Positions 1 to 64,000 of a stretch of DNA of 64,000 bases are shown piece after piece. Numbering within the stretch: the stretch's first letter is position 1; the number at the start of each line of letters is the position of its first letter. The translations under genes were made by a program, and so were the position numbers. Origin of the DNA: Cellvibrio sp. KY-YJ-3 (GTDB lineage Bacteria; Pseudomonadota; Gammaproteobacteria; Pseudomonadales; Cellvibrionaceae); the NCBI RefSeq assembly GCF_008806955.1, contig NZ_CP031727.1, positions 2,308,001 through 2,372,000 on the forward strand. Reading direction: 5' to 3'. The notes beneath the pieces were generated by a model. It had not been told where the DNA came from and made no database searches. It saw only the letters and a list, made by a program, of their open reading frames with translations.

Positions 1-162
1 GAAACTATTCCCGAGCCGTTAGGTGGTGCTCATCGCAATATGGACGAAATGGCCAGAAAGCTGCAGGAGCGTTTGGTTGCGCAGGTGGATCGTTTAAGCA
101 AAGAGCCAATTGATGCACTGCTGGAGCGCCGCTACCAACGCTTGATGAGTTACGGCAACTAA
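1..162 (+). CDS. accA: Acetyl-CoA carboxylase carboxyltransferase subunit alpha, C-terminal end (partial)
   Basis: The window opens inside a reading frame in frame 1 that ends with TAA at 160-162. Its 53 residues contain [10 protein letters not shown] near the start and end in [11 protein letters not shown], which I recognise as the C-terminus of AccA. AccA pairs with AccD to transfer the carboxyl group from biotin to acetyl-CoA in the first step of fatty acid synthesis in the cytoplasm. The 5' part lies outside the window, so start and regulation cannot be judged. A terminator follows directly. Identification rests on the conserved tail only, but that tail is distinctive. Confidence 0.9.
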
Positions 163-189
163 AACGCCGATAAAAAACTCGCTGGAAAT

Positions 190-224
190 AAAAAAACCGC
201 TGATGAGAGTCCGCGGTTTTTTTA
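190..224. terminator. Bidirectional Rho-independent terminator between accA and ygiQ
   Basis: AAAAAACCGC (191-200) pairs with GCGGTTTTTT (213-222). T-runs follow the stem on both strands, so the hairpin can end accA on the plus strand and the convergent ygiQ-like gene on the minus strand. Confidence 0.8.
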
Positions 225-255
225 TTGTTAGCCAAACCTTTAAGGCGCTTGAATA

Positions 256-2754
256 TTAGCGCGGTTTATTGGGTTTGCCCGGGCGATTGTTGTTGCTGAA
301 AGTTTTACTGGCAGGTTTTGTTTTAGGTGCTGCTGAGGGCGCCTTGGGTGTGCTGCGTCCATCAACCGGCTTGGTTCTAGGTTTGGGTTGTGCTGCTATT
401 TGGCTATTAAATTTTTTCGCACTTTCAAATTTATCGCCAAAGGCTTTTGCCGCGGGTTTCACCTGAGCCTTAGTACTGGTACCCGCACGCGGTTTTTGTT
501 GCTGTGCACGCGCATGGGGGTTATTGCCGCTGCGCGGTTTGTTGCGTGCTTCGGTTTGTTCATCGGGAATCAGGGCTGATGCACTGCTGCCAATCAGGTG
601 CGGCTTGCGCATGGCGCGCAGGGCTTCGCGAATGATCGGCCAGTTGGCCGGATCGTGGTAGCGCAACAAGGCTTTTTGCAGACGACGCTGTTCCAATCCC
701 CGCGGGATATTAATTTTGCCACTCTTATAGGTCAGTTTTTTGAGTGGATTGCGCTCGCTCACATACATGGCTGTCGCCAATGACATGGGCGATGGATAAA
801 AAGTTTGCACCTGATCCACTTCAAAATTATTTTTCTTTAGCCAGAGCGCCAAGTTGAGCATATCTTCATCGCGGGTACCAGGGTGGGCGGCGATAAAGTA
901 GGGAATCAAAAACTGTTCTTTGCCTGCTTCCTTCGAGAATTTATCAAACATACGTTTGAACTCGTAGTAGCTGCTCATCTTCGGTTTCATCATCTGTGCG
1001 AGCACACCGTCTTCAGTGTGTTCCGGTGCGATTTTTAAATAACCGCCCACGTGATGTGTCACCAATTCTTTTACATATTCCGGGTCGAGCACCGCCAGGT
1101 CATAACGTAAACCAGAAGCGACAGAGACTTTGTTGACGCCGCGAATTTTGCGCGCCTCGCGGTACAAATTGGTGGTGTGTTTATGGCTGGTGGTTAAGTT
1201 TTTACAAATAGTGGGGTACACACAGGACAGGCGACGGCATTTGGAGAGCGTCGGCATATCTTTACAAGTAAGGCGATACATATTTGCGGTGGGGCCACCC
1301 AAGTCAGAAATATGGCCGGTAAAACCCGGCACCTTATCGCGGATATCTTCAATTTCTTTGAGGATAGATTCCTGCGAACGGCTCTGGATAATGCGCCCTT
1401 CATGTTCGGTGATCGAACAAAAGGTACAGCCACCAAAACAACCGCGCATGATATTGACCGAGGTTTTAATCATGTCGTAAGCGGGGATTTTTTGTTTGCC
1501 GTAAACCGGGTGAGGTACGCGCGCATAGGGTAAATCAAATACACCGTCGAGCTCGTCGGTTTCGAGCGGGATCGGTGGCGGATTAATCCAGACTTCGCGG
1601 TTTTCGTGTTTTTGAATCATCGGGCGCGCGTTGTAGGGGTTGGCTTCCTGGTGCAAAACCCGCGAGGCGTGTGCATATAAGGTTGGATCTTTGCGCACTT
1701 TGTCGAAGGAGGGCAGGCGCACGTAGACTTTTTCCGCATCCATCATTTCACTGCGGTTTTGCAGCGGCATGGGAATAATGCGAATCGGTTGTGGTTCATT
1801 CGGATCGAGTGCTTTTTCGCTTTCGATTCCCTGTGCCGGGCAGCCAATCGTTTTCAATTGCTCTGCAGCTTCCGGATTTAACGCGGCAATTTGTTCTGCC
1901 ATTTTGTCCGGATCGAGCTGGCGTAAACCGACTTGTGAATTGTTGATATCAGTTTGTGCAGCATCCACAACGGACTTGCTGTTGTGTTGATACTCATAGG
2001 GGTTGGGCAATTTATCGATATTGCCCGGCCAGTCGATGCGTGTGGAATCAATTTCTGTCCAGCCCGCCGGTGGTTCTTTTTTGATAACCACGGTGCCGCG
2101 AATACTATCCAATTCTTTAATGCTTTTGCCCGCCGCGAGCGAGTGGGCAACTTCGGCGAGTGCACGTTCGGCGTTGCCATAGAGCAGAATATCGGCAGTG
2201 GCATCAATCAATACCGAGCGACGCACTTCATTGCTCCAGTAATCATACTGGGCGATACGACGCAAACTGGCCTCTATGCCGCCGAGCACAATCGGCACAT
2301 CTTTGTAGGCTTCTTTGCAGCGCTGGCTATACACAGTGACGGCGCGGTCGGGGCGTTTGCCACCCATACCACCGGGGGTGTAGGCATCGTCCGAACGCAG
2401 GCGTAAATCCGAGGTATAGCGGTTGATCATGGAGTCCATGTTGCCCGCGCTCACACCAAAAAACAGCCTGGGTTTACCCAGCGCTTTAAAGGGTTCGGCG
2501 CTTTTCCAATCGGGCTGGGCGATGATGCCCACGCGAAACCCCTGGGATTCCAAAAATCGTCCAATCACCGCCATACCAAAACTGGGGTGATCCACATAAG
2601 CATCGCCACACACAATAATAATGTCGCAGCTGTCCCAGCCAAGCTTGTCCATTTCGGCGCGGCTCATCGGCAAAAATGGCGCGGGTTTATAGGTTTTGGC
2701 CTGGGCGTGAATGTTAGGTTTGGGGTAGGAGAACAGGTGTTTAGCGGTATTCAT
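256..2754 (-). CDS. ygiQ: YgiQ family radical SAM protein
   Basis: The 832-residue protein has the radical SAM cluster motif CFGGCTFC (Cys439, Cys443, Cys446), which should bind a [4Fe-4S] cluster and S-adenosylmethionine. The N-terminus (about 40-210) has the cobalamin-binding-like fold typical of the UPF0313/YgiQ family, with [11 protein letters not shown] and [10 protein letters not shown]. The last 90 or so residues are rich in Lys, Arg, Pro and Ala and look disordered. The substrate of this family is not known to me. The gene converges on accA and stands alone. Family assignment is firm; function is open. Confidence 0.9.
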
Positions 2755-2835
2755 AGGGATGCAACAAGGGGGGAATTAAACCAGTCGCTATTGTCCCAGA
2801 ATCGCGGCTGGCGAGACAGCATTAATTTTGATCGT

Positions 2836-3162
2836 TTATTGAGTGGCGAGTTTTTGCTGTACTTCTTCGTAGCCGCCTTCATTGGTGGCATTGCGAAAGC
2901 CCATGGCCTGCAGGGTTTCAAGAGCGATGCCGGAGCGGCGACCGGTGCGACAGTAGAGGCGCAGGGTGGCATCTTTATCGGTAGTCACTTCGCTAATACG
3001 CGCCGCAATTTCTTCAAACGGTATATGGGCAGCGCCCTGCACGTGGCCGGAGTGAAACTCCTCTGCGGTGCGCACGTCAATCCAGAAGTCATTGGCAAGA
3101 ATTTGGTTGGACATAATCAGTAGTAAACCTGTGCTAAATAAACGAAAAAGGTGTTGCAGCAT
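2836..3162 (-). CDS. Small periplasmic rhodanese-like protein (PspE type)
   Basis: I choose the ATG at 3160-3162 because GGAGAG sits about 6 bases upstream and the product (108 aa) then starts with a signal-peptide-like segment ending near LAND. A longer frame exists but lacks this logic. A single rhodanese domain follows: DVRTAEEFHSGH, then the active loop CRTGRRSG with catalytic Cys71. PspE-type rhodaneses move sulfane sulfur from thiosulfate to thiol acceptors in the periplasm. The export signal and active Cys are seen; the in vivo acceptor is unknown. Confidence 0.8.
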   Translation of the reverse strand: MLQHLFRLFSTGLLLIMSNQILANDFWIDVRTAEEFHSGHVQGAAHIPFEEIAARISEVTTDKDATLRLYCRTGRRSGIALETLQAMGFRNATNEGGYEEVQQKLATQ

Positions 3163-3210
3163 AACAAGCTCTCCGCGCAATCTGCCACTAGTGACTGTTA
3201 TTAGCCTAGG

Positions 3211-3254
3211 CCACAAATGATTACGCCCGAACAGCGGGCGCAGGTCATTTGTGG
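3211..3254. repeat. Composite perfect inverted repeat (two-stage hairpin)
   Basis: The outer arms CCACAAATGA (3211-3220) and TCATTTGTGG (3245-3254) pair perfectly. Inside them CGCCCG (3224-3229) pairs with CGGGCG (3235-3240) around the loop AACAG. It lies between two minus-strand genes, just after the stop of the upstream one. No T-tract follows on either strand, so it is not a textbook terminator. Confidence 0.7.
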
Positions 3255-3289
3255 GGTGTGTTCGATAATTTGACGAAAAGTCTAGATTA

Positions 3290-3826
3290 TCAAGCGTTCG
3301 CCAATAATCTGTCATATTTCCGGCTGAGCATGTCATAAAACTGTTCGCGCACCTGCACTATAGTGTTTTTGAGAGCGGTGATTTGTTCCAGAGAGATATC
3401 CTTGCGGCCCATATAGACTTGTTTACGGTAGACGGCGATCTTGGCGCCGTACAAACGCAGGCTGCGCTCCAGATTTTTCTCGCCCAACATCAATAACTTG
3501 GCTTCGGCTTCCGCCAGCTTTTTAAATTCATCCACCAATTCGCTATTCACGGCTTCCAACTCGGCGCGACGCGTTTGGGGCCAGCGCTCGCCAAACTGGA
3601 TGGACTCCACTACCAGTGACGAATATTTGGCGAATATGTGCGTCACCGTGCCCACTTGAGTGGACACTTCTTCCAGAATTTGCAGGCGACGATTGTCTCG
3701 TGGGTTATTCATGGTCTGGTGATTGGTTTTGCGCAGCACCACCCAAGCGGTCACCGCGGCAATCAATGCGCCCAAGCCGATTTTTAAGGAAGTATCAGTG
3801 ATTTGTAAAAACAGTTCGTTATCCAT
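3290..3826 (-). CDS. Hypothetical protein with one N-terminal membrane segment
   Basis: This 178-residue protein has a short N-terminus, one transmembrane helix at about residues 15-32 (GLGALIAAVTAWVVL), then a charged, mostly helical cytoplasmic part rich in Glu, Lys and Leu that probably forms a coiled coil. The ATG at 3824-3826 is preceded by AGAGGGG. I do not recognise a named family. It is followed by the inverted repeat at 3211-3254 and then the small rhodanese gene. Composition looks like a real protein and codon use matches its neighbours. Confidence 0.7.
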   Translation of the reverse strand: MDNELFLQITDTSLKIGLGALIAAVTAWVVLRKTNHQTMNNPRDNRRLQILEEVSTQVGTVTHIFAKYSSLVVESIQFGERWPQTRRAELEAVNSELVDEFKKLAEAEAKLLMLGEKNLERSLRLYGAKIAVYRKQVYMGRKDISLEQITALKNTIVQVREQFYDMLSRKYDRLLANA

Positions 3827-3910
3827 AGTGCAGTGCCCCTCTGTCAGAAAATCGACGGTTTTGGTTCGTTAGCAGAGGAATTGCAATATGTAGGCCAGCA
3901 CGTTATCGAT

Positions 3911-4141
3911 TTATCGCAGGGGTTTTAGCAGCGGCTCCAGGCCATTGAGGCGGATTTCATACATCAAGCCCAGTAGTTGGCCGAGTTTGCCTTTGGGCAT
4001 GCCCTCCCGTGCCATCCACATAAGATAGTGTTCTGGGATGTCAGCAATCACATGACCAGCGTATTTGCCGTAGGGCATGGGAGTTGTCACCAGCTCTTTG
4101 AGCAGCTGCGGGTCAAAAGGGAATTCATCCATCTCAACCAC
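3911..4141 (-). CDS. DUF3820 family protein
   Basis: This 76-residue protein contains MPYGKYAGHVIADIPEHYL and ends with YEIRLNGLEPLLKPL, the conserved pattern of DUF3820. The function is not established to my knowledge. The GTG start at 4139-4141 overlaps the stop of the SUI1 gene by a few bases; an ATG three codons later (4130-4132) is an equally reasonable start. The overlap implies translation coupled to the upstream gene. Confidence 0.85.
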   Translation of the reverse strand: MVEMDEFPFDPQLLKELVTTPMPYGKYAGHVIADIPEHYLMWMAREGMPKGKLGQLLGLMYEIRLNGLEPLLKPLR

Positions 4142-4463
4142 CGGCCAGCTTCACAGTAAAGCCGCGTTTTTCCAATTCGGCTTTGAGTTTGTCGCGCTGG
4201 TCGCCTTGGATTTCAATGACGCCATCTTTTAATGAGCCGCCCACACCACAGGTGACTTTTAAGGCTTTTGCCAAGTCTTTGAGTTTGTTTTCATCCAGCG
4301 GAACACCGGTGATGGTGGTAACCCCTTTGCCATTGCGCCCGGCTGTTTCGCGGCGAATGCGCACTATGCCGTCACCTTGTGGGGTCTTGGCGACAGGTTT
4401 TTCTTCTTTGATGCGGCCGGTCTCGGTGGAATAGACAAGGCGGGAATTTTTGTCTTTAGTCAT
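4134..4463 (-). CDS. yciH: SUI1/YciH family translation initiation factor
   Basis: I take the ATG at 4461-4463 (protein starts MTKDKNSRLVYST, 109 aa) because this is the family's usual N-terminus. The SUI1 fold shows in RNGKGVTTITGVPLD, LKVTCGVGGSLKDGVIEIQGD and the end KRGFTVKLAGG. Bacterial YciH is an eIF1-like protein thought to affect start-codon fidelity on the 30S ribosome. It is followed by the overlapping DUF3820 gene. Its start lies about 100 bases from the divergent hydrolase gene, so both promoters must sit within 4464-4567. Confidence 0.88.
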   Translation of the reverse strand: MTKDKNSRLVYSTETGRIKEEKPVAKTPQGDGIVRIRRETAGRNGKGVTTITGVPLDENKLKDLAKALKVTCGVGGSLKDGVIEIQGDQRDKLKAELEKRGFTVKLAGG

Positions 4464-4567
4464 GGCGATGGTGATTCCTGAACAAGAGTCTGGCAATTCT
4501 AACGCCACCGGCTGCTAGAATGCGCGCCATATTGAGCGTACAACCTATTTATAAACAGAGAGTGACT

Positions 4568-5761
4568 ATGCAGATTCAGGGTCAATGGGCCGAACCTTGG
4601 CAGCCACTGGTGCATGCTTTTGCCGCCAACTTTACCCGGGGCGAGGAGGGAGCAGGCCTGGCGTTGGTGCACCGCGGCGAGTTAGTGGTAAATATCTGGG
4701 CCGGCCAACACAGCAATAAGCTGGCAGGCGTGGTGGCCCAGCCATGGCAAGAGGACACCCTGGTCAATATCTTTTCAGCCGGTAAGGGCTTGGTGGCATT
4801 GTGTATTTTGCAGCTGGTCGCCCAGGGTAAATTAGCACTGGATGCCCCGGTGGCAGATTACTGGCCCGAATTTGCCCAGGCTGGTAAAGAGCACATCACC
4901 ATTCGGCAAGTAATTAGTCATCGTGCCGGGCTGTCGGCTTTCCATCAGCATATTGCCAATGAGCAAATTTTTGACTGGGCGCAAATGACCCAAGCCATTG
5001 TCGCCGAATCCAGCTGGTGGGAGCCGGGCAGTGCCCAGGGTTACTCGCCGTTTATCTACGGTTGGATTTTGGGTGAGCTGGTGCGCCGTGTGAGTGGTTA
5101 TGCCAGTTTTAACTCGTATTTTCAGGCGCAGGTGGCTGAACCCTTGGGGATCAGCTGTCATTTTGGTGTGCCCGAAAACCAACTGGATAAGATCGCCGAT
5201 ACCGGCCCGCTCAAGCGCCCATTGGGTTCCCCTGCCACCGCAAGCGGCGCCGATAGCATTATGCTCGGCAAAATCATGAAGGCTGACCCGCGTGGAGTCA
5301 CCAATCGCGCTTTTTCCAATCCGATCAGTTTGATGACCGCTACCAATTCGCGCGACTGGCGCAGTGCACAAATTCCGGCGGCCGGTGCGCACGCCAATGC
5401 CCCTGCGTTGGCGCGTATTTATGGTGCTTTAGCCAATGGCGGTAGCCTGCTTGGTGATACAGCCTTGCCTTTGTGTTGGGCGGAGCAGACCTTTGCGCAG
5501 GATCAGGTCCTGGGTTTGCCCCTGCGTTTCAGCCATGGGTTTATGCTGTCGCAGCATGATCGCCCTGACTGTCGCTACGGGCGTGGTTCCCGCGCCTTTG
5601 GGCACCCGGGGGCAGGTGGTTGTGTGGGTTTTGCCGACCCGGATTACCAACTGGGTTTTGGGTATGTTACCCATCGTATGGGGCAGAGTTTATTGATCGA
5701 TGAGCGCGCGGTGTCGTTGATCGATGCCGCCTATCAACTGCTGGAGCACAACAATGTCTGA
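4568..5761 (+). CDS. Serine hydrolase, class C beta-lactamase fold (EstB-like esterase)
   Basis: I choose the ATG at 4568 (397 aa, MQIQGQWAEPW) over an in-frame ATG at 4520 because the shorter protein matches the family N-terminus. The motif S-x-x-K appears as SAGK, giving the nucleophile Ser and general base Lys of penicillin-binding-type hydrolases. The Tyr motif is YSPF and a conserved HPGAGG lies near the C-terminus. No signal peptide is visible, so it is probably cytoplasmic. Such proteins are usually esterases, not true beta-lactamases. The stop overlaps the slyX start (ATGTCTGA), so the two are translationally coupled. Confidence 0.82.
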   Translation: MQIQGQWAEPWQPLVHAFAANFTRGEEGAGLALVHRGELVVNIWAGQHSNKLAGVVAQPWQEDTLVNIFSAGKGLVALCILQLVAQGKLALDAPVADYWPEFAQAGKEHITIRQVISHRAGLSAFHQHIANEQIFDWAQMTQAIVAESSWWEPGSAQGYSPFIYGWILGELVRRVSGYASFNSYFQAQVAEPLGISCHFGVPENQLDKIADTGPLKRPLGSPATASGADSIMLGKIMKADPRGVTNRAFSNPISLMTATNSRDWRSAQIPAAGAHANAPALARIYGALANGGSLLGDTALPLCWAEQTFAQDQVLGLPLRFSHGFMLSQHDRPDCRYGRGSRAFGHPGAGGCVGFADPDYQLGFGYVTHRMGQSLLIDERAVSLIDAAYQLLEHNNV

Positions 5762-5972
5762 CCTTGAAGAACAATTAATTGACGTTCAAACCCGTGTCGC
5801 CTACCAGGAAGATACCTTGGCGCAGTTGAATGAAGTGATTACGCGCCAGGACGCTGAAATAATCCAGCTTAAACAGCAGTTGCGTTTGATTGCACAACGC
5901 CTCGATGAGCTGAGCACTAACCCGGCGCAAGGCGATACAGAAATGGCAGATGAGCGACCACCGCATTATTAA
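5754..5972 (+). CDS. slyX: SlyX family protein
   Basis: The 72-residue product starts at the ATG at 5754-5756 and begins MSDLEEQLIDVQTRVAYQED, the SlyX N-terminus. It is almost entirely a heptad-repeat coiled coil and ends in a short acidic and proline tail (PPHY). In other gammaproteobacteria slyX is a small conserved gene of unclear function. It overlaps the 3' end of the serine hydrolase gene by several bases. Confidence 0.87.
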   Translation: MSDLEEQLIDVQTRVAYQEDTLAQLNEVITRQDAEIIQLKQQLRLIAQRLDELSTNPAQGDTEMADERPPHY

Positions 5973-6179
5973 TCCCAAACAGATTTGATCTTGTGAGTGG
6001 TTGCCCGCAGGAAAACTTGATAGAAGTTTGGCGCTAAAATCATCTTAATGTCGCGCAACTTCTCATTATTGTTAATAAGTGTGATTTGACGCTTTGTTTC
6101 CTGTACGAGCTAAAAAATAGTTGTCTACACTTTGCTGTCGATAGGTGTTTTTTAGATAACAGGGGCGAATTCATTCACC

Positions 6180-8768
6180 ATGCACCACCATTCCACTCCA
6201 TCGGGTAATCCGGCGCTTTTTTTGTCGGCGCATCCCGCACTTGATAACGGCCTGGATGTCGCCACAAGTGCTCCCTGGAGTATGAATGTGGCGAGTGGTG
6301 AGTTGCGTGTTAGCGCGCAAAAAGTTGATTCGCTCGCCGCTTTTTTTTCACCCCTTCATCGCGTAACTGACCTGTTAAACCACTTTCGCAAAGCCGACCG
6401 GTATCTTTTTTTGCAAGCGTTTAATGCCGACCCGCTGGATCAAGACTATGATCGGTTGCGTTCGTGCGATGTGCGTCTTTTCGGTATAAGTGGTGAACCG
6501 CTAGTGCGTTTTGTGGGGCGCCTGCGTCAACCTGACTCCGAAGCCCCCGACGCAAAAGAACAGGGGCGGTTTTTTGAGGGCGTAATTGTTGCGGCGCAAC
6601 ACTGGTTGGCCAAACCCAGCGATGAATATGCACTGCAATTTTTATCAAGCTTGTTTGCCGATAGCCCCATTCCCAGTTTCATCACCGATAAGCAGGGTGT
6701 GATTGTTAATATCAATGAATCCTGTGAGCGACTGTTTCATCTGTCCCATCGTCAGGCTGAGCAGGCTGCTGGCTTCTATTCAATCCTTCGCGACAAACAA
6801 TTAAACAGCGACCCTGAACTTGCCGCTGCGGTACAGGCGGTATACCACCAAGGCAAACCACAAACGTTAGAGATGAGCTACTCCCTGGGGAATATTCATC
6901 GTAGTCGTTTTATTTGTGATAAGCAGATTCATTTTCGTGTGAGTTTCGTGCCTATTCCGGATCGCCAAGGCAAGGTTGCCCAAGTGTTAGTGCAACTGCA
7001 GGACTTGTCCCGTGAGAAAAGTGCGCGCGATGCTTTGCAGGAGAGTGAAGCGAGTTACAAAGCCTTTATCACCAATAGCTCTGAGGCCATTTGGTGTTAC
7101 GACATGCAGCCGCCTGTGGCGATTGATACCGAATATGAACAGCAAGTAAAACAAATCGCACACAACGCACGTTTGGTAGAGGCTAATAAGGTATTAGTCA
7201 ACATGCTCGGTGTGGATTCGCTCGACGATATTCTCGGCACAGGCTTGATTGACAGTGGCTCAACAAACTATGTGTTTGATATTCATTTTTTTGTAAAAAA
7301 TAATTACGTGATGGTGGATCACGACATTATTCGCCAGGATGCACGCGGTAAAAGTTTTTATTTTCAAATTTGCTGTACTGGCATTGTTGAACGCGGCCAG
7401 TTAAAGCGAGTGTGGGGAACCACTAAAGATATTACCGCCCGCCGCCGCTATGAAGAAAAACTGCGCTATCAGTCCTACCATGATTCTCTCACTGCATTGC
7501 CCAATCGCGAAAAACTTTATGCTGATATGCAAGCCTGTTTTGAGCAGCGCAGTGCTGAACAAATCAGCGCGCTATTATTAATTGATCTGGATCGATTCAA
7601 GGAAATTAACGATACCTTGGGCCACAATGTGGGCGATCATTTATTGCAATTAATTGGTCCGCGCCTGGCCAATGAAATGGCGGAAATTCCCGGCACCGTA
7701 GCGCGCTTGGGGGGCGATGAATTTGCGGTGTTTTTGCCCCGTATTCGCAGCACACATCAAGCGGTGGTGTTTGGGCACAGATTATTGGATGCGCTCTCGC
7801 AAGAGTTCGATCTGGAGGGTTTTACAGCGCAGATCTCGGCGAGTATTGGCATCGCAATATCGCCCCAGCAGGCACAAGATCAGCATACGCTGATGCGCTA
7901 TGCCGATATCGCTATGTATTACGCCAAAAGCCAAATGCTCGGCTTGGCAATTTACAGTGCGGAATACGATCCCCATTCAACCAAGCGTCTGTCAATTATC
8001 AGCGAATTGGGGCGAGCCATTCGCGAAAATCAACTGTGTTTGTATTATCAACCGAAAATTCTGTTGGATGAAAAACGCTGTTACGGCTTTGAAGCGTTGA
8101 TTCGTTGGATTCACCCTGAGCTGGGGTTTGTGCCGCCAGCAGATTTTATTCCCATGGCAGAGTTGACCACTTTAATCCATCAGCTCACTGCATGGGTATT
8201 AGAAAAGGCAATATCCCAGTGCCGCACTTGGCAGGATCAAGGAATGTCGCTGAGTATTGCAGTGAATCTCTCGGCACGTAATCTAATGGATGACAATATT
8301 CCCAAGTTGGTGGAGCGGCTGTTGATTAAATATCAGCTGCCCGCCGCGCGCTTGGAATTGGAAATCACTGAAAGTTCGATCATGACTGATCCTACGCGGG
8401 CATTGCGCAATTTAGATGCTTTACATGCGCTCGGTGTGCATTTAGCTATTGATGATTTTGGTACGGGTTATTCGTCGTTGGCTTATTTGAAACGGCTACC
8501 GGTACAGACCCTGAAAATTGATAGTTCGTTTGTGCGCAGCATGCTTGAAGATTTACAAGATGAGTTAATTGTTAATTCAACTATTCACTTGGCCCACAAT
8601 TTGGGGTTAATGGTTGTGGCTGAGGGAGTTGAGAACGAGGCGCTGTTGAATCGCTTAAGTGAAATGGGGTGCGATGAAGCTCAGGGTTTTTTTATCGGTA
8701 AGCCCATGTCAGTCATCAATACAAATGAATGGCTGGTCGAATCGGGTTGGGTTAAGCAGCCGCAATAA
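6180..8768 (+). CDS. PAS-PAS-GGDEF-EAL cyclic-di-GMP turnover protein
   Basis: This 862-residue protein has no clear membrane segments. An N-terminal region of unknown fold (1-155) is followed by two PAS-like domains (about 160-280 and 285-425), a GGDEF domain with an intact GGDEF motif near residue 511, and an EAL domain with EALIRW near 638, the NLSAR stretch and DDFGTGYSS. Both catalytic signatures look intact, so it could make and degrade cyclic-di-GMP; which dominates cannot be read from sequence. I see no RxxD inhibitory site just before GGDEF. The ATG at 6180 has AGGGG about 15 bases upstream, so spacing is loose. Bases 5973-6179 hold its upstream region. Confidence 0.9.
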   Translation: MHHHSTPSGNPALFLSAHPALDNGLDVATSAPWSMNVASGELRVSAQKVDSLAAFFSPLHRVTDLLNHFRKADRYLFLQAFNADPLDQDYDRLRSCDVRLFGISGEPLVRFVGRLRQPDSEAPDAKEQGRFFEGVIVAAQHWLAKPSDEYALQFLSSLFADSPIPSFITDKQGVIVNINESCERLFHLSHRQAEQAAGFYSILRDKQLNSDPELAAAVQAVYHQGKPQTLEMSYSLGNIHRSRFICDKQIHFRVSFVPIPDRQGKVAQVLVQLQDLSREKSARDALQESEASYKAFITNSSEAIWCYDMQPPVAIDTEYEQQVKQIAHNARLVEANKVLVNMLGVDSLDDILGTGLIDSGSTNYVFDIHFFVKNNYVMVDHDIIRQDARGKSFYFQICCTGIVERGQLKRVWGTTKDITARRRYEEKLRYQSYHDSLTALPNREKLYADMQACFEQRSAEQISALLLIDLDRFKEINDTLGHNVGDHLLQLIGPRLANEMAEIPGTVARLGGDEFAVFLPRIRSTHQAVVFGHRLLDALSQEFDLEGFTAQISASIGIAISPQQAQDQHTLMRYADIAMYYAKSQMLGLAIYSAEYDPHSTKRLSIISELGRAIRENQLCLYYQPKILLDEKRCYGFEALIRWIHPELGFVPPADFIPMAELTTLIHQLTAWVLEKAISQCRTWQDQGMSLSIAVNLSARNLMDDNIPKLVERLLIKYQLPAARLELEITESSIMTDPTRALRNLDALHALGVHLAIDDFGTGYSSLAYLKRLPVQTLKIDSSFVRSMLEDLQDELIVNSTIHLAHNLGLMVVAEGVENEALLNRLSEMGCDEAQGFFIGKPMSVINTNEWLVESGWVKQPQ

Positions 8769-8781
8769 TTGCGGCTGTTTT
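8757..8781 (+). terminator. Rho-independent terminator overlapping the stop codon of the GGDEF-EAL gene
   Basis: CAGCCGCAA (8757-8765) pairs with TTGCGGCTG (8769-8777), and the three-base loop is the stop codon TAA itself. TTTT follows. The stem is nine perfect base pairs. Confidence 0.6.
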
Positions 8782-8812
8782 GCAATTAACGATAAAAAAC
8801 CTATGTGCTGAT

Positions 8813-10296
8813 TTAAAAGCCTTGCTGCTGCATTTGCGCTTCAACATATTTTAGCCGCTCTTCAAGCAGTGCAGTGCGGTAGCCATTTCCTTGCGTTAGT
8901 TTTAAGGCATTGCGCAATTGGATTTGGGCCCGATCATAAACTCCATTCAAAATAAAATATTCAGCGCGCGCTTCATGCACACCTAAAATATTGCCGGCTA
9001 AACCGTTCACTTCTGCCAACAAATACCACACATAGTCATCGTTGCTGCGCTTGCGCGAATAGCGATCAAGAATGTCGGCACACTGTTGGTAAATTCCCGC
9101 TTTCATCAAGGCTTCGGCGTGGCGAATAATCAGTGGATGGCTGTTGGGATATTTCTGTAGCTGGTTCTCAATGATTTCCAGTCCTGCTTTGTAGCGCTCT
9201 GCGGCGACTTCGATATCGGCGCGCATGATTTGATAGGTGATGCGTTCCGGTTCTTTTTGCAGCAGTGGTGCCAGGGCTTCGCGCGCTGCATCAAACTGGC
9301 TCGATCTGGTCAGTGCCAGTGCCCAGCCATAACGGCTGGCATCGGGATAAGTTGATTCCCTATCCAATTCACTTTTAAACATCCGCGCGGCAATTTGGGG
9401 AGTTTCCTCTGCATCTACACGTACCCGGCTGCGCATAAGTTGGAACTCCAAGTCATCCTCCGCAGGCTTGCGTGCGTATTGCATGGCGCGGTTGCGGGCG
9501 TCGGCCACCCGGGTTTCACTCACCGGGTGAGTTAGCAGGTATTCGGGGGGCGGCGATTAAGACGGTTGGCACGCACCATCTCTTCAAACATATCCGCCGC
9601 TGCATGAGGGTCGAGGCCGGCTTGAATCATGGTTTGCATGCCTATGCGGTCTGCCTCTTGCTCATTTTGACGGCTAAATGCGAGCGATGCCTGCTGTGCT
9701 GCAGCCTGGGTGCCCATAATCGCGGCTACGCCAGCATCGCTATTACTGTTCGCGGCGAGCACTAAGCCCGCGAGCATGCCTGCCAGCATTGGCATCATCA
9801 TATTTTTTTGTTGTTCCAGGCGGCGTGCATAGTGGCGCTGGCTTAGGTGTCCCATTTCATGGGCAAGTACCGCCGCTAACTGGTTTTCGGTTTTGGCATA
9901 GTTGAGTAGCCCCGTATGTACCCCAATGATGTTACCGGGCACTGCAAATGCATTGAGTGTGTTGTTTTGTGCCACAACCAGATCAATGCGTTTATCATCC
10001 AGCTGGCTATGGGGGAGGAGGCGAGCAAAAAGTTGCTCAAGGTAATCAATAATCAGCGGGTCCGATGAAGTAGGTACCTGGCTGCGATAGGCCCTAAGCC
10101 AGCGTTGACCAAGAATCTTCTCTTGCACCGGTGAGATCATGATTGAACTGGTATCACCCAGATTCGGTAGTTCAATCTCGGCATGGCTCGCAAAAGGATT
10201 AATAAGCAGGCTGGAAACCAGTAAGGATGCCACTCCAAGCGGCGCGAGCAAGCGCTTGGCAGTCAAGGTAAGGATGCGTTTTAAAAGCGTGGACAC
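8813..10296 (-). pseudogene. bepA: BepA/YfgC-like M48 metalloprotease with TPR domain, split by a single-base frameshift
   Basis: Two frames together make one BepA. The upstream part (9532-10296) has a signal peptide, the zinc motif HEMGH and the downstream glutamate in EQEADRIG, then breaks off at RRPPNTC and a stop. The downstream frame picks up at once with YLLTHPVSETRVADARNRA and carries the TPR region to 8813. Adding one C to the six-base C-run (plus-strand G-run 9545-9550) restores RRPPEYLLTHPV. BepA is a periplasmic protease and chaperone for outer-membrane beta-barrel assembly. The break could be a real mutation, a phase-variable homopolymer or a sequencing error; coding quality on both sides looks undecayed. 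Confidence 0.88.
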
Positions 10297-10540
10297 GGTA
10301 AATATCGGCTCCCGAAGTCGATGGCATGAGTGTTTGAAGCAGACAAAAAATAGGGCGCAACTCTAGCCTTTTTGGCGCGTAAAGAATAGGTTAGCAACCC
10401 TTTGAGACCTTCTTTAGAGCGGCTGGTTCGTTGTTGGGTAGAAATTGTTGTTTGAAACGCCGTTTTTAATGCGACATTCCTGGATTTGTCTTGGCTATCT
10501 TTGATGTGTATGGGGATGCTCCGAATATGAGTAACTCACT

Positions 10541-10810
10541 TTGAATGACTCACTTGATTGTTTTATTCTGCCGGTAAATGTTGAATTGGATGCCAAAGGG
10601 CTGCGTTGCCCCATGCCGTTATTAAAAGCCAAGCAAGCACTACGCGACTTGAAACCCGCAGAAGTGTTGAGAGTGTTGGCTACCGATGCTGGCTCAGTGC
10701 GCGACTTTCAGGCCTATGCCAATATCAGTGGCATTGAGTTGCTGGGGCACGAGGCGCGCGATGGTGTCTACTGTTATTTGCTGAGAAAACCACTTGTATC
10801 ACCGCCTTGA
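10541..10810 (+). CDS. tusA: TusA-family sulfur carrier protein
   Basis: The 89-residue frame has the hallmark DAKGLRCPMPLLKAKQAL, with the sulfur-carrying Cys in CPMP, and the length of a TusA-like protein. TusA relays persulfide sulfur from cysteine desulfurase to tRNA 2-thiouridine and molybdopterin pathways. The start is a problem: the only plausible in-frame start codon is TTG at 10541. The two nearby ATGs (10527 and 10545) are in another frame. A near-repeat of the start region (10527-10541 and 10545-10555) suggests either a TTG start or a lost base. The frame upstream is closed by a TAA at 10529. Confidence 0.83.
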   Translation: MNDSLDCFILPVNVELDAKGLRCPMPLLKAKQALRDLKPAEVLRVLATDAGSVRDFQAYANISGIELLGHEARDGVYCYLLRKPLVSPP

Positions 10811-10922
10811 AAGCCAAGTGGATGAGTTAATCACATATGATCCGTCCGCATTGTCTTGCTGGAGCGATCATGGTACGGCCCCCAGGAATCTGGCTGCCTA
10901 CGAATGCTGAAGTGAGTTTGTT

Positions 10923-13826
10923 ATGCCGATATTGCCTTATCAAATGAATCCGCGAACGTGTCTGGTGCTGCTAACGGCGCTTGCCTTTGTTTTGGCAAGC
11001 TCGTTGCTCCTTGCGCAGCAAGAGGATCTACCCAAAGCCGGCTATAGTCCGCTTGCCATAGTTAAAAGCGAAAATGACAAGCGCGACTATCGTTACCTGA
11101 TATTGGAAAACCAATTGCGGGTGCTATTGATTTCTGACCCCACCACTGAAAAAGCTGCGGCGGCCCTCGATATTCAAGTGGGAGCCAATCAAAACCCGGT
11201 TGATCGCACAGGACTTGCACACTTTCTTGAGCACATGCTGTTTCTGGGGACTGAAAAGTATCCCCAAGCCGGTGAGTACCAAGAATTTATCTCCCAACAT
11301 GGTGGCCGCTATAACGCATTTACGGCGGCCGAAAATACCAACTATTTTTTTGAAATCGACAAAGATCAGTTAGCGCCAGCGCTGGATCGATTTTCCCAGT
11401 TTTTCGTAGCGCCGTTATTTTCCGACGAATACGTAGAGCGCGAGCGCAATGCCGTGCATTCGGAATACATGGCCAAGTTGAAAGATGATGCGCGCCGTGA
11501 ATGGGATGTTTATCGCGAATTGATGAATCCTGCGCACCCAGGTGCGAAGTTTTCGGTAGGTAATTTGACAACATTGGCTGATCGCGAAAATAATCCGGTG
11601 CGCGATGACATGATCCGTTTTTACGAGCAACACTATTCGTCGCATTTGATGAGTTTGGTGGTGCTTGGCCCGGAGCCCCTCAATAACCTTGAGGCAATGG
11701 TGCGCGATAGATTCAGTAGTGTTGCCAAACGCGATATCAATATTGAAGCAGCGTATCCACCGCTATTTGATCCATCAGGCTTGCCTGCAAGCCTTGAAAT
11801 CAAACCGGAAAAAGAACTGCGCCAACTTACCTTTAACTTTCCTATTCCCAATCCCGACCAGTTTTATCGCAAAAAACCTTATGCCTACATAGCGCATCTG
11901 CTCGGCCATGAAGGCCGTGGCAGTTTGTTGTCGTTATTAAAACGCTTGGGCTGGGCAGAAGGTGTGTATGCAGGAACCAGTTTGCATAGCCGCAGCGATG
12001 CCGTCTTTCAATTGAGTATTCAATTAACCCCACAAGGTGTTCGCGCGCGCGATCAGATAGTGTCACTGGTTTTTCATTCCATCGAACAACTCAAAGTGCG
12101 CGGTGCATCCTCCTGGCGCTACGGCGAATTACAACAGCTGGCTGATTTGGATTTTCATTATCAGGAAAAGCGGGCGCCAATGGAGACTGTTAGTGCATTC
12201 GCTCAAAAGATGGGTCAGTACGAGCCGCGTGATATTTTGCGTGGCGATTATATCTACGCTGATTTTGATGCAAATTTAATTGAAAAAAGCCTGTCATTTT
12301 TAAATAGCCAAAATCTACTATTGGTCTTGGTAGCTCCTGATGTCGAACCCTATCGTGTTTCAAAACTATATTCAGCGCCATTCTCATTGCGGGCGCAAAT
12401 CCCCGAAATTCTTGAATTAAAGCCTACTGTACGACAAGAATTATTCCTGCCAGAAAAAAACCTGTTTATACCCAAGCGTCTTTCAGTAAAAGCGGGCTCA
12501 ATGCTTGAACAGCGCGGTGTAGTTCAAGATGTGCGTCCCAAGATTATTTATCGCAATTCCAATATGCGTGTCTGGTTTTCACAGGACCGGGAATTTAAAC
12601 AGCCGCGCGCGCAAATTAACCTGCGTATTAAGTCACCATTAGTGGCTGCCAATGCAGAGGGGGCGGCACAAGCACAATTGTTTGCAGCATTAATTGTTGA
12701 TCAATTAAATGAGTTTGCTTATCCCGCTAGTTTGGCGGGTATTGATTTTACGCTCACTGCCAACGGGCGCGGCTATGACTTGGGTATATTCGGTTATTCA
12801 GGTCGGCAGGGTATGTTGATGAATAAAATTATAACGGCGATAAATGCAGGGCGATTTAAAGAAGAGCGTTTTCTATTGCTGAAAGAAAATTTGCTGCGCA
12901 GTTGGCGCAACAAAAATAAAGACATGCCTTATCAAGTTCTTGCGCAGCAAATTGCCGCGCTGCAACTGGAACCATCCTGGTCTAATGCTGAGCTTATTGA
13001 TGCGTTAGAGCGTAAAAGCTATGAGCAATTTAATCAATTTGTCACTCGGCAATTAATTGATGCAACGGCAGATGGATTATTTTATGGCAATTATTTCCGT
13101 GCGGAAGCCTTGAAGCTGGCCGTATTGGTTGAGCATGAGTTATTAAACCGTCGCGCTGGGCGAGAAGTGTCGCCAGTGGTTCAGTTGATGCTGCCGGAGG
13201 ATTCCGCAAAACCATGGCTCTACACTCACTCGCTTGATCACAGCGATCGTGTTGTTGAGTTATTTATTCAAAGTCCTTCTGCCTCAGCGGTGGATGCCGC
13301 GCATATGATGTTAATCCGGCAGTTGCTTCAGCCAGCGTTTTATCATCAATTAAGAACTGAAAAACAATTAGGTTATATCGTGGGTGTGCTTCCCGCCCCA
13401 TTGCTGGATCTTGAAAATAGTTTGTTCGTTGTGCAATCGCCCTCTTCGAATGAAGCGGAGATTATGGCGCAGATAGATCTGTTTTTAGATGAACAGGCTT
13501 CTATACTGGCTGATAATTTTGCGATGAATCAGCAGTCTTTAATTAAAAAGTTGCAAGAGCCTGCGCGTTCACTCAAGGAGCAATCTGAGCGTTACTGGGC
13601 TTCGATTACATCCTATGACGAAACTTTTATGCGCCGCGATTTATTGGCAGAAGCTGTCGCTGCAATCACTGTTGATTCGCTTAATGAATTTTACGCAAGA
13701 GTTTTTCTGAATAAAAACAGACGCCTCTGGCTCACCTCAATAGCATTTGACCAGCGCGATAATTTTTCTGAAATTCAGAGTCTGCCTGCTTACAAAAAAC
13801 AAATGAATAGAACAGTGATGCCATAA
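10923..13826 (+). CDS. Secreted M16 (insulinase/pitrilysin) zinc protease
   Basis: This 967-residue protein has an N-terminal signal peptide (LVLLTALAFVLASSLLLA) and should be periplasmic. The inverted zinc motif HFLEH (His100, Glu103, His104) and the downstream glutamate region ERNAVHSEYM are intact. Length and the four-domain layout match protease III (Ptr). The first ATG is at 10923; a second ATG at 10944 (MNPRT) would also leave the signal peptide whole. It stands alone on the plus strand after tusA. M16 proteases of this type degrade peptides below a few kDa. Substrate is not predictable. Confidence 0.88.
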   Translation: MPILPYQMNPRTCLVLLTALAFVLASSLLLAQQEDLPKAGYSPLAIVKSENDKRDYRYLILENQLRVLLISDPTTEKAAAALDIQVGANQNPVDRTGLAHFLEHMLFLGTEKYPQAGEYQEFISQHGGRYNAFTAAENTNYFFEIDKDQLAPALDRFSQFFVAPLFSDEYVERERNAVHSEYMAKLKDDARREWDVYRELMNPAHPGAKFSVGNLTTLADRENNPVRDDMIRFYEQHYSSHLMSLVVLGPEPLNNLEAMVRDRFSSVAKRDINIEAAYPPLFDPSGLPASLEIKPEKELRQLTFNFPIPNPDQFYRKKPYAYIAHLLGHEGRGSLLSLLKRLGWAEGVYAGTSLHSRSDAVFQLSIQLTPQGVRARDQIVSLVFHSIEQLKVRGASSWRYGELQQLADLDFHYQEKRAPMETVSAFAQKMGQYEPRDILRGDYIYADFDANLIEKSLSFLNSQNLLLVLVAPDVEPYRVSKLYSAPFSLRAQIPEILELKPTVRQELFLPEKNLFIPKRLSVKAGSMLEQRGVVQDVRPKIIYRNSNMRVWFSQDREFKQPRAQINLRIKSPLVAANAEGAAQAQLFAALIVDQLNEFAYPASLAGIDFTLTANGRGYDLGIFGYSGRQGMLMNKIITAINAGRFKEERFLLLKENLLRSWRNKNKDMPYQVLAQQIAALQLEPSWSNAELIDALERKSYEQFNQFVTRQLIDATADGLFYGNYFRAEALKLAVLVEHELLNRRAGREVSPVVQLMLPEDSAKPWLYTHSLDHSDRVVELFIQSPSASAVDAAHMMLIRQLLQPAFYHQLRTEKQLGYIVGVLPAPLLDLENSLFVVQSPSSNEAEIMAQIDLFLDEQASILADNFAMNQQSLIKKLQEPARSLKEQSERYWASITSYDETFMRRDLLAEAVAAITVDSLNEFYARVFLNKNRRLWLTSIAFDQRDNFSEIQSLPAYKKQMNRTVMP

Positions 13827-14275
13827 TCGGGAATGTTATTTTTTGGGGCGCTCAATGGCGGATGTGCTGCATTTTTGTGCGTTATTTGTTGTGCTTTTAG
13901 CCCTAAAAATTATCATTTTTTTTACTGTTTATTGCTTGGTGAAATACAAACCTTAGGTAATAATGCGTTCCCTGTTTTGAGTGCGTGTTTTTCATGGCTT
14001 TGAGTTATGAACAGCGCTCGGTGCAGCGATCTGTGCACTAAAGTTGTGCCCCTCCAGAGTGTTACCGTGTTGGCTAGGGCTGGTAAAAAATTCACACTTA
14101 TGCAAGAATTCGTGGATTTTTTACACAAGTAAAAGGAATGTTCCTCCTGTAACTCCATGATATTACAGCACTTTTTACTTTGTGCCTGTTTTTGCATGAA
14201 GCCCAGATCCAAATTCCTGTATTAGATACTACTGCTACATGATGTGCGTTATTGCGCATAGCTGAGGAGATTTGA
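13827..14275 (+). promoter_or_regulatory. aceE: Upstream region of aceE with two small dyads; no gene seen
   Basis: This 449-base stretch carries no convincing protein gene. It is AT-rich and holds two closely spaced dyads: AGGAA-TG-TTCCT (14134-14145) and CTGTAA-N10-TTACAG (14147-14168). They could be operator sites for aceE but match no regulator I can name. The ribosome-binding site GAGGAG lies just before the aceE ATG. Confidence 0.4.
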
Positions 14276-16927
14276 ATGCAACAAGATATCAATGCCATTG
14301 AAACAAAAGAGTGGCTAGACGCCCTTCGGTCAGTTGTTCGTCATGCGGGAAAAGATCGCGCCGCAGAAATATTAAAATCCCTGTCCGAGTCTGCTGTCAG
14401 TCATGGCATTGAGCAGCCTTCTTCTATCAAAACCCCCTACATAAATACTATCCCTGTAGAGAAAGAAATTAAGTCTCCGGGTGATTACGCCATGGAGCGT
14501 AAAATACGTTCAATTATTCGCTGGAATGCCATGGCGATGGTGATGAAAGCGAACGATAACGATGAAGGCTTGGGTGGTCACATTGCATCCTTTGCATCCT
14601 CTGCAACCTTATATGACGTAGGTTTCAATCATTTTTTCCGCGGTAACGATGGCGATACTCCGGGCGATTTGATTTACTTTCAGGGGCATGTTTCCCCGGG
14701 TATGTATGCTCGCTCTTTTGTTGAAGGCCGTTTGAGCGAGAGTCATCTGGACAACTTCCGCCGTGAAGTGAATGGTGGCGGTTTATCTTCTTATCCCCAC
14801 CCATGGCTGATGCCGGATTACTGGCAGTTCCCTACTGTATCTATGGGCCTTGGCCCAATCAAAGCGATTTATCAAGCTCGCTTTAACCGCTACATGGAAG
14901 CGCGCAGTTTAATTCCTGTTACTGATCGCAAGGTATGGGCATTCCTGGGTGATGGCGAATGTGATGAGCCGGAAAGCTTGGGCGCTATCTCACTGGCAAC
15001 ACGTGAGAAACTGGACAATCTGATTTTTGTCATCAACTGTAACCTGCAGCGCTTGGATGGCCCCGTGCGCGGTAACAGTAAAATCGTACAAGAATTGGAA
15101 GGTGTTTTCCGCGGCGCTGGCTGGAACGTAATCAAGGTTCTGTGGGGACGTGGTTGGGACGAACTGCTTGCTAAAGACAAAACTGGTTTGTTGCAGAAAC
15201 GCATGGACGAAGTTGTCGATGGCGAAATGCAAAACTACAAAGCCAACGGCGGCGCTTACACTCGTGAACATTTCTTTGGTAAGTATCCTGAATTGCTGGA
15301 GTTGGTCAAAGACATGACCGATGACCAGATTATGGCTTTGGCTCGTGGTGGTCATGATAGTCATAAGGTATACAACGCTTACCATCAAGCAATTAATACC
15401 AAAGGCAAACCAACCGTTATTCTGGCTCAAACCGTAAAAGGCTACGGTATGGGTACTTCCGGTGAGGCGATTAATAAAACTCACTCGGTAAAAGCACTTG
15501 ATATTGAAAGCCTGAAAAAATTCCGTGACCGTTTTGAATTGCCCATTAGCGACGAAGATCTGCCGAAGTTGCCGTACTATCGCCCGGCAGAAGACAGTCC
15601 TGAAATGCAATACATGAAGAGCCGCCGCAAAGAACTTAAAGGTTTTGTGCCTTCACGTAATGCCAGTTTTGATCCCTTGCTGGTGCCAGCGTTGGATGCC
15701 TTTGCTGCCCAGTTGAAGTCTACTGGCGAGCGTGAAATTTCCACCACCATGAGCTTTGTGCGTATTCTTTCATCGCTGGTGAAAGACAAAAATATTGGCA
15801 AACAAATCGTACCTATAGTACCGGACGAAGCACGTACTTTTGGTATGGAAGGGATGTTTAAAACCATCGGTATTTATTCATCCGAAGGTCAAAAATACAC
15901 CCCACATGATGCTGGCCAAATGATGTCCTACCACGAATCGGCTACTGGTCAAATTCTGGAAGAGGGCATTAACGAAGCAGGTTCTATGGCTTCCTGGATT
16001 GCGGCTGCAACGGCTTACAGCAATTACAAAAAGCCAATGATTCCTTTCTATATCTATTACTCCATGTTTGGTTTCCAACGTATTGGTGACTTGGCGTGGG
16101 CTGCTGGTGATTCTCAGGCGCGCGGCTTCTTGATGGGCGCTACTGCTGGTCGTACTACTTTGAATGGTGAAGGTTTGCAGCATCAGGATGGCCATAGCCA
16201 TGTATTTGCTAACACCATCCCTAACTGCCGTTCTTATGATCCTACCTACGCTTATGAATTAGCGGTGATCATTCAGGATGGTATGAAACGCATGTATCAC
16301 GACAATGAAAATGTCTTCTATTACATTTCATTGATGAATGAAAATTATCAACACCCCGATATGCCCGAAGGTGCGGAAGACGGCATCATTAAAGGTATTT
16401 ATCAATTGGAGAAGGGCGTTGGTAAAGCCAAAAACCGCGTTCAATTGATGGGTGCTGGTACCATTTTACGTGAAGTGCGTTTTGCTGCAGAAATCCTGCG
16501 TAGCGAATTTGATGTGGAAGCGGATGTGTGGAGTGTAACCAGTGTGAATGAACTGACCCGCGATGGTCAGCGTGCGACTCGCTGGAATATGCTGAACCCA
16601 GCAGCTGCACAGCGTAAACCCTATATCACCCAGGTATTGGAAGGCGCTGAAGGCCCATTCATTATCTCTACCGACAACTTGAAAACCTACTCCGAGCAGC
16701 TGCGTGCCTACATTCCAGGTCACTACACCGTGCTGGGTACTGAAGGTTTTGGTCGCAGTGATACTCGCACTCAATTACGTCACTTCTTTGAAGTTAACCG
16801 TTATTTTGTGGTGATTGCTGCACTCAAGTCCTTGGCTGACCAAGGCAAGATTAAGGCTGATGTTGTTGCTAAAGCCATCAAGAAGTTTGGTATTGATCCA
16901 GAAAAAGCGGATCCGATGAGCGTATAA
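14276..16927 (+). CDS. aceE: Pyruvate dehydrogenase E1 component, homodimeric type
   Basis: The 883-residue protein matches the length of AceE. It begins near IETKEWLDALRSVV and has the thiamine diphosphate motif GDGECDEPES followed by NCNLQRLDGPVRGN. Further on are SMFGFQRIGD and GATAGRTTLNGEGLQHQDGH-type E1 sequences. E1 decarboxylates pyruvate and passes the acetyl group to lipoyl groups of E2. The start ATG has GAGGAG upstream. aceF lies 93 bases downstream with a strong hairpin between them. Lipoamide dehydrogenase (E3) is not in the window. Confidence 0.96.
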   Translation: MQQDINAIETKEWLDALRSVVRHAGKDRAAEILKSLSESAVSHGIEQPSSIKTPYINTIPVEKEIKSPGDYAMERKIRSIIRWNAMAMVMKANDNDEGLGGHIASFASSATLYDVGFNHFFRGNDGDTPGDLIYFQGHVSPGMYARSFVEGRLSESHLDNFRREVNGGGLSSYPHPWLMPDYWQFPTVSMGLGPIKAIYQARFNRYMEARSLIPVTDRKVWAFLGDGECDEPESLGAISLATREKLDNLIFVINCNLQRLDGPVRGNSKIVQELEGVFRGAGWNVIKVLWGRGWDELLAKDKTGLLQKRMDEVVDGEMQNYKANGGAYTREHFFGKYPELLELVKDMTDDQIMALARGGHDSHKVYNAYHQAINTKGKPTVILAQTVKGYGMGTSGEAINKTHSVKALDIESLKKFRDRFELPISDEDLPKLPYYRPAEDSPEMQYMKSRRKELKGFVPSRNASFDPLLVPALDAFAAQLKSTGEREISTTMSFVRILSSLVKDKNIGKQIVPIVPDEARTFGMEGMFKTIGIYSSEGQKYTPHDAGQMMSYHESATGQILEEGINEAGSMASWIAAATAYSNYKKPMIPFYIYYSMFGFQRIGDLAWAAGDSQARGFLMGATAGRTTLNGEGLQHQDGHSHVFANTIPNCRSYDPTYAYELAVIIQDGMKRMYHDNENVFYYISLMNENYQHPDMPEGAEDGIIKGIYQLEKGVGKAKNRVQLMGAGTILREVRFAAEILRSEFDVEADVWSVTSVNELTRDGQRATRWNMLNPAAAQRKPYITQVLEGAEGPFIISTDNLKTYSEQLRAYIPGHYTVLGTEGFGRSDTRTQLRHFFEVNRYFVVIAALKSLADQGKIKADVVAKAIKKFGIDPEKADPMSV

Positions 16928-16930
16928 AAC

Positions 16931-16957
16931 CATCGCCCTCTCACAAAGAGGGCGATG
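16931..16957 (+). terminator. Strong hairpin between aceE and aceF (partial terminator or RNA stabiliser)
   Basis: CATCGCCCTCT (16931-16941) pairs perfectly with AGAGGGCGATG (16947-16957) around the loop CACAA. The sequence after it is TTGTTTG, a poor T-tract. It could attenuate aceF relative to aceE or protect the aceE message. Confidence 0.55.
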
Positions 16958-17020
16958 TTGTTTGTATTCGTCAAAAACATTTTATCGAATGTAGAAATAA
17001 CCGATTAGTGAGGAACTACA

Positions 17021-18616
17021 GTGGCAATTCAAACTATTAAAGTGCCTGATATTGGCGGCGCAGAAGGCGTTGAAGTAATTGAAATCTCCGTAAAGGTGGG
17101 TGATGTTATCGCCGAAGGTGATTCAATTGTCGTGCTTGAAACCGACAAGGCTTCAATGGAAATCCCGGCCGATAAAGCAGGCAAGGTTGTCGCTATTAAA
17201 GTGAATCTTGGCGATAAAGTATCGCAAGATAGTTTATTACTCGAAGTAGAAGCGGAAGGTGCCAGTGAAGCGGCGCCAGCTCCGCAAGCTGCTCCTGTTG
17301 CCGCTGCAGCAGCGCCAGTATCAGCACCCGTTGCGGCAGCAACCAGCGCCGAAGTGCCAATGGTTGTGCCTGATATCGGTGGTGCCGAAGGCGTGGAAGT
17401 TATCGAAATTTCTGTAAAAGTGGGTGATGAGGTTGCTGCAGGCGATTCATTGATCGTGCTTGAGACTGACAAAGCTTCGATGGAAATACCGGCTGAAGCC
17501 GCTGGTAAAATTGTGAGTCTTGCCGTCAAGGTTGGCGATAAAGTATCTCAAGGTGCTGTGATTGGTGTGTTGGCTACTACTGGTGGTGCACCTGCTGTGG
17601 CTGCTGCGCCCGTAAAGGCTGAGCCTGCCCCTGTCGCGGCGGCTGCCCCTGCTCCTAAAGCAGAAGTAGCGAAGGCTGTTGCGCCGGCTATTGATGTTGA
17701 GCAAACCGGTGATGTGTACGCCGGTCCCGCTGTGCGCAAGTTGGCTCGCCAACTGGGTGTCGATATGGGCAAAGTGTCTGGCACTGGTCCTCGTGGTCGT
17801 TTATTGAAAGATGACGTTCGCGCTTACGTAAAACCGATTGTTGTTGCCGCTCAATCTGGCGCTCCAATGGGTGGTGGTTCAGGTATTCCGCGTGTTCCAG
17901 CGGTTGATTTCTCCAAATTTGGCGAAATCGAAACCATCAAAATGAGTAAAGTGAAAAAAATCACTGCGGACAATATGACCCGCAACTGGTTAAACGTTCC
18001 TCATGTTACCCAGTGGGACGATGCGGACATCACTGACTTGGAAGCTTTCCGCAATGGTTTGAAAGCTGAAGCGGAAAAACGCGGCAGCAAACTGACTCCA
18101 TTGCCTTTCATTATGAAAGCTTGTGCTGCTGCGTTGGTTGCAGAGCCAAGTTTCAATGTATCTTTGCATCACGATGGCGAAAGTATCGTGCAGAAAAAAT
18201 ACGTGCACATTGGTATCGCGGTAGATACCCCTAACGGCCTGATGGTTCCTGTTATCCGTAACGTGGACAAAAAAGGGCTGTGGGAATTAACTGACGAAAT
18301 CAATGCGATTGCGAAAAAAGCCCGTGATGGCAAGTTGTTGCCCGCTGATATGCAAGGTGGTTGTTTCACTATTTCCAGCCTTGGTGCTGCGGGTGGTAAT
18401 GGTTTTACCCCGATTGTGAACGCGCCTGAAGTTGCTATTCTTGGTGTGTCTCGCGCGCAAATGAAACCAGTGTGGAATGGTAAAGAGTTTATTCCACGTA
18501 ATATGCTGCCGCTGTCCCTGTCTTATGACCACCGTGCGATTAATGGTGCAGATGCCGGCCGCTTCTTTACTTATTTGACAGCTGTAATAGCGGATGTAAG
18601 ACGTTTGTTGTTGTAA
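17021..18616 (+). CDS. aceF: Dihydrolipoamide acetyltransferase E2 of pyruvate dehydrogenase
   Basis: This 531-residue protein starts at GTG (17021) with GAGGA just upstream. Two lipoyl domains carry ETDKASMEIP with lipoylated Lys43 and Lys151. Ala/Pro-rich linkers follow, then the E1/E3-binding domain (about 233-270, VYAGPAVRKLARQLG) and the catalytic domain with SLSYDHRAING near residues 499-509. The active His is kept, and Asn stands where the E. coli enzyme has Asp in DHRVIDG; Azotobacter E2 also has Asn there. E2 forms the core of the complex and makes acetyl-CoA. It probably shares a transcript with aceE. Confidence 0.96.
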   Translation: MAIQTIKVPDIGGAEGVEVIEISVKVGDVIAEGDSIVVLETDKASMEIPADKAGKVVAIKVNLGDKVSQDSLLLEVEAEGASEAAPAPQAAPVAAAAAPVSAPVAAATSAEVPMVVPDIGGAEGVEVIEISVKVGDEVAAGDSLIVLETDKASMEIPAEAAGKIVSLAVKVGDKVSQGAVIGVLATTGGAPAVAAAPVKAEPAPVAAAAPAPKAEVAKAVAPAIDVEQTGDVYAGPAVRKLARQLGVDMGKVSGTGPRGRLLKDDVRAYVKPIVVAAQSGAPMGGGSGIPRVPAVDFSKFGEIETIKMSKVKKITADNMTRNWLNVPHVTQWDDADITDLEAFRNGLKAEAEKRGSKLTPLPFIMKACAAALVAEPSFNVSLHHDGESIVQKKYVHIGIAVDTPNGLMVPVIRNVDKKGLWELTDEINAIAKKARDGKLLPADMQGGCFTISSLGAAGGNGFTPIVNAPEVAILGVSRAQMKPVWNGKEFIPRNMLPLSLSYDHRAINGADAGRFFTYLTAVIADVRRLLL

Positions 18617-18636
18617 TCATCAATATAGATGGTTTA

Positions 18637-18672
18637 CAAAAAGGGTCAGCAATTGCTGACCCTTTTTGTTTT
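18637..18672 (+). terminator. Rho-independent terminator after aceF
   Basis: CAAAAAGGGTCAGCAA (18637-18652) and TTGCTGACCCTTTTTG (18653-18668) form a perfect 32-base palindrome, followed by TTTT. It ends the aceEF operon 20 bases after the stop. Confidence 0.88.
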
Positions 18673-18746
18673 AATGTTGTGATTTAAAAAATATAAAAAG
18701 TCGGCATTTTTCGGTCATTTAATTTCCTCTTGCGAGCGATAATACG

Positions 18747-19751
18747 ATGAACCAATTCCTGAAAATGATTAGTTGTGCTGTTCTATTTGTGTTGTTAGGC
18801 TGTCAAACGATTACTCAAGTTGATGACCCGAGCAATACTTACACCCCTGAAACCACCTATCAAAAGCTCGCCGCTGATTATCCTTTTATCACCATTGCCC
18901 GCCGGGATGTGCCTGATTCTGTCGTTGAAATAAAAAATATAACCTATGTTCGCTATGGCAAGCGCGCCTTGCAGCTGGATTTATATTTACCTGAATCTTC
19001 TATTACTCATTTAAAACCTGGTGTTGTATTTGTTCATGGTGGTGGCTGGCGCTCAGGCTATCGTACTAATTTCACACCTATGGCAATTGGCCTTGCACAG
19101 CGTGGTTATGTGACGGCGACAATAAGTTACCGTTTGGCAGGTGAGGCAAAATATCCTGCCGCAATCCACGATGTAAAAGCTGCCATTCGTTGGTTGCGCA
19201 GTAATGCCAAAAAATATGGTGTCAATCCTCAGCAGATTGCGGTGGCCGGCGGTTCTGCTGGTGGGCAAATTGCCAGTTTAACGGGCGTGACCAACGGACT
19301 TGAAAAATTTGATCCGCAATTGCATCGCTCGCGCATATCAAGTGATGTTCAGGCAATTATTAATATCGATGGTCTCTCTGACTTTACCTCGGAAGCGGCA
19401 CGACTGCATGAGGATGATCCGCGTAAAAATCCTTCAGCGGCAGGTTTTTGGTTTGGTGGGCGCTACGCAGAAAAAACAGACTTGTGGTATGAGGCTTCGC
19501 CTACATTTTATGTCAACAAAAATACACCACCGATTTTATTTTTAATCAGCGCACAACCACGGTTTAGTGTTGGGCATGAAGAGATGATCGAAAAAATGAA
19601 ACCGTTTGGAATTGCTTATCAGGTTTCAAAAATTCCAGACTCACCACACTCCTTCTGGTTGTTCGACCCATGGTTACAGCCATCTATAAACATTGCCGAG
19701 CAGTTTTTGAATCAGCAGTTCAAAATAATGCGTAGCGATAGTGCCCGGTAA
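18747..19751 (+). CDS. Alpha/beta-hydrolase lipoprotein, esterase type
   Basis: The 334-residue protein has a lipoprotein signal (hydrophobic core, then LLGC with the lipidated Cys near residue 19), so it should be membrane-anchored. The hydrolase fold has the oxyanion motif HGGGW, the nucleophile elbow GGSAGG and a C-terminal His in PHSFW, an arrangement seen in BD-FAE and carboxylesterase-like enzymes. It may deacylate sugar or polysaccharide esters, which would suit a polysaccharide-degrading bacterium; that is inference. Its 3' end overlaps the convergent DUF1287 gene by 32 bases. Confidence 0.82.
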   Translation: MNQFLKMISCAVLFVLLGCQTITQVDDPSNTYTPETTYQKLAADYPFITIARRDVPDSVVEIKNITYVRYGKRALQLDLYLPESSITHLKPGVVFVHGGGWRSGYRTNFTPMAIGLAQRGYVTATISYRLAGEAKYPAAIHDVKAAIRWLRSNAKKYGVNPQQIAVAGGSAGGQIASLTGVTNGLEKFDPQLHRSRISSDVQAIINIDGLSDFTSEAARLHEDDPRKNPSAAGFWFGGRYAEKTDLWYEASPTFYVNKNTPPILFLISAQPRFSVGHEEMIEKMKPFGIAYQVSKIPDSPHSFWLFDPWLQPSINIAEQFLNQQFKIMRSDSAR

Positions 19752-20334
19752 TTGTGTAGTCGAATAACATGTCTTCCAGTTCAGGGCCTGCACCTATGTT
19801 GTGGACAATTAGGGGGCGAAGGTCATCGCTGGAATGTTGGTCTGTCACAATGCCAATATGCGGCAAGTTCCCGGGTAGCATCCAGGTAACCAGATCGCCC
19901 GCCTGATAATCGTGCGGTTTAAGTGATATAGCTAATTTTTTGCCATGTCGCGTAAAGAAAGTTTGCAGGTTGGGCACGCGGCGATGATCAATATTGGTAT
20001 CGGTTTTGGTTTGATTCCAATTGCGTCTTGCAGGGTAAAGCGAAAAATTACTGCGCATATCTTCATGCACTAATTGTTGCAGGTCTATGCCGAGCTTTCG
20101 ATAAGCGCGAATGATTACATCAGTGCAGACCCCAAACTCTGCAGGCACATCGCCCATCGGGTAAGCGATTTTAAAATAGGTGCCATTGTAAGTAACGGCT
20201 GTCGCCGTTTGCGCAAGTGCTGCATCGATTAATTTACGGGTGTTGCTCTTTGGGTCGATAATGTTTTCTGCGAGGCAATATTCTGCTATGCAAAAAATTA
20301 CCAGGCTCAGGATTGAGAGTGATAATTTGGTCAT
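19720..20334 (-). CDS. DUF1287 family secreted protein
   Basis: The 204-residue protein begins with a signal peptide (LSILSLVIFCIAEYCLAE) and has the DUF1287 sequence pattern: GVCTDVIIRAYRKLGIDLQ with a likely catalytic Cys, HRRVPNLQTFF, and GDLVTW followed by PHIGIV. The fold resembles NlpC/P60-type cysteine hydrolases, so a role on peptidoglycan or peptides outside the cytoplasm is possible but unproven. The downstream end overlaps the lipoprotein esterase gene in the opposite direction. Confidence 0.85.
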   Translation of the reverse strand: MTKLSLSILSLVIFCIAEYCLAENIIDPKSNTRKLIDAALAQTATAVTYNGTYFKIAYPMGDVPAEFGVCTDVIIRAYRKLGIDLQQLVHEDMRSNFSLYPARRNWNQTKTDTNIDHRRVPNLQTFFTRHGKKLAISLKPHDYQAGDLVTWMLPGNLPHIGIVTDQHSSDDLRPLIVHNIGAGPELEDMLFDYTITGHYRYALF

Positions 20335-20351
20335 GATCTAGCCCTTTATTT

Positions 20352-20768
20352 TTAACTATCGTTATTGCTGGTGTTGCCTCGCGCTTTTATTTTCCAGAAA
20401 AGTAAACTGGAAAACCAAGAGCAATATCTTGTCAGTATAAATATTATTGCGAGACCTAAAGCTACACCGGTGGTGTTGGCGATAATGTCTGCAATGCTAA
20501 ATGTGCGCGGTGGATTAAAATGCTGTGCAATTTCTATGGCGATGGAATAAAGAATTAGTACCACTGCTTGTTGCCACCCTGGCCAGTAAGGCCGGGCAAA
20601 ATTAATAGAGATGGCTGCAACAGCATAGCCTGCAAAGTGCATCAACAAATCATTGAATACCGGAACGGAATTTTCAGGGTGAGGGGTTAACCCAAGATAG
20701 GTATAGATCACCAAAAGAAGATAAAACTGAATAACACATAAAAAACGCCACGCCATCTCTTGCACCAT
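20352..20768 (-). CDS. VanZ-like membrane protein
   Basis: The 138-residue protein has about four transmembrane helices and the VanZ-family signatures NDLLMHFAGYAVAA and EIAQHFNPPRTFSIADIIANTTG. The function of chromosomal VanZ-like proteins is mostly unknown. The ATG at 20766-20768 or the one four codons later could be used. It sits 17 bases upstream of the DUF1287 gene on the same strand and is probably co-transcribed with it. Confidence 0.83.
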   Translation of the reverse strand: MVQEMAWRFLCVIQFYLLLVIYTYLGLTPHPENSVPVFNDLLMHFAGYAVAAISINFARPYWPGWQQAVVLILYSIAIEIAQHFNPPRTFSIADIIANTTGVALGLAIIFILTRYCSWFSSLLFWKIKARGNTSNNDS

Positions 20769-20845
20769 TTATTCGCCGCGGAAGGCCATGAGCATAACAG
20801 GTTGTTTTTTATGGAGCGATTGCTCGCGCCAATCGCTGTTTGGTA

Positions 20846-21469
20846 TTACTTAATGAGCGGTACCATGGGTTCGGCAGCGTACAAGTCTTGTGGAGTATTG
20901 ATATTGAAAAATGGGTCGTAGTCAATCGCACTAAACGAGACTTCTACGGGATTTTGTGCGCTCATCCAATCTTGCAAGCGAGGCATTTCATCGCTTTGTA
21001 GTTGTTGCTCCATGGGCTTGATTAATGAAGCGTGCCATAGTGCAAAGGTGGGGTGCCTGCGTGCGAGTGAGGAGGCTATTGCTAACTGTGAATGAGACTG
21101 ATTGACGGCTTCTAATAGCGTTGATACCAAATCGGAGGGGAAAAACGGCGTATCGGAAGCGAAACTGACCAGCCATTCTGCATCGGGATTATCTTTATGC
21201 ATCCATTGGAGGGCTGCATGAATACCCGCCAGGGGACCGCGATTGTTTGGAAATACGTCCGGCACTACGGGCAGGCGAGTGCGGGCAAAGCGCAAGCTAT
21301 TGCCGTTGGCATTGAGCAGTAATTTTTTAACTTGTGGTTGTGCTCTTTCAATGGTGCGCTGCAATAGGGTTTTACCTGCCAGAGGGAGCAGGCATTTGTC
21401 GCCACCGCCCATACGGCGGGCTAGGCCTCCTGCCAGAATCACACCTACAACCGACTCAATATTACTCAT
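20846..21469 (-). CDS. mobA: Molybdenum cofactor guanylyltransferase
   Basis: The 207-residue protein starts with the nucleotidyltransferase P-loop-like motif GVILAGGLARRMGGGDKCLL and has LPVVPDVFPNNRGPLAGIHAAL and FASDTPFFP, all typical of MobA. MobA attaches GMP to molybdopterin to give the bis-MGD cofactor. No molybdoenzyme gene is nearby. The start ATG at 21467-21469 faces pdxH divergently across about 320 bases. Confidence 0.9.
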   Translation of the reverse strand: MSNIESVVGVILAGGLARRMGGGDKCLLPLAGKTLLQRTIERAQPQVKKLLLNANGNSLRFARTRLPVVPDVFPNNRGPLAGIHAALQWMHKDNPDAEWLVSFASDTPFFPSDLVSTLLEAVNQSHSQLAIASSLARRHPTFALWHASLIKPMEQQLQSDEMPRLQDWMSAQNPVEVSFSAIDYDPFFNINTPQDLYAAEPMVPLIK

Positions 21470-21790
21470 AAGGTTTTACTGCTTCAGAATCTCTATGTTG
21501 GATTAGCTGGGGGCGGAGCGCTTTTGGCGCATTAATCATCATTGTTGCCTATCCCATAGTGTAGCTGCTGCCCCGAACCATCACCACGATTTTTACAGTA
21601 ACAGGCATTTTTATGGCAATTCATTTGGTAATTATGCTTGGTTTTATATATTGCTTTTGTTGTGAGTTGTATTTCGAACGCGTGGCTTTACCCAAACTGC
21701 CAGCCTGTTCGTACCAAGTAGTTCTGAGCAAAATTGCTTTTCTCGGTGTGCCAAGTAGTATGCACACCCATTATGTTTATAGGGGGCTGT
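21470..21790. other. Intergenic region between divergent mobA and pdxH; no gene seen
   Basis: This 321-base stretch must hold the promoters of mobA (minus) and pdxH (plus). I see no repeat, RNA fold or convincing small gene. The Shine-Dalgarno AGGGGG precedes the pdxH ATG by only a few bases. Confidence 0.5.
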
Positions 21791-22435
21791 ATGGAACTTA
21801 AACTCGAAGACTTTCGTCGCGAATACACACAAGGTGGTTTGGACAGGGCTGATTTGGCTGACAACCCGCTGGAGCAATTCGGGTGGTGGATGGAGCAAAC
21901 TATTAAATCCGGTATCCCTGATCCTAACGCCATGACAGTTGCAACAGTTGATGCCAGTGGTCAACCGTCACAGCGCATTGTGTTGCTTAAACATTTGGAT
22001 GAAAAAGGGTTTGTGTTTTATACCAATCTCAACAGCCGTAAAGCGCAAGAATTGAAACAAAATCCCAAAGTGAGCCTGCATTTCCCTTGGTTCTTTTTGG
22101 AGCGACAAGTGAAGGTGTGCGGCACTGCTGAGCCATTATCAACTGCTGAGGTGCTCAAGTATTTTGTCTCGCGCCCGCGCGAAAGCCAGTTAGGGGCTTG
22201 GGCATCACAGCAAAGCCGCCCGATTTCATCGCGCGCGTTGTTAATGCAGCAGTTTGAGTCGATGAAGAACAAGTTTGCCAAAGGCGAAATTCCCGTGCCG
22301 GATTTCTGGGGTGGGTTCAGAGTCAAGCCACATCAGATCGAATTCTGGCAAGGTGGATCGCATCGGTTACACGACCGATTTCAATACACTTTGCAGGCAG
22401 ATGGTACCTGGTCGATTGATCGCCTGGAGCCTTAG
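21791..22435 (+). CDS. pdxH: Pyridoxamine/pyridoxine 5'-phosphate oxidase
   Basis: I choose the ATG at 21791 (214 aa, [16 protein letters not shown]) because it has AGGGGG upstream and matches the usual N-terminus. Conserved PdxH stretches include [38 protein letters not shown] and the C-terminal [14 protein letters not shown]. The FMN-dependent enzyme makes pyridoxal 5'-phosphate. The quinone oxidoreductase gene starts directly after the stop. Confidence 0.95.
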
Positions 22436-23431
22436 GTGGAAATGCGCTACGTAGCATTAACAGGATTTGGCGATGCCAGTAATTTGCAATTGGCGCAGAT
22501 GGCTATACCCGAACCGAAACCTGACGAGGTCTTGATAAAGGTTTATGCAGCGGGAGTTAATCGTCCGGACATTTTGCAGCGCCAAGGCTTGTACCCTGCG
22601 CCCGAAAACGCGTCACCAATATTAGGGCTGGAAGTGGCTGGCGAAATTGTCGCGTGTGGAGTGAATGTGAAACGTTGGCAGTTAGGCGATAACGTTTGCG
22701 CCTTGGTGGATGGTGGCGGTTATGCCGACTACGCGCTCGCACCAGCCGCGCAATGTTTGCCTATGCCCGCAGATTATTCATACGTTCAGGCAGCGGCTCT
22801 ACCGGAAACATTTTTTACCGTATGGCATAACCTTTTTCAGCGTGCACATTTGCAAGCGGGCGAAACCTTGTTGATTCATGGCGGTGCCAGCGGTATCGGT
22901 GTTGCTGCAATCCAAATCGCGCGTGCGTTTGAAATTAACATCATTGCGACAGCGGGGTCGGCTGCAAAATGTGCGGCAATTGAGCGGTTAGGCGCACAAG
23001 CGATTAATTATCGCGAGCGTGATTTTGTCGCCGAGGTTAAACAGCTCACGCAGGGGTTGGGCGCCAATGTAATTTTGGATATGGTAGGTGGTGATTATAT
23101 CCAGCGCAATTTTTCAGCGGCTGCTAAGGATGGGCGCATTGTGAACATTGCTTTTTTAAATGGCAGTAAAACAATGGTCGATTTTATGCCGCTGATGCTC
23201 AAACGCTTAACACTCACCGGTTCAACTCTGCGCGCGCAACCTGCTGCAGTTAAAGCAAATATCGCCGCTGAATTGGAATTGAACATTTGGCCGCTGGTGA
23301 AAGCTAAAACTATTAGTCCATTGATTGATTCCGTATTTGCTTTGAGTGATGTCGCGGCAGCGCATCGTCATATGGAATCTAATCAGCACATCGGCAAAAT
23401 TATTTTGGACATGGCACCGATCAATGACTGA
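22436..23431 (+). CDS. NAD(P)H quinone oxidoreductase, PIG3-type zinc-free MDR
   Basis: The 331-residue protein has the medium-chain dehydrogenase layout: an N-terminal GroES-like part (AAGVNRPDILQRQGLYP) and a Rossmann part with HGGASGIGVAAIQIARA. The catalytic zinc ligands of true alcohol dehydrogenases are absent. GTG at 22436 or the ATG two codons later (22442) could be the start. Enzymes of this type reduce quinones with NADPH. The stop overlaps the next gene's ATG, so this is the second gene of a pdxH-led operon. Confidence 0.85.
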   Translation: MEMRYVALTGFGDASNLQLAQMAIPEPKPDEVLIKVYAAGVNRPDILQRQGLYPAPENASPILGLEVAGEIVACGVNVKRWQLGDNVCALVDGGGYADYALAPAAQCLPMPADYSYVQAAALPETFFTVWHNLFQRAHLQAGETLLIHGGASGIGVAAIQIARAFEINIIATAGSAAKCAAIERLGAQAINYRERDFVAEVKQLTQGLGANVILDMVGGDYIQRNFSAAAKDGRIVNIAFLNGSKTMVDFMPLMLKRLTLTGSTLRAQPAAVKANIAAELELNIWPLVKAKTISPLIDSVFALSDVAAAHRHMESNQHIGKIILDMAPIND

Positions 23432-24674
23432 ATCTATAAATAGCTCAACAATTAACTCCGGAAATAACCCACTCAATAGCACAGCCAATAAAAGACGCCC
23501 ACTCGATGGCGTGCGCATTATTGAAGTTGGCCAATTAATAGCTGGTCCTTTTGCGGGCTGCATGCTCGGTTATTTTGGTGCGGAAGTTATTAAAATCGAA
23601 CCGCCGGAGGGCGATGCAATTCGCAATTGGCGTGTGCTGGATAATGGTACGTCGTTTTGGTGGCGCAGTATCGGCCGCAATAAAAAAAGTATCACGCTCG
23701 ATTTAAAACACGTCGAAGGTCAAAAAATTGCGCGCCAATTAATGGATAGTGCCGATGTGGTTATCGAAAATTTTCGCCCGGGGGTGATGGAATCCTGGGG
23801 GCTTGGGCCGGAGGTGTTAAAACGATCCAATCCCCGGTTAATTTACGCGCGTATCTCCGGTTATGGTCAAACTGGACCTTATGCCACAAAACCGGGTTTT
23901 GCATCCGTGTGTGAAGGCATGAGTGGCTTTCGCTATGTGAATGGTTTTCCCGATCAAGCGCCGGTGCGCCCCAATTTAAGTATTGGCGATACCATTTCTG
24001 GTATTCATGCTGCGCTCGGTATTGCGCTCGCACTGCTGGAGCGTAATAACAGTGGCGAGGGGCAAGTGGTGGATGTGGCGCTCTATGAATCCATGTTTAA
24101 TTTGATGGAGGCAGTAGTGCCGGAATTTTCGGGGGCGGGTGTGATTCGCGAACCCTCGGGCACTACCGTCACGGGCATAGTGCCGACAAATACTTATCGC
24201 TGCAAAAATGGCAAATATGTGGTGATTGGCGGTAATGGCGATTCTATTTTCCAGCGCTTGATGCAGGTGGCGGGGCATCCGGAAATGGCCAGTGACCCAC
24301 GTATGGCCAACAATGCCGGGCGCGTGCAACACGAATTGGAAATTGACAATGCGCTTGCCGCTTGGTGTATGAGTAAGGATGCCGATGAGATTCTGCAACT
24401 GCTTGAGCAAGCGCGTGTACCGGCGGGCCCGATTTATAATGTGAAAGATATGTTTACCGATCCACATTTTGTGGCGCGCGGTATGTTCGAACAGGTGGAG
24501 ATTAATGGTAAGCCGTTGCAGTTGCCTGCCATTGCGCCGCGACTTGCGCAAACACCGGGCGCTACCGATTGGCCGGGTGGGGAGATTGGCAGTCACACCC
24601 AGGATATTTTGCAAACACTGTTGGGTTTTTCGCCGGAACGAATCGCACAATTAAAATCGACTGGCGTTATTTGA
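23424..24674 (+). CDS. CaiB/BaiF family (class III) CoA-transferase
   Basis: I choose the ATG at 23424 (416 aa) because it overlaps the preceding stop codon. After a polar N-terminus the family sequence starts at LDGVRIIEVGQLIAGPFAGCMLGYFGAEVIKIEPP. The catalytic Asp is likely the one in NLSIGDTISGIHAALG. Class III enzymes swap CoA between carboxylic acids such as formyl-, carnitinyl- or bile-acid-CoA. The substrate cannot be told here, and there is no acyl-CoA pathway gene next to it. Confidence 0.88.
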   Translation: MTESINSSTINSGNNPLNSTANKRRPLDGVRIIEVGQLIAGPFAGCMLGYFGAEVIKIEPPEGDAIRNWRVLDNGTSFWWRSIGRNKKSITLDLKHVEGQKIARQLMDSADVVIENFRPGVMESWGLGPEVLKRSNPRLIYARISGYGQTGPYATKPGFASVCEGMSGFRYVNGFPDQAPVRPNLSIGDTISGIHAALGIALALLERNNSGEGQVVDVALYESMFNLMEAVVPEFSGAGVIREPSGTTVTGIVPTNTYRCKNGKYVVIGGNGDSIFQRLMQVAGHPEMASDPRMANNAGRVQHELEIDNALAAWCMSKDADEILQLLEQARVPAGPIYNVKDMFTDPHFVARGMFEQVEINGKPLQLPAIAPRLAQTPGATDWPGGEIGSHTQDILQTLLGFSPERIAQLKSTGVI

Positions 24675-24701
24675 GATTGCCGCAAGGCCAAAGGTAAATT
24701 T

Positions 24702-24971
24702 ATGTCACTGCAATCAGGTTTGTATCGCCATTACAAAGGTAAGGATTATTTTGTATTTCAAGTGGCGCATCACAGTGAAACGCGCGAGCCGTTAGTTTTT
24801 TATCGCTGTCTCTATGGTGACTATTCGTGGTGGGTTCGTCCCCTTGCGATGTTTACAGAAACAGTTGAGTTGGCGGGTGAGACAATTCCTCGCTTTCGTT
24901 TTTTGCGTGCGCTGGGTGAATCTGAAATGGCACATTTTTTAGCCCCGCAAATGGAATATGAGCAATCGTGA
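24702..24971 (+). CDS. DUF1653 domain protein
   Basis: This 89-residue protein shows the DUF1653 pattern: LQSGLYRHYKGKDYFVF, REPLVFYRCLYGDYSWWVRPLAMF and the C-terminal PRFRFL. The function is unknown to me. Its stop overlaps the GTG of tadA, so the two genes are coupled. Confidence 0.85.
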   Translation: MSLQSGLYRHYKGKDYFVFQVAHHSETREPLVFYRCLYGDYSWWVRPLAMFTETVELAGETIPRFRFLRALGESEMAHFLAPQMEYEQS

Positions 24972-25534
24972 ATAATCCTGATTCGGTGGAAAGTACAGCA
25001 TCCATTTTTTCGGAGCAGGACAAGCATTGGATGGATTATGCTTTTCAACTCGCTGCGCAAGGCGAAAAATTAGGTGAGGTGCCTGTGGGTGCTGTTATCG
25101 TGTGTGACGAAAAAATATTGGGAGAGGGGTTTAATCAACCTATCACCAGTCACGACCCCACTGCTCATGCGGAAATAATTGCCCTGCGTCAAGCGGCACA
25201 ACAGGTGCAGAATTACCGTTTGGTTGGCGCGAGTATTTACGTCACCTTGGAGCCGTGCACTATGTGCGTTGGCGCGTTGGTACATGCGCGTATTGCGCGA
25301 TTGGTGTTTGGTACCACAGAGCCAAAAGCGGGGGCGGTAGTCAGTAAGTCACAATTGCTGGATAACGATTATTTTAACCATCGGGTAAATTATGCTGGTG
25401 GGTTGATGGCGCAAGAGTGTCAGCATCAATTAAGTGAATTTTTTGCGGCGCGTCGCGAGCAGAAACGACAAGAAAAAGTGAAGCGGCAAGCATCGCAGGG
25501 CGAGCAAGAAAAGCTTGCGGAGTTGAAAAAGTAG
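24968..25534 (+). CDS. tadA: tRNA-specific adenosine(34) deaminase
   Basis: The 188-residue protein has the zinc-dependent deaminase motifs HAEIIAL and PCTMCVGALVHARI. TadA converts A34 to inosine in the tRNA-Arg(ACG) anticodon. The start is GTG at 24968, overlapping the DUF1653 stop (GTGA). A charged C-terminal tail (Lys, Arg, Gln, Glu) extends beyond the usual domain. It is the last gene of the pdxH-led run. Confidence 0.93.
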   Translation: MNNPDSVESTASIFSEQDKHWMDYAFQLAAQGEKLGEVPVGAVIVCDEKILGEGFNQPITSHDPTAHAEIIALRQAAQQVQNYRLVGASIYVTLEPCTMCVGALVHARIARLVFGTTEPKAGAVVSKSQLLDNDYFNHRVNYAGGLMAQECQHQLSEFFAARREQKRQEKVKRQASQGEQEKLAELKK

Positions 25535-25537
25535 GGT

Positions 25538-25568
25538 TTGGAAATAAAAGGTGGGATTGGAAATAAAA
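25538..25568 (+). repeat. Short tandem repeat downstream of tadA
   Basis: TTGGAAATAAAA occurs at 25538-25549 and again at 25557-25568, a 19-base period, in a stretch that also repeats GTAGGG. It is a small, decayed-looking tandem repeat just past the tadA stop. Confidence 0.55.
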
Positions 25569-25594
25569 CGTAGGGTGTAAAAAATCTAGGCTGT

Positions 25595-25803
25595 AAAAAT
25601 AAGTAGGGGCCGCAAGCGGCCCCGTACAGATACTATCCCTTAGTAGAAGTAGTCAATTTGCTCGACATTCCCTTCGATTCCCTGACCGCCTTTCCTCCTG
25701 CGCTAGCGCAATCCCTTGATGTCTCCTGACATCGCGTCCCTAACAGGTGGGCGCATCCATTGACCTTTCCTGGCCAGATCACATCATTGTCTACTTCCTT
25801 GAT
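25595..25803 (-). ncRNA. CsrB/RsmZ-type CsrA-sequestering small RNA
   Basis: Read on the minus strand, this stretch between convergent tadA and ppnN holds about eleven GGA motifs, many as AGGA or AGGGA. Several sit in hairpin loops: a 5' hairpin with loop AGGAAGTAGACAA (arms 25800-25809 and 25777-25786), UGGCC-AGGAAA-GGUCA (about 25760-25775), GAUGUC-AGGA-GACAUC (25718-25733) and UACUA-AGGGA-UAGUA (about 25630-25645). It ends in a GC-rich hairpin (25606-25623) and a T-rich run. This is the design of CsrB/RsmY/RsmZ RNAs, which titrate CsrA. The promoter CATAAT and a GacA-like box lie upstream. Exact ends are inferred; the start is put about 7 bases after CATAAT. No open reading frame fits here. 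Confidence 0.82.
25597..25623 (-). terminator. Rho-independent terminator of the Csr-type small RNA
   Basis: On the minus strand GGGGCCGC-TT-GCGGCCCC (25623-25606) is followed by TACTTATTTTT. The eight-base GC stem and T-rich tail make a strong terminator. No coding gene precedes it on that strand for over 250 bases, which supports an RNA gene ending here. Confidence 0.85.
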
Positions 25804-25809
25804 GTGATC

Positions 25810-25815
25810 ATTATG
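25810..25815 (-). promoter_or_regulatory. Likely -10 element of the Csr-type small RNA
   Basis: The minus strand reads CATAAT here, five of six matches to TATAAT. A start about 7 bases on would be near 25803. The matching -35 position (TATTCT, 25833-25838) is poor, as expected for an activator-dependent promoter. Confidence 0.5.
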
Positions 25816-25859
25816 CTTGCGCGCAGGCTGGCAGAATAGTCGCTAAACTCCGTATCTTT

Positions 25860-25877
25860 TGTGAGACATTGACTACA
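25860..25877 (-). promoter_or_regulatory. GacA/UvrY-like upstream activating box
   Basis: The minus strand reads TGTAGTCAATGTCTCACA. Compared from memory with the Pseudomonas consensus TGTAAG-N6-CTTACA it matches nine of twelve defined positions with the right spacing. Its centre lies about 65 bases upstream of the inferred RNA start, close to where it sits at rsmY-type promoters. Confidence 0.65.
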
Positions 25878-25905
25878 GGGTATAACTAAAATCGCTGTTG
25901 ACTCA

Positions 25906-27318
25906 TTACTTAATAACTTTATAGCAGGGAATATAGGCTCTACCGGGTAGTTTCATCCGGCTATCCCGCGCAAAAGACTCTAGTAGCTCATCCACAGGGT
26001 GCATAATTTCCGGATCGCCATGAAGCTCAAAATGGCCGAACTTCTCAATCGCACAAATGCCTTCCTCTTTCACATTGCCCGCTACTATGCCCGAAAACGC
26101 CCGGCGTAAGTTTGCAGCCAATTGGTTTACCGGTTGATTTTTGTGAAGTTCCAGATTACGCATGTTCTCGTGAGTGGGAATAAACGGCTGCTGTAAATCG
26201 GGGCTTATTTTGAGTTGCCAATTAAAATAGTAGGCATCATCACTTTGCTTGCGGAACTCGCGCACTTTTTTAATACCCTCTTTCATTTCACGTGCGACTG
26301 CTTCTGGGTCATTTACGATAATTTTGTAATGGGATTGCGCTTCAGTGCCCAAGGTGTCACCAATAAAGCGGTCGATATGTGCAAAATAATCTGCCGAGCT
26401 TGTCGGGCCGGTAAATACCAGCGGAAAGGGGATATCCTTATTGTCGGGATGCAAAAGAATGCCCAGAATATAGAGGATCTCTTCTGTAGTTCCTGCGCCA
26501 CCAGGGAACACAATAATGCCATGGCCAAGACGCACAAATGCCTCAAGCCGTTTTTCAATATCCGGCATGATGGTAAGTTGATTAACAATTGGATTGGGTG
26601 CTTCAGCGGCGATAATTCCAGGCTCGGTAATACCAATGTAACGACCATTGGGCATGCGTTGTTTGGCGTGACCAATGGTGGCGCCTTTCATGGGGCCTTT
26701 CATGGCGCCAGGACCGCAGCCAGTACAAATATCCAGGCTACGTAAGCCTAATTGATAACCAATTTCTTTGGTGTATTCATATTCAATGCGATTGATGGAA
26801 TGACCGCCCCAGCATACGACCAAATTTGGATCCAGGCCGGGTTTTAGTAAATTGGCGTTGCGCAGCATATGAAAAACGGCGTCGGTGATACCTTCTGAAC
26901 TTTCCAAATTAAACTTTGGATTACCATTAATTTCATCGTTGGTGTAAATCACATCGCGCAATACGGTAAACAGGTGCTCGCTAATACCGCGAATCATTTT
27001 GTCATCCACAAACGCATTGGCGGGTGCGTTTTTAACGGCGAGTTTTATGCCGCGTTCCTGCTGCACAATACTGATTTCAAAGTCTTTGTAGCGCTCTAAT
27101 AATTCTTTGCCGTCATCCAGGTCATTGCCGGTATTGAGTACCGCAAGTGAGCAGTTGCGAAATAATTTGTAGAGTCCACTTTGACTGGAGTCTAATAATT
27201 TCGCGACCTCTATTTTGGACAGCACATTCAGTTGGTCGATGGGTGATATCAACGCATCAACCGTTTTATAAACGCCTGGCTCTGTCAAAATAGGTTGATT
27301 GGGGTTGAGGTTGCTCAT
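25906..27318 (-). CDS. ppnN: Pyrimidine/purine nucleotide 5'-monophosphate nucleosidase (LOG family)
   Basis: I choose the ATG at 27316-27318 (470 aa, MSNLNPNQPILTEPG) because AAGGA lies 6 bases upstream; an in-frame ATG five codons earlier has no such site. Long PpnN/YgdH-type N- and C-terminal extensions surround the central LOG fold with PGGAGTTEEILYILG, the nucleotide-binding and catalytic motif. The E. coli enzyme cleaves nucleotide monophosphates to base and ribose 5-phosphate and is controlled by (p)ppGpp. It converges on the small RNA region. Confidence 0.9.
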   Translation of the reverse strand: MSNLNPNQPILTEPGVYKTVDALISPIDQLNVLSKIEVAKLLDSSQSGLYKLFRNCSLAVLNTGNDLDDGKELLERYKDFEISIVQQERGIKLAVKNAPANAFVDDKMIRGISEHLFTVLRDVIYTNDEINGNPKFNLESSEGITDAVFHMLRNANLLKPGLDPNLVVCWGGHSINRIEYEYTKEIGYQLGLRSLDICTGCGPGAMKGPMKGATIGHAKQRMPNGRYIGITEPGIIAAEAPNPIVNQLTIMPDIEKRLEAFVRLGHGIIVFPGGAGTTEEILYILGILLHPDNKDIPFPLVFTGPTSSADYFAHIDRFIGDTLGTEAQSHYKIIVNDPEAVAREMKEGIKKVREFRKQSDDAYYFNWQLKISPDLQQPFIPTHENMRNLELHKNQPVNQLAANLRRAFSGIVAGNVKEEGICAIEKFGHFELHGDPEIMHPVDELLESFARDSRMKLPGRAYIPCYKVIK

Positions 27319-27503
27319 AGTGTTCCTTAGCATCGGTGATGCGGTTGCTCGGAGTAATTAAGTAGTCTTGTTTTTTGTGACTGGTGTTTTAAGTGTAGTG
27401 CTAATTTACGCAGATTGTATTGGCTTGGTCTTGTATGCCCAATTAATAATTCTCGTTATGATGCTTGGTGTATGTTTTTTGATCTGCTTTTTTAATAAAT
27501 GAG

Positions 27504-28175
27504 ATGGTTATGGATTATTTACCCTGCGTAGAAATTGAAACCGGCAAGTTGCCGGTATCCGCAAGTGTCATTTGGTTGCACGGGTTGGGGGCGGATGGTC
27601 ATGATTTTGCGCCTTTGGTGCCAGAATTGAATTTGCCAGAAAGTCTCTCTGTTCGTTTTATCTTTCCTCATGCGCCCGAAATTCCGGTAACTATCAATGG
27701 TGGTTACATCATGCCGGCTTGGTACGATATTCTGGAAATGAATTTGGAGCGCAAAATTGACGAGCAACAGTTATTAATTAGTGCGGCAGCTGTGCAGGCA
27801 TTAATTGCGCGCGAGCAGGCGCGAGGTATTCAATCAGCGCGCATTATTCTGGCGGGTTTTTCACAGGGTGGGGCGGTGGTTTATCAGGCGGGGTTAAGTT
27901 TTGAACAGCCTCTGGCTGGCCTGCTGGTTATGTCCAGTTATCTTGCTACTCAGGCAAGTTTGCAAATAGCGCCAGCCAATCATCGCACTCCAATTTTGAT
28001 TCAACACGGGAGTCGCGATGGTGTTGTGCCGGAGCTATTGGGGCAGCGCGCTTTTCGTTTTCTTAGCGATAAAGATTGTCAGGTGAGTTATGAGGCCTAT
28101 GCGATGGAGCACACGCTTTGTGCTGAGCAAATACTCTCCATTTCCAACTGGCTGCAATGTTTACTTCGTCAATAA
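27504..28175 (+). CDS. Carboxylesterase/phospholipase family alpha/beta-hydrolase
   Basis: The 223-residue protein has WLHGLGADGHDF, the nucleophile elbow GFSQGG, the Asp in GSRDGVVP and a C-terminal His in YAMEHTLC. That is the full catalytic triad of the small carboxylesterases related to acyl-protein thioesterases. No signal peptide is seen, so it should be cytoplasmic. Two ATGs (27504 and 27510) are possible; the second has better spacing from GAG. It converges on the GH84 gene, whose stop is one base further on. Confidence 0.88.
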   Translation: MVMDYLPCVEIETGKLPVSASVIWLHGLGADGHDFAPLVPELNLPESLSVRFIFPHAPEIPVTINGGYIMPAWYDILEMNLERKIDEQQLLISAAAVQALIAREQARGIQSARIILAGFSQGGAVVYQAGLSFEQPLAGLLVMSSYLATQASLQIAPANHRTPILIQHGSRDGVVPELLGQRAFRFLSDKDCQVSYEAYAMEHTLCAEQILSISNWLQCLLRQ

Positions 28176-29261
28176 TTATTCCGTTAAGCAGGCGGGATCA
28201 AAAGTATAAACACCATCCAGCCAATCGATGATTTCCTTGGCGAAGGGATTGCGGGGGAACTGACCATAACGCTGGCGCAATATCAATCGCTCGTGTTGAT
28301 CCAGATTTTTTAATCCGCGCTCTTGCAGTGTATGCACATCTTCTGTCAGTTGTTGTGCCAACTCAGCGCCGCAGAGTTGCTCACAAATAAGATGGAATGC
28401 ATTTTGTGCGGAATAATCCTGTGCTTGTTGGTACGCGATTGGCAGGCTGGCTAACGGAATTTTTGACAGCCAGGCTTGATTCATTGGGTTGACTGCATGG
28501 CCTGATAATTTTCCTTCGAGCTGGCCGTGCGATTGGTCGAATGCGCGCAGTTGCAATACGTTGGATTTTGCGGCGCCATCATTCACTGGGTAGTTGTCCC
28601 ATAAAAATGGTTTGCGACCGATCAGCTCCTTCACTTGTAATAGATGCTCGCGGGTATAGCTGGGCGAGCAAACTTTTTCCCCTGTCCAAAACATATCAAT
28701 AGTGCTATCGAGTTGCCGGGCAAATGTTTGCCAATAATTAGCGGGCATTTTGCCAAAGACTTTTTCCAATACCGGATCAAAGCTGTAGTAGGTGGGGCAA
28801 AAGATAATGCGCTGGGCGCTACTGAGTGCGGCTGCTTCATGAGCAATATCAATTTGAATTTCCGCTAACCCGGGAATATCGCCGCGCATATCATCAAATA
28901 AAATACAGAGAATATCGGGTTGTAGATCGTTGAGTTGTTGGATACGCCGTTTGAGTTGTTGCCGTTGATCGCGCGAGTTATCCAGATAAATTTCATGAGG
29001 GCTTAGCCCCACGCCAAATTCAATTTTCGCCTCACTATAAATGTGGCGCAGCGCGACCAGTTTTTCCTTTGTTTCTGTTGGCCAATCCTGCTGCCATTGC
29101 GTGCGCAGAAATTTGTCACTTTTTGGTGCATAAATATAAAAGTCATAGTGTTGCTGTACGAGAAACTCTGCATAGCTGGTGCGATCTTCCCACTGCCATT
29201 CGCGTCCAAAAAAACCTTCAATAATGCCAAGAGGTGTAGCGCGGCTTTTATTCGTTTGCAT
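28176..29261 (-). CDS. GH84 beta-N-acetylglucosaminidase (O-GlcNAcase-like)
   Basis: This 361-residue protein starts with GIIEGFFGREWQWEDR and has the double-aspartate motif LFDDMRGD and the stretch PFLWDNYPVNDG, all typical of the GH84 catalytic domain. GH84 enzymes cleave terminal beta-N-acetylglucosamine by substrate-assisted catalysis; the family includes O-GlcNAcase and bacterial relatives. There is no signal peptide and no carbohydrate-binding domain, so this is a bare cytoplasmic catalytic domain. A role in recycling amino-sugar fragments is possible but not shown. Confidence 0.88.
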   Translation of the reverse strand: MQTNKSRATPLGIIEGFFGREWQWEDRTSYAEFLVQQHYDFYIYAPKSDKFLRTQWQQDWPTETKEKLVALRHIYSEAKIEFGVGLSPHEIYLDNSRDQRQQLKRRIQQLNDLQPDILCILFDDMRGDIPGLAEIQIDIAHEAAALSSAQRIIFCPTYYSFDPVLEKVFGKMPANYWQTFARQLDSTIDMFWTGEKVCSPSYTREHLLQVKELIGRKPFLWDNYPVNDGAAKSNVLQLRAFDQSHGQLEGKLSGHAVNPMNQAWLSKIPLASLPIAYQQAQDYSAQNAFHLICEQLCGAELAQQLTEDVHTLQERGLKNLDQHERLILRQRYGQFPRNPFAKEIIDWLDGVYTFDPACLTE

Positions 29262-29872
29262 CGGTGCTCGCCTGTTTGCTGATGAGAAACGTGTTGCTGT
29301 TGTGATTTTTTTAAAGCGATATAGGTGTAAATTTGTTGAGCTTTTTACTGCTTTTTTATGGTGTCGGTTTCTTCTGGGGGAATGTAACAGTGCGATAATT
29401 CTTTGTCGCTATTAGATACTGATTTCTGAAGTGTCCTTCGTACATTGCCAAGGGTGGCGTCAATTGACACTATAAGCCCATCTGCCTATCATAGCGGCCT
29501 TTTTGCGCTGGGCAATTTTACGGTTTTTTCAACGGTATTTGGCACAATTCACTTGCTGTTCTGTTGTGTTATATCGACGAATATTTCTCGCGGGTTGTTG
29601 CTTTCATATTTGAATTGCTTTTTAACGCCGATCTCTAGGATGGCCTGTGTGCTGACGGGTTAATAATAGGAAGCGTATCATTTCAATTCCGTGCGTTAAT
29701 CTTACATGCCTGAATTAAATCGGTAATGGCCAATATGCGGAAGGTTCCTCCGCCACAGAGGCAAAACGGTATTCGACCTGAGCTTCTCACTACTAGAATT
29801 GGAACCAGATTAAAAATCAACCGCCTGTATTTTTAGGTACATCACCTATACAACATAGTTTGTGGAGTAGAA
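29262..29872 (+). promoter_or_regulatory. pgi: Upstream region and leader of pgi; no protein gene seen
   Basis: This 611-base stretch holds no convincing coding frame. A strong promoter at 29464-29492 implies a leader of about 370 bases before pgi. In the leader, GGTTCC (near 29745) and GGAACC (near 29802) could pair at long range, and CCTC-N7-GAGG is a minor hairpin. I recognise no known riboswitch. Confidence 0.5.
29464..29492 (+). promoter_or_regulatory. Near-consensus sigma-70 promoter
   Basis: TTGACA (29464-29469), a 17-base spacer, then TATCAT (29487-29492). The -35 is a perfect match, spacing is optimal and the -10 has five of six bases. Transcription would start near 29499 and run to pgi. 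Confidence 0.75.
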
Positions 29873-31537
29873 ATGACCAAGCCTGACACGCGTCCTACTG
29901 ACTTACCTTCCTGGAAAGTACTTGAAGCCCATGCGGCGCAAATGAAAAGTCGCCACCTTAAAGAATTATTTGCCGCTGATGATCAGCGCTTTGAAAAGTT
30001 CTCCTTGCAGCTCTCTCCCTTCTTGTTCGATTACTCCAAAAACCTGATTACCGATGAAACCAAAGCGGGGCTCTTGGCCTTGGCACAGGAATCTGGTGTT
30101 GAAACGTGGCGCAGCAAGATGTTTGCTGCGGAGCACATCAATGCCACGGAAGATCGCGCTGTGATGCATGTGGCTTTGCGTGATAAGTCTGCAAACCCGA
30201 TTCTTATTGATGGTGCTGATGCGCGCCCGGCGGTAAATGCGGAATTGGAGCGTATGCGTAAGCTGAGTGAAAAGCTGCGTTCAGGCGGGTGGGTGGGTTA
30301 TACCGGTAAAACTATCACCGATATCGTGAGTATTGGTATTGGTGGCTCAAACCTTGGCCCGCTGATGGTATGTGAAGCGCTGAAAGCTTATAGCGATAAA
30401 CAATTCAACATGCACTTCGTGTCCAATATTGATGGTGTTCAGATCGCAGAAGTGTTGGCCGGTTTGAACCCTGAAACCACCTTATTTGTTATCTCCTCCA
30501 AAACCTTTACTACCCAGGAAACCATGACCAATGCGCGTACTGCAGAGCAGTGGTTTATGGCGGCGGCGGGCGATAAGTCGGCTATTGCCAAGCACTTCGT
30601 GGCGGTATCTACCAACCGTAAATTAGTTACTGCTTTCGGTATTGCGGAAGAAAATATTTTTGATATGTGGGATTGGGTTGGCGGGCGTTTCTCGCTCTGG
30701 TCGGCAATCGGTTTACCGATAGTATTGTCCCTTGGTTACGACGTATTTGATGAGCTGCTGCAAGGCGCTTATGAAATGGATCAACATTTTCAAAGCGCAC
30801 CTCTGGCAGAAAACGCCCCTGTCATGTTGGCGTTAGTGGGAATCTGGAATCGCAATTTCCTCGGCTATCCTGCGCATGCACTGCTGCCTTACGATCAATG
30901 TTTACATCGCTTCCCTGCTTATATGCAGCAGGCGGAGATGGAAAGTAATGGTAAGTCGGTTAACTGGGCAGGCGAACAAATTACCTACGGCAGTGTGCCG
31001 CTGGTGTGGGGTGAGGTTGGTATTAATGGTCAGCATGCGTTCTATCAAATGCTGCATCAGGGCACCGATATTATCCCTGCTGACTTTATTGGTTCGATTG
31101 CACCAACCGTTGCGGTTGAAGGTCATCACGATGCTTTAATGGCTAACTTCTTTGCTCAAACCCAGGCCTTAATGCTGGGGATTGACGCCAATCAGGTGCG
31201 CCGTGAGTTGGCAGCAAAAGGCGTGAGTGCCGAGCGTATTGAAGAGATCGTGGAGCACAAGGTGCATCGCGGTAATCGCCCCAGCAATACCCTGTTGTTG
31301 AACAAGGTTGACGCCCGTTCACTGGGTGCTTTGATCGCGCTTTATGAGCATAAAATCTTCGTTCAAGGTATTATCTGGCGCATTCACTCCTTTGATCAGT
31401 GGGGTGTTGAGCTGGGTAAAGTATTGGCGGCAGCGATTCAACCGGAGTTGGATCTCAATAAAGCAACCAATGCGGCGCACGATGCTTCTACCCGCAACCT
31501 GATTGACTGTTACAAGCGTGCCAAAACAGCTCAATAA
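29873..31537 (+). CDS. pgi: Glucose-6-phosphate isomerase
   Basis: The 554-residue protein has IVSIGIGGSNLGPLMV, the SSKTFTTQETMTNA phosphate-binding region and VWGEVGINGQHAFYQMLHQG, all Pgi signatures. It interconverts glucose 6-phosphate and fructose 6-phosphate and so feeds fructose-derived carbon into the Entner-Doudoroff enzymes encoded next. The ATG at 29873 has GGAG about 6 bases upstream. It heads the catabolic block. Confidence 0.97.
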   Translation: MTKPDTRPTDLPSWKVLEAHAAQMKSRHLKELFAADDQRFEKFSLQLSPFLFDYSKNLITDETKAGLLALAQESGVETWRSKMFAAEHINATEDRAVMHVALRDKSANPILIDGADARPAVNAELERMRKLSEKLRSGGWVGYTGKTITDIVSIGIGGSNLGPLMVCEALKAYSDKQFNMHFVSNIDGVQIAEVLAGLNPETTLFVISSKTFTTQETMTNARTAEQWFMAAAGDKSAIAKHFVAVSTNRKLVTAFGIAEENIFDMWDWVGGRFSLWSAIGLPIVLSLGYDVFDELLQGAYEMDQHFQSAPLAENAPVMLALVGIWNRNFLGYPAHALLPYDQCLHRFPAYMQQAEMESNGKSVNWAGEQITYGSVPLVWGEVGINGQHAFYQMLHQGTDIIPADFIGSIAPTVAVEGHHDALMANFFAQTQALMLGIDANQVRRELAAKGVSAERIEEIVEHKVHRGNRPSNTLLLNKVDARSLGALIALYEHKIFVQGIIWRIHSFDQWGVELGKVLAAAIQPELDLNKATNAAHDASTRNLIDCYKRAKTAQ

Positions 31538-31561
31538 GCAGGGTGCGGAAAAATACAGACA

Positions 31562-31582
31562 CGCCGGGCTATGTACCCGGCG
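31562..31582 (+). other. Hairpin between pgi and edd
   Basis: CGCCGGG (31562-31568) pairs with CCCGGCG (31576-31582) around CTATGTA. No T-run follows, so it is more likely a message-stabilising or processing element than a terminator. Confidence 0.5.
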
Positions 31583-31643
31583 CATCCATAGGCAAACCAC
31601 GATGTTTGCAATAGGTACGGCCCCATAGAGCAATGGTATTCAC

Positions 31644-33470
31644 ATGACTGAAGTGTTAAGCACAGACCCGCGACTTGTCGAAATCACCGAGCGTATCATC
31701 GCTAGAAGCCGAGATACCCGTGCCGCCTACTTGGCGCGCGTAAATAAATTCCGCAATAAAGGTCCTGCGCGGCATCACTTGGGTTGTGCAAACCTTGCGC
31801 ATGGTTTTGCGGCGTGCAATAGCGACGATAAAGCTGCCTTGGCTGAAGGGCAGGCGGCGAATATCGGTGTGGTGAACTCCTACAATGAGATGCTCTCTGC
31901 ACACGTTCCCTATGGCGAGTACCTTGAACCTATTAAGGCTGCCGCTAAAGAAATGGGCATGACAGCGCAAATGGCAGGTGGTGTTCCCGCCATGTGCGAT
32001 GGCGTCACCCAGGGCTTTCCGGGTATGGAAATGTCGCTATTTAGCCGTGATGTGATCGCAATGAGTACAGCCATTGCGCTATCGCACGACATGTTCGATG
32101 CGGCTGTTTGCCTCGGAGTGTGCGACAAGATTGTTCCCGGGTTGATGATAGGCGCACTGTCGTTTGGTCAGTTGCCAATTATTTTTATCCCTGCTGGGCC
32201 TATGACGCCCGGCTTGTCCAATGCCGAAAAAGCCAAGGCGCGCCAATTGTTTGCCGAAGGTAAGGTTGGGCGTAAAGAGTTGCTGGCCGCGGAGAGCGCT
32301 TCTTATCACAGTGCGGGTACCTGTACTTTTTATGGCACCGCCAATACGAATCAAATGTTGATGGAAATTATGGGTATGCATTTACCTGGCAGTACTTTCA
32401 TCAACCCTTATACGCCATTGCGCGATGCCTTGACGCGTGCGTCCGTCCATCAGTTAGCAAGAATTACCCGCGATACCCCAGTAACTTTGGCTGAAATTGT
32501 CACCGAAAAATCGATTGTTAATGGCATTGTCGGTCTCATGGCGACTGGCGGCTCCACCAATCATGCGATGCACATAGTTGCCATCGCCCGAGCTGCTGGT
32601 GTACAAATTAACTGGCAGGATTTGTCTGACATTTCGGATATAATTCCGCTCCTATGTCGGATCTACCCTAATGGTTTGGCTGATGTAAACCGCTTTCAGG
32701 CTGTTGGCGGTATGGGTTATTTAATCCGTGAGCTGCGCGCTGCGGGCCTACTGCATGACGATGTTAAAACCATCATGGGTGACGGCGGCTTAGAGGCATA
32801 CACCAAAGAACCGTTCTTGGAGAATGGTGAAATTGTGTGGCGTGATGCGGTTTCTGAAAGCCTGGATGATTCAGTTTTGCGCCCGGTTAGCAAGCCTTTT
32901 GCTCCTGAGGGTGGCATGAGATTGTTGAAGGGTAATATTGGCCGTTCAGTGATTAAAATCTCAGCGGTTAAGCCGGATCATCGCAAAGTAGTTGCTCCGG
33001 CAATTGTGTTTCACAGTCAGGATGAATTGCAGTCGGCTTTCAAACGTGGTGACTTGGAAAAAGATTTTATCGCCGTTGTGCGTTTCCAAGGGCCAAAAGC
33101 TTGTGGTATGCCAGAACTTCACAAGCTCACTCCACCGTTAGGTGTGCTGCAGGATCGTGGTTTCAAAGTGGCATTGTTGACCGATGGTCGCATGTCCGGG
33201 GCGTCTGGTAAAATTCCGGCTGCGATACACATGACCCCAGAGGCCTTGGATAATGGCCCAATTGCGCTGATTCGCGATGGGGATATGATTGAGTTGGATG
33301 CTGAGACAGGCACCTTGCAGTTGCTGGTCAGCGAGGAAGAGTTGAATTCCCGTCAGCCTGCCCAATGTGATTTGTCAGCAGTTCACTATGGTATGGGGCG
33401 CGAGTTATTTGCGCCGTTGCGTGCCACAGTGGGCCTCGCTGAAGAAGGAGCTACTGTATTTAACTGGTAA
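31644..33470 (+). CDS. edd: 6-Phosphogluconate dehydratase
   Basis: The 608-residue protein belongs to the IlvD/Edd dehydratase family and has the length and N-terminus of Edd. Iron-sulfur ligands are expected in the segments [24 protein letters not shown] and [15 protein letters not shown]. Edd converts 6-phosphogluconate to 2-keto-3-deoxy-6-phosphogluconate, the defining step of the Entner-Doudoroff pathway. It lies 106 bases after pgi and is followed by a strong terminator, so pgi-edd may form one unit. Confidence 0.96.
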
Positions 33471-33484
33471 GTAGTTAAATTCCG

Positions 33485-33517
33485 GACCCCGAACTGTCGT
33501 TCGGGGTCTTCGTTTTT
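33485..33517 (+). terminator. Rho-independent terminator after edd
   Basis: GACCCCGAAC (33485-33494) pairs with GTTCGGGGTC (33499-33508) around TGTC and is followed by TTCGTTTTT. It separates edd from zwf. Confidence 0.87.
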
Positions 33518-33532
33518 AGAAAGTAAATCCAC

Positions 33533-33548
33533 TGTCAAGTTTCACAAA
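33533..33548 (+). promoter_or_regulatory. Candidate HexR-type operator upstream of zwf
   Basis: CTGTCAAGTTTCACAA resembles the TTGT-N7/8-ACAA pattern given for HexR in pseudomonads, with one mismatch. It lies 15 bases before the zwf ATG. No hexR gene is present in the window. The match is short and could be chance. Confidence 0.3.
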
Positions 33549-33562
33549 CAGGATTACCCCTC

Positions 33563-35050
33563 ATGCTCGAAGCGTTTGATTTTGTTATTTTTGGAGGCGC
33601 TGGCGACTTGGCTCTGCGCAAGTTGATCCCTGGGTTGTACCGCGCTCATCGCGAAGGCTCTTTGCCTGCCAATGCGCGCATCATCCCCACTTGCCGCAAT
33701 ACCCAAATGGTTGCTGAATACAAAGACAAAGTGCGCGCGGCCGCAGAAAAACACTTGAATGCCGATGAGTTTGTCGCTGCCGATTGGGATGATTTCGCAC
33801 AGCGTCTTTTCCCTGTGTTTGTCGATATTGGTACCAAAGATGAGCATTGGGACGCGCTGGCTCAGTTGTTAAACAGCGGCGGTAATGCTGCGCGCGTGTT
33901 TTATCTTTCTACCCCGCCATCAGTATTCAGTATTTGCTGCAAGCATTTGCATGAGTCTGGCCTGATCACTGCTAATGCGCGTGTTGTGGTTGAAAAACCC
34001 TTGGGCTACGACGCTAAAACAGCTGAAGAAATTAACAGCCAGATCGCAGAATACTTCAGTGAAGATGCTATTTTCCGTATCGATCACTATCTCGGCAAAG
34101 AGACAGTTCAAAATCTGTTGGCACTGCGTTTTGCTAACGGAATGTTTGAGCATTTGTGGGATGCAAAATCGATTGATCATGTACAGATCAGTATTTCTGA
34201 GACTGTAGGTCTGGAAGGGCGCGCAAGTTTTTACGACGGCGCGGGCGCGCTGCGCGATATGGTGCAAAACCATATCCTTCAATTGCTGTGTTTGGTGGCT
34301 ATGGAGTCACCTAATAAAATGACTGCTGAGCGTATTCGCGCTGAAAAACTCAAAGTGTTGGAAAGCTTGCGTCCACTTACTGGCAATACCGTTAAATACA
34401 ATACCGTGCGCGGTCAGTATGTGGCGGGTGAGATGGCCGGCAAGATGGTTCCCGGCTATCTTGAAGAGTTGGGTCAGCCAAGCAATACCGAAACCTTTGT
34501 CGCTATTCGTGCTTATATCGATAACTCACGCTGGGCCAACGTACCTTTTTACCTGCGTACTGGTAAACGCATGAAGCAGCGTTTCGCGGAAATTGTCATC
34601 CAATATAAAGATGTCGCTCACCGCGTATACCCAGAGTCTGCCGGTGCGGCAACACCAAACCGCTTGATTATTCGTCTTCAGCCGGAGGAGAGCATCAAGA
34701 TCATCATGGTGTCCAAAGATCTGGAAAAACATGAGACGCATCTGCGCCCCGTCGTGCTCAACCTGAACTTTGCTGATACCTATAAAGACTTCTATTCAGA
34801 TGCTTACAAGCGCTTGATGCTTGATGCGGCGGCTGGTGATGCCAGCTTGTTTATTCACCGTGCCGAAGTCGATGCAGCCTGGTCGTGGATTGATCCAATA
34901 ATTGAAGCCTGGCAGCGCCCTGAGAATAAACCACATGGCTATATGGCTGGCAGCTGGGGACCACAAGCCTCTGCACAGTTAATGGCCAGTGATCGTCGTC
35001 GCTGGTTCTCGATCGATGAAGTTCTCTCGGGAGCAGATCAGGAATGGTAA
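33563..35050 (+). CDS. zwf: Glucose-6-phosphate 1-dehydrogenase
   Basis: The 495-residue protein has the NADP-binding start FGGAGDLALRKLIPGL and the active-site motif RIDHYLGKETVQNL. It oxidises glucose 6-phosphate to 6-phosphogluconolactone. The ATG at 33563 follows a terminator, so zwf probably has its own promoter. Its stop overlaps the pgl start (ATGGTAA), showing zwf-pgl coupling. Confidence 0.97.
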   Translation: MLEAFDFVIFGGAGDLALRKLIPGLYRAHREGSLPANARIIPTCRNTQMVAEYKDKVRAAAEKHLNADEFVAADWDDFAQRLFPVFVDIGTKDEHWDALAQLLNSGGNAARVFYLSTPPSVFSICCKHLHESGLITANARVVVEKPLGYDAKTAEEINSQIAEYFSEDAIFRIDHYLGKETVQNLLALRFANGMFEHLWDAKSIDHVQISISETVGLEGRASFYDGAGALRDMVQNHILQLLCLVAMESPNKMTAERIRAEKLKVLESLRPLTGNTVKYNTVRGQYVAGEMAGKMVPGYLEELGQPSNTETFVAIRAYIDNSRWANVPFYLRTGKRMKQRFAEIVIQYKDVAHRVYPESAGAATPNRLIIRLQPEESIKIIMVSKDLEKHETHLRPVVLNLNFADTYKDFYSDAYKRLMLDAAAGDASLFIHRAEVDAAWSWIDPIIEAWQRPENKPHGYMAGSWGPQASAQLMASDRRRWFSIDEVLSGADQEW

Positions 35051-35754
35051 GCGAGCGTTTATTTGACAGTCGCGCAGAGATGATCGCTGCGCTGCAGGCA
35101 GAATGTGAAACTGCACTGCGCGACGCGATTGAAGATCGCGGTGAAGCAACTTTTATGGTGTCCGGTGGCAGTACGCCTGAACCGCTGTACAAAGCCTTGA
35201 GCAATTCCGATCTGGATTGGGAATCTGTTTACGTCGCCTTGGTTGATGAACGCTGGGTGGATTTTGCGCACGATAAAAGCAATGAAGCTTTTACCGTAAA
35301 ACACCTGATCCAGAATAAAGCCGCCGTGGCCAATCTGGTCGGTATGAAAAACTCAGCGGAAACTGCTGCTGAGGGTTTGGATGACTGCGAAAGCGCGTAT
35401 CAGCAATTGGCGCAACCCTTTGATGTGACTATTTTGGGGATGGGTTCTGACGGCCATACCGCTTCATTGTTCCCGCATGCACAGGGATTGGATGAGGCAT
35501 TGAATCTGGAATCTGAGCAGCTGTGTGCGGCGATTATCGCCAAGCAAAGCGAAGTAACCGGTGCAATTACCGAGCGCATGACCTTGACGTTGGCTGGGTT
35601 GCTGCGCTCCAAAACCTTGGTGTTGTTGCTGACTGGCGATGAAAAATTGGCAGTATTGCGTGCAGCCCAGGCGGGTACCGATATAAAAGAAATGCCGATT
35701 CGCGCTGTGTTGCAACAGCAAAAAGTACCGGTTGTGGTTTATTGGGCGCCTTGA
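35044..35754 (+). CDS. pgl: 6-Phosphogluconolactonase
   Basis: The 236-residue protein has VSGGSTPEPLYKAL, LVDERWV and LGMGSDGHTASLFPH, the standard Pgl motifs (DevB type). It hydrolyses 6-phosphogluconolactone to 6-phosphogluconate. The ATG at 35044 lies inside the last codons of zwf. A weak stem (TACCG and CGGTA) with a T-run follows at 35759-35794 before eda and could be an attenuator. Confidence 0.95.
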   Translation: MVSERLFDSRAEMIAALQAECETALRDAIEDRGEATFMVSGGSTPEPLYKALSNSDLDWESVYVALVDERWVDFAHDKSNEAFTVKHLIQNKAAVANLVGMKNSAETAAEGLDDCESAYQQLAQPFDVTILGMGSDGHTASLFPHAQGLDEALNLESEQLCAAIIAKQSEVTGAITERMTLTLAGLLRSKTLVLLLTGDEKLAVLRAAQAGTDIKEMPIRAVLQQQKVPVVVYWAP

Positions 35755-35841
35755 TTTTTACCGAATTCCGAACTGATCTGCGGTAGGTTTTTTTAGGGCA
35801 GATTATTCTTTCGAACTTTTTTGAACAACGAGGGACATACA

Positions 35842-36477
35842 GTGGCTTTAACTATCGATCAAATTGTCAGAGTAGCGCCAGTCGTACCCGTTATGGTGGT
35901 AGAGCGTATTGAAGATGCTGTGCCCTTGGCCAGAGCGCTTTATAACGGTGGCTTGAAAGTGTTGGAAATTACCCTGCGCACCCCCTGTGCACTGGATGCC
36001 ATCAGCGCCATGGTAGAAGACTTGCCCGATGACGCGGTAATTGGTGCTGGCACTATTATTACCCCGGCAGATTTAGAAAAAGCGGTAAAAGCCGGTTCAA
36101 CATTTTTGGTGAGCCCTGGCACTACACCGGCGCTGATCGAAGCGGCTAAAGCTTGTCCGGTTCCGCTGTTGGCCGGTGTTGCAACGCCAACGGAAGCAAT
36201 GAATCTCTACGTACAAGGTTTTACCCATCAGAAGTTCTTCCCGGCTGAAGCAGCGGGCGGTGTGCCGATGTTGAAGTCAATTGCCGGTCCTTTGCCGCAA
36301 ATTACTTTCTGCCCAACGGGTGGTATTGATTTGGCTAAAGCACCAAGCTATCTGGCCCTGCCCAACGTGCATTGCGTAGGCGGTACTTGGATGGCGCCTA
36401 AAGAATTGATGAAAGCCGGACGCTGGGATGAAATCGAGCGCCTTGCGCGTGAAGCAGCAAGCCTGCCACGCGATTAA
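35842..36477 (+). CDS. eda: KDPG aldolase (2-keto-3-deoxy-6-phosphogluconate/4-hydroxy-2-oxoglutarate aldolase)
   Basis: I choose the GTG at 35842 (211 aa, MALTIDQIVRVAPVVPV) because AGGGA lies upstream at the right distance; a TTG at 35821 is in frame but less likely. Class I aldolase features are EITLRT, GAGTIITPADLEKA and the Schiff-base lysine in HQKFFPAEAAGG. It cleaves KDPG to pyruvate and glyceraldehyde 3-phosphate, completing the Entner-Doudoroff pathway. Confidence 0.95.
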   Translation: MALTIDQIVRVAPVVPVMVVERIEDAVPLARALYNGGLKVLEITLRTPCALDAISAMVEDLPDDAVIGAGTIITPADLEKAVKAGSTFLVSPGTTPALIEAAKACPVPLLAGVATPTEAMNLYVQGFTHQKFFPAEAAGGVPMLKSIAGPLPQITFCPTGGIDLAKAPSYLALPNVHCVGGTWMAPKELMKAGRWDEIERLAREAASLPRD

Positions 36478-36610
36478 AACCTGGAGGCAGCTGCTTGTGC
36501 TTGCTGCGCCTAATGAATACAAGAAACGGGCGTATTAAGCGCCGGAAAAGGGCGCAGCAAACGGCGCCTCTACAGCAAAAATCAATGAACAAATTATTCA
36601 GGAGAATGTA

Positions 36611-37615
36611 ATGATTAGAGTGGCAATTAACGGTTACGGTCGTATCGGTCGCAATGTACTGCGTGCCTTGTATGAATCAGGCAAGCGCAGCCAAATCCAG
36701 ATCGTTGGTATCAACGACTTGGGTGATGCTCACCTCAATGCCCATCTCACCAAATACGATTCTGTTCATGGCGGATTTAACGGCACCGTTAAATTTGAAG
36801 GCGATACCATGTTCGTTAACGGCGATGCTATCCGTATTACTTCCGAGCGCGATCCTGCCAAGTTGCCCTGGGGCGAATTGAATGTGGATGTGGTGTACGA
36901 ATGTACCGGTATTTTCACCAGCAAAGAAAAAGCCAGTTTGCATTTGGCTGCTGGCGCCAAGAAAGTCATCATCTCTGCTCCTGGTACCGATGTTGATGCA
37001 ACCGTGGTATTCGGTGTAAACGACAAAGTATTAAAAGCCACTGACACCATTATCTCTAACGCCTCTTGCACGACTAACTGCTTGGCACCGGTTGCTAAAG
37101 TGTTGAACGATAACTTCACAATCGTGCAAGGTTCTATGACCACCATTCACTCTTATACCAATGATCAGGTGTTGTCTGACGTATTCCACAAAGATATCTA
37201 TCGTGCGCGTTCAGCTACCCAATCAATGATCCCCACTACCACTGGCGCTGCAAAAGCGGTTGGTTTGGTATTGCCGGAATTGAAAGGCAAAATGGATGGT
37301 ATTTCAGTGCGCGTTCCTACCATCAACGTATCCTTGGTTGACCTGAACGTATTGGTAGAAAAAGACGTAAGCGTTGAAGCCATTAACGCTGCGATGAAAA
37401 AAGCCGCTGAAACAGAAATGCCAGGTGTTTTGGCATTCGTTGATGAGCCGCTGGTTTCAATCGATTTTAACCACAATCCGCACTCTTCCAACTATGACTC
37501 ACTGCAAACCAAAGTGTATGGCAAGTGGGTGAAAGTATTAGCTTGGTACGATAACGAATGGGGTTTTTCAAACCGCATGTTGGATAACACCATTGCATTG
37601 ATGAACGCCAAATAA
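36611..37615 (+). CDS. gap: Type I glyceraldehyde-3-phosphate dehydrogenase
   Basis: The 334-residue protein has the NAD-binding [16 protein letters not shown] and the active-site [15 protein letters not shown] with the catalytic Cys. It oxidises the glyceraldehyde 3-phosphate released by Eda. The ATG at 36611 is preceded by AGGAGA. It follows eda by 133 bases and precedes pyk by 11 bases, so gap-pyk are certainly co-transcribed. Confidence 0.96.
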
Positions 37616-37626
37616 GAGAGTCAGTT

Positions 37627-39072
37627 ATGTTAAGACGTACCAAGATTGTCAGTACCCTCGGCCCGGCCTCTGAATCGCCGGAAGTACTTGAGAAGCTTAT
37701 TCTGGCGGGTGTGAATGTTGTGCGGTTGAACTTTTCACACGGCTCTCCAGAGGATCATAAGCGTCGCGCGGAAACTGTTCGTGCATTGGCGGCGAAACAC
37801 AATCGTTTTGTGGCCGTATTGGGTGATCTGCAAGGCCCAAAAATTCGCGTTGCGCGTTTTGCAGAAGGCAAAATTTATCTGAAAGTGGGTGATAAATTTG
37901 TTCTGGATGCAACGCTTGAGCGCGATGCTGGCAATCAGGATCAAGTTGGTATCGACTATAAAGAGTTGCCCAACGACTGTAAGCCTGGTGATGTGCTCTT
38001 GTTGGATGATGGTCGTGTAGTGCTGCAGGTCGACAAAATCGAAGGCCCGCGTATTTATACCACCACCAAAGTGGCCGGTCCTTTATCGAACAATAAAGGT
38101 ATTAACCGTCAAGGTGGTGGTTTAACTGCGCCGGCGCTGACAGAAAAAGACATTGCCGATATCAAGACTGCCGCTGAAATTGATGTGGATTATTTGGCGG
38201 TATCTTTTCCACGTTCCGCTGAAGATATGCATTTCGCGCGTAAGCTGATGCTTGAGGCCGGTGGTCGTGCGGGATTGGTTTCCAAAGTTGAGCGTGCAGA
38301 AGCAGTTGCCGATGATGAAACCCTCGATGGCATTATCATGGCGAGCGATGCAGTGATGGTCGCGCGTGGCGACTTGGGTGTTGAAATTGGTGATGCTGCC
38401 TTGATTGGTGTGCAAAAACGCATCATCGCCCGCTCACGTGCGTTGAATAAAGTGGTAATCACGGCGACTCAGATGATGGAGTCAATGATCAACAGCCCAT
38501 TGCCTACCCGTGCAGAAGTATTCGACGTTGCCAACGCTGTGCTTGATGGCACTGACGCAGTAATGTTGTCTGCTGAAACTGCTGCTGGTAGTTTTCCAGT
38601 GGAAACTGTAGAGGCAATGGTGCGTATCATTCTCGGCGCCGAGAAGCATCCAACGGCGAGTTTTGACAACTATCGTATGGATCAGGCTTTTAGCACTGTT
38701 GATGAATCAATTGCCTTGGCTTCAATGTTTACCGCCAACCACCTTGATGGCGTGAAAGCAATTATCTCTTTCACCGAATCAGGTAGTACCCCGCGTTTGA
38801 TGTCTCGTGTAGGTTCACAGCTGCCAATTTTTGCTTTCTCTCGTCATGTGGGGACTCAGCGTAAAATGGCGTTATATCGTGGTGTTCAACCAATCGCTTT
38901 CGACACGGACAGTACCCCTTGTGCGCAAGATTTTGCTCGCGCCATTGGTCTGCTTAAGGCGCAAGGAGAATTGGTGAACGGTGATTTGGTGATAGTCTCC
39001 AGCGGTGATACTAACTTGCTGGGCGGTACCAACACGATGAAGATCCTGCGTGTAGAAGACAAGTCTGTCTAA
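37627..39072 (+). CDS. pyk: Pyruvate kinase
   Basis: The 481-residue protein has [39 protein letters not shown] and ATQMMESMI, the standard catalytic and metal-binding segments, plus the C-terminal allosteric domain. It makes pyruvate and ATP from phosphoenolpyruvate at the end of the block. Enolase and phosphoglycerate mutase are not in this window. A strong terminator follows. Confidence 0.96.
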
Positions 39073-39086
39073 AACAGTGGTCTCTT

Positions 39087-39117
39087 AAAAACGGCAGCCT
39101 GGCTGCCGTTTTTTTTG
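39087..39117 (+). terminator. Rho-independent terminator after pyk
   Basis: AAAAACGGCAG pairs with CTGCCGTTTTT around CCTGG, with eight T in a row after the stem. It closes the sugar-catabolic block. Confidence 0.9.
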
Positions 39118-39146
39118 TCCGTTATTTGTTGTTATGAGTAGTTGCC

Positions 39147-39959
39147 ATGAAGCGCAGGTTTTTTGTGTTTTTGTTGTTTTCCCTGGTGAGCATTCATGCC
39201 TTTGGGCTCGAGTTGCGTGGCAGCTGGCAACAGGGTGGGGTTATTGTCGGTAAGGTGCCGGATGGTAGTCAGATTGAATATCGCGGAAAGAAATTGCAAC
39301 TTTCTTCCCTGCGGGAGTTTGTCATTGGTTTGGGACGGGATGCACCCGATCACGCAACGCTAGTAGTAATTGATGCACAAGGCGGCCGCACTGAGCATAA
39401 GTTTGCCGTAAAGCAGCGTAGTTACAACATTCAGAGGGTGACAGGAGTACCGCAACAGACGGTGGAGCCTGATCCCGAACAAGTCGCGCGCGCGCGCCGC
39501 GAAGCACAAATGGCTGCTGATGCACGCAAAGGTAATTTGCCATTGCGGTTTTTTGCTCAGGAATTTGTATGGCCTTTGGTTGGCCCCATCACCGGCGTAT
39601 ACGGTAGTCAGCGTGTTTACAATGGCGTCCCCAACTCCCCCCATTACGGTGTGGACATCGCGCTTCCAGTCGGGACTGTCGTAAATGCGCCTGCAGGCGG
39701 TGTAGTCACACTTGTACATCCGGATATGTTTTTTTCAGGCGGGACTCTGATTATCGATCATGGGCATGGCTTGTCCTCCACCTTTATTCACTTGAGCGAA
39801 ATTTTGGTAAAAAAGGGTGATGAAATAGTTCAAGGTCAAGCCATCGCCAAGGTAGGTAAAACTGGCCGCGCAACAGGCCCGCATTTAGATTGGCGGATGA
39901 ATTGGTTTGAGGAACGTGTTGATCCACAGTTGTTGGTTGGCGCGATGCCGAGCCAGTAG
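39147..39959 (+). CDS. M23-family (LytM-type) secreted peptidase
   Basis: The 270-residue protein has a signal peptide (FFVFLLFSLVSIHAFG), an N-terminal beta-rich region, and a C-terminal M23 domain (about 145-265) with HYGVDIALPVGT supplying His and Asp ligands. The usual second motif HxH reads GPHLDW, so the last His is replaced by Asp. Members of this subgroup in gammaproteobacteria often have that form as far as I recall. It should act on peptidoglycan cross-links outside the inner membrane, or regulate amidases if inactive. Confidence 0.87.
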   Translation: MKRRFFVFLLFSLVSIHAFGLELRGSWQQGGVIVGKVPDGSQIEYRGKKLQLSSLREFVIGLGRDAPDHATLVVIDAQGGRTEHKFAVKQRSYNIQRVTGVPQQTVEPDPEQVARARREAQMAADARKGNLPLRFFAQEFVWPLVGPITGVYGSQRVYNGVPNSPHYGVDIALPVGTVVNAPAGGVVTLVHPDMFFSGGTLIIDHGHGLSSTFIHLSEILVKKGDEIVQGQAIAKVGKTGRATGPHLDWRMNWFEERVDPQLLVGAMPSQ

Positions 39960-40077
39960 TTGTCTGGTCGGTTATTTAAATCCCAAATTCCCGCGATAGC
40001 CAAGAGGCTCTAGAGACATGGCTGCAAAAGGCAGTGTAAGATACCGCCCCCTGCAGTTCTAATCGCGGCCTAAGATC

Positions 40078-40272
40078 ATGATAGATAAAAAATTACTCAG
40101 TATTTTGGTGTGTCCTGTGAGTAAAGGCGAGCTTGAGTATAAGCCGGAACAGCAGGAGTTGATTTGTTGGCAGAGTGGGTTGGCATACCCCATTCGCGAT
40201 GGTATCCCTGTGATGCTGGAGCATGAAGCGCGTAAGTTAGGCGCGGAAGAGATTGAACAGCATCGCGCTTGA
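40078..40272 (+). CDS. Trm112-like protein (YcaR/UPF0434 family)
   Basis: The 64-residue protein has [19 protein letters not shown] and [18 protein letters not shown], the conserved YcaR/Trm112 pattern. Only one of the usual Cys pairs is evident (CPVSKG, with a lone Cys in LICWQSG). In many proteobacteria it lies between lpxK and kdsB; here it sits just before alaS. Trm112-type proteins activate methyltransferases in eukaryotes and archaea; the bacterial role is unclear. Confidence 0.87.
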
Positions 40273-40318
40273 TTAAGCAGGCGCGATCTTAGAAATTTGA
40301 ACATCTAGTGGATGCATT

Positions 40319-42946
40319 ATGAAGAGCGCTGAAATTCGCAACGCCTTTTTGAAGTACTTTGAAAGTAAAGGTCACACTATTGTTGCTAGCAGTTCGCTGG
40401 TTCCTGAAAACGACCCTACGCTGTTGTTTACCAATGCGGGTATGAATCAATTCAAAGACGTATTCCTTGGGGGCGACAAGCGCTCTTACAATCGCGCTAC
40501 CAGTTCCCAGCGCTGTGTGCGCGCAGGCGGTAAACACAACGACCTGGAAAATGTTGGCTATACCGCACGTCACCACACTTTCTTTGAAATGCTGGGCAAT
40601 TTCAGCTTTGGCGATTACTTCAAACACGATGCTATTCGCTACGCATGGGAATTCCTCACCGCAAAAGATTGGCTCAATATCCCCGCCGAAAAACTCTGGG
40701 TAACTGTCTACGCTTCAGACGATGAAGCTTACGATATTTGGAATAAAGACGTTGGTGTACCCGCAGAGCGCATCATTCGCATTGGTGATAATAAAGGCGC
40801 GCCTTACGCATCTGATAACTTCTGGGCAATGGGTGATACTGGACCATGTGGCCCCTGCACCGAGATTTTCTACGATCACGGCGCGGATATCTGGGGTGGT
40901 CCACCGGGCTCACCGGAAGAGGATGGCGACCGCTACATCGAAATCTGGAACAACGTGTTCATGCAGTTCAACCGCACTGCAGATGGTGTTTTACATCCGC
41001 TGCCAGCGCCATCGGTCGATACCGGTATGGGCTTGGAACGTATTTCAGCGGTGATGCAGCATGTGCATTCCAACTACGAAATCGACTTGTTTCAACATCT
41101 GTTACAAGCAGCGGCCGATGTCACCGGCAACCACGACATGGAAAACAAATCCCTGCGTGTAATTGCTGACCATATACGCTCCTGCTCATTCCTGATCAGC
41201 GATGGTGTTGTGCCCTCTAATGAAGGCCGCGGTTATGTCCTGCGTCGCATCATTCGCCGCGCGATCCGCCACGGCAACCAACTCGGCCAAAAGCAACCTT
41301 TCTTCCACAAGCTGGCCAAGGCATTAGCGGAAGTAATGGGTGATGCATACCCCGAGTTGTATAAGAATCAGGCTCAAATTGAGCGTGTGTTGCTGCAAGA
41401 AGAAGAGCAGTTTGAAAAAACGCTCGACAAAGGTATTGCTGTTCTCGAAGACGCTTTGGGCAAACTATCTGGTACCGAAGTGCCCGGCAAAGTCGTCTTC
41501 ACCCTTTATGATACCTACGGATTCCCGGTTGATTTGACGGCTGACATCGCCCGCGAACGCGGCCTGACTATTGATCAGGAAGGCTATGAAGCCGCCATGG
41601 CTGAACAGCGCGCCCGCGCTCGCGCAGCGGGTAGTTTTAAAGTGGATTACAACGCTGCCGGCCTAGATTTACCGGCGAGTGAATTCCTCGGCTACAGCTC
41701 TTTGGCAGAGCAAGGCAAGGTGCTCGCACTGGTCAAAGATGGGAAAAAAGTTGAGCGGTTGGTTGAAGGTGACGATGGTGCGGTAGTGCTTGATCGTACA
41801 CCTTTCTACGCTGAATCCGGTGGTCAAGCAGGTGATTGCGGTTATTTGGAACTGGGAACTAATCGCCTTGAAGTGCGCGACTGTCAAAAACAGGGTGCAT
41901 CGCATTTACATCTGGTTCGTGTGCTACAGGGGGCAATATCGGTTGGCGACAGCGTTGTTGCCAAAGTTGATGCCAGTGTGCGCCAAGCGACCGCATTGAA
42001 TCACTCGGCAACACATCTCATGCATGCTGCTTTACGTAAGGTACTGGGCGAGCATGTGACGCAAAAAGGTTCATTGGTAGATTCTGAACGCCTACGATTT
42101 GACTTTTCACATTTTGAAGCTGTGACTGCTGATCAATTAAAAGCCATTGAAATCTTGGTAAATGATCAAATTCGCGCCAATTCTGCAGTTGCCACTGATC
42201 TTTGCGATATGGAAACTGCCAAAGCCAGGGGCGCTATGGCGTTGTTTGGCGAAAAATATGGCGATACTGTGCGTGTACTGACTATGGGGGATGGTTTCTC
42301 TGTTGAGTTGTGCGGCGGTACCCACGTCAATCGCACTGGTGATATAGGTTTGTTTCGCATTACCTCTGAGTCTGGTGTAGCGGCAGGTGTGCGTCGTATT
42401 GAAGCGATCACCGGTGCCAAGGCGCTGACGTTGTTTGACCAGGTTGAAGCCCTGGTGGATAGCGCAGGCCGCAGCCTTAAGGCGAATCGCGACTCGTTAA
42501 TTGAAAAGCTTGAAGCGTTGGTGGCGCAAAACCGCAAATTGGAAAAAGACTTGGCAAGTCTTAAAACCAAATTGGCGACCGCTGGCAGTGGTGATGTACT
42601 CACGCAAGCGATAGATGTTGCAGGTATTAAAGTACTTGCCTTGAATCTTGATGGTGCTGATGCCAAATCCCTTCGTGACACAGCGGATCAGTTTAAAAAT
42701 AAGTTGGGCTCTGCGGTGGTGCTTTTAGCTGCTGTTGAGGATGGCAAGGTTTCACTGATTGCCGGTGTAACCCAGGACATAACCGCAAAAGTAAAAGCGG
42801 GGGATCTGATGGGCTATGTGGCTGGCCAAATAGGTGGCAAGGGTGGCGGCCGACCGGATATGGCCCAAGGTGGTGGCACTGATGTTGCCGCACTCGATGC
42901 TGCATTAGCTTCGGTGGTGCCATGGGTTAGTGACCGACTTGTTTAA
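40319..42946 (+). CDS. alaS: Alanyl-tRNA synthetase
   Basis: The 875-residue protein begins [19 protein letters not shown] and includes the class II motifs with [10 protein letters not shown] and [10 protein letters not shown]. The editing domain has the zinc motif [12 protein letters not shown] and [11 protein letters not shown], and a C-Ala domain closes the protein ([15 protein letters not shown]). It charges tRNA-Ala and clears mischarged Ser and Gly. Order alaS-lysC-csrA is conserved in many gammaproteobacteria. Confidence 0.97.
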
Positions 42947-43099
42947 TACTTGTACGGTACGGGTGTGGAAAGGCTATTAATCGGTTTTTATCACCCATTT
43001 GGGTTAACTTTTGTCGCAATCTGGTGTTTAATTGGCGCCTTTTTCGTGATTTAGTTAGTAAATATTAGCAATCGTCAATTGATAGAAGGATAGGCTGTA

Positions 43100-44347
43100 A
43101 TGAGCTTATTGGTTCAGAAATACGGTGGCACCTCTGTTGGCTCCATTGAGCGTATTGAGCAAGTTGCTGACAAAGTAGCTGGTTTCCGTGCGCAGGGGCA
43201 CGATATGGTAGTAGTGCTGTCTGCAATGAGTGGCGAAACCAATCGTTTGATTGGTTTGGCTCAGCAAGTGCAAGCAACACCCGATCCGCGGGAGTTGGAT
43301 GTGTTGGTCTCAACCGGGGAGCAGGTGACTATTGCTCTGCTTTGTATGGCACTCAAAAAACGCGGAGTTGATGCTCGTTCATACACTGGTTCACAGGTTA
43401 GAATTCTTACCGACAATGCCCACACCAAAGCGCGAATTCAGTCAATTGATGAAGAAAACATGCGTGCTGACCTCAGTGCTGGTCGTGTAGTGGTAGTTGC
43501 TGGATTCCAGGGGGTAGATGAGCAGGGCAATATCACAACCTTGGGTCGTGGAGGCTCAGACACGACTGGCGTAGCTTTGGCTGCAGCGCTTAAAGCCGAC
43601 GAATGTCAAATCTATACCGATGTGGACGGCGTATACACTACCGACCCTCGTGTTTGTGAGCGCGCGCGTCGCTTGGAAAAAATTACCTTTGAAGAAATGC
43701 TGGAAATGGCTAGTCAAGGCTCTAAAGTGCTGCAAATCCGCTCTGTAGAGTTTGCTGGTAAATATAAAGTGCCACTGCGCGTGCTGCACAGTTTCAAAGA
43801 AGGCCCTGGAACCCTGATTACCCTCGACGAGGAAGATTCAACTATGGAACAACCTATTGTTTCCGGTATCGCATTTAACCGTGATGAAGCTAAAGTAACT
43901 GTTGCTGGTGTACCTGATACTCCGGGCGTAGCGGCAAAAATTCTTGCACCAATCGGTGCTGCAAATATAGAAGTTGATGTTATTGTGCAGAATGTGTCTG
44001 CGGATGGCACCACTGATTTGACTTTTACTGTCCATAAAAATGACATGAATAAAGCAGTCTCTGTGTTAGAGGCAGTTGCCAAAGATATAGGTGCCCGTGA
44101 AGTTCGCAGTGATGATCAGGTTGCTAAAGTGTCAATTGTTGGTGTAGGTATGCGTTCTCATGCTGGCGTTGCATCGAAAATGTTTACGGCTTTAGCGGAA
44201 GATCGTATTAATATTCAAATGATCACAACATCTGAAATTAAAATTTCTGTGATCATTGATGAGCGTTACTTGGAGTTGGCTGTGCGTAGTTTGCACACCG
44301 CTTTTGGTTTGGATGCCGAACCGTCAGAAGGCCGTGTAAGGGGCTAA
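43100..44347 (+). CDS. lysC: Aspartate kinase, lysine/threonine-sensitive monofunctional type
   Basis: The 415-residue protein has the kinase signature VQKYGGTSVGS, GRGGSDTTGVALAAALKADECQIYTDVDG and two ACT domains at the C-terminus. It phosphorylates aspartate at the head of the lysine, threonine and methionine pathways. Length and style match the Pseudomonas-type enzyme under concerted Lys and Thr control. The 153-base gap to alaS is too short and featureless for a lysine riboswitch. Confidence 0.95.
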   Translation: MSLLVQKYGGTSVGSIERIEQVADKVAGFRAQGHDMVVVLSAMSGETNRLIGLAQQVQATPDPRELDVLVSTGEQVTIALLCMALKKRGVDARSYTGSQVRILTDNAHTKARIQSIDEENMRADLSAGRVVVVAGFQGVDEQGNITTLGRGGSDTTGVALAAALKADECQIYTDVDGVYTTDPRVCERARRLEKITFEEMLEMASQGSKVLQIRSVEFAGKYKVPLRVLHSFKEGPGTLITLDEEDSTMEQPIVSGIAFNRDEAKVTVAGVPDTPGVAAKILAPIGAANIEVDVIVQNVSADGTTDLTFTVHKNDMNKAVSVLEAVAKDIGAREVRSDDQVAKVSIVGVGMRSHAGVASKMFTALAEDRINIQMITTSEIKISVIIDERYLELAVRSLHTAFGLDAEPSEGRVRG

Positions 44348-44474
44348 GTCTTCTAATTGCGACGGTTTAGTTAAGGTGTGTGCGTTGTGTTTCTGTTTGT
44401 GATTGTGGCAAATAGAAAAATGTTAGGGTTTTCTTCCCTTTCGTGAAAAGTAGACGATACTTAGATCCAGGCAC

Positions 44475-44569
44475 TTGGTTGTCAGGACGCGACAGGGGGT
44501 GTTCGGGGGGCGATGGTGGCAAGGGGTGCCTAAATCGTACTCTTACAGGATGAGTGAAGGAGATTAAAG
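44475..44569 (+). promoter_or_regulatory. csrA: csrA leader with several GGA motifs (candidate autoregulation sites)
   Basis: UGUC-AGGACGC-GACA (44480-44494) puts AGGA in a hairpin loop and GGCA-AGGGG-UGCC (about 44518-44530) puts AGGGG in another. ACAGGAUG lies at 44545-44552, and the Shine-Dalgarno itself is GAAGGAG at 44556-44562. In E. coli CsrA binds such sites in its own leader and blocks translation; the same is inferred here. Confidence 0.55.
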
Positions 44570-44761
44570 ATGTTAATTTTAACTCGCCGTATTGGCGAAA
44601 CCTTGATGGTAGGTGACGAAGTTACCGTTACTGTTTTAGGTGTAAAGGGCAACCAGGTTCGTATTGGTGTCAACGCTCCTAAAGATATTGCAGTTCATCG
44701 CGAAGAAATTTATCAGCGTATTCAGCGCGAAAAGCAAAATCAAGAAGAACAAGACGATTAA
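44570..44761 (+). CDS. csrA: Carbon storage regulator CsrA/RsmA
   Basis: The 63-residue protein begins [20 protein letters not shown] and has [22 protein letters not shown], including Leu4 and the Arg of VHREE that contact GGA RNA. It ends in an acidic, Gln-rich tail. CsrA binds GGA motifs in message leaders and represses or stabilises them. It is followed by a long hairpin and tRNA-Ser, as in many relatives. The candidate antagonist RNA is at 25595-25803 in the same window. Confidence 0.97.
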
Positions 44762-44798
44762 AATTTTAGTTTCGTTTTGTTGTTTGGCGCTTTTCAAT

Positions 44799-44831
44799 TA
44801 CGCGGCGGCATGAGATATCATCCGCCGCGTA
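44799..44831 (+). terminator. Long GC-rich hairpin after csrA
   Basis: TACGCGGCGG (44799-44808) pairs with CCGCCGCGTA (44822-44831). Inside, ATGA pairs with TCAT around GATA with one bulged C. A T-run appears only about 20 bases later, so it may end transcription weakly or protect the csrA message. Confidence 0.6.
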
Positions 44832-44930
44832 GCTGTTTATGGTGTTTCGTTTTTTATTCTATGGAATGTTTACGCCGCGTTTGAAGACAAAGAAAACACT
44901 ATTTTATTTCGTAATTTTTAATTCAAGACT

Positions 44931-44957
44931 TTGATTTTTAGAGATTTATGGTATTAT
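44931..44957 (+). promoter_or_regulatory. Promoter of tRNA-Ser
   Basis: TTGATT (44931-44936), a 15-base spacer and TATTAT (44952-44957), followed by a GC-rich discriminator GCCGC. That discriminator is typical of stringently controlled stable-RNA promoters. The spacer is shorter than optimal. Confidence 0.55.
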
Positions 44958-45000
44958 GCCGCACCTGCTGAGACGGAGCCTGCTTCGCTTCAGTAGATGT

Positions 45001-45091
45001 GGAGAAGTGGCCGAGTGGCCGAAGGCACTCCCCTGCTAAGGGAGCATACCTCAAAAGGGTATCGGGGGTTCGACTCCCCCCTTCTCCGCCA
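45001..45091 (+). tRNA. tRNA-Ser (anticodon GCU)
   Basis: The acceptor stem GGAGAAG pairs with CTTCTCC, followed by G and encoded CCA (45089-45091). The anticodon stem CTCCC/GGGAG encloses CTGCTAA with anticodon GCT at 45035-45037. A long variable arm (type II) is present, and the T-arm has GGTTCGACTCC. It reads AGC and AGU serine codons. Confidence 0.97.
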
Positions 45092-45102
45092 TTGAATTCA
45101 AA

Positions 45103-45139
45103 CAAAAAGCCCAATTAAAAGATTGGGCTTTTTGTTTTT
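45103..45139 (+). terminator. Rho-independent terminator after tRNA-Ser
   Basis: CAAAAAGCCCAAT (45103-45115) pairs with ATTGGGCTTTTTG (45122-45134) and TTTTT follows. It ends the tRNA transcript. Confidence 0.9.
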
Positions 45140-45223
45140 CTAAGGTTTAAAAATTATTTTGTAGGTTGTTGTTCAATGCAGCGATGCCCAGCGTGACTTA
45201 AGACAACACAAAAAAGTTCCAAC

Positions 45224-45257
45224 AAAAAAGCCGATGTTTTTGCATCGGCTTTTTTGT
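45224..45257. terminator. Bidirectional terminator downstream of valS
   Basis: AAAAAAGCCGATG (45224-45236) pairs with CATCGGCTTTTTT (45243-45255) around TTTTTG. T-runs on both strands let it end valS on the minus strand and any read-through from the plus strand. Confidence 0.87.
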
Positions 45258-45276
45258 TTGTTTACGCTGGCACTTT

Positions 45277-48132
45277 TTATAGCGCACTGATTTTTTGGAT
45301 TTGTTCGCGCAATTTTTCCACCGCAATTTTATGTTCTGCAACACGGTTGCGCTCATTCGCAACCACGTCAGCGGGTGCTTTTGCTACAAATGCCTCATTG
45401 TTCAGTTTGATTTCAGTTCGTTCTATATCCTGAATCAACTTGGTACTTTCTTTGGTGAGGCGAGCGATTTCAGCATCTTTATCAATCAGTCCTGCCATGG
45501 GCACCAGTATTTCCATTTGCCCTACCAATGTAGTGGCAGACATGGGTTCGGCATCACCCGCATTTAGCCAGGTAACGCTTTCCAGTGATGCCAGTTTTTT
45601 GAGGAACTGCTGGTTGTTCTGCAGGCGCTGTTGATCTTCATTGGTGCCATTTTTAAACAGCACAGGCAAATCTTTTGCGGGGGAAATATTCATTTCGCCG
45701 CGAATGTTGCGCACACCTAAAATCACGGCTTGCAGCCACTCAACATCATTCAGTGCCTGTTGATCGATTTTGCTGTCATCGGCTTGGGGGTAGGGGGCAT
45801 GCATAATGAAATCGCCCGTAACACCAGCAAGCGGTTTTATTTTTTGCCAAATTTCTTCGGTGATAAATGGCATAAGCGGATGCGCTAAGCGCAGAATGGT
45901 TTCGAGCACGCGAATCAAGGTGCGGCGTGTGCCTTTTTTCTGCTCCGCAGAAGCATCCGCGTTCCAGATTACCGGCTTGGATAATTCGAGATACCAATCG
46001 CAGTATTCATTCCAGATAAATTCATAAATGGCCTGTGCAGCCAAATCCAGGCGATAGTTATCCAGATGCTCCGCAACGGATTTTTCTGCTAATTGTAATT
46101 TGCTAATAATCCAGCGATCGGCAACTGATAATTCGAAATCAGTTGCGCCATCTTGCCCGCAATCTTGTTCATCGCAGTGCATTAGTACATAGCGGGTGGC
46201 ATTCCATATTTTGTTGCAGAAGTTGCGATAGCCTTCTACACGACCCATATCAAATTTAATATCGCGGCCGGTTGATGCAAGTGAGCAGAAGGTAAAGCGC
46301 AACGCATCGGTGCCGTAAGCTTGAATACCCTCCGGAAATTCTTTGCGGGTTTGTTTTTCGATTTTGGCGGCATCTTTGGGGTTCATCAAACCAGTAGTGC
46401 GTTTTTGCACCAGGGTTTCCAAATCAATGCCATCAATAATGTCGAGTGGATCGAGCACGTTGCCCTTGGACTTGGACATTTTTTGGCCTTGGCCATCGCG
46501 CACTAAACCGTGCACATAAACGGTTTTGAACGGAATTTGCGGCGTGCCGTCTTCATGTTTCACCAAATGCATGGTGAGCATAATCATGCGCGCAACCCAG
46601 AAGAAAATAATATCGAAACCGGTCACCAACAAATCAGTCGGATGGAATTTTTTCAAAAATTCCGTTTGCTCTGGCCAGCCGAGTGTTGAGAAAGTCCATA
46701 AGCCTGAACTGAACCAGGTATCCAATACATCTTCGTCCTGATTCAGTGTTACATCAGCACCAAGATTATATTTGCTACGTACTTCAGCTTCATTGCGACC
46801 AACGTAAACTTTGCCGCTTGCGTCATACCATGCGGGGATACGGTGTCCCCACCACAATTGCCGACTGATACACCAATCCTGAATATCGCGCATCCAGGAG
46901 AAGTACATGTTTTCGTATTGTTTGGGTACAAACTGGATGCGACCATCTTCAACGGCTGCGATTGCAGGTTCTGCCAATGGCTTTGTGCTCACGTACCATT
47001 GGTCAGTCAGCCAAGGCTCGATCACCACGCCAGAGCGATCACCGCGTGGTACTTTCAAACCGTGATCGTCAATTTTTTCCAACAATTCAGCTGCTTCAAA
47101 TGCAGCGACAACTTGTTTGCGCGCTTCATAGCGATCAAGCCCGGCGTATTGGGCGGGCAGGGTGCCGTTGAGTTGGGTGTTGAGCGTGCCATCTAAATTA
47201 AAAATTTGTGCAGTCGCTAAAACGGCAGCATTTTTATCGAGCACATTGATTAACGGCAAGTTGTGGCGTTTGCCCACCTCATAGTCATTAAAATCGTGTG
47301 CGGGAGTAATTTTTACGCAGCCGGTACCAAATTCGCGGTCAACGTAATCATCGGCAACGATTGGAATCAAACGATTAACTAATGGCAGCAGGACAAATTT
47401 ACCGATCAGCGATTTATAGCGCTCATCTTCAGGGTGAACCGCAACAGCGCTGTCGCCCAACATGGTTTCAGGGCGAGTGGTAGCGACGACTAAATAGTTT
47501 TTACCATCCGCCGTGGTTGCACCATCGGCTAGCGGATAACGCAGATTCCACAACGAACCTTTTTCATCGTGGTTTTCCACTTCCAGATCAGAAATAGCGG
47601 TGTGCAGTTTAGGGTCCCAATTGACCAAGCGTTTGCCGCGATAAATTAGGCCGTCTTCAAACAAGCGCACAAAGGCTTCCTGTACTGCCGTCGATAGTCC
47701 ATCATCCATAGTAAAGCGCTCGCGGCTCCAATCCACTGATGAACCCAAACGGCGAATTTGACGGGTGATAGTGCCGCCCGATTGTTCTTTCCACTCCCAG
47801 ACTTTTTCCAGAAATTTTTCACGTCCCAAATCGTGACGGCTTACACCTTGTGCAGCCAGTTGACGCTCAACCACCATTTGGGTGGCAATACCGGCGTGGT
47901 CAGTACCCACTTGCCACAGGGTGTCATCGCCCTTCATGCGGCGATAGCGAATCAATGCATCCATCACTGCGTTATTAAAACCATGGCCCATATGCAAGCT
48001 ACCGGTCACATTTGGCGGTGGGATCATAATGCAGTAGGGGTTGCCTTCGCCGGCTGGTTTGAAACAGCCTTTCTCTTCCCAGGTTTGATACCACTGGCGT
48101 TCAATAGCATGGGGTTCGTAGGTCTTTTCCAT
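45277..48132 (-). CDS. valS: Valyl-tRNA synthetase
   Basis: The 951-residue protein has the class I motifs HMGH (in [13 protein letters not shown]) and KMSKS (in [16 protein letters not shown]), a large editing insertion between them, the anticodon-binding domain, and a C-terminal coiled coil (last 70 residues) that touches tRNA. It charges tRNA-Val and edits Thr. The start ATG is at 48130-48132, about 185 bases from the divergent Stealth gene. Confidence 0.97.
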
Positions 48133-48317
48133 AGCGATATTGGCTCTCTCGGTCTGTCGCTAACACGTTTATGTCAACGAAAATGGCTAAAAATTTGGCT
48201 GCGATTATAGCCTTTTAGCTGCCTGAGTCCCACCAAAACCCGGTTTATTTGGCGGATACCCAGAGCAGTGATGGTGTAATATGGCGCGCACTTTTACAGC
48301 TCGATGCGGATAAATTT

Positions 48318-49328
48318 ATGGCAGAAACAATTGTTAATGAAGCAATAGACGCGGTCATTATGTGGGTCGATGGCGCTGATCCAATCCACGCTGAAAAGCT
48401 GAATAATTACCTGGCGTCCGTTGGTAGTACCAGACCTGCCGCTGCGAGCAAAACGCGCTTTCACAATGCAGGCGAGATAGATTATTGCGTTACATCGTTA
48501 CTGAAATTTGCCCCTTGGTTGCAGACTATTTATATAGTCACTGACAATCAGCGGCCAGCGCTTATGGATAAAATTAAAGGGAGTATTTTTGAGCATAAGG
48601 TAAAGGTTATCGATCACTCAGTAATATTTGCTGGTCATGAGGACTGTTTGCCGAGCTTCAATAGCATGGCGATTAGCAGTTTGCTGTGGCGCATTCCAGG
48701 CTTGGCTGAGCAATTTATTTATTTTAATGATGATTTTGTAATTGTCCGCCCTGTGACTCCTGGTGATTTCTTTAAGAATGGTAAGGTAGTTCTTCGTGGG
48801 CGCTGGAAAAGATTAAGTGCTTCTATTCCGGGGAATCAGGTCTTCAAAACACTGCGCAATTTGTTGGGCGCGAACCGTAAAAAAAATCGTATTAGTTTTT
48901 GGGGGTTACAGCAGCAGTGTGCTGAGCTTATTGGTTTTAAGAAACACTACTTCCGTCTTCCTCATGTACCCCACCCATGGAAAAAATCGAGTTGGGAACA
49001 GTTGTTTTTACAATTTCCCGACGCTATGTTGAAAAATATTAAAGCGCATCTGCGCGTGCCGGATCAGTTTGTTCCGGAGGGATTGTGTTCCCATTTTCAT
49101 TTGAAAAACAGTCTTGCCGAGGTTAAAAGCTCAGCTGCAAATATGCAACTTAAGCCTTCCGATCAATCCCTGTGGCGAATCAAGATGAAGTTACATGGCG
49201 CGGAGCGCAACCAAAATATTGTTTTCGCATGTGTGCAAAGCATTGAAACTGCTTCAGAAGAAAAGCAGCAGTTAATTTTTGATTGGCTGGATAGACGGGT
49301 GGGAAAACTAGAGGATTTGTTGTTGTAG
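48318..49328 (+). CDS. Stealth-family sugar-phosphate transferase
   Basis: I choose the ATG at 48318 (336 aa); an in-frame TTG at 48249 is less likely. Conserved Stealth regions appear in order: DAVIMWVDGADP (CR1), RFHNAGEIDYCVTSLLKFAPW and the acidic FNDDFVI (CR2), FRLPHVPHPWKKSSWEQLF (CR3) and GLCSHFHLKN (CR4). Stealth proteins move hexose-1-phosphate units in capsule and other phospho-polysaccharide synthesis. It converges on a five-gene polysaccharide cluster and probably decorates the same surface glycan; that link is inferred. Confidence 0.88.
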   Translation: MAETIVNEAIDAVIMWVDGADPIHAEKLNNYLASVGSTRPAAASKTRFHNAGEIDYCVTSLLKFAPWLQTIYIVTDNQRPALMDKIKGSIFEHKVKVIDHSVIFAGHEDCLPSFNSMAISSLLWRIPGLAEQFIYFNDDFVIVRPVTPGDFFKNGKVVLRGRWKRLSASIPGNQVFKTLRNLLGANRKKNRISFWGLQQQCAELIGFKKHYFRLPHVPHPWKKSSWEQLFLQFPDAMLKNIKAHLRVPDQFVPEGLCSHFHLKNSLAEVKSSAANMQLKPSDQSLWRIKMKLHGAERNQNIVFACVQSIETASEEKQQLIFDWLDRRVGKLEDLLL

Positions 49329-49355
49329 TTTTAGTGTTTTGGTTGAAAATTTTTT

Positions 49356-49386
49356 GGTGTGGTAAGGAAGAGCCCGGCCACACCAG
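49356..49386. other. Hairpin between convergent Stealth and kinase genes
   Basis: TGGTGTGG (49356-49363) pairs with CCACACCA (49379-49386) across a 15-base loop. A run of T lies upstream on the plus strand and no T-run follows on the minus strand, so it is a doubtful terminator. Confidence 0.4.
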
Positions 49387-49413
49387 ACAAGTATCTCGTC
49401 TAATTGCTATCCA

Positions 49414-51579
49414 TCACGGATGTTTTAGGTTTTTGCATAAATAAATTGGTGCGGCAGAAATGGTAGCCGTTGTTAATGGCTTACCATTGCGATCCAATAT
49501 TTTTTCATAGTCAATACTGCTCGGGATCTTTGTTGTAGTGTTGTCAGATGTCCAAGCCACAACAATTTTTTTGTCGTCAGCATCAAATTCAAGTGCATAT
49601 ATATTATTGGGGGTCGTTAACTTTCTAGTGAAAGTTGCGTTACCAATAAGTTTCAAAAGTTGTACTAGTGCGTGAAATGCCGGGCGAGGAGTGAAATTGT
49701 CGCGATCATCAATCAACCCGTAGCCGTGCGCAGAAAGTCTCCACCAAAACACTTGTTCAACGTGTCCTGAGCATAGAGTAATTAAATAATAACGTAGCAT
49801 GTAATTTGCGTAGTCATCATCATTCTCCCCCGGTTGTTCGCGCCGCCATTTGGGCGTTTCATAGGGGCAGCCAATCGGCGACCAAATTCCAGTATGTTTT
49901 ACCGGCCAGTTTACTTCCGACACGATTATTTTATCTGCGCAGCGGTCCGACCATTGTGCCAAGGCCTTGAGTAGTGCTGATTTTTCCAGCGTTGAAAATT
50001 TATGTCCCTGTGTACTTTCGGGTGCGCCGCGTCTATCAACATAAAGTAAATGTGAAAGTGCTGCCAGTGGTTGACCTTTTGGATGAGTGCCTAGTGCAGC
50101 AATAACCGGTAAATATTCAAAATCGATACACGCTGGCCCTACAAGGTGAATGTGTGGAAAACGCTGCTGTAGTTCCAGTGCGGGTTCCATTAATTGTTGA
50201 TATTCATCACTACTCCAAATGCCCCATTTCACACGATTACTTGCATGGGTAATTTCAATATGCGCAACCTTATCGCCAACACTTTCAATAATTAGCGTTA
50301 AAAATGCTTTCCATGAGTCGGGCTGCAATAATGCTTGTCGGTCTTGTAATACCGCGAGCATAACCTCAACACCTTTGCCGTGCAGTTGTTTCACCAAGGC
50401 AATGGTGCGGTTCCATTCGATAATGGTTTCGTGGTGACAAAAGCGAAGTAGCACTGGTGGATTGCCCATTTGCTCAAGCAGTGCAAGTTCTGTCTCTATA
50501 TAGTCAGGGTGCGGATGCAGGGCGATACCAATTCGCCCTTTCATATCAACTGGTGCGTTATAGCTTTGTGCTAATAATTTTTGATATCGCTTATATATGC
50601 TTGGTGCGGCGCACAAACCTTGCCACATCATGGATAACATATAGCGCCAGTTGCGATAGGCATGTTTTTCTTTTCGGCCGGGCACAATCATGGGCTGCGC
50701 GGACTTTTCATCCCATAACCAAATGTCTTGCACGGGTGGATAAATGGGTTTGCTCTTGGGTAGTTTTTTACTTTTCCAATGACGAATAGGGTGTCGCCAT
50801 TTTCCGCTGCGGCGGTGGTTCCAAAAACGATCCCGTGCTTTTTGTTCCAACTTATCAAAATCAGCAGGGAAATCCTGATGATTGTTATAAATGGTTTTAA
50901 ATATTTTCAGGTAAGCGCCGGGTAGGGCGATACGGGCTAAATCAAATGCGCGTTGTTTAAGTGTTAGCGGTGTATTTGAATATTTAGCTCTATTCAAATC
51001 AATAAACTGTGGCTGAAGCCATGCGTCGCACTCACTGCGAGGCAACAAAATATTCTGATTCCCCATATCACCGTGCATAAACCCAGCATCGTGCATAGCG
51101 CGAATAGCGGGTGCTACTACATGGAGTAAATCCATCAATGGTGCGTTATTGCGTTGGTTGTAATAAATATCGGAAAGGGCATCGCGGAAACTAATGCCTG
51201 GTTCGAATAAACAAACATAATAACTTTCAAGCAAACGCTTGCCATCCCAGCGCTCAAGCCAAGCAATGGGGGCAGGTGTATTTATTCCATTGCTTTGCAA
51301 AAAACGCGCTGCATCATAGGAGCGTTTTGCCTTGGAGCCCTTGCGCCAATCATGCCAGTCCTTAAGCCAGTTTTGGCGTTTGAATACTTTGATCGTGATA
51401 TCGATGGGTTGTGTATTAACAAATAGCTGGGTTTTTACAACATAATCCGGGCCATTGGAGAGACGTTGTGTCAGTGGATTATTTAAGAGTGCAGAAATAT
51501 TGCTGAGCTGTGCAATTACCTCGGATGACTGAAATGCGGTTGTTAGTTCGCTTTGGTAACTGCCAATAGGTTCTGTCAT
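49414..51579 (-). CDS. Kdo/WaaP-type lipopolysaccharide kinase fused to a glycosidase-like domain
   Basis: The 721-residue protein has two parts. Residues about 1-260 form a protein-kinase-like LPS kinase: ITIKVFK for the ATP lysine, FMHGDMGNQNILL for the catalytic loop (HGDxxxxN) and FIDLNRAKY for the metal site. Residues about 345-720 look like a TIM-barrel glycosidase, with GIALHPHPDY, EITHASNRVKWGIW, IIVSEVNWP with a possible catalytic Glu, and FWWRLSAHGYGLID. No signal peptide is present. It is adjacent to glycosyltransferases and waaC. The kinase part probably phosphorylates LPS core sugars; the job of the second part is unknown. Confidence 0.75.
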   Translation of the reverse strand: MTEPIGSYQSELTTAFQSSEVIAQLSNISALLNNPLTQRLSNGPDYVVKTQLFVNTQPIDITIKVFKRQNWLKDWHDWRKGSKAKRSYDAARFLQSNGINTPAPIAWLERWDGKRLLESYYVCLFEPGISFRDALSDIYYNQRNNAPLMDLLHVVAPAIRAMHDAGFMHGDMGNQNILLPRSECDAWLQPQFIDLNRAKYSNTPLTLKQRAFDLARIALPGAYLKIFKTIYNNHQDFPADFDKLEQKARDRFWNHRRSGKWRHPIRHWKSKKLPKSKPIYPPVQDIWLWDEKSAQPMIVPGRKEKHAYRNWRYMLSMMWQGLCAAPSIYKRYQKLLAQSYNAPVDMKGRIGIALHPHPDYIETELALLEQMGNPPVLLRFCHHETIIEWNRTIALVKQLHGKGVEVMLAVLQDRQALLQPDSWKAFLTLIIESVGDKVAHIEITHASNRVKWGIWSSDEYQQLMEPALELQQRFPHIHLVGPACIDFEYLPVIAALGTHPKGQPLAALSHLLYVDRRGAPESTQGHKFSTLEKSALLKALAQWSDRCADKIIVSEVNWPVKHTGIWSPIGCPYETPKWRREQPGENDDDYANYMLRYYLITLCSGHVEQVFWWRLSAHGYGLIDDRDNFTPRPAFHALVQLLKLIGNATFTRKLTTPNNIYALEFDADDKKIVVAWTSDNTTTKIPSSIDYEKILDRNGKPLTTATISAAPIYLCKNLKHP

Positions 51580-51609
51580 AAAATTTTATTTTGGTATTGG
51601 CTGAAATTA

Positions 51610-52428
51610 TCAGCCTTGAATTTGATAGTGATCGCAAATGGCTTGCCATTGTTCATAGTTACCATTTTCGCGCACATTGGTGTGTTTGAGTGATACTTTT
51701 TGCGAGCCAGCAATCGGCGTAGGTTTTTGCCCTGGTTGTTGTGATCGCTGTGTAATAGTGCCGTTTAAATATGACATGGCTTTAAACCACAGATCATCGG
51801 CGCGTGGTGCCAAAGCCAAATAGAGATCTGCACGTGTAACATCGGGGTGTAATACTCCGGGTGGGTAGAGCACTCCGCCATAACCAATAGGCATCATCCA
51901 GGGCGAGCTTACACCTGGCTCTATCTGAGTTTTCCATTGATCATAATTTAATAGTGCACCCTGATTGTCATAGGCGATCACTCTGCATTCATGCGCAATA
52001 ATTCGATCAGGGTAGATTAAGTGATCCTGATAGAGTCGCTGCAGCCAACTGGAGTTGTACATCAGATCATCATCGCAGGTGACAATAATTTTTTCGGGAT
52101 ACAGCGTCAAGCTGTGGACTAATTTACGATGCGAGCAAGTCATATCCACGTAGTGAATTTCAAAAATATCGCTGACAAGCATAGTTAAACTGGATGGAAT
52201 TTTTGATTCCAAATCCTTGTGCAGCCACAGCAGAATTTTTTCGGCCAGATGGGTCTGGGCTAAAAGACTGCGGATAACGAGATGAAGAGTATCAAGGCGT
52301 GAAGGAATTGACGTTAATGAAACAATTACCGGTATTCTAGGCTGTTGTGGGCTGACCAGCTGTTTTTTGGGCAAACGTTTGAGTTTCCACGCTGTCCAGA
52401 GTGAACCTGGCAGTTCCTTGAGCTTCAT
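51610..52428 (-). CDS. Glycosyltransferase, GT-A-like
   Basis: I choose the ATG at 52426-52428 (272 aa, MKLKELPGSLWTAWKLK) because it overlaps the stop of the upstream gene (ATGA). The protein has VIVSLTSIPSRLDTLHLVIRSLL and an acidic metal-binding motif TCDDDLMYNSSWL, which fit a GT-A nucleotide-sugar transferase. Later segments IGYGGVLYPPGVLHPDV and RADDLWFKAMSYL match a family of small glycosyltransferases in LPS and capsule loci. Donor and acceptor are unknown. Confidence 0.78.
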   Translation of the reverse strand: MKLKELPGSLWTAWKLKRLPKKQLVSPQQPRIPVIVSLTSIPSRLDTLHLVIRSLLAQTHLAEKILLWLHKDLESKIPSSLTMLVSDIFEIHYVDMTCSHRKLVHSLTLYPEKIIVTCDDDLMYNSSWLQRLYQDHLIYPDRIIAHECRVIAYDNQGALLNYDQWKTQIEPGVSSPWMMPIGYGGVLYPPGVLHPDVTRADLYLALAPRADDLWFKAMSYLNGTITQRSQQPGQKPTPIAGSQKVSLKHTNVRENGNYEQWQAICDHYQIQG

Positions 52429-53270
52429 TTTGTGCTGTTCTCCGTTACCGCTGTTTTCACTATGCCGTTCTCCGCCCAAAACCGCCCCGTACGTTTTACT
52501 TCATTGCGGATCGCATAATTTTTTTTCCAGGTTTCAGGATTGTCGTAAGCACGTGGGTGATCCAGGTGTAGACAGTTCACGCTGTAACGCACTTGCTTGC
52601 CTCTGAGTCCATGGTTGTACAAGCGTTCACCCAGTTCGCGATCCAGTCCGCCGTACTGCATATCTTCATTAAAACCATTGCAGGCTTTTATATCGGCGGT
52701 CCACGTGGAGCTGTTCATGCCATTCCAGGTGGCTTTGGTTGGAGTGATGGCATTGAGAATGGCTTTCAGGGTTTTATTTTTTATCAGTTTCCATAGTTTA
52801 TGACTGCTGGGTTGACCTGCGGTTTTGAGCCAGTCGAGATTAAAAATGACGCCGCTCGCAATGTCTGCTTCGCTAATTTTTTCCGAGACGGGGGTGGTGA
52901 GTTTGACGTAGCCACCTGATAAAAAATAACCCGGTTGTGCCAGCGACTCATGCAGGCTGATAAAGTCTGGTTCGGGTATGCAATCGCCATCGGTGAAAAT
53001 TAAATAATCACATTCGGTTTGTGCTATGGCTTTATTGAGTATTTGGCATTTTTGAAAACCTTTGTCTTCATGCCACACATGCTCAATACGCAATTTGCCA
53101 CGCGCTTTAAAAAACTCGATAACATCACGCGTAGGTTGCCCTGATCCATCATCGGCAATAATTACCGTGAAATCACTGTGACGTTGGGCTTCATAGCCAA
53201 ACAGTACATTTTTAAGCCATTTGGGTTGATTGTAGGTGGTTATGACTACGCCAATTTTTTTCGGTTTCAT
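52425..53270 (-). CDS. Family 2 glycosyltransferase
   Basis: The 281-residue protein has the GT2 start VVITTYNQPKWLKNVLFG, the nucleotide-binding ADDGS, the metal-binding TDGD and the later NEDMQYGGLDRELGERLYNHG, which resembles the galactosyltransferase C-terminal segment. It should add a sugar to a surface glycan on the cytoplasmic face. It overlaps the next glycosyltransferase by four bases, so both belong to one message. Confidence 0.88.
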   Translation of the reverse strand: MKPKKIGVVITTYNQPKWLKNVLFGYEAQRHSDFTVIIADDGSGQPTRDVIEFFKARGKLRIEHVWHEDKGFQKCQILNKAIAQTECDYLIFTDGDCIPEPDFISLHESLAQPGYFLSGGYVKLTTPVSEKISEADIASGVIFNLDWLKTAGQPSSHKLWKLIKNKTLKAILNAITPTKATWNGMNSSTWTADIKACNGFNEDMQYGGLDRELGERLYNHGLRGKQVRYSVNCLHLDHPRAYDNPETWKKNYAIRNEVKRTGRFWAENGIVKTAVTENSTK

Positions 53271-53299
53271 TGGATGTTCCGGTGCTTTGATGTATGCGC

Positions 53300-55147
53300 C
53301 TATTTAACTTTCAGAAAGCGCGACATGTGTTCAATCGTACCTGCTAATACTTCCGGCGGTAATTCCCGATCATCGATCGAGTCATAATTTTGATCAACCG
53401 CATCTATTCCACCCAGCGGATTAATCAGGAACAGGTGGCCATCATACAGTATTGCTCTATCTGTCCATGACTCCATTAATAATCCACGATCATTGCCGGG
53501 TAAGTTCAACAATGAATAACCTGTTGAGTAGTCAGTGGTTGGATTTGCACAGCCAAAAGCTTCCGTTAGCAGCGTCGGTATCAGGTCTTCATGGGAGCTT
53601 AGCGTATTCGTAGCCATGGGTTCGCGCCCTGGCCAGAGTAGCATCAACGGAACCTTGGTTTGCCACAGGCTAAAGTTACTGTTATGGCCCCAGTAGTTCT
53701 TGCCCATTTCATTAAATTCCTGACCGTGGTCACTGGTGATAATGACCAAGGTATTGTCCAGGCGTTGTGTTCGTGCAAGTTCTTCCATGATGTTTTGAAT
53801 CAGGCTATCAACATAATGCGCCGTTGTTTTATACAGATTCAGGAAGGGAACGGGGTCATAATCGTTATTCAGTTCCAGGTAGTTTACTTGCTCAAGCATT
53901 GGCTCAATACGATGTGGATAGTTTTCAGGAATAGAAAAACCATGCGGCGCATCAAAAAATAAAAAGCCAAAAAAGGGTTTGTCGGATGGTAGTTGTTGTA
54001 AATCCGTGATGAATCGCTGGGTAATATCCAGATCATTCTCCGCACTGGATTTACCATTTCCCTGCTGTAACTGATTGCGTAGCGATGAAAAAATAGTGCG
54101 ATCAAATTCGGGGAATGTGAGCGTACTACTGCCATAAATAAAATGCTGATAACCATTTTCAGTGGTCAGGTCGAATAATGCGCTGCCTTTTTCTGCTGCC
54201 AGAATGGGCTTCCAATAGCTCCCGGAAATGCCGTACATCATACTGAACAGCCCGTAGCGGGTTGCATTGCTCGTGCTGTAATGGTTATCAAATACTTGCG
54301 CTTGATTACGCAATTTGAAACTGTTTGGCATTACCTCGGCAGTGAGTTGATCAGCGCGCAGTGAGTCCACCACCAGCATAAGAATACTCAAGGGCTTTTG
54401 CGTATTGCACTGCAGAGGGTTGCGTGGATATTGCAATCCGTCTGCGGTGTCGGGCAGATTGTGGCCTTCCGTACTTTGCACAACTTCAAAACCCATTTTT
54501 TCCAAGGATGAGCGCATGGTCGTTGTTGGCATCCAGGGGATATATCGGTTTTGTGCCGTAATCTGATTCCAGCCAAACGCATCCGCGCAGCCACTCAGTA
54601 ATTGCAGCACAATATAACTTGTTAGAAAAAAACCAACATGGTGACGATTGGTAAACTGATGAAACTGTGAAAGTTTACGGCTCAGTAGTAGTAGCAGTGT
54701 TTGTCCAAAAATGAGACCCAATAGTAGTGCACCTACCGATAACCACATGGACCAGGAGAACGCGATATTTTCCAGCAGTGCGCCGCTGAACAGTAAATTC
54801 AGCACCATTCCGTTTAAATGGAAATGATAAAGGCTAAACACCTTTACATTGGTGATGATAATTAACTGTGCAATGGTAAATAGTGTCATTGCAAATGCAG
54901 CATAATATTTTTGCGAACGCAGAACATAAGCGAGCGCAATGGTAAGCAGGACAACTAAAAAAGAAAGCACTGAAAATTGAAGTAGCATACCCAGCACAAG
55001 GTAAAGTTGGCTGCTCAGGGAATCGGGCCATTGGCTATGGGTCATGGTGATGCCGGTCATAACCAGTGCATTCAGTATGGCGAATGCTGCTAGCCAGCGA
55101 CGGGAGTTTCGATAAGTTGCAGTGCCCTCAGGGTGAGACAAATACAT
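53300..55147 (-). CDS. PbgA/YejM (LapC)-like inner-membrane sulfatase-fold protein
   Basis: This 615-residue protein has about five transmembrane helices (DUF3413-like, residues 20-195) followed by a periplasmic alkaline-phosphatase/sulfatase-fold domain. That domain starts at ILMLVVDSLRADQL and includes STSNATRYGLFSMMYGISGSYWK and ITSDHGQEFNEMG. The NATRYGLFSMMYGI segment resembles the corresponding part of E. coli PbgA. PbgA senses LPS at the outer face of the inner membrane and tunes LpxC stability. A phosphoethanolamine-transferase-like role is the alternative. Placement between LPS genes supports an envelope function. Confidence 0.78.
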   Translation of the reverse strand: MYLSHPEGTATYRNSRRWLAAFAILNALVMTGITMTHSQWPDSLSSQLYLVLGMLLQFSVLSFLVVLLTIALAYVLRSQKYYAAFAMTLFTIAQLIIITNVKVFSLYHFHLNGMVLNLLFSGALLENIAFSWSMWLSVGALLLGLIFGQTLLLLLSRKLSQFHQFTNRHHVGFFLTSYIVLQLLSGCADAFGWNQITAQNRYIPWMPTTTMRSSLEKMGFEVVQSTEGHNLPDTADGLQYPRNPLQCNTQKPLSILMLVVDSLRADQLTAEVMPNSFKLRNQAQVFDNHYSTSNATRYGLFSMMYGISGSYWKPILAAEKGSALFDLTTENGYQHFIYGSSTLTFPEFDRTIFSSLRNQLQQGNGKSSAENDLDITQRFITDLQQLPSDKPFFGFLFFDAPHGFSIPENYPHRIEPMLEQVNYLELNNDYDPVPFLNLYKTTAHYVDSLIQNIMEELARTQRLDNTLVIITSDHGQEFNEMGKNYWGHNSNFSLWQTKVPLMLLWPGREPMATNTLSSHEDLIPTLLTEAFGCANPTTDYSTGYSLLNLPGNDRGLLMESWTDRAILYDGHLFLINPLGGIDAVDQNYDSIDDRELPPEVLAGTIEHMSRFLKVK

Positions 55148-55184
55148 GGTGTGTTCTCTTAATGCAGAATTAATTAGTGCAGAA

Positions 55185-56231
55185 TTAACAAGGCGGTAAT
55201 TTTTTTTGCAGTGCTAGCCAGACTTGCCCAGCGTTTATTCCTGCCATACATGCGGGGGTATTGCGGCTATTTTCCGGCAGCCATTTACATTGGCGTTTAT
55301 GGCAAGGCATGCAGTCCAGAGCTTCGCTTAATTGCAGATTATGTGTGTGGTCGCCGATTAAGCCCACCTTCGTTGGCGATGTTGCCCCGTAGAGTGCGAT
55401 GGTGGGGGTTTCCAGTGCGCCCGCTAAATGTGAAAACCCCGTATCCAGACCAATTACGCCGGCAGCCTCCACTAACTTTTCTGCGATAGTCGTAATCGAC
55501 AAGCGTTGAGGTGGGCGTGTGGCTTTTGGACAGGCGTTAATAATTTCATCGGCAATCGCCTGCTCATCGCTGCTACCCCAAATAATTTCCACCGAAAAAC
55601 CTGCATCAATGGCGATTTGTGTCAGCGCTTGCCATTCACTGGTGGCCCAAAGTTTAGTAACCCAACTAGTGCCGATAATAAAAATCAATTTACGCGGGTT
55701 CTTTTGAATGTGCGTAAAATTTTGGTTAATGCCAAAGTTTAATTGTGGCTCGGGCGTATAACCTAATGCCTTGCCAACCAGTTGGCGAGTTCGCTCTACC
55801 GCGTGTTGGTTTTTATCGACTACATGAGTTCGTTTATAAAACCAGTGGGTGATGGGCTCGCGCGCCGAATCTTTATCGTAGCCATCAATACCTTTTCCCA
55901 GGGCACATTTGGCGATGGCTGCACTTTTTAATAAACCCTGTGCGTCGATGACATAGTCGTAATTTTCGCTGCGCAAGGTTTTGCGCCAGGCTTTAAATTC
56001 CTGCCAGCTTTGTTTGTCACGCTGTTTAACCCAGCGGCGTAAATGAATGGGAATAGCCTTGCGTACCTGCGGATGCCATTCCACAATTTCTTTAAAACTG
56101 TCTTCCACCACCCAATCAATTTCGGCGTTGGGGAACTGTTTGTTAATGTCGCTGATCGCAGGGAAAGTGTGGAAGATATCGCCCATGGAGGACATTTTGA
56201 CGAGCAGTATGCGCATGGGCGAATTCTTCAT
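55185..56231 (-). CDS. waaC: Lipopolysaccharide heptosyltransferase I
   Basis: The 348-residue protein has the GT9 start MRILLVKMSSMGDIFHTFPAISDI and GVIGLDTGFSHLAGALETPTIALYG near the C-terminus, both typical of WaaC/RfaC. It adds the first L-glycero-D-manno-heptose to Kdo of the inner core. The ATG at 56229-56231 or the one five codons later (56216) could be used. The gene precedes the PbgA-like gene on the same strand. Confidence 0.92.
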   Translation of the reverse strand: MKNSPMRILLVKMSSMGDIFHTFPAISDINKQFPNAEIDWVVEDSFKEIVEWHPQVRKAIPIHLRRWVKQRDKQSWQEFKAWRKTLRSENYDYVIDAQGLLKSAAIAKCALGKGIDGYDKDSAREPITHWFYKRTHVVDKNQHAVERTRQLVGKALGYTPEPQLNFGINQNFTHIQKNPRKLIFIIGTSWVTKLWATSEWQALTQIAIDAGFSVEIIWGSSDEQAIADEIINACPKATRPPQRLSITTIAEKLVEAAGVIGLDTGFSHLAGALETPTIALYGATSPTKVGLIGDHTHNLQLSEALDCMPCHKRQCKWLPENSRNTPACMAGINAGQVWLALQKKLPPC

Positions 56232-56254
56232 TCAATAATTAAAACCAGGGTGAT

Positions 56255-56650
56255 TTATTGATAGTCTTTGTAGGATTTTTCTTCGATTAATTCCGAACCA
56301 AAGGCGAGATTAATATCTTTTTTTACCTTGGCGCGTTTGTCGTTGGTGACATAAACAGCGCGGGCGAGTTGGATAAATTTATCACTGAAGTCTTTTGCAT
56401 ATTCACAATCGCGAATATCGTCTTCAATTACCCAGAGTTCCTGATTGATATCTTTCAGTGCTTGTTTAAGCGGTGCCAGTTTGGCTTGGCCAGCTGCATC
56501 GAGCAGTTGGTTCACCTTGGCGTTAAGAATGTTCAACTCATGAGTCACATTTTTCAGTTTGGTGGCATCGCCGATGTTCACGGCTTTGATTTCCAGAATG
56601 GTGATTTTGTCGATTAGTTCGCCAAGGGAAATAGGGGCTTCAATCAGCAT
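56255..56650 (-). CDS. DUF6165 family protein
   Basis: The 131-residue protein begins IEAPISLGELIDKITILEIKA and continues in helical, charged sequence with LWVIEDDIRDCE, matching the DUF6165 pattern. The function is unknown. It is the first gene of the minus-strand polysaccharide run and lies 23 bases before waaC; similar genes often sit in LPS loci. Confidence 0.82.
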   Translation of the reverse strand: MLIEAPISLGELIDKITILEIKAVNIGDATKLKNVTHELNILNAKVNQLLDAAGQAKLAPLKQALKDINQELWVIEDDIRDCEYAKDFSDKFIQLARAVYVTNDKRAKVKKDINLAFGSELIEEKSYKDYQ

Positions 56651-56721
56651 GGTTGCGTTCTCTGAGGGTAATTTTTTGTGGCGGGGATTCTAGCAAATCA
56701 CGGCGGCTGTGGCGAATGAAC

Positions 56722-56808
56722 AAATCCCTCCCCAGCCCTTCTTTTAATAAGGGAAGGGGTCTAGTTCCTCCTTTCTTTTAAGAAAGGGAGAGGCAGGGAG
56801 GGGGATTA
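56722..56808. repeat. REP-like imperfect palindromic repeat
   Basis: The arms AATCCCTCCCC (56723-56733) and GGGAGGGGGATT (about 56796-56807) are near-complementary. Between them are two further hairpins: CCCTT/AAGGG (about 56736-56753) and CTTTCTT-TT-AAGAAAG (56771-56786). The C-rich and G-rich halves look like dispersed intergenic repeats of other gammaproteobacteria. Confidence 0.6.
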
Positions 56809-56826
56809 GGGCATTCGGGAGGGGCG

Positions 56827-59800
56827 TTAGTTCTTTTGGTAGTGATACGCGTAATAAACCACCGGAATTACCACCAGGGTCAGCACAGTCGATACCAGTA
56901 AACCGAAAATCAGCGATACCGCCAAACCGCCAAAAATCGGGTCATCCACTATAAAGAAGCCGCCCATCATGGCTGCCAGCGCGGTCAGGCCAATGGGCAG
57001 GGCGCGTACAGCAGCGGCACTGATGGTCGCGTCCTCCAGCGATTTACCGCTGCGTACCTCTTGCTGGATAAAGTCCACCAGCAGGATTGAGTTGCGCACG
57101 ATAATGCCCGCCAACGCAATCATGCCGATCATACTGGGCGCGGTGAATTGTTGGCCGAGCAGGGCGTGGCCGGGCATGATGCCGATAATGGTGAGCGGAA
57201 TTGGTGCCATGATGATCAGCGGCACTGAGTAACTTTTGAACATGCCCACCACCAGCAAATAAATCATGACCAGACCGACGGAGTAGGCGATACCCATATC
57301 GCGAAAAGTATCCAGCGTCACCTGCAGCTCGCCGTCCCATTTCAGGCTCCAATTAACCGGACTTTCGGGCTGCGAATTTAAATACTGGTCGATAACTTGC
57401 CCATCTACTGGTGTCTCTTCGATGAGTTTATAAATCGCGGCTAAACCATAAAGCGGGCTGTCGGTTTCACCGGCGACATCGCCTAATACATAAACCACTG
57501 GCAGCAGATCTTTGTGATGAATGGTTTGCTGACGTTGGCTTTCGATGACCTGAGTGACCTCGCTAAGTGCGATTAAATTGCCGTCGCGCGCACGGATTTT
57601 TATCGCCAACACGCGTTCCAGACTGTCTTTCTCACCTGCAGGCAATTCGAGCCGAATGGGCAGGGCAACTTTTGCATTAGCAGTATGTAGGTAAGAAGCA
57701 TCTTCACCCGCGAGTGCAGTGCTGATGGCATTGGCGATGCTGGTTTGATCCACACCCAAACGCGCGGCGCGGGCGCGATCCACTGCAATTAACCAACGGG
57801 TTTGTGGTGCTTCAATCGTATCGTCCACATCGACAACATCGGGCGTTGCTTCAAAGGCGGTACGCACCTGCTTGGCGACATCAAGCTGACGTTGGTAATT
57901 CATGCCGTAGACTTCCGCCACCAGAGGCGATAACACGGGTGGGCCTGGCGGGACTTCAACTACATTGATATTCGCGTTCATGGTTTTGCCAACATCTGCA
58001 ATTAATTCACGCGCGGCAAGAGCAATCTCGTGGCTTTTGCGACTGCGCAGATGTTTGTCCACTAAATTGACTTGAATCTCACCCATGTGCGGCGCGCGGC
58101 GCAAATAATTTTGCCGCACCAAGCCATTAAAATTAATCGGCGCCGAGGTGCCTGCATACAATTGATAGTCAGTGACTTCGGGAATGGTTTCCAATTTATC
58201 GGCGAGTGCTTGTAACACTTTCTGGGTATTTTCCAACGGTGTGCCTTCAGGCATATCCACCACAATCTGGAATTCACTTTTGTTGTCAAAGGGCAGCATT
58301 TTTAACATCACCGCTTGCACGACCACTAAACCAATCGATGCCGCAATTAATGCGAGAATCCCACCCAGCAACCACAGGCGCGCTTTTTTCCCGGCCTCGC
58401 GTTTTAATAGCGGGCTCATAATACGTATAAAAAATGGCAGGAATTTGTTGCCGTGGGGTTCATGTGCATTCGCACTGGTATTAACACTGCCGTGATCAAC
58501 ATGCGCAAATAAACGGCGATATAACCAGGGCGTAAACATAAAGGCGACGGCAAGGGAAATTAGCATGCCGGTCGACGCATTAATCGGAATGGGTAACATG
58601 TAAGGCCCCATTAATCCCGTCACAAATGCCATGGGTAGCAGCGCGGCAATCACGGTAAAGGTGGCCAAAATAGTCGGGCCGCCCACTTCATCGACTGCAA
58701 GTGGAATGGCTTCATTGAGCGATAATTTCCCCTGGCTCATATGGCGATGAATATTTTCCACCACCACAATTGCGTCATCCACCAAAATGCCAATGGAAAA
58801 AATTAATGCAAAGAGTGATACACGGTTGAGCGTAAAGCCCCAGGCCCATGAAGCAAATAGTGTTATCGCAAGTGTAACTATGACAGCCGCGCCCACAACG
58901 ACAGCTTCGCGTTTGCCCAAGGCAATCAGCACCAGAATAATCACGGAGAGCGTTGCGAAAATTAATTTTTTAATCAGCGTTTGCGCTTTGTCTTCCGCCG
59001 TTGCGCCATAGTTGCGCGTTACATTCACATTGATTGCATCCGGCACACTCACACCGCGTAACTGCTCAACACGTTCAATCACTTGCCCGGCTACATCTAC
59101 TGCATTTTCGCCGGGCTTTTTGGCAATGGATAAGGTAATTGCCGGATAGCGACCGCTGTTTTTTCCGTCTGCATTAATCGATGCAGAACCAAAACCATGA
59201 GTGACATATTGCGTGGGTTGATCAGCACCTAAACTCACCTGTGCAACATCACGCAAAAATACCGGCGCGCCTTGGTACACACCCACCACCAGATCTGCCA
59301 CTTCTTCTGGAGTTAATAAAAAATCCCCGGCTTGTACCAGCATTTCGCGGTTATCGCTTAACAACGAACCGGCGGCTTGGGAGGTGTTGGCGGCGCCAAG
59401 TGCATGGCGTAAATCATCCAGCGCTAAACCAAATGCGGCCATGCGCTCCGGATCAAATAATACCCGCACGATTTTATCGGAGCCGCCGAGAATATCGATA
59501 TCGCGCGTGCCGGGTACACGCTGCAATTGGGTTTGTAATTCGCGTGCAACACTCAATAAATCACTATTGGTAGTTGCATCATTTTGGCTCCATAAGGTCA
59601 GCGCGACTATGGGTACATCATCAATCCCTTTGGGTTTAATGAGCGGTTGGCCTACACCGAGATTGCGCGGCAGCCAATCGCTGTTGGCATAAAACGCATT
59701 GTATAAACGTACGATTGCATCCGTGCGCGGCTGGCCGACTTCAAAACGTACGGTGAGGCTCGCCATGCCGAGTGAAGAGGTGGAATAAATATGTTCGACA

Positions 59801-60063
59801 CCTTCAATCTCTGAAACGATTTGCTCGGCGGGATTGGTCACCAGTGCTTCCACCTCTTCCGGTGTGGCGCCGGGGAAGGGGATAAACACATTCGCAAAGG
59901 TCACATTAATTTGTGGCTCTTCTTCGCGCGGCGTTACCAGCACGGCAAAAATGCCGAGCAGTAATCCGGTAAGTGCCAATAGCGGGGTAATTTCCGTGGT
60001 TAAGAATGCGCGTGCGATGCGACCGGAAACGCCGAGCGATTGCTGAGTGTTGTTGGGCTCCAT
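56827..60063 (-). CDS. RND-family efflux permease
   Basis: The 1078-residue protein has 12 expected transmembrane helices and two large periplasmic loops. The N-terminus carries PREEEPQINVTFANV. The proton-relay pair is in GILVDDAIVVVENIHRHM (TM4). The TM10 segment reads GIIVRNSILLVDF, so Arg stands where AcrB has the relay Lys940 (by alignment from memory). It is the last gene of the sulfur operon, three bases after the adaptor gene. The substrate is unknown; a thiol or sulfur compound is inferred from neighbours. No outer-membrane channel gene is present. Confidence 0.93.
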   Translation of the reverse strand: MEPNNTQQSLGVSGRIARAFLTTEITPLLALTGLLLGIFAVLVTPREEEPQINVTFANVFIPFPGATPEEVEALVTNPAEQIVSEIEGVEHIYSTSSLGMASLTVRFEVGQPRTDAIVRLYNAFYANSDWLPRNLGVGQPLIKPKGIDDVPIVALTLWSQNDATTNSDLLSVARELQTQLQRVPGTRDIDILGGSDKIVRVLFDPERMAAFGLALDDLRHALGAANTSQAAGSLLSDNREMLVQAGDFLLTPEEVADLVVGVYQGAPVFLRDVAQVSLGADQPTQYVTHGFGSASINADGKNSGRYPAITLSIAKKPGENAVDVAGQVIERVEQLRGVSVPDAINVNVTRNYGATAEDKAQTLIKKLIFATLSVIILVLIALGKREAVVVGAAVIVTLAITLFASWAWGFTLNRVSLFALIFSIGILVDDAIVVVENIHRHMSQGKLSLNEAIPLAVDEVGGPTILATFTVIAALLPMAFVTGLMGPYMLPIPINASTGMLISLAVAFMFTPWLYRRLFAHVDHGSVNTSANAHEPHGNKFLPFFIRIMSPLLKREAGKKARLWLLGGILALIAASIGLVVVQAVMLKMLPFDNKSEFQIVVDMPEGTPLENTQKVLQALADKLETIPEVTDYQLYAGTSAPINFNGLVRQNYLRRAPHMGEIQVNLVDKHLRSRKSHEIALAARELIADVGKTMNANINVVEVPPGPPVLSPLVAEVYGMNYQRQLDVAKQVRTAFEATPDVVDVDDTIEAPQTRWLIAVDRARAARLGVDQTSIANAISTALAGEDASYLHTANAKVALPIRLELPAGEKDSLERVLAIKIRARDGNLIALSEVTQVIESQRQQTIHHKDLLPVVYVLGDVAGETDSPLYGLAAIYKLIEETPVDGQVIDQYLNSQPESPVNWSLKWDGELQVTLDTFRDMGIAYSVGLVMIYLLVVGMFKSYSVPLIIMAPIPLTIIGIMPGHALLGQQFTAPSMIGMIALAGIIVRNSILLVDFIQQEVRSGKSLEDATISAAAVRALPIGLTALAAMMGGFFIVDDPIFGGLAVSLIFGLLVSTVLTLVVIPVVYYAYHYQKN

Positions 60064-60066
60064 AAG

Positions 60067-61104
60067 TTATTGCTCCGCACTGTGCAAATTTTTATAAGCA
60101 TTGGCAGCGGCGATAGGATCAGCAGCAATTGTTTCACCAGCACTTGCACCAGCGAGGATGGGGTAGTTTTTATTACTGGTAAGCGACCCCAAGTTGAGTT
60201 GACGAAATTCCAGCCCATTTTCTTTTATCACATAAACGCCACTCACTTCGCCGCGTTTGCTAATGGCGCTCGCCGGAATTAACAATTGTTCCTGCTCGCC
60301 AGTGACAAATCCAATTTTCACAAAAGTGCCGGGGAATAGTTGGTGATCGCCTTCTGGCAGATTCACCAATACTTTAAATGAATGGGTTTGTGGATCCGCA
60401 CTGGGAGATATGCGCAAATCGCCGCTGTCCAGAATTTTGTCATCTGCCAAATAAATACGTGCTTTTTTATATTTGCGCACTGGGCCTATGTGTTGCTGGG
60501 GAATATCCACTTGCGCGCGCAATTGCTCCAGTGATAAACCCGTCATCAGTGCTTTACCCGGAACAACCGTTTCACCCACATTGACGGCACGGCTTACGAC
60601 AATACCAGCATAGGGTGCGTAGATGACGGTGTAAGCGAGGTTTTGTTCTGCTTCACGCAGATTGGCTTCGGCGGATTTAAACGCGGCTTCGCTTTTATCA
60701 AAATCTGCTTTGGCGATTAATGTTTTCGCGAGCATTTCTTGCATGCGCGTGTATTGCGCCTGGGCTTCAGTAAATTGCGCTTTGGCACTGGCAGCGCGCG
60801 CTTGTTGTTCGGTGTCGGTAAAGCGAATAATCAGATCGCCTTTGGCGACATAGTCGCCCACATCCACGGGAATTTCGACAATGCGACCGGAGGTTTGTGC
60901 CGACACAGTCGCATGATTGATTGCTTCAATCACACCGTCGTACTTCACTTCCTGTGCAGTGGTTTGTAGTTGCAGCTGAATACTGGCGAGTTCTGGTATT
61001 TTTTTCGGCGCGGCAGGGGCGGGCGAATCTTTGCTGCAGGCGGATAAAAAGATAACACCAGTTAGTGCAAGTATTAATGCGAAACTCATACGTGTGCTAT
61101 TCAT
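60067..61104 (-). CDS. RND efflux periplasmic adaptor lipoprotein
   Basis: The 345-residue protein has a lipoprotein signal (LALTGVIFLSACSKDS, Cys near 23). It then has the adaptor layout: a beta-barrel and lipoyl half-motifs (TVSAQTSGRIVEIPVDVGDYVAKGDLI), an alpha-hairpin (about 95-145) and YAPYAGIVVSRAVNVGETVVPG. It should link the RND permease to an outer-membrane channel such as TolC. It lies 23 bases after the dioxygenase gene and three bases before the permease gene. Confidence 0.93.
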   Translation of the reverse strand: MNSTRMSFALILALTGVIFLSACSKDSPAPAAPKKIPELASIQLQLQTTAQEVKYDGVIEAINHATVSAQTSGRIVEIPVDVGDYVAKGDLIIRFTDTEQQARAASAKAQFTEAQAQYTRMQEMLAKTLIAKADFDKSEAAFKSAEANLREAEQNLAYTVIYAPYAGIVVSRAVNVGETVVPGKALMTGLSLEQLRAQVDIPQQHIGPVRKYKKARIYLADDKILDSGDLRISPSADPQTHSFKVLVNLPEGDHQLFPGTFVKIGFVTGEQEQLLIPASAISKRGEVSGVYVIKENGLEFRQLNLGSLTSNKNYPILAGASAGETIAADPIAAANAYKNLHSAEQ

Positions 61105-61127
61105 AGTGACTCCTTAAAAAATCCATA

Positions 61128-61823
61128 TTAGTTTTTACCGCAGGCGCGATTTGCCGGTACGGCTATGTCCATTAATTTAGGATTAGGTAATTGCAGGTTG
61201 TTCATGAGGTCCACATAAGCCGCAACGTCTTTGACTTGCAGGCGCGGGTTGTGCGCTTTTTCTTCGCCGATGGTGCTGCGTGTCCAGCCTTTGTAGTCGT
61301 GGCCTGGGTAAACCCAGGTGTTGTCGGGCAGGTTTAAAAGTTTTTGAAAAATGCTGTCATATTGATCGCGTGCATCGCCGTTTTGAAAATCGGTGCGGCC
61401 AGTGCCGCGAATTAACAGTGTGTCGCCGGTAAATAAATACTGCTCGCTGTCATCGATTAAATGATAGGTGTAGGAGTCGTCAGTATGACCGGGGGTGTGA
61501 AGAGCAGTGAGGGTTAATTCGCCCACTGCAATTTTTTCGCCGTCGCGCAAGGCGTGGGAAACACAGGCCGAGTGCGCCTCTTCGCCGAGCAGGGTGGTGC
61601 AGTCGGTTAAATCGCGCAGCGCACCAGCCGCGGTAATGTGATCGGCGTGGGTATGGGTGTCCAGTGCATAAACCAGTGTTAAATCCAATTCCTGTAGCAG
61701 TTGCACATATTTGGGCAGATCTTCTTTTACTGTATCTATTAACGCCGCCTTGCGGGTTGTTTCGCAGGCGATGAGATAGGTATAAGTGCTGGACTCTCGT
61801 TCAAATAGTTGGCGAAAAATCAT
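61128..61823 (-). CDS. ETHE1-like persulfide dioxygenase (metallo-beta-lactamase fold)
   Basis: I choose the ATG at 61821-61823 (231 aa, MIFRQLFERESSTYTYL) because GAGGT lies just upstream and it overlaps the TSUP stop (ATGA). Metal ligands are THTHADH (His57, His59, Asp61, His62), HTPGHTDD and FTGDTLLIRGTGRTDFQ, and the C-terminal VYPGHDYKGWTRSTIGEE is typical of ETHE1-type enzymes. These iron dioxygenases oxidise glutathione persulfide to sulfite. The sulfite could leave through the TSUP exporter encoded just upstream. Confidence 0.9.
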   Translation of the reverse strand: MIFRQLFERESSTYTYLIACETTRKAALIDTVKEDLPKYVQLLQELDLTLVYALDTHTHADHITAAGALRDLTDCTTLLGEEAHSACVSHALRDGEKIAVGELTLTALHTPGHTDDSYTYHLIDDSEQYLFTGDTLLIRGTGRTDFQNGDARDQYDSIFQKLLNLPDNTWVYPGHDYKGWTRSTIGEEKAHNPRLQVKDVAAYVDLMNNLQLPNPKLMDIAVPANRACGKN

Positions 61824-62644
61824 AAGTACCTCGCAAGAGTAATCAGTGCAACCACTAACAAGCTCACCGCAAATAATTTTTGTAACCACACATTGGCAAT
61901 TTTATGGCTGACGGTTTGGCCGATGATCATGCCAAGCACACCGCCCGCAGCGACGAGCATTAACCAGTCCCAATGTTGTGTTTCACTCATCGCCAAGTGG
62001 CTGATAAAACCTGAGCTGCTGATCAGCGCAATAATTAGTAGCGATGTACTCACCGCCTGCGCCATGCTCACCGCACTCAGTGCCAGCAGCAGCGGCACAA
62101 TTAAAAACCCGCCGCCCACACCAAACAGACCCGATAAAACTCCAACCACTAAACCGCCGATCAGCAAACCACTCACACATCGTGGCCGCAATTCAAATTG
62201 GCCGGTGGGATTGAGATTGCACAGGTGATCCGGGCTGGGTGTGTTGGCAAAATTGCCAGCGCGAACGACCAATGCCGCCTGTGGATTTTTTTGCGCATTT
62301 ATCCACATGCGCAGCGCAATCATGGCAGCGAGTAAGCTGAAGCCGCTAATTAACCATAGCTCACTGAGCTGCAGGCCCAGCCATTTTCCGGCGGGTGCAC
62401 TGAGTGCGCCGCTAATCGCCAAAATCAGCCCCGGCTGCCAAAGAATGGGGGATTGGTTGCGCGCCAGTGAGTTGCGCAAGCTGGCGTAGAGTGTGCTGAC
62501 GGCAACCGCACCTAACGAAATACCCGTGGCATCGACCATGGACATGCCGCCCAGCAATAACAGCAGCGGCACGGCAAATACCGAGCCGCCAGCGCCGGTG
62601 AGGCCGAGAATTAACCCAATTAATAACCCAATCAGCAGCAACAC
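61820..62644 (-). CDS. TSUP-family (TauE/SafE) sulfite exporter-like protein
   Basis: The 274-residue protein has about eight transmembrane helices in two repeats, each opening with a Gly-rich motif: GLTGAGGSVFAVPLLL and GLFGVGGGFLIVPLLL. TSUP proteins move sulfite, thiosulfate or organosulfonates across the inner membrane. In this operon sulfite made by the dioxygenase is the likely cargo. Its last codon overlaps the dioxygenase start. Confidence 0.9.
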   Translation of the reverse strand: MLLLIGLLIGLILGLTGAGGSVFAVPLLLLLGGMSMVDATGISLGAVAVSTLYASLRNSLARNQSPILWQPGLILAISGALSAPAGKWLGLQLSELWLISGFSLLAAMIALRMWINAQKNPQAALVVRAGNFANTPSPDHLCNLNPTGQFELRPRCVSGLLIGGLVVGVLSGLFGVGGGFLIVPLLLALSAVSMAQAVSTSLLIIALISSSGFISHLAMSETQHWDWLMLVAAGGVLGMIIGQTVSHKIANVWLQKLFAVSLLVVALITLARYL

Positions 62645-62698
62645 GTTTTTATTCCTCGCATGAGGTCATAAATAGCTCGCGTTATGTGTTTCCGGTGT

Positions 62699-63229
62699 TT
62701 ATTTATTCCAGGGCGCTTTGGCGATCAGCATTCCCATGGGGCAAATATCGGTTACACCGGCAAACACCAGCCCCGCGCCGACAAACGCCGACAAACCATA
62801 AAACGCCGGGTTAAACCAAGTGCCCAATACCGCGCCGGTGATCACTAATAAACCGGCGGCGATACGCACCTGGCGCTCCAGTGGAATCACTTTTTTCCCC
62901 TGTGCGGCCAGCGGAATATTGGATTGTTTGACCGCATTCATGCCGCCTTCAATAACCACCAGTTCGGCGTCGAGCTTGCCTTTTAACTGATCCGCCGCCA
63001 TTTCGGCGCGTTTGCCGCCCTGGCACAGCAGATAAACGACCTTGCCATCTTTACCGCTTTTGGCGATCTCGGCTTGCAGGCGTTCGGGGGTTAAATCATG
63101 CAGGGGAATATGCAGGCAGTCGGGCAGGCCAGCCGCTTTTACCTCGGCGGTGGTGCGCACATCCAAAATGCACAGATCGGCGGTTCTGTTGGCCATTAAA
63201 TCTACCGGGTGAATACGTTTGTGGCTCAT
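62699..63229 (-). CDS. Rhodanese with C-terminal DUF2892-type membrane domain
   Basis: I choose the ATG at 63227-63229 (176 aa, MSHKRIHPVDLM) because GAGGT sits seven bases upstream; an ATG two codons earlier touches that site. A rhodanese domain (1-110) has the active Cys69 in LLCQGGKRA. Two transmembrane helices follow, ending GAGLVFAGVTDICPMGMLIAKAPW, the DUF2892 pattern. The domain faces the cytoplasm and can move sulfane sulfur between thiols. It is the second gene of the operon. Confidence 0.9.
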   Translation of the reverse strand: MSHKRIHPVDLMANRTADLCILDVRTTAEVKAAGLPDCLHIPLHDLTPERLQAEIAKSGKDGKVVYLLCQGGKRAEMAADQLKGKLDAELVVIEGGMNAVKQSNIPLAAQGKKVIPLERQVRIAAGLLVITGAVLGTWFNPAFYGLSAFVGAGLVFAGVTDICPMGMLIAKAPWNK

Positions 63230-63254
63230 GGTCATACCTCGTGGCTGTAATGAA

Positions 63255-63584
63255 TCAAGATGGATCAGTAGGGCAGTAAATGGATTGCAGCACGGCGATA
63301 ACTTGTGTCGCTTCGTTGCCCTCCAGCCGGTAGTAAACGGTCTGCGCTTCTTTGCGTGTGCTGACCAATCCGGCTTCGCGCAAACTGGCTAAATGTTGCG
63401 AGAGGGCAGATTGGCTCAAGGGCACTCTTTCGTTTAATTCGCCGACAGACATTTCACCGCCGATCAATGTGCACATAATCATCAAGCGGTTTTCATTGGC
63501 CAGCGCCTTGAGCAGGCCCGCTGCCGCTTGGGCGTGGCTTTGCATATCGGAAAGGCGGCTTAGGTTGATCTGGGGTGTGTTCAT
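63255..63584 (-). CDS. ArsR-family persulfide-sensing repressor (BigR/SqrR-like)
   Basis: This 109-residue winged-helix protein has KALANENRLMIMCTL, the recognition helix SQSALSQHLASLREAGLV and the wing TRKEAQTVYYRL. Cys38 and Cys104 are 66 residues apart, the same spacing as the redox pair of SqrR (41/107) and BigR (42/108), which forms a di-, tri- or tetrasulfide bond with persulfides. It should repress its own operon until reactive sulfur builds up. It is the first gene of the operon and reads away from the AT-rich operator at 63629. Confidence 0.9.
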   Translation of the reverse strand: MNTPQINLSRLSDMQSHAQAAAGLLKALANENRLMIMCTLIGGEMSVGELNERVPLSQSALSQHLASLREAGLVSTRKEAQTVYYRLEGNEATQVIAVLQSIYCPTDPS

Positions 63585-63628
63585 GGGAGATCCTCGGTTG
63601 TCATGAAAATAGTTTATTAGTATTTATT

Positions 63629-63648
63629 AAATTAGCAATATCTAATTT
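63629..63648. promoter_or_regulatory. Likely operator and promoter of the sulfur operon
   Basis: AAATTAG-CAATAT-CTAATTT is a perfect 7-base inverted repeat in a strongly AT-rich stretch 45 bases before the ArsR-type gene. On the minus strand TTGCTA overlaps it, with TAAACT about 16 bases on, a plausible -35 and -10. Repressor binding here would block transcription. Confidence 0.6.
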
Positions 63649-63845
63649 AGTTATTTTTAATTTTGCTGCCTGATTTTGCTGCAGGAGGTTGAGTCGCAGC
63701 TTTGGGATAACGCAATCGACCAACACATGGGTTTGGCTTGTGCTGGATCAAAAAAGAGAAATGTTGTTTTTGATGACAGCGCAACTGCGCCATTCTGGGC
63801 TAGGCTGAGAGTACAAAACTGGGCTTGAACAAAAGTGGGGTAGCT

Positions 63846-64000
63846 GTGGAGCGGTGGAAAAAAATTCATGGGCTTGGGCGCTTGCGCCATGAGTTCCTTG
63901 ATCAAATTTGGCGCCACCTCGCTTGGTTGACTCTCATCCTGATCCCCCTGTCGTTATTTCGTATCAAATTTACTGGCTGGTTACCGCTCTACGGGGTGCA
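63846..64000 (+). CDS. N-terminal fragment of an unknown membrane protein (cut by window edge)
   Basis: A frame starting at GTG (63846) runs open to the end of the window (51 residues). After a basic, polar N-terminus it enters a hydrophobic segment (LAWLTLILIPLSLF) like a transmembrane helix. I do not recognise the family. It is divergent from the sulfur operon. The start is a guess based on the onset of the open frame. Confidence 0.4.
   Translation, partial: MERWKKIHGLGRLRHEFLDQIWRHLAWLTLILIPLSLFRIKFTGWLPLYGV

Follow-up and report, generated by a model that had tools for sequence, protein, structure and literature searches.

The minus strand downstream of ppnN in Cellvibrio sp. KY-YJ-3 very probably carries a free-standing gene for a trans-acting small RNA (sRNA) that is activated by GacA and titrates CsrA, and that is one of several such genes in the genome. 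In the proposed mechanism, phosphorylated GacA (UvrY) would bind an 18-bp box upstream of the gene and turn on an RNA of ~209 nt ending at an intrinsic terminator. The GGA motifs of this RNA, distributed over hairpin loops and linkers, would bind CsrA dimers, and this titration would free CsrA-repressed mRNAs. The best reading is that the sRNA would act like RsmZ or CsrB, with scores below the Rfam thresholds for membership of the corresponding families (RF00166 and RF00018). The original prediction of a CsrB/RsmZ-type RNA is supported by the GGA content of the element across Cellvibrio, by a GacA-like box placed where one would be expected, by a small number of substitutions that maintain pairing in hairpins and terminator, and by the presence of csrA, gacA and a gacS candidate. 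Members of Cellvibrio are studied for their polysaccharide-degrading enzymes, and the Gac/Csr switch commonly controls secreted enzymes in related bacteria; naming the candidate sponge genes opens the Cellvibrio Gac/Csr circuit to deletion tests. Table 1 lists the features in the window (the whole 64-kb stretch of DNA analysed) and at related loci of the same genome.

Table 1. Coordinates of the predicted sRNA gene, its structural and promoter elements, neighbouring and partner genes, and sibling loci (C1, positions outside the window numbering).
Feature	Position	Strand	Remarks
Predicted CsrA-binding sRNA	25595..25803	-	~209 nt, 11 GGA, 0 TCC; start inferred from -10 box, end from terminator
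GacA/UvrY-box-like sequence, 18 bp, TGTAGT-CAATGT-CTCACA (own copy TGTAGTCAATGTCTCACA)	25860..25877	-	~-74 to -57
Conserved element TTTAGCGACTAT between box and -10	25836..25847	-	GCGACT in 27/32 aligned promoters
-10 box CATAAT	25810..25815	-	ATAATG consensus in alignment
Hairpin TGGCC-AGGAAA-GGTCA	25761..25776	-	GGA-in-loop probability 0.95-0.96
Hairpin GATGTC-AGGA-GACATC	25718..25733	-	loop probability 0.16-0.36 in sampling
Hairpin TCGA-AGGGAATG-TCGA	25662..25677	-	GGA-in-loop probability 0.83-0.93
Hairpin TACTA-AGGGA-TAGTA	25631..25645	-	loop probability 0.09-0.27
Intrinsic terminator, stem GGGGCCGC..GCGGCCCC, then TACTTATTTT	25606..25623	-	
ppnN	25906..27333	-	upstream, same strand; passes NCBIfam cut-off
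tadA	24968..25534	+	convergent neighbour; passes NCBIfam cut-off
csrA, predicted partner	44570..44761	+	above cut-off; only CsrA match in genome
Sibling L131	C1:2204924	-	~320 nt, 18 GGA, 4 TCC; was a seed (L119)
Sibling L132	C1:4016098	-	~175 nt, 7 GGA, 0 TCC; was a seed (L127)
Sibling L133	C1:543024	-	~126 nt, 4 GGA, 2 TCC; not a seed
L134, module before small protein gene (MTTLNIGNQAYNSQD...)	C1:728253-728303 and downstream		AAGGA before ATG; not a seed

GGA enrichment is the primary signature of the element. The roughly eleven GGA motifs in about 210 bases reported earlier for the minus strand are exactly 11 by direct count from 25803 to 25595, with no TCC. Among all 209-nt segments on both strands of the window, this number is reached only by 74 overlapping segments at this locus, and the plus-strand maximum is 8. 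GGA composition alone is insufficient proof, since 128 of 5000 dinucleotide-preserving shuffles attain at least 11 (the observed count lies ~2.2 standard deviations above); among mononucleotide shuffles the number is 47 of 5000. Csr/Rsm antagonists are short non-coding RNAs with numerous GGA motifs, an intrinsic terminator and no conserved open reading frame (ORF), and all these features are found here.

A DNA search of 57 genomes recovered the element in 22, of which 20 are among the 21 Cellvibrio genomes and two represent further genera of the family; the sole Cellvibrio genome without an RNA match (G016) has one match to the promoter model described below. The Cellvibrio matches comprise 13 close and 7 diverged ones, with a common layout and a middle sequence that is little alike. 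Among the 13 closest, 7 of the 11 GGA triplets are invariant, compared with 32% of all triplets. Relatives that keep the neighbouring gene have not lost the motifs: each of the 20 matches contains 9-13 GGA, with ppnN adjoining in 19, and the reading as a Csr/Rsm-type RNA is not refuted. The same conservation bears on the proposal that the stretch is intergenic DNA enriched in GGA by chance, or a small protein gene. The shuffles above leave room for the former, and for the latter there is a 49-amino-acid ORF from a GTG start (25782-25633, minus strand), the longest on the sRNA strand. Against it stand the GGA count of all 20 matches and the conserved promoter and terminator, and the small-ORF reading was rejected because, among the 13 closest relatives taken as a set, the longest ORF varies in frame, start and length. 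The earlier statement that no coding frame fits stands, and the proposal, largely refuted by conservation, retains hardly any probability.

The element had been placed between convergent tadA and ppnN. The ppnN side of this description is general, as ppnN is the immediate upstream neighbour, in the same orientation, at 19 of 20 Cellvibrio loci, whereas just 7 of the 20 loci have tadA inside the ~1.5-kb flank, a count in which some flanks end at contig ends; in L004 tadA is ~1 kb distant. The nearly constant position behind ppnN would also suit an RNA derived from the 3' untranslated region of the ppnN mRNA by read-through or processing and acting only through ppnN. This origin is very improbable: the RNA is separated from ppnN by a conserved promoter module of its own, other places in the genome have stretches that follow this promoter, and the best match in one genome (G012, locus L018), perhaps a relocated copy or a paralogue, retains the promoter in a locus without ppnN, which argues for the sRNA as a gene of its own. 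Two copies of TTGGAAATAAAA are present between the tadA stop codon and the sRNA terminator (25534-25600), where the sequence of the relatives differs.

The predicted promoter of this gene, unnoticed in the earlier note, combines a GacA/UvrY-type box, the TTTAGCGACTAT element and a -10 box, with 12 bases between the first two and 20 between the last two. All three align without gaps in 32 promoters, 19 of them from the window gene (one of its 20 matches, L016, was left out of the set because its box is too diverged). The commonest box form, TGTAGTCAATnTCCTACA, is exact in 16 of the 32 and the KY-YJ-3 form in 6, the latter having a less palindromic right half than the commonest form of the relatives. 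According to the portion of the published work consulted, the GacA site of rsmY and rsmZ is an 18-bp TGTAAG-N6-CTTACA located at -75 and -196, respectively (PMC4950607). The KY-YJ-3 box agrees with this site at 9 of the 12 specified positions and, if transcription starts at 25803, begins at ~-74, close to the rsmY site; judged by its sequence, it is a putative GacA/UvrY box. The promoter model built on these data (R1) is a 69-bp, sequence-only model whose 32 seeds were gathered via an RNA match or the box, so that box conservation is partly by construction. Searching the KY-YJ-3 genome with the box pattern and 3 mismatches yields 6 forward and 4 reverse matches, against 2 and 3 for a reversed control. 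Seven of the ten are followed by 0-5 GGA and three (L119, L120, L127) by 8-13; because these matches are mostly GGA-poor downstream, the 69-bp model was used instead.

At least four GGA motifs had been described as lying in hairpin loops. This holds for the local stems taken singly, and the two hairpins then named are indeed present (25733-25718 and 25645-25631), but the whole RNA is less clear-cut: across 1000 sampled structures, the mean number of GGA within hairpin loops is 2.4-2.8, of which two are firmly placed there, and the mean number of unpaired GGA is 3.7-4.2. In the 13 close relatives, the stem of the 25776-25761 hairpin is invariant in all and its loop GGA (at 25770) is present in 7. 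The 25733-25718 stem is likewise intact in all 13, with a U-A pair replaced by C-G in 4, and the GGA register in its loop (at 25726) shifts. The outer U-A pair of the 25677-25662 hairpin becomes A-U in 3 relatives and is broken in 3 by an anchored count, the corresponding numbers by RNAalifold columns being 4 and 2. The 25645-25631 hairpin keeps its GGA in 13 of 13, with a stem eroded in several. As for the terminator, the GC hairpin and its tail (TACTTATTTT) exist as proposed, with 7 GC pairs and a 4-nt loop; reaching the eight pairs originally counted requires a 2-nt loop. C-G is replaced by G-C in one relative and G-C by A-U in one (the anchored and the RNAalifold counts each have L013 out of register). 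The RNAalifold covariation term is small (-0.32 kcal/mol, with both sides changed in 3 of 50 pairs) because most pairs never vary. Compared with shuffles, fold stability reaches z -2.99 for the 231-nt stretch 25820-25590 and z -1.40, only a slight excess, for the 209-nt stretch.

Rfam covariance models, suggested earlier as a check, do not recognize the element: at gathering thresholds one tRNA only is returned, and the Csr/Rsm models remain below their thresholds. The PrrB_RsmZ model (RF00166) scores 21.2 bits at the element (E 0.012; gathering score 44), which ranks second among 8 genome-wide matches, none above the cut-off. Such weak scores carry little weight because, at E <= 10, 12 of 14 control genomes also match. 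The best RF00166 match of the genome (L111, C1:928644-928806, minus strand; 23 bits, below the cut-off), was set aside as antisense over a protein-gene start (by eye) and devoid of a promoter-model match, but with 7 GGA, 2 TCC and a terminator-like end it may still be a candidate; five others on the list (L113-L116 and L118) contain 0-3 GGA each. RF00018 (CsrB) has no match at the element, no Csr/Rsm family besides RF00166 matches it at E <= 10, and blastn against plasmids gave no match. Being below the thresholds for both RF00166 and RF00018, the element is probably a new member of this functional kind, and searching with a promoter model first offers a route to Rsm-type RNAs missed by covariance models.

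PrrB/RsmZ of Pseudomonas (RF00166) is among the closest known systems: both RNAs are GGA-rich, terminator-ended and preceded by a GacA-type box; the 133-position model aligns full-length to 25753-25599 on the minus strand, with its last hairpin on the terminator. The predicted Cellvibrio RNA is longer than PrrB/RsmZ and scores 21.2 bits against the gathering score of 44; the predicted likeness is one of function. Its predicted Gac control also resembles that of RsmX and RsmY, the Gac-controlled RsmA sponges of Pseudomonas. Pseudomonas syringae has such RNAs in higher numbers than Vibrio. Multi-copy CsrA sponges, as predicted here, include CsrB/CsrC of enterobacteria and CsrB1-4 of Vibrio, where the sections consulted report two to four csrB copies, a precedent for the sponge copy number predicted in Cellvibrio (PMC6262261). 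In P. brassicacearum, an upstream box is reported to have led to the discovery of a fourth Rsm RNA (PMC7911923). A literature search of open-licence papers found no sponge RNA of Cellvibrio; the portion seen of one paper names Teredinibacter GacS/GacA/CsrA and C. japonicus csrA and mentions no sponge RNA there (PMC2699552).

The protein partners of such a circuit are encoded in the genome. The csrA gene lies 18.8 kb from the element, in agreement with the 19 kb given before. A GacA-type regulator, encoded directly before uvrC, scores 272.6 bits with NF007018 (equivalog cut-off 280; next best 80.9), and the best GacS/BarA candidate 743.5 bits against an NCBIfam equivalog cut-off of 890, so that CsrA is accompanied by GacA and GacS matches below their equivalog cut-offs. 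The partial exposure of GGA in hairpin loops would be compatible with an RNA that sequesters a GGA-binding protein other than CsrA, or that base-pairs with mRNAs, CsrA not being the main partner. We give this a very small likelihood, as a GacA-type box before a multi-GGA RNA is, in the parts of the literature consulted, the published Rsm combination, and csrA is present once in the genome.

Titration of CsrA is probably not the task of the window sRNA alone. In the KY-YJ-3 genome the promoter model finds five sites, one of them that of the window gene, with E-values from 6e-14 to 1.4e-5, ahead of a next-best value of 0.09. At three of the others (L131, L132 and L133) the module is followed by a stretch that bears GGA motifs and ends in a terminator (placed by eye, each folding as a hairpin), and the earlier designation of the window sRNA as "the CsrA antagonist" was therefore too strong. 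The fifth site (L134) precedes a small protein gene with GGA in its ribosome-binding site, which suggests that this mRNA may be both directly controlled by GacA and open to binding by CsrA; the two regulators would then act on one mRNA. It is an evenly balanced proposition that Cellvibrio possesses an enlarged Gac/Csr circuit, in which one extended GacA module would jointly drive at least four sequence-diverged sponges of KY-YJ-3 (~320, ~209, ~175 and ~126 nt, with 18, 11, 7 and 4 GGA, respectively) and also stands before a small protein gene. L204, L210 and L232, and perhaps L197, resemble L134.

Across the 57 genomes, the promoter model matches in 30 at E <= 0.01, comprising all 21 Cellvibrio genomes, 8 of 15 other family members and, in the order outside the family, 1 of 21. 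Downstream GGA content was compared in 59 of 60 regions hand-chosen from these matches, for the most part stronger matches at loci other than the ppnN site (L185 was dropped at a contig end; L179 coincides with seed L041). Over the 200 nt that follow the module, the mean is 7.3 GGA versus 1.5 TCC, and over 200 nt further down 1.8 and 2.9 (58 regions). GGA exceeds TCC after the module in 51 of 59 regions, equals it in 6 and falls below it in 2. At least 7 GGA with at most 2 TCC occur in 30 of 59 regions after the module; at +420 to +620 none of 58 regions shows this combination, and among random 200-mers of the window 108 of 20000 do. Some module matches are not sRNA-like, several short ones having 2-4 GGA in 200 nt and some standing before protein genes.

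By eye, one short class has a 5' pattern, AAGGA...GRCCA...GGTCAAnGGAnGCG, in common with the window gene. None of the weak promoter-model matches of KY-YJ-3 (L135-L138, E 0.09-0.64) is sRNA-like by eye; at L135 (C1:4465638, E 0.09), a TGTAAG-type box precedes a DegV-type gene that scores 57.6 bits against a cut-off of 99.7. A GGA-rich class not met in KY-YJ-3 follows the module in other Cellvibrio (L023, L024, L027, L029, L198, L213, L222 and L227), and one of its members, L027, matches CsrB (RF00018) with 37.3 bits (E 5e-7; gathering score 71).
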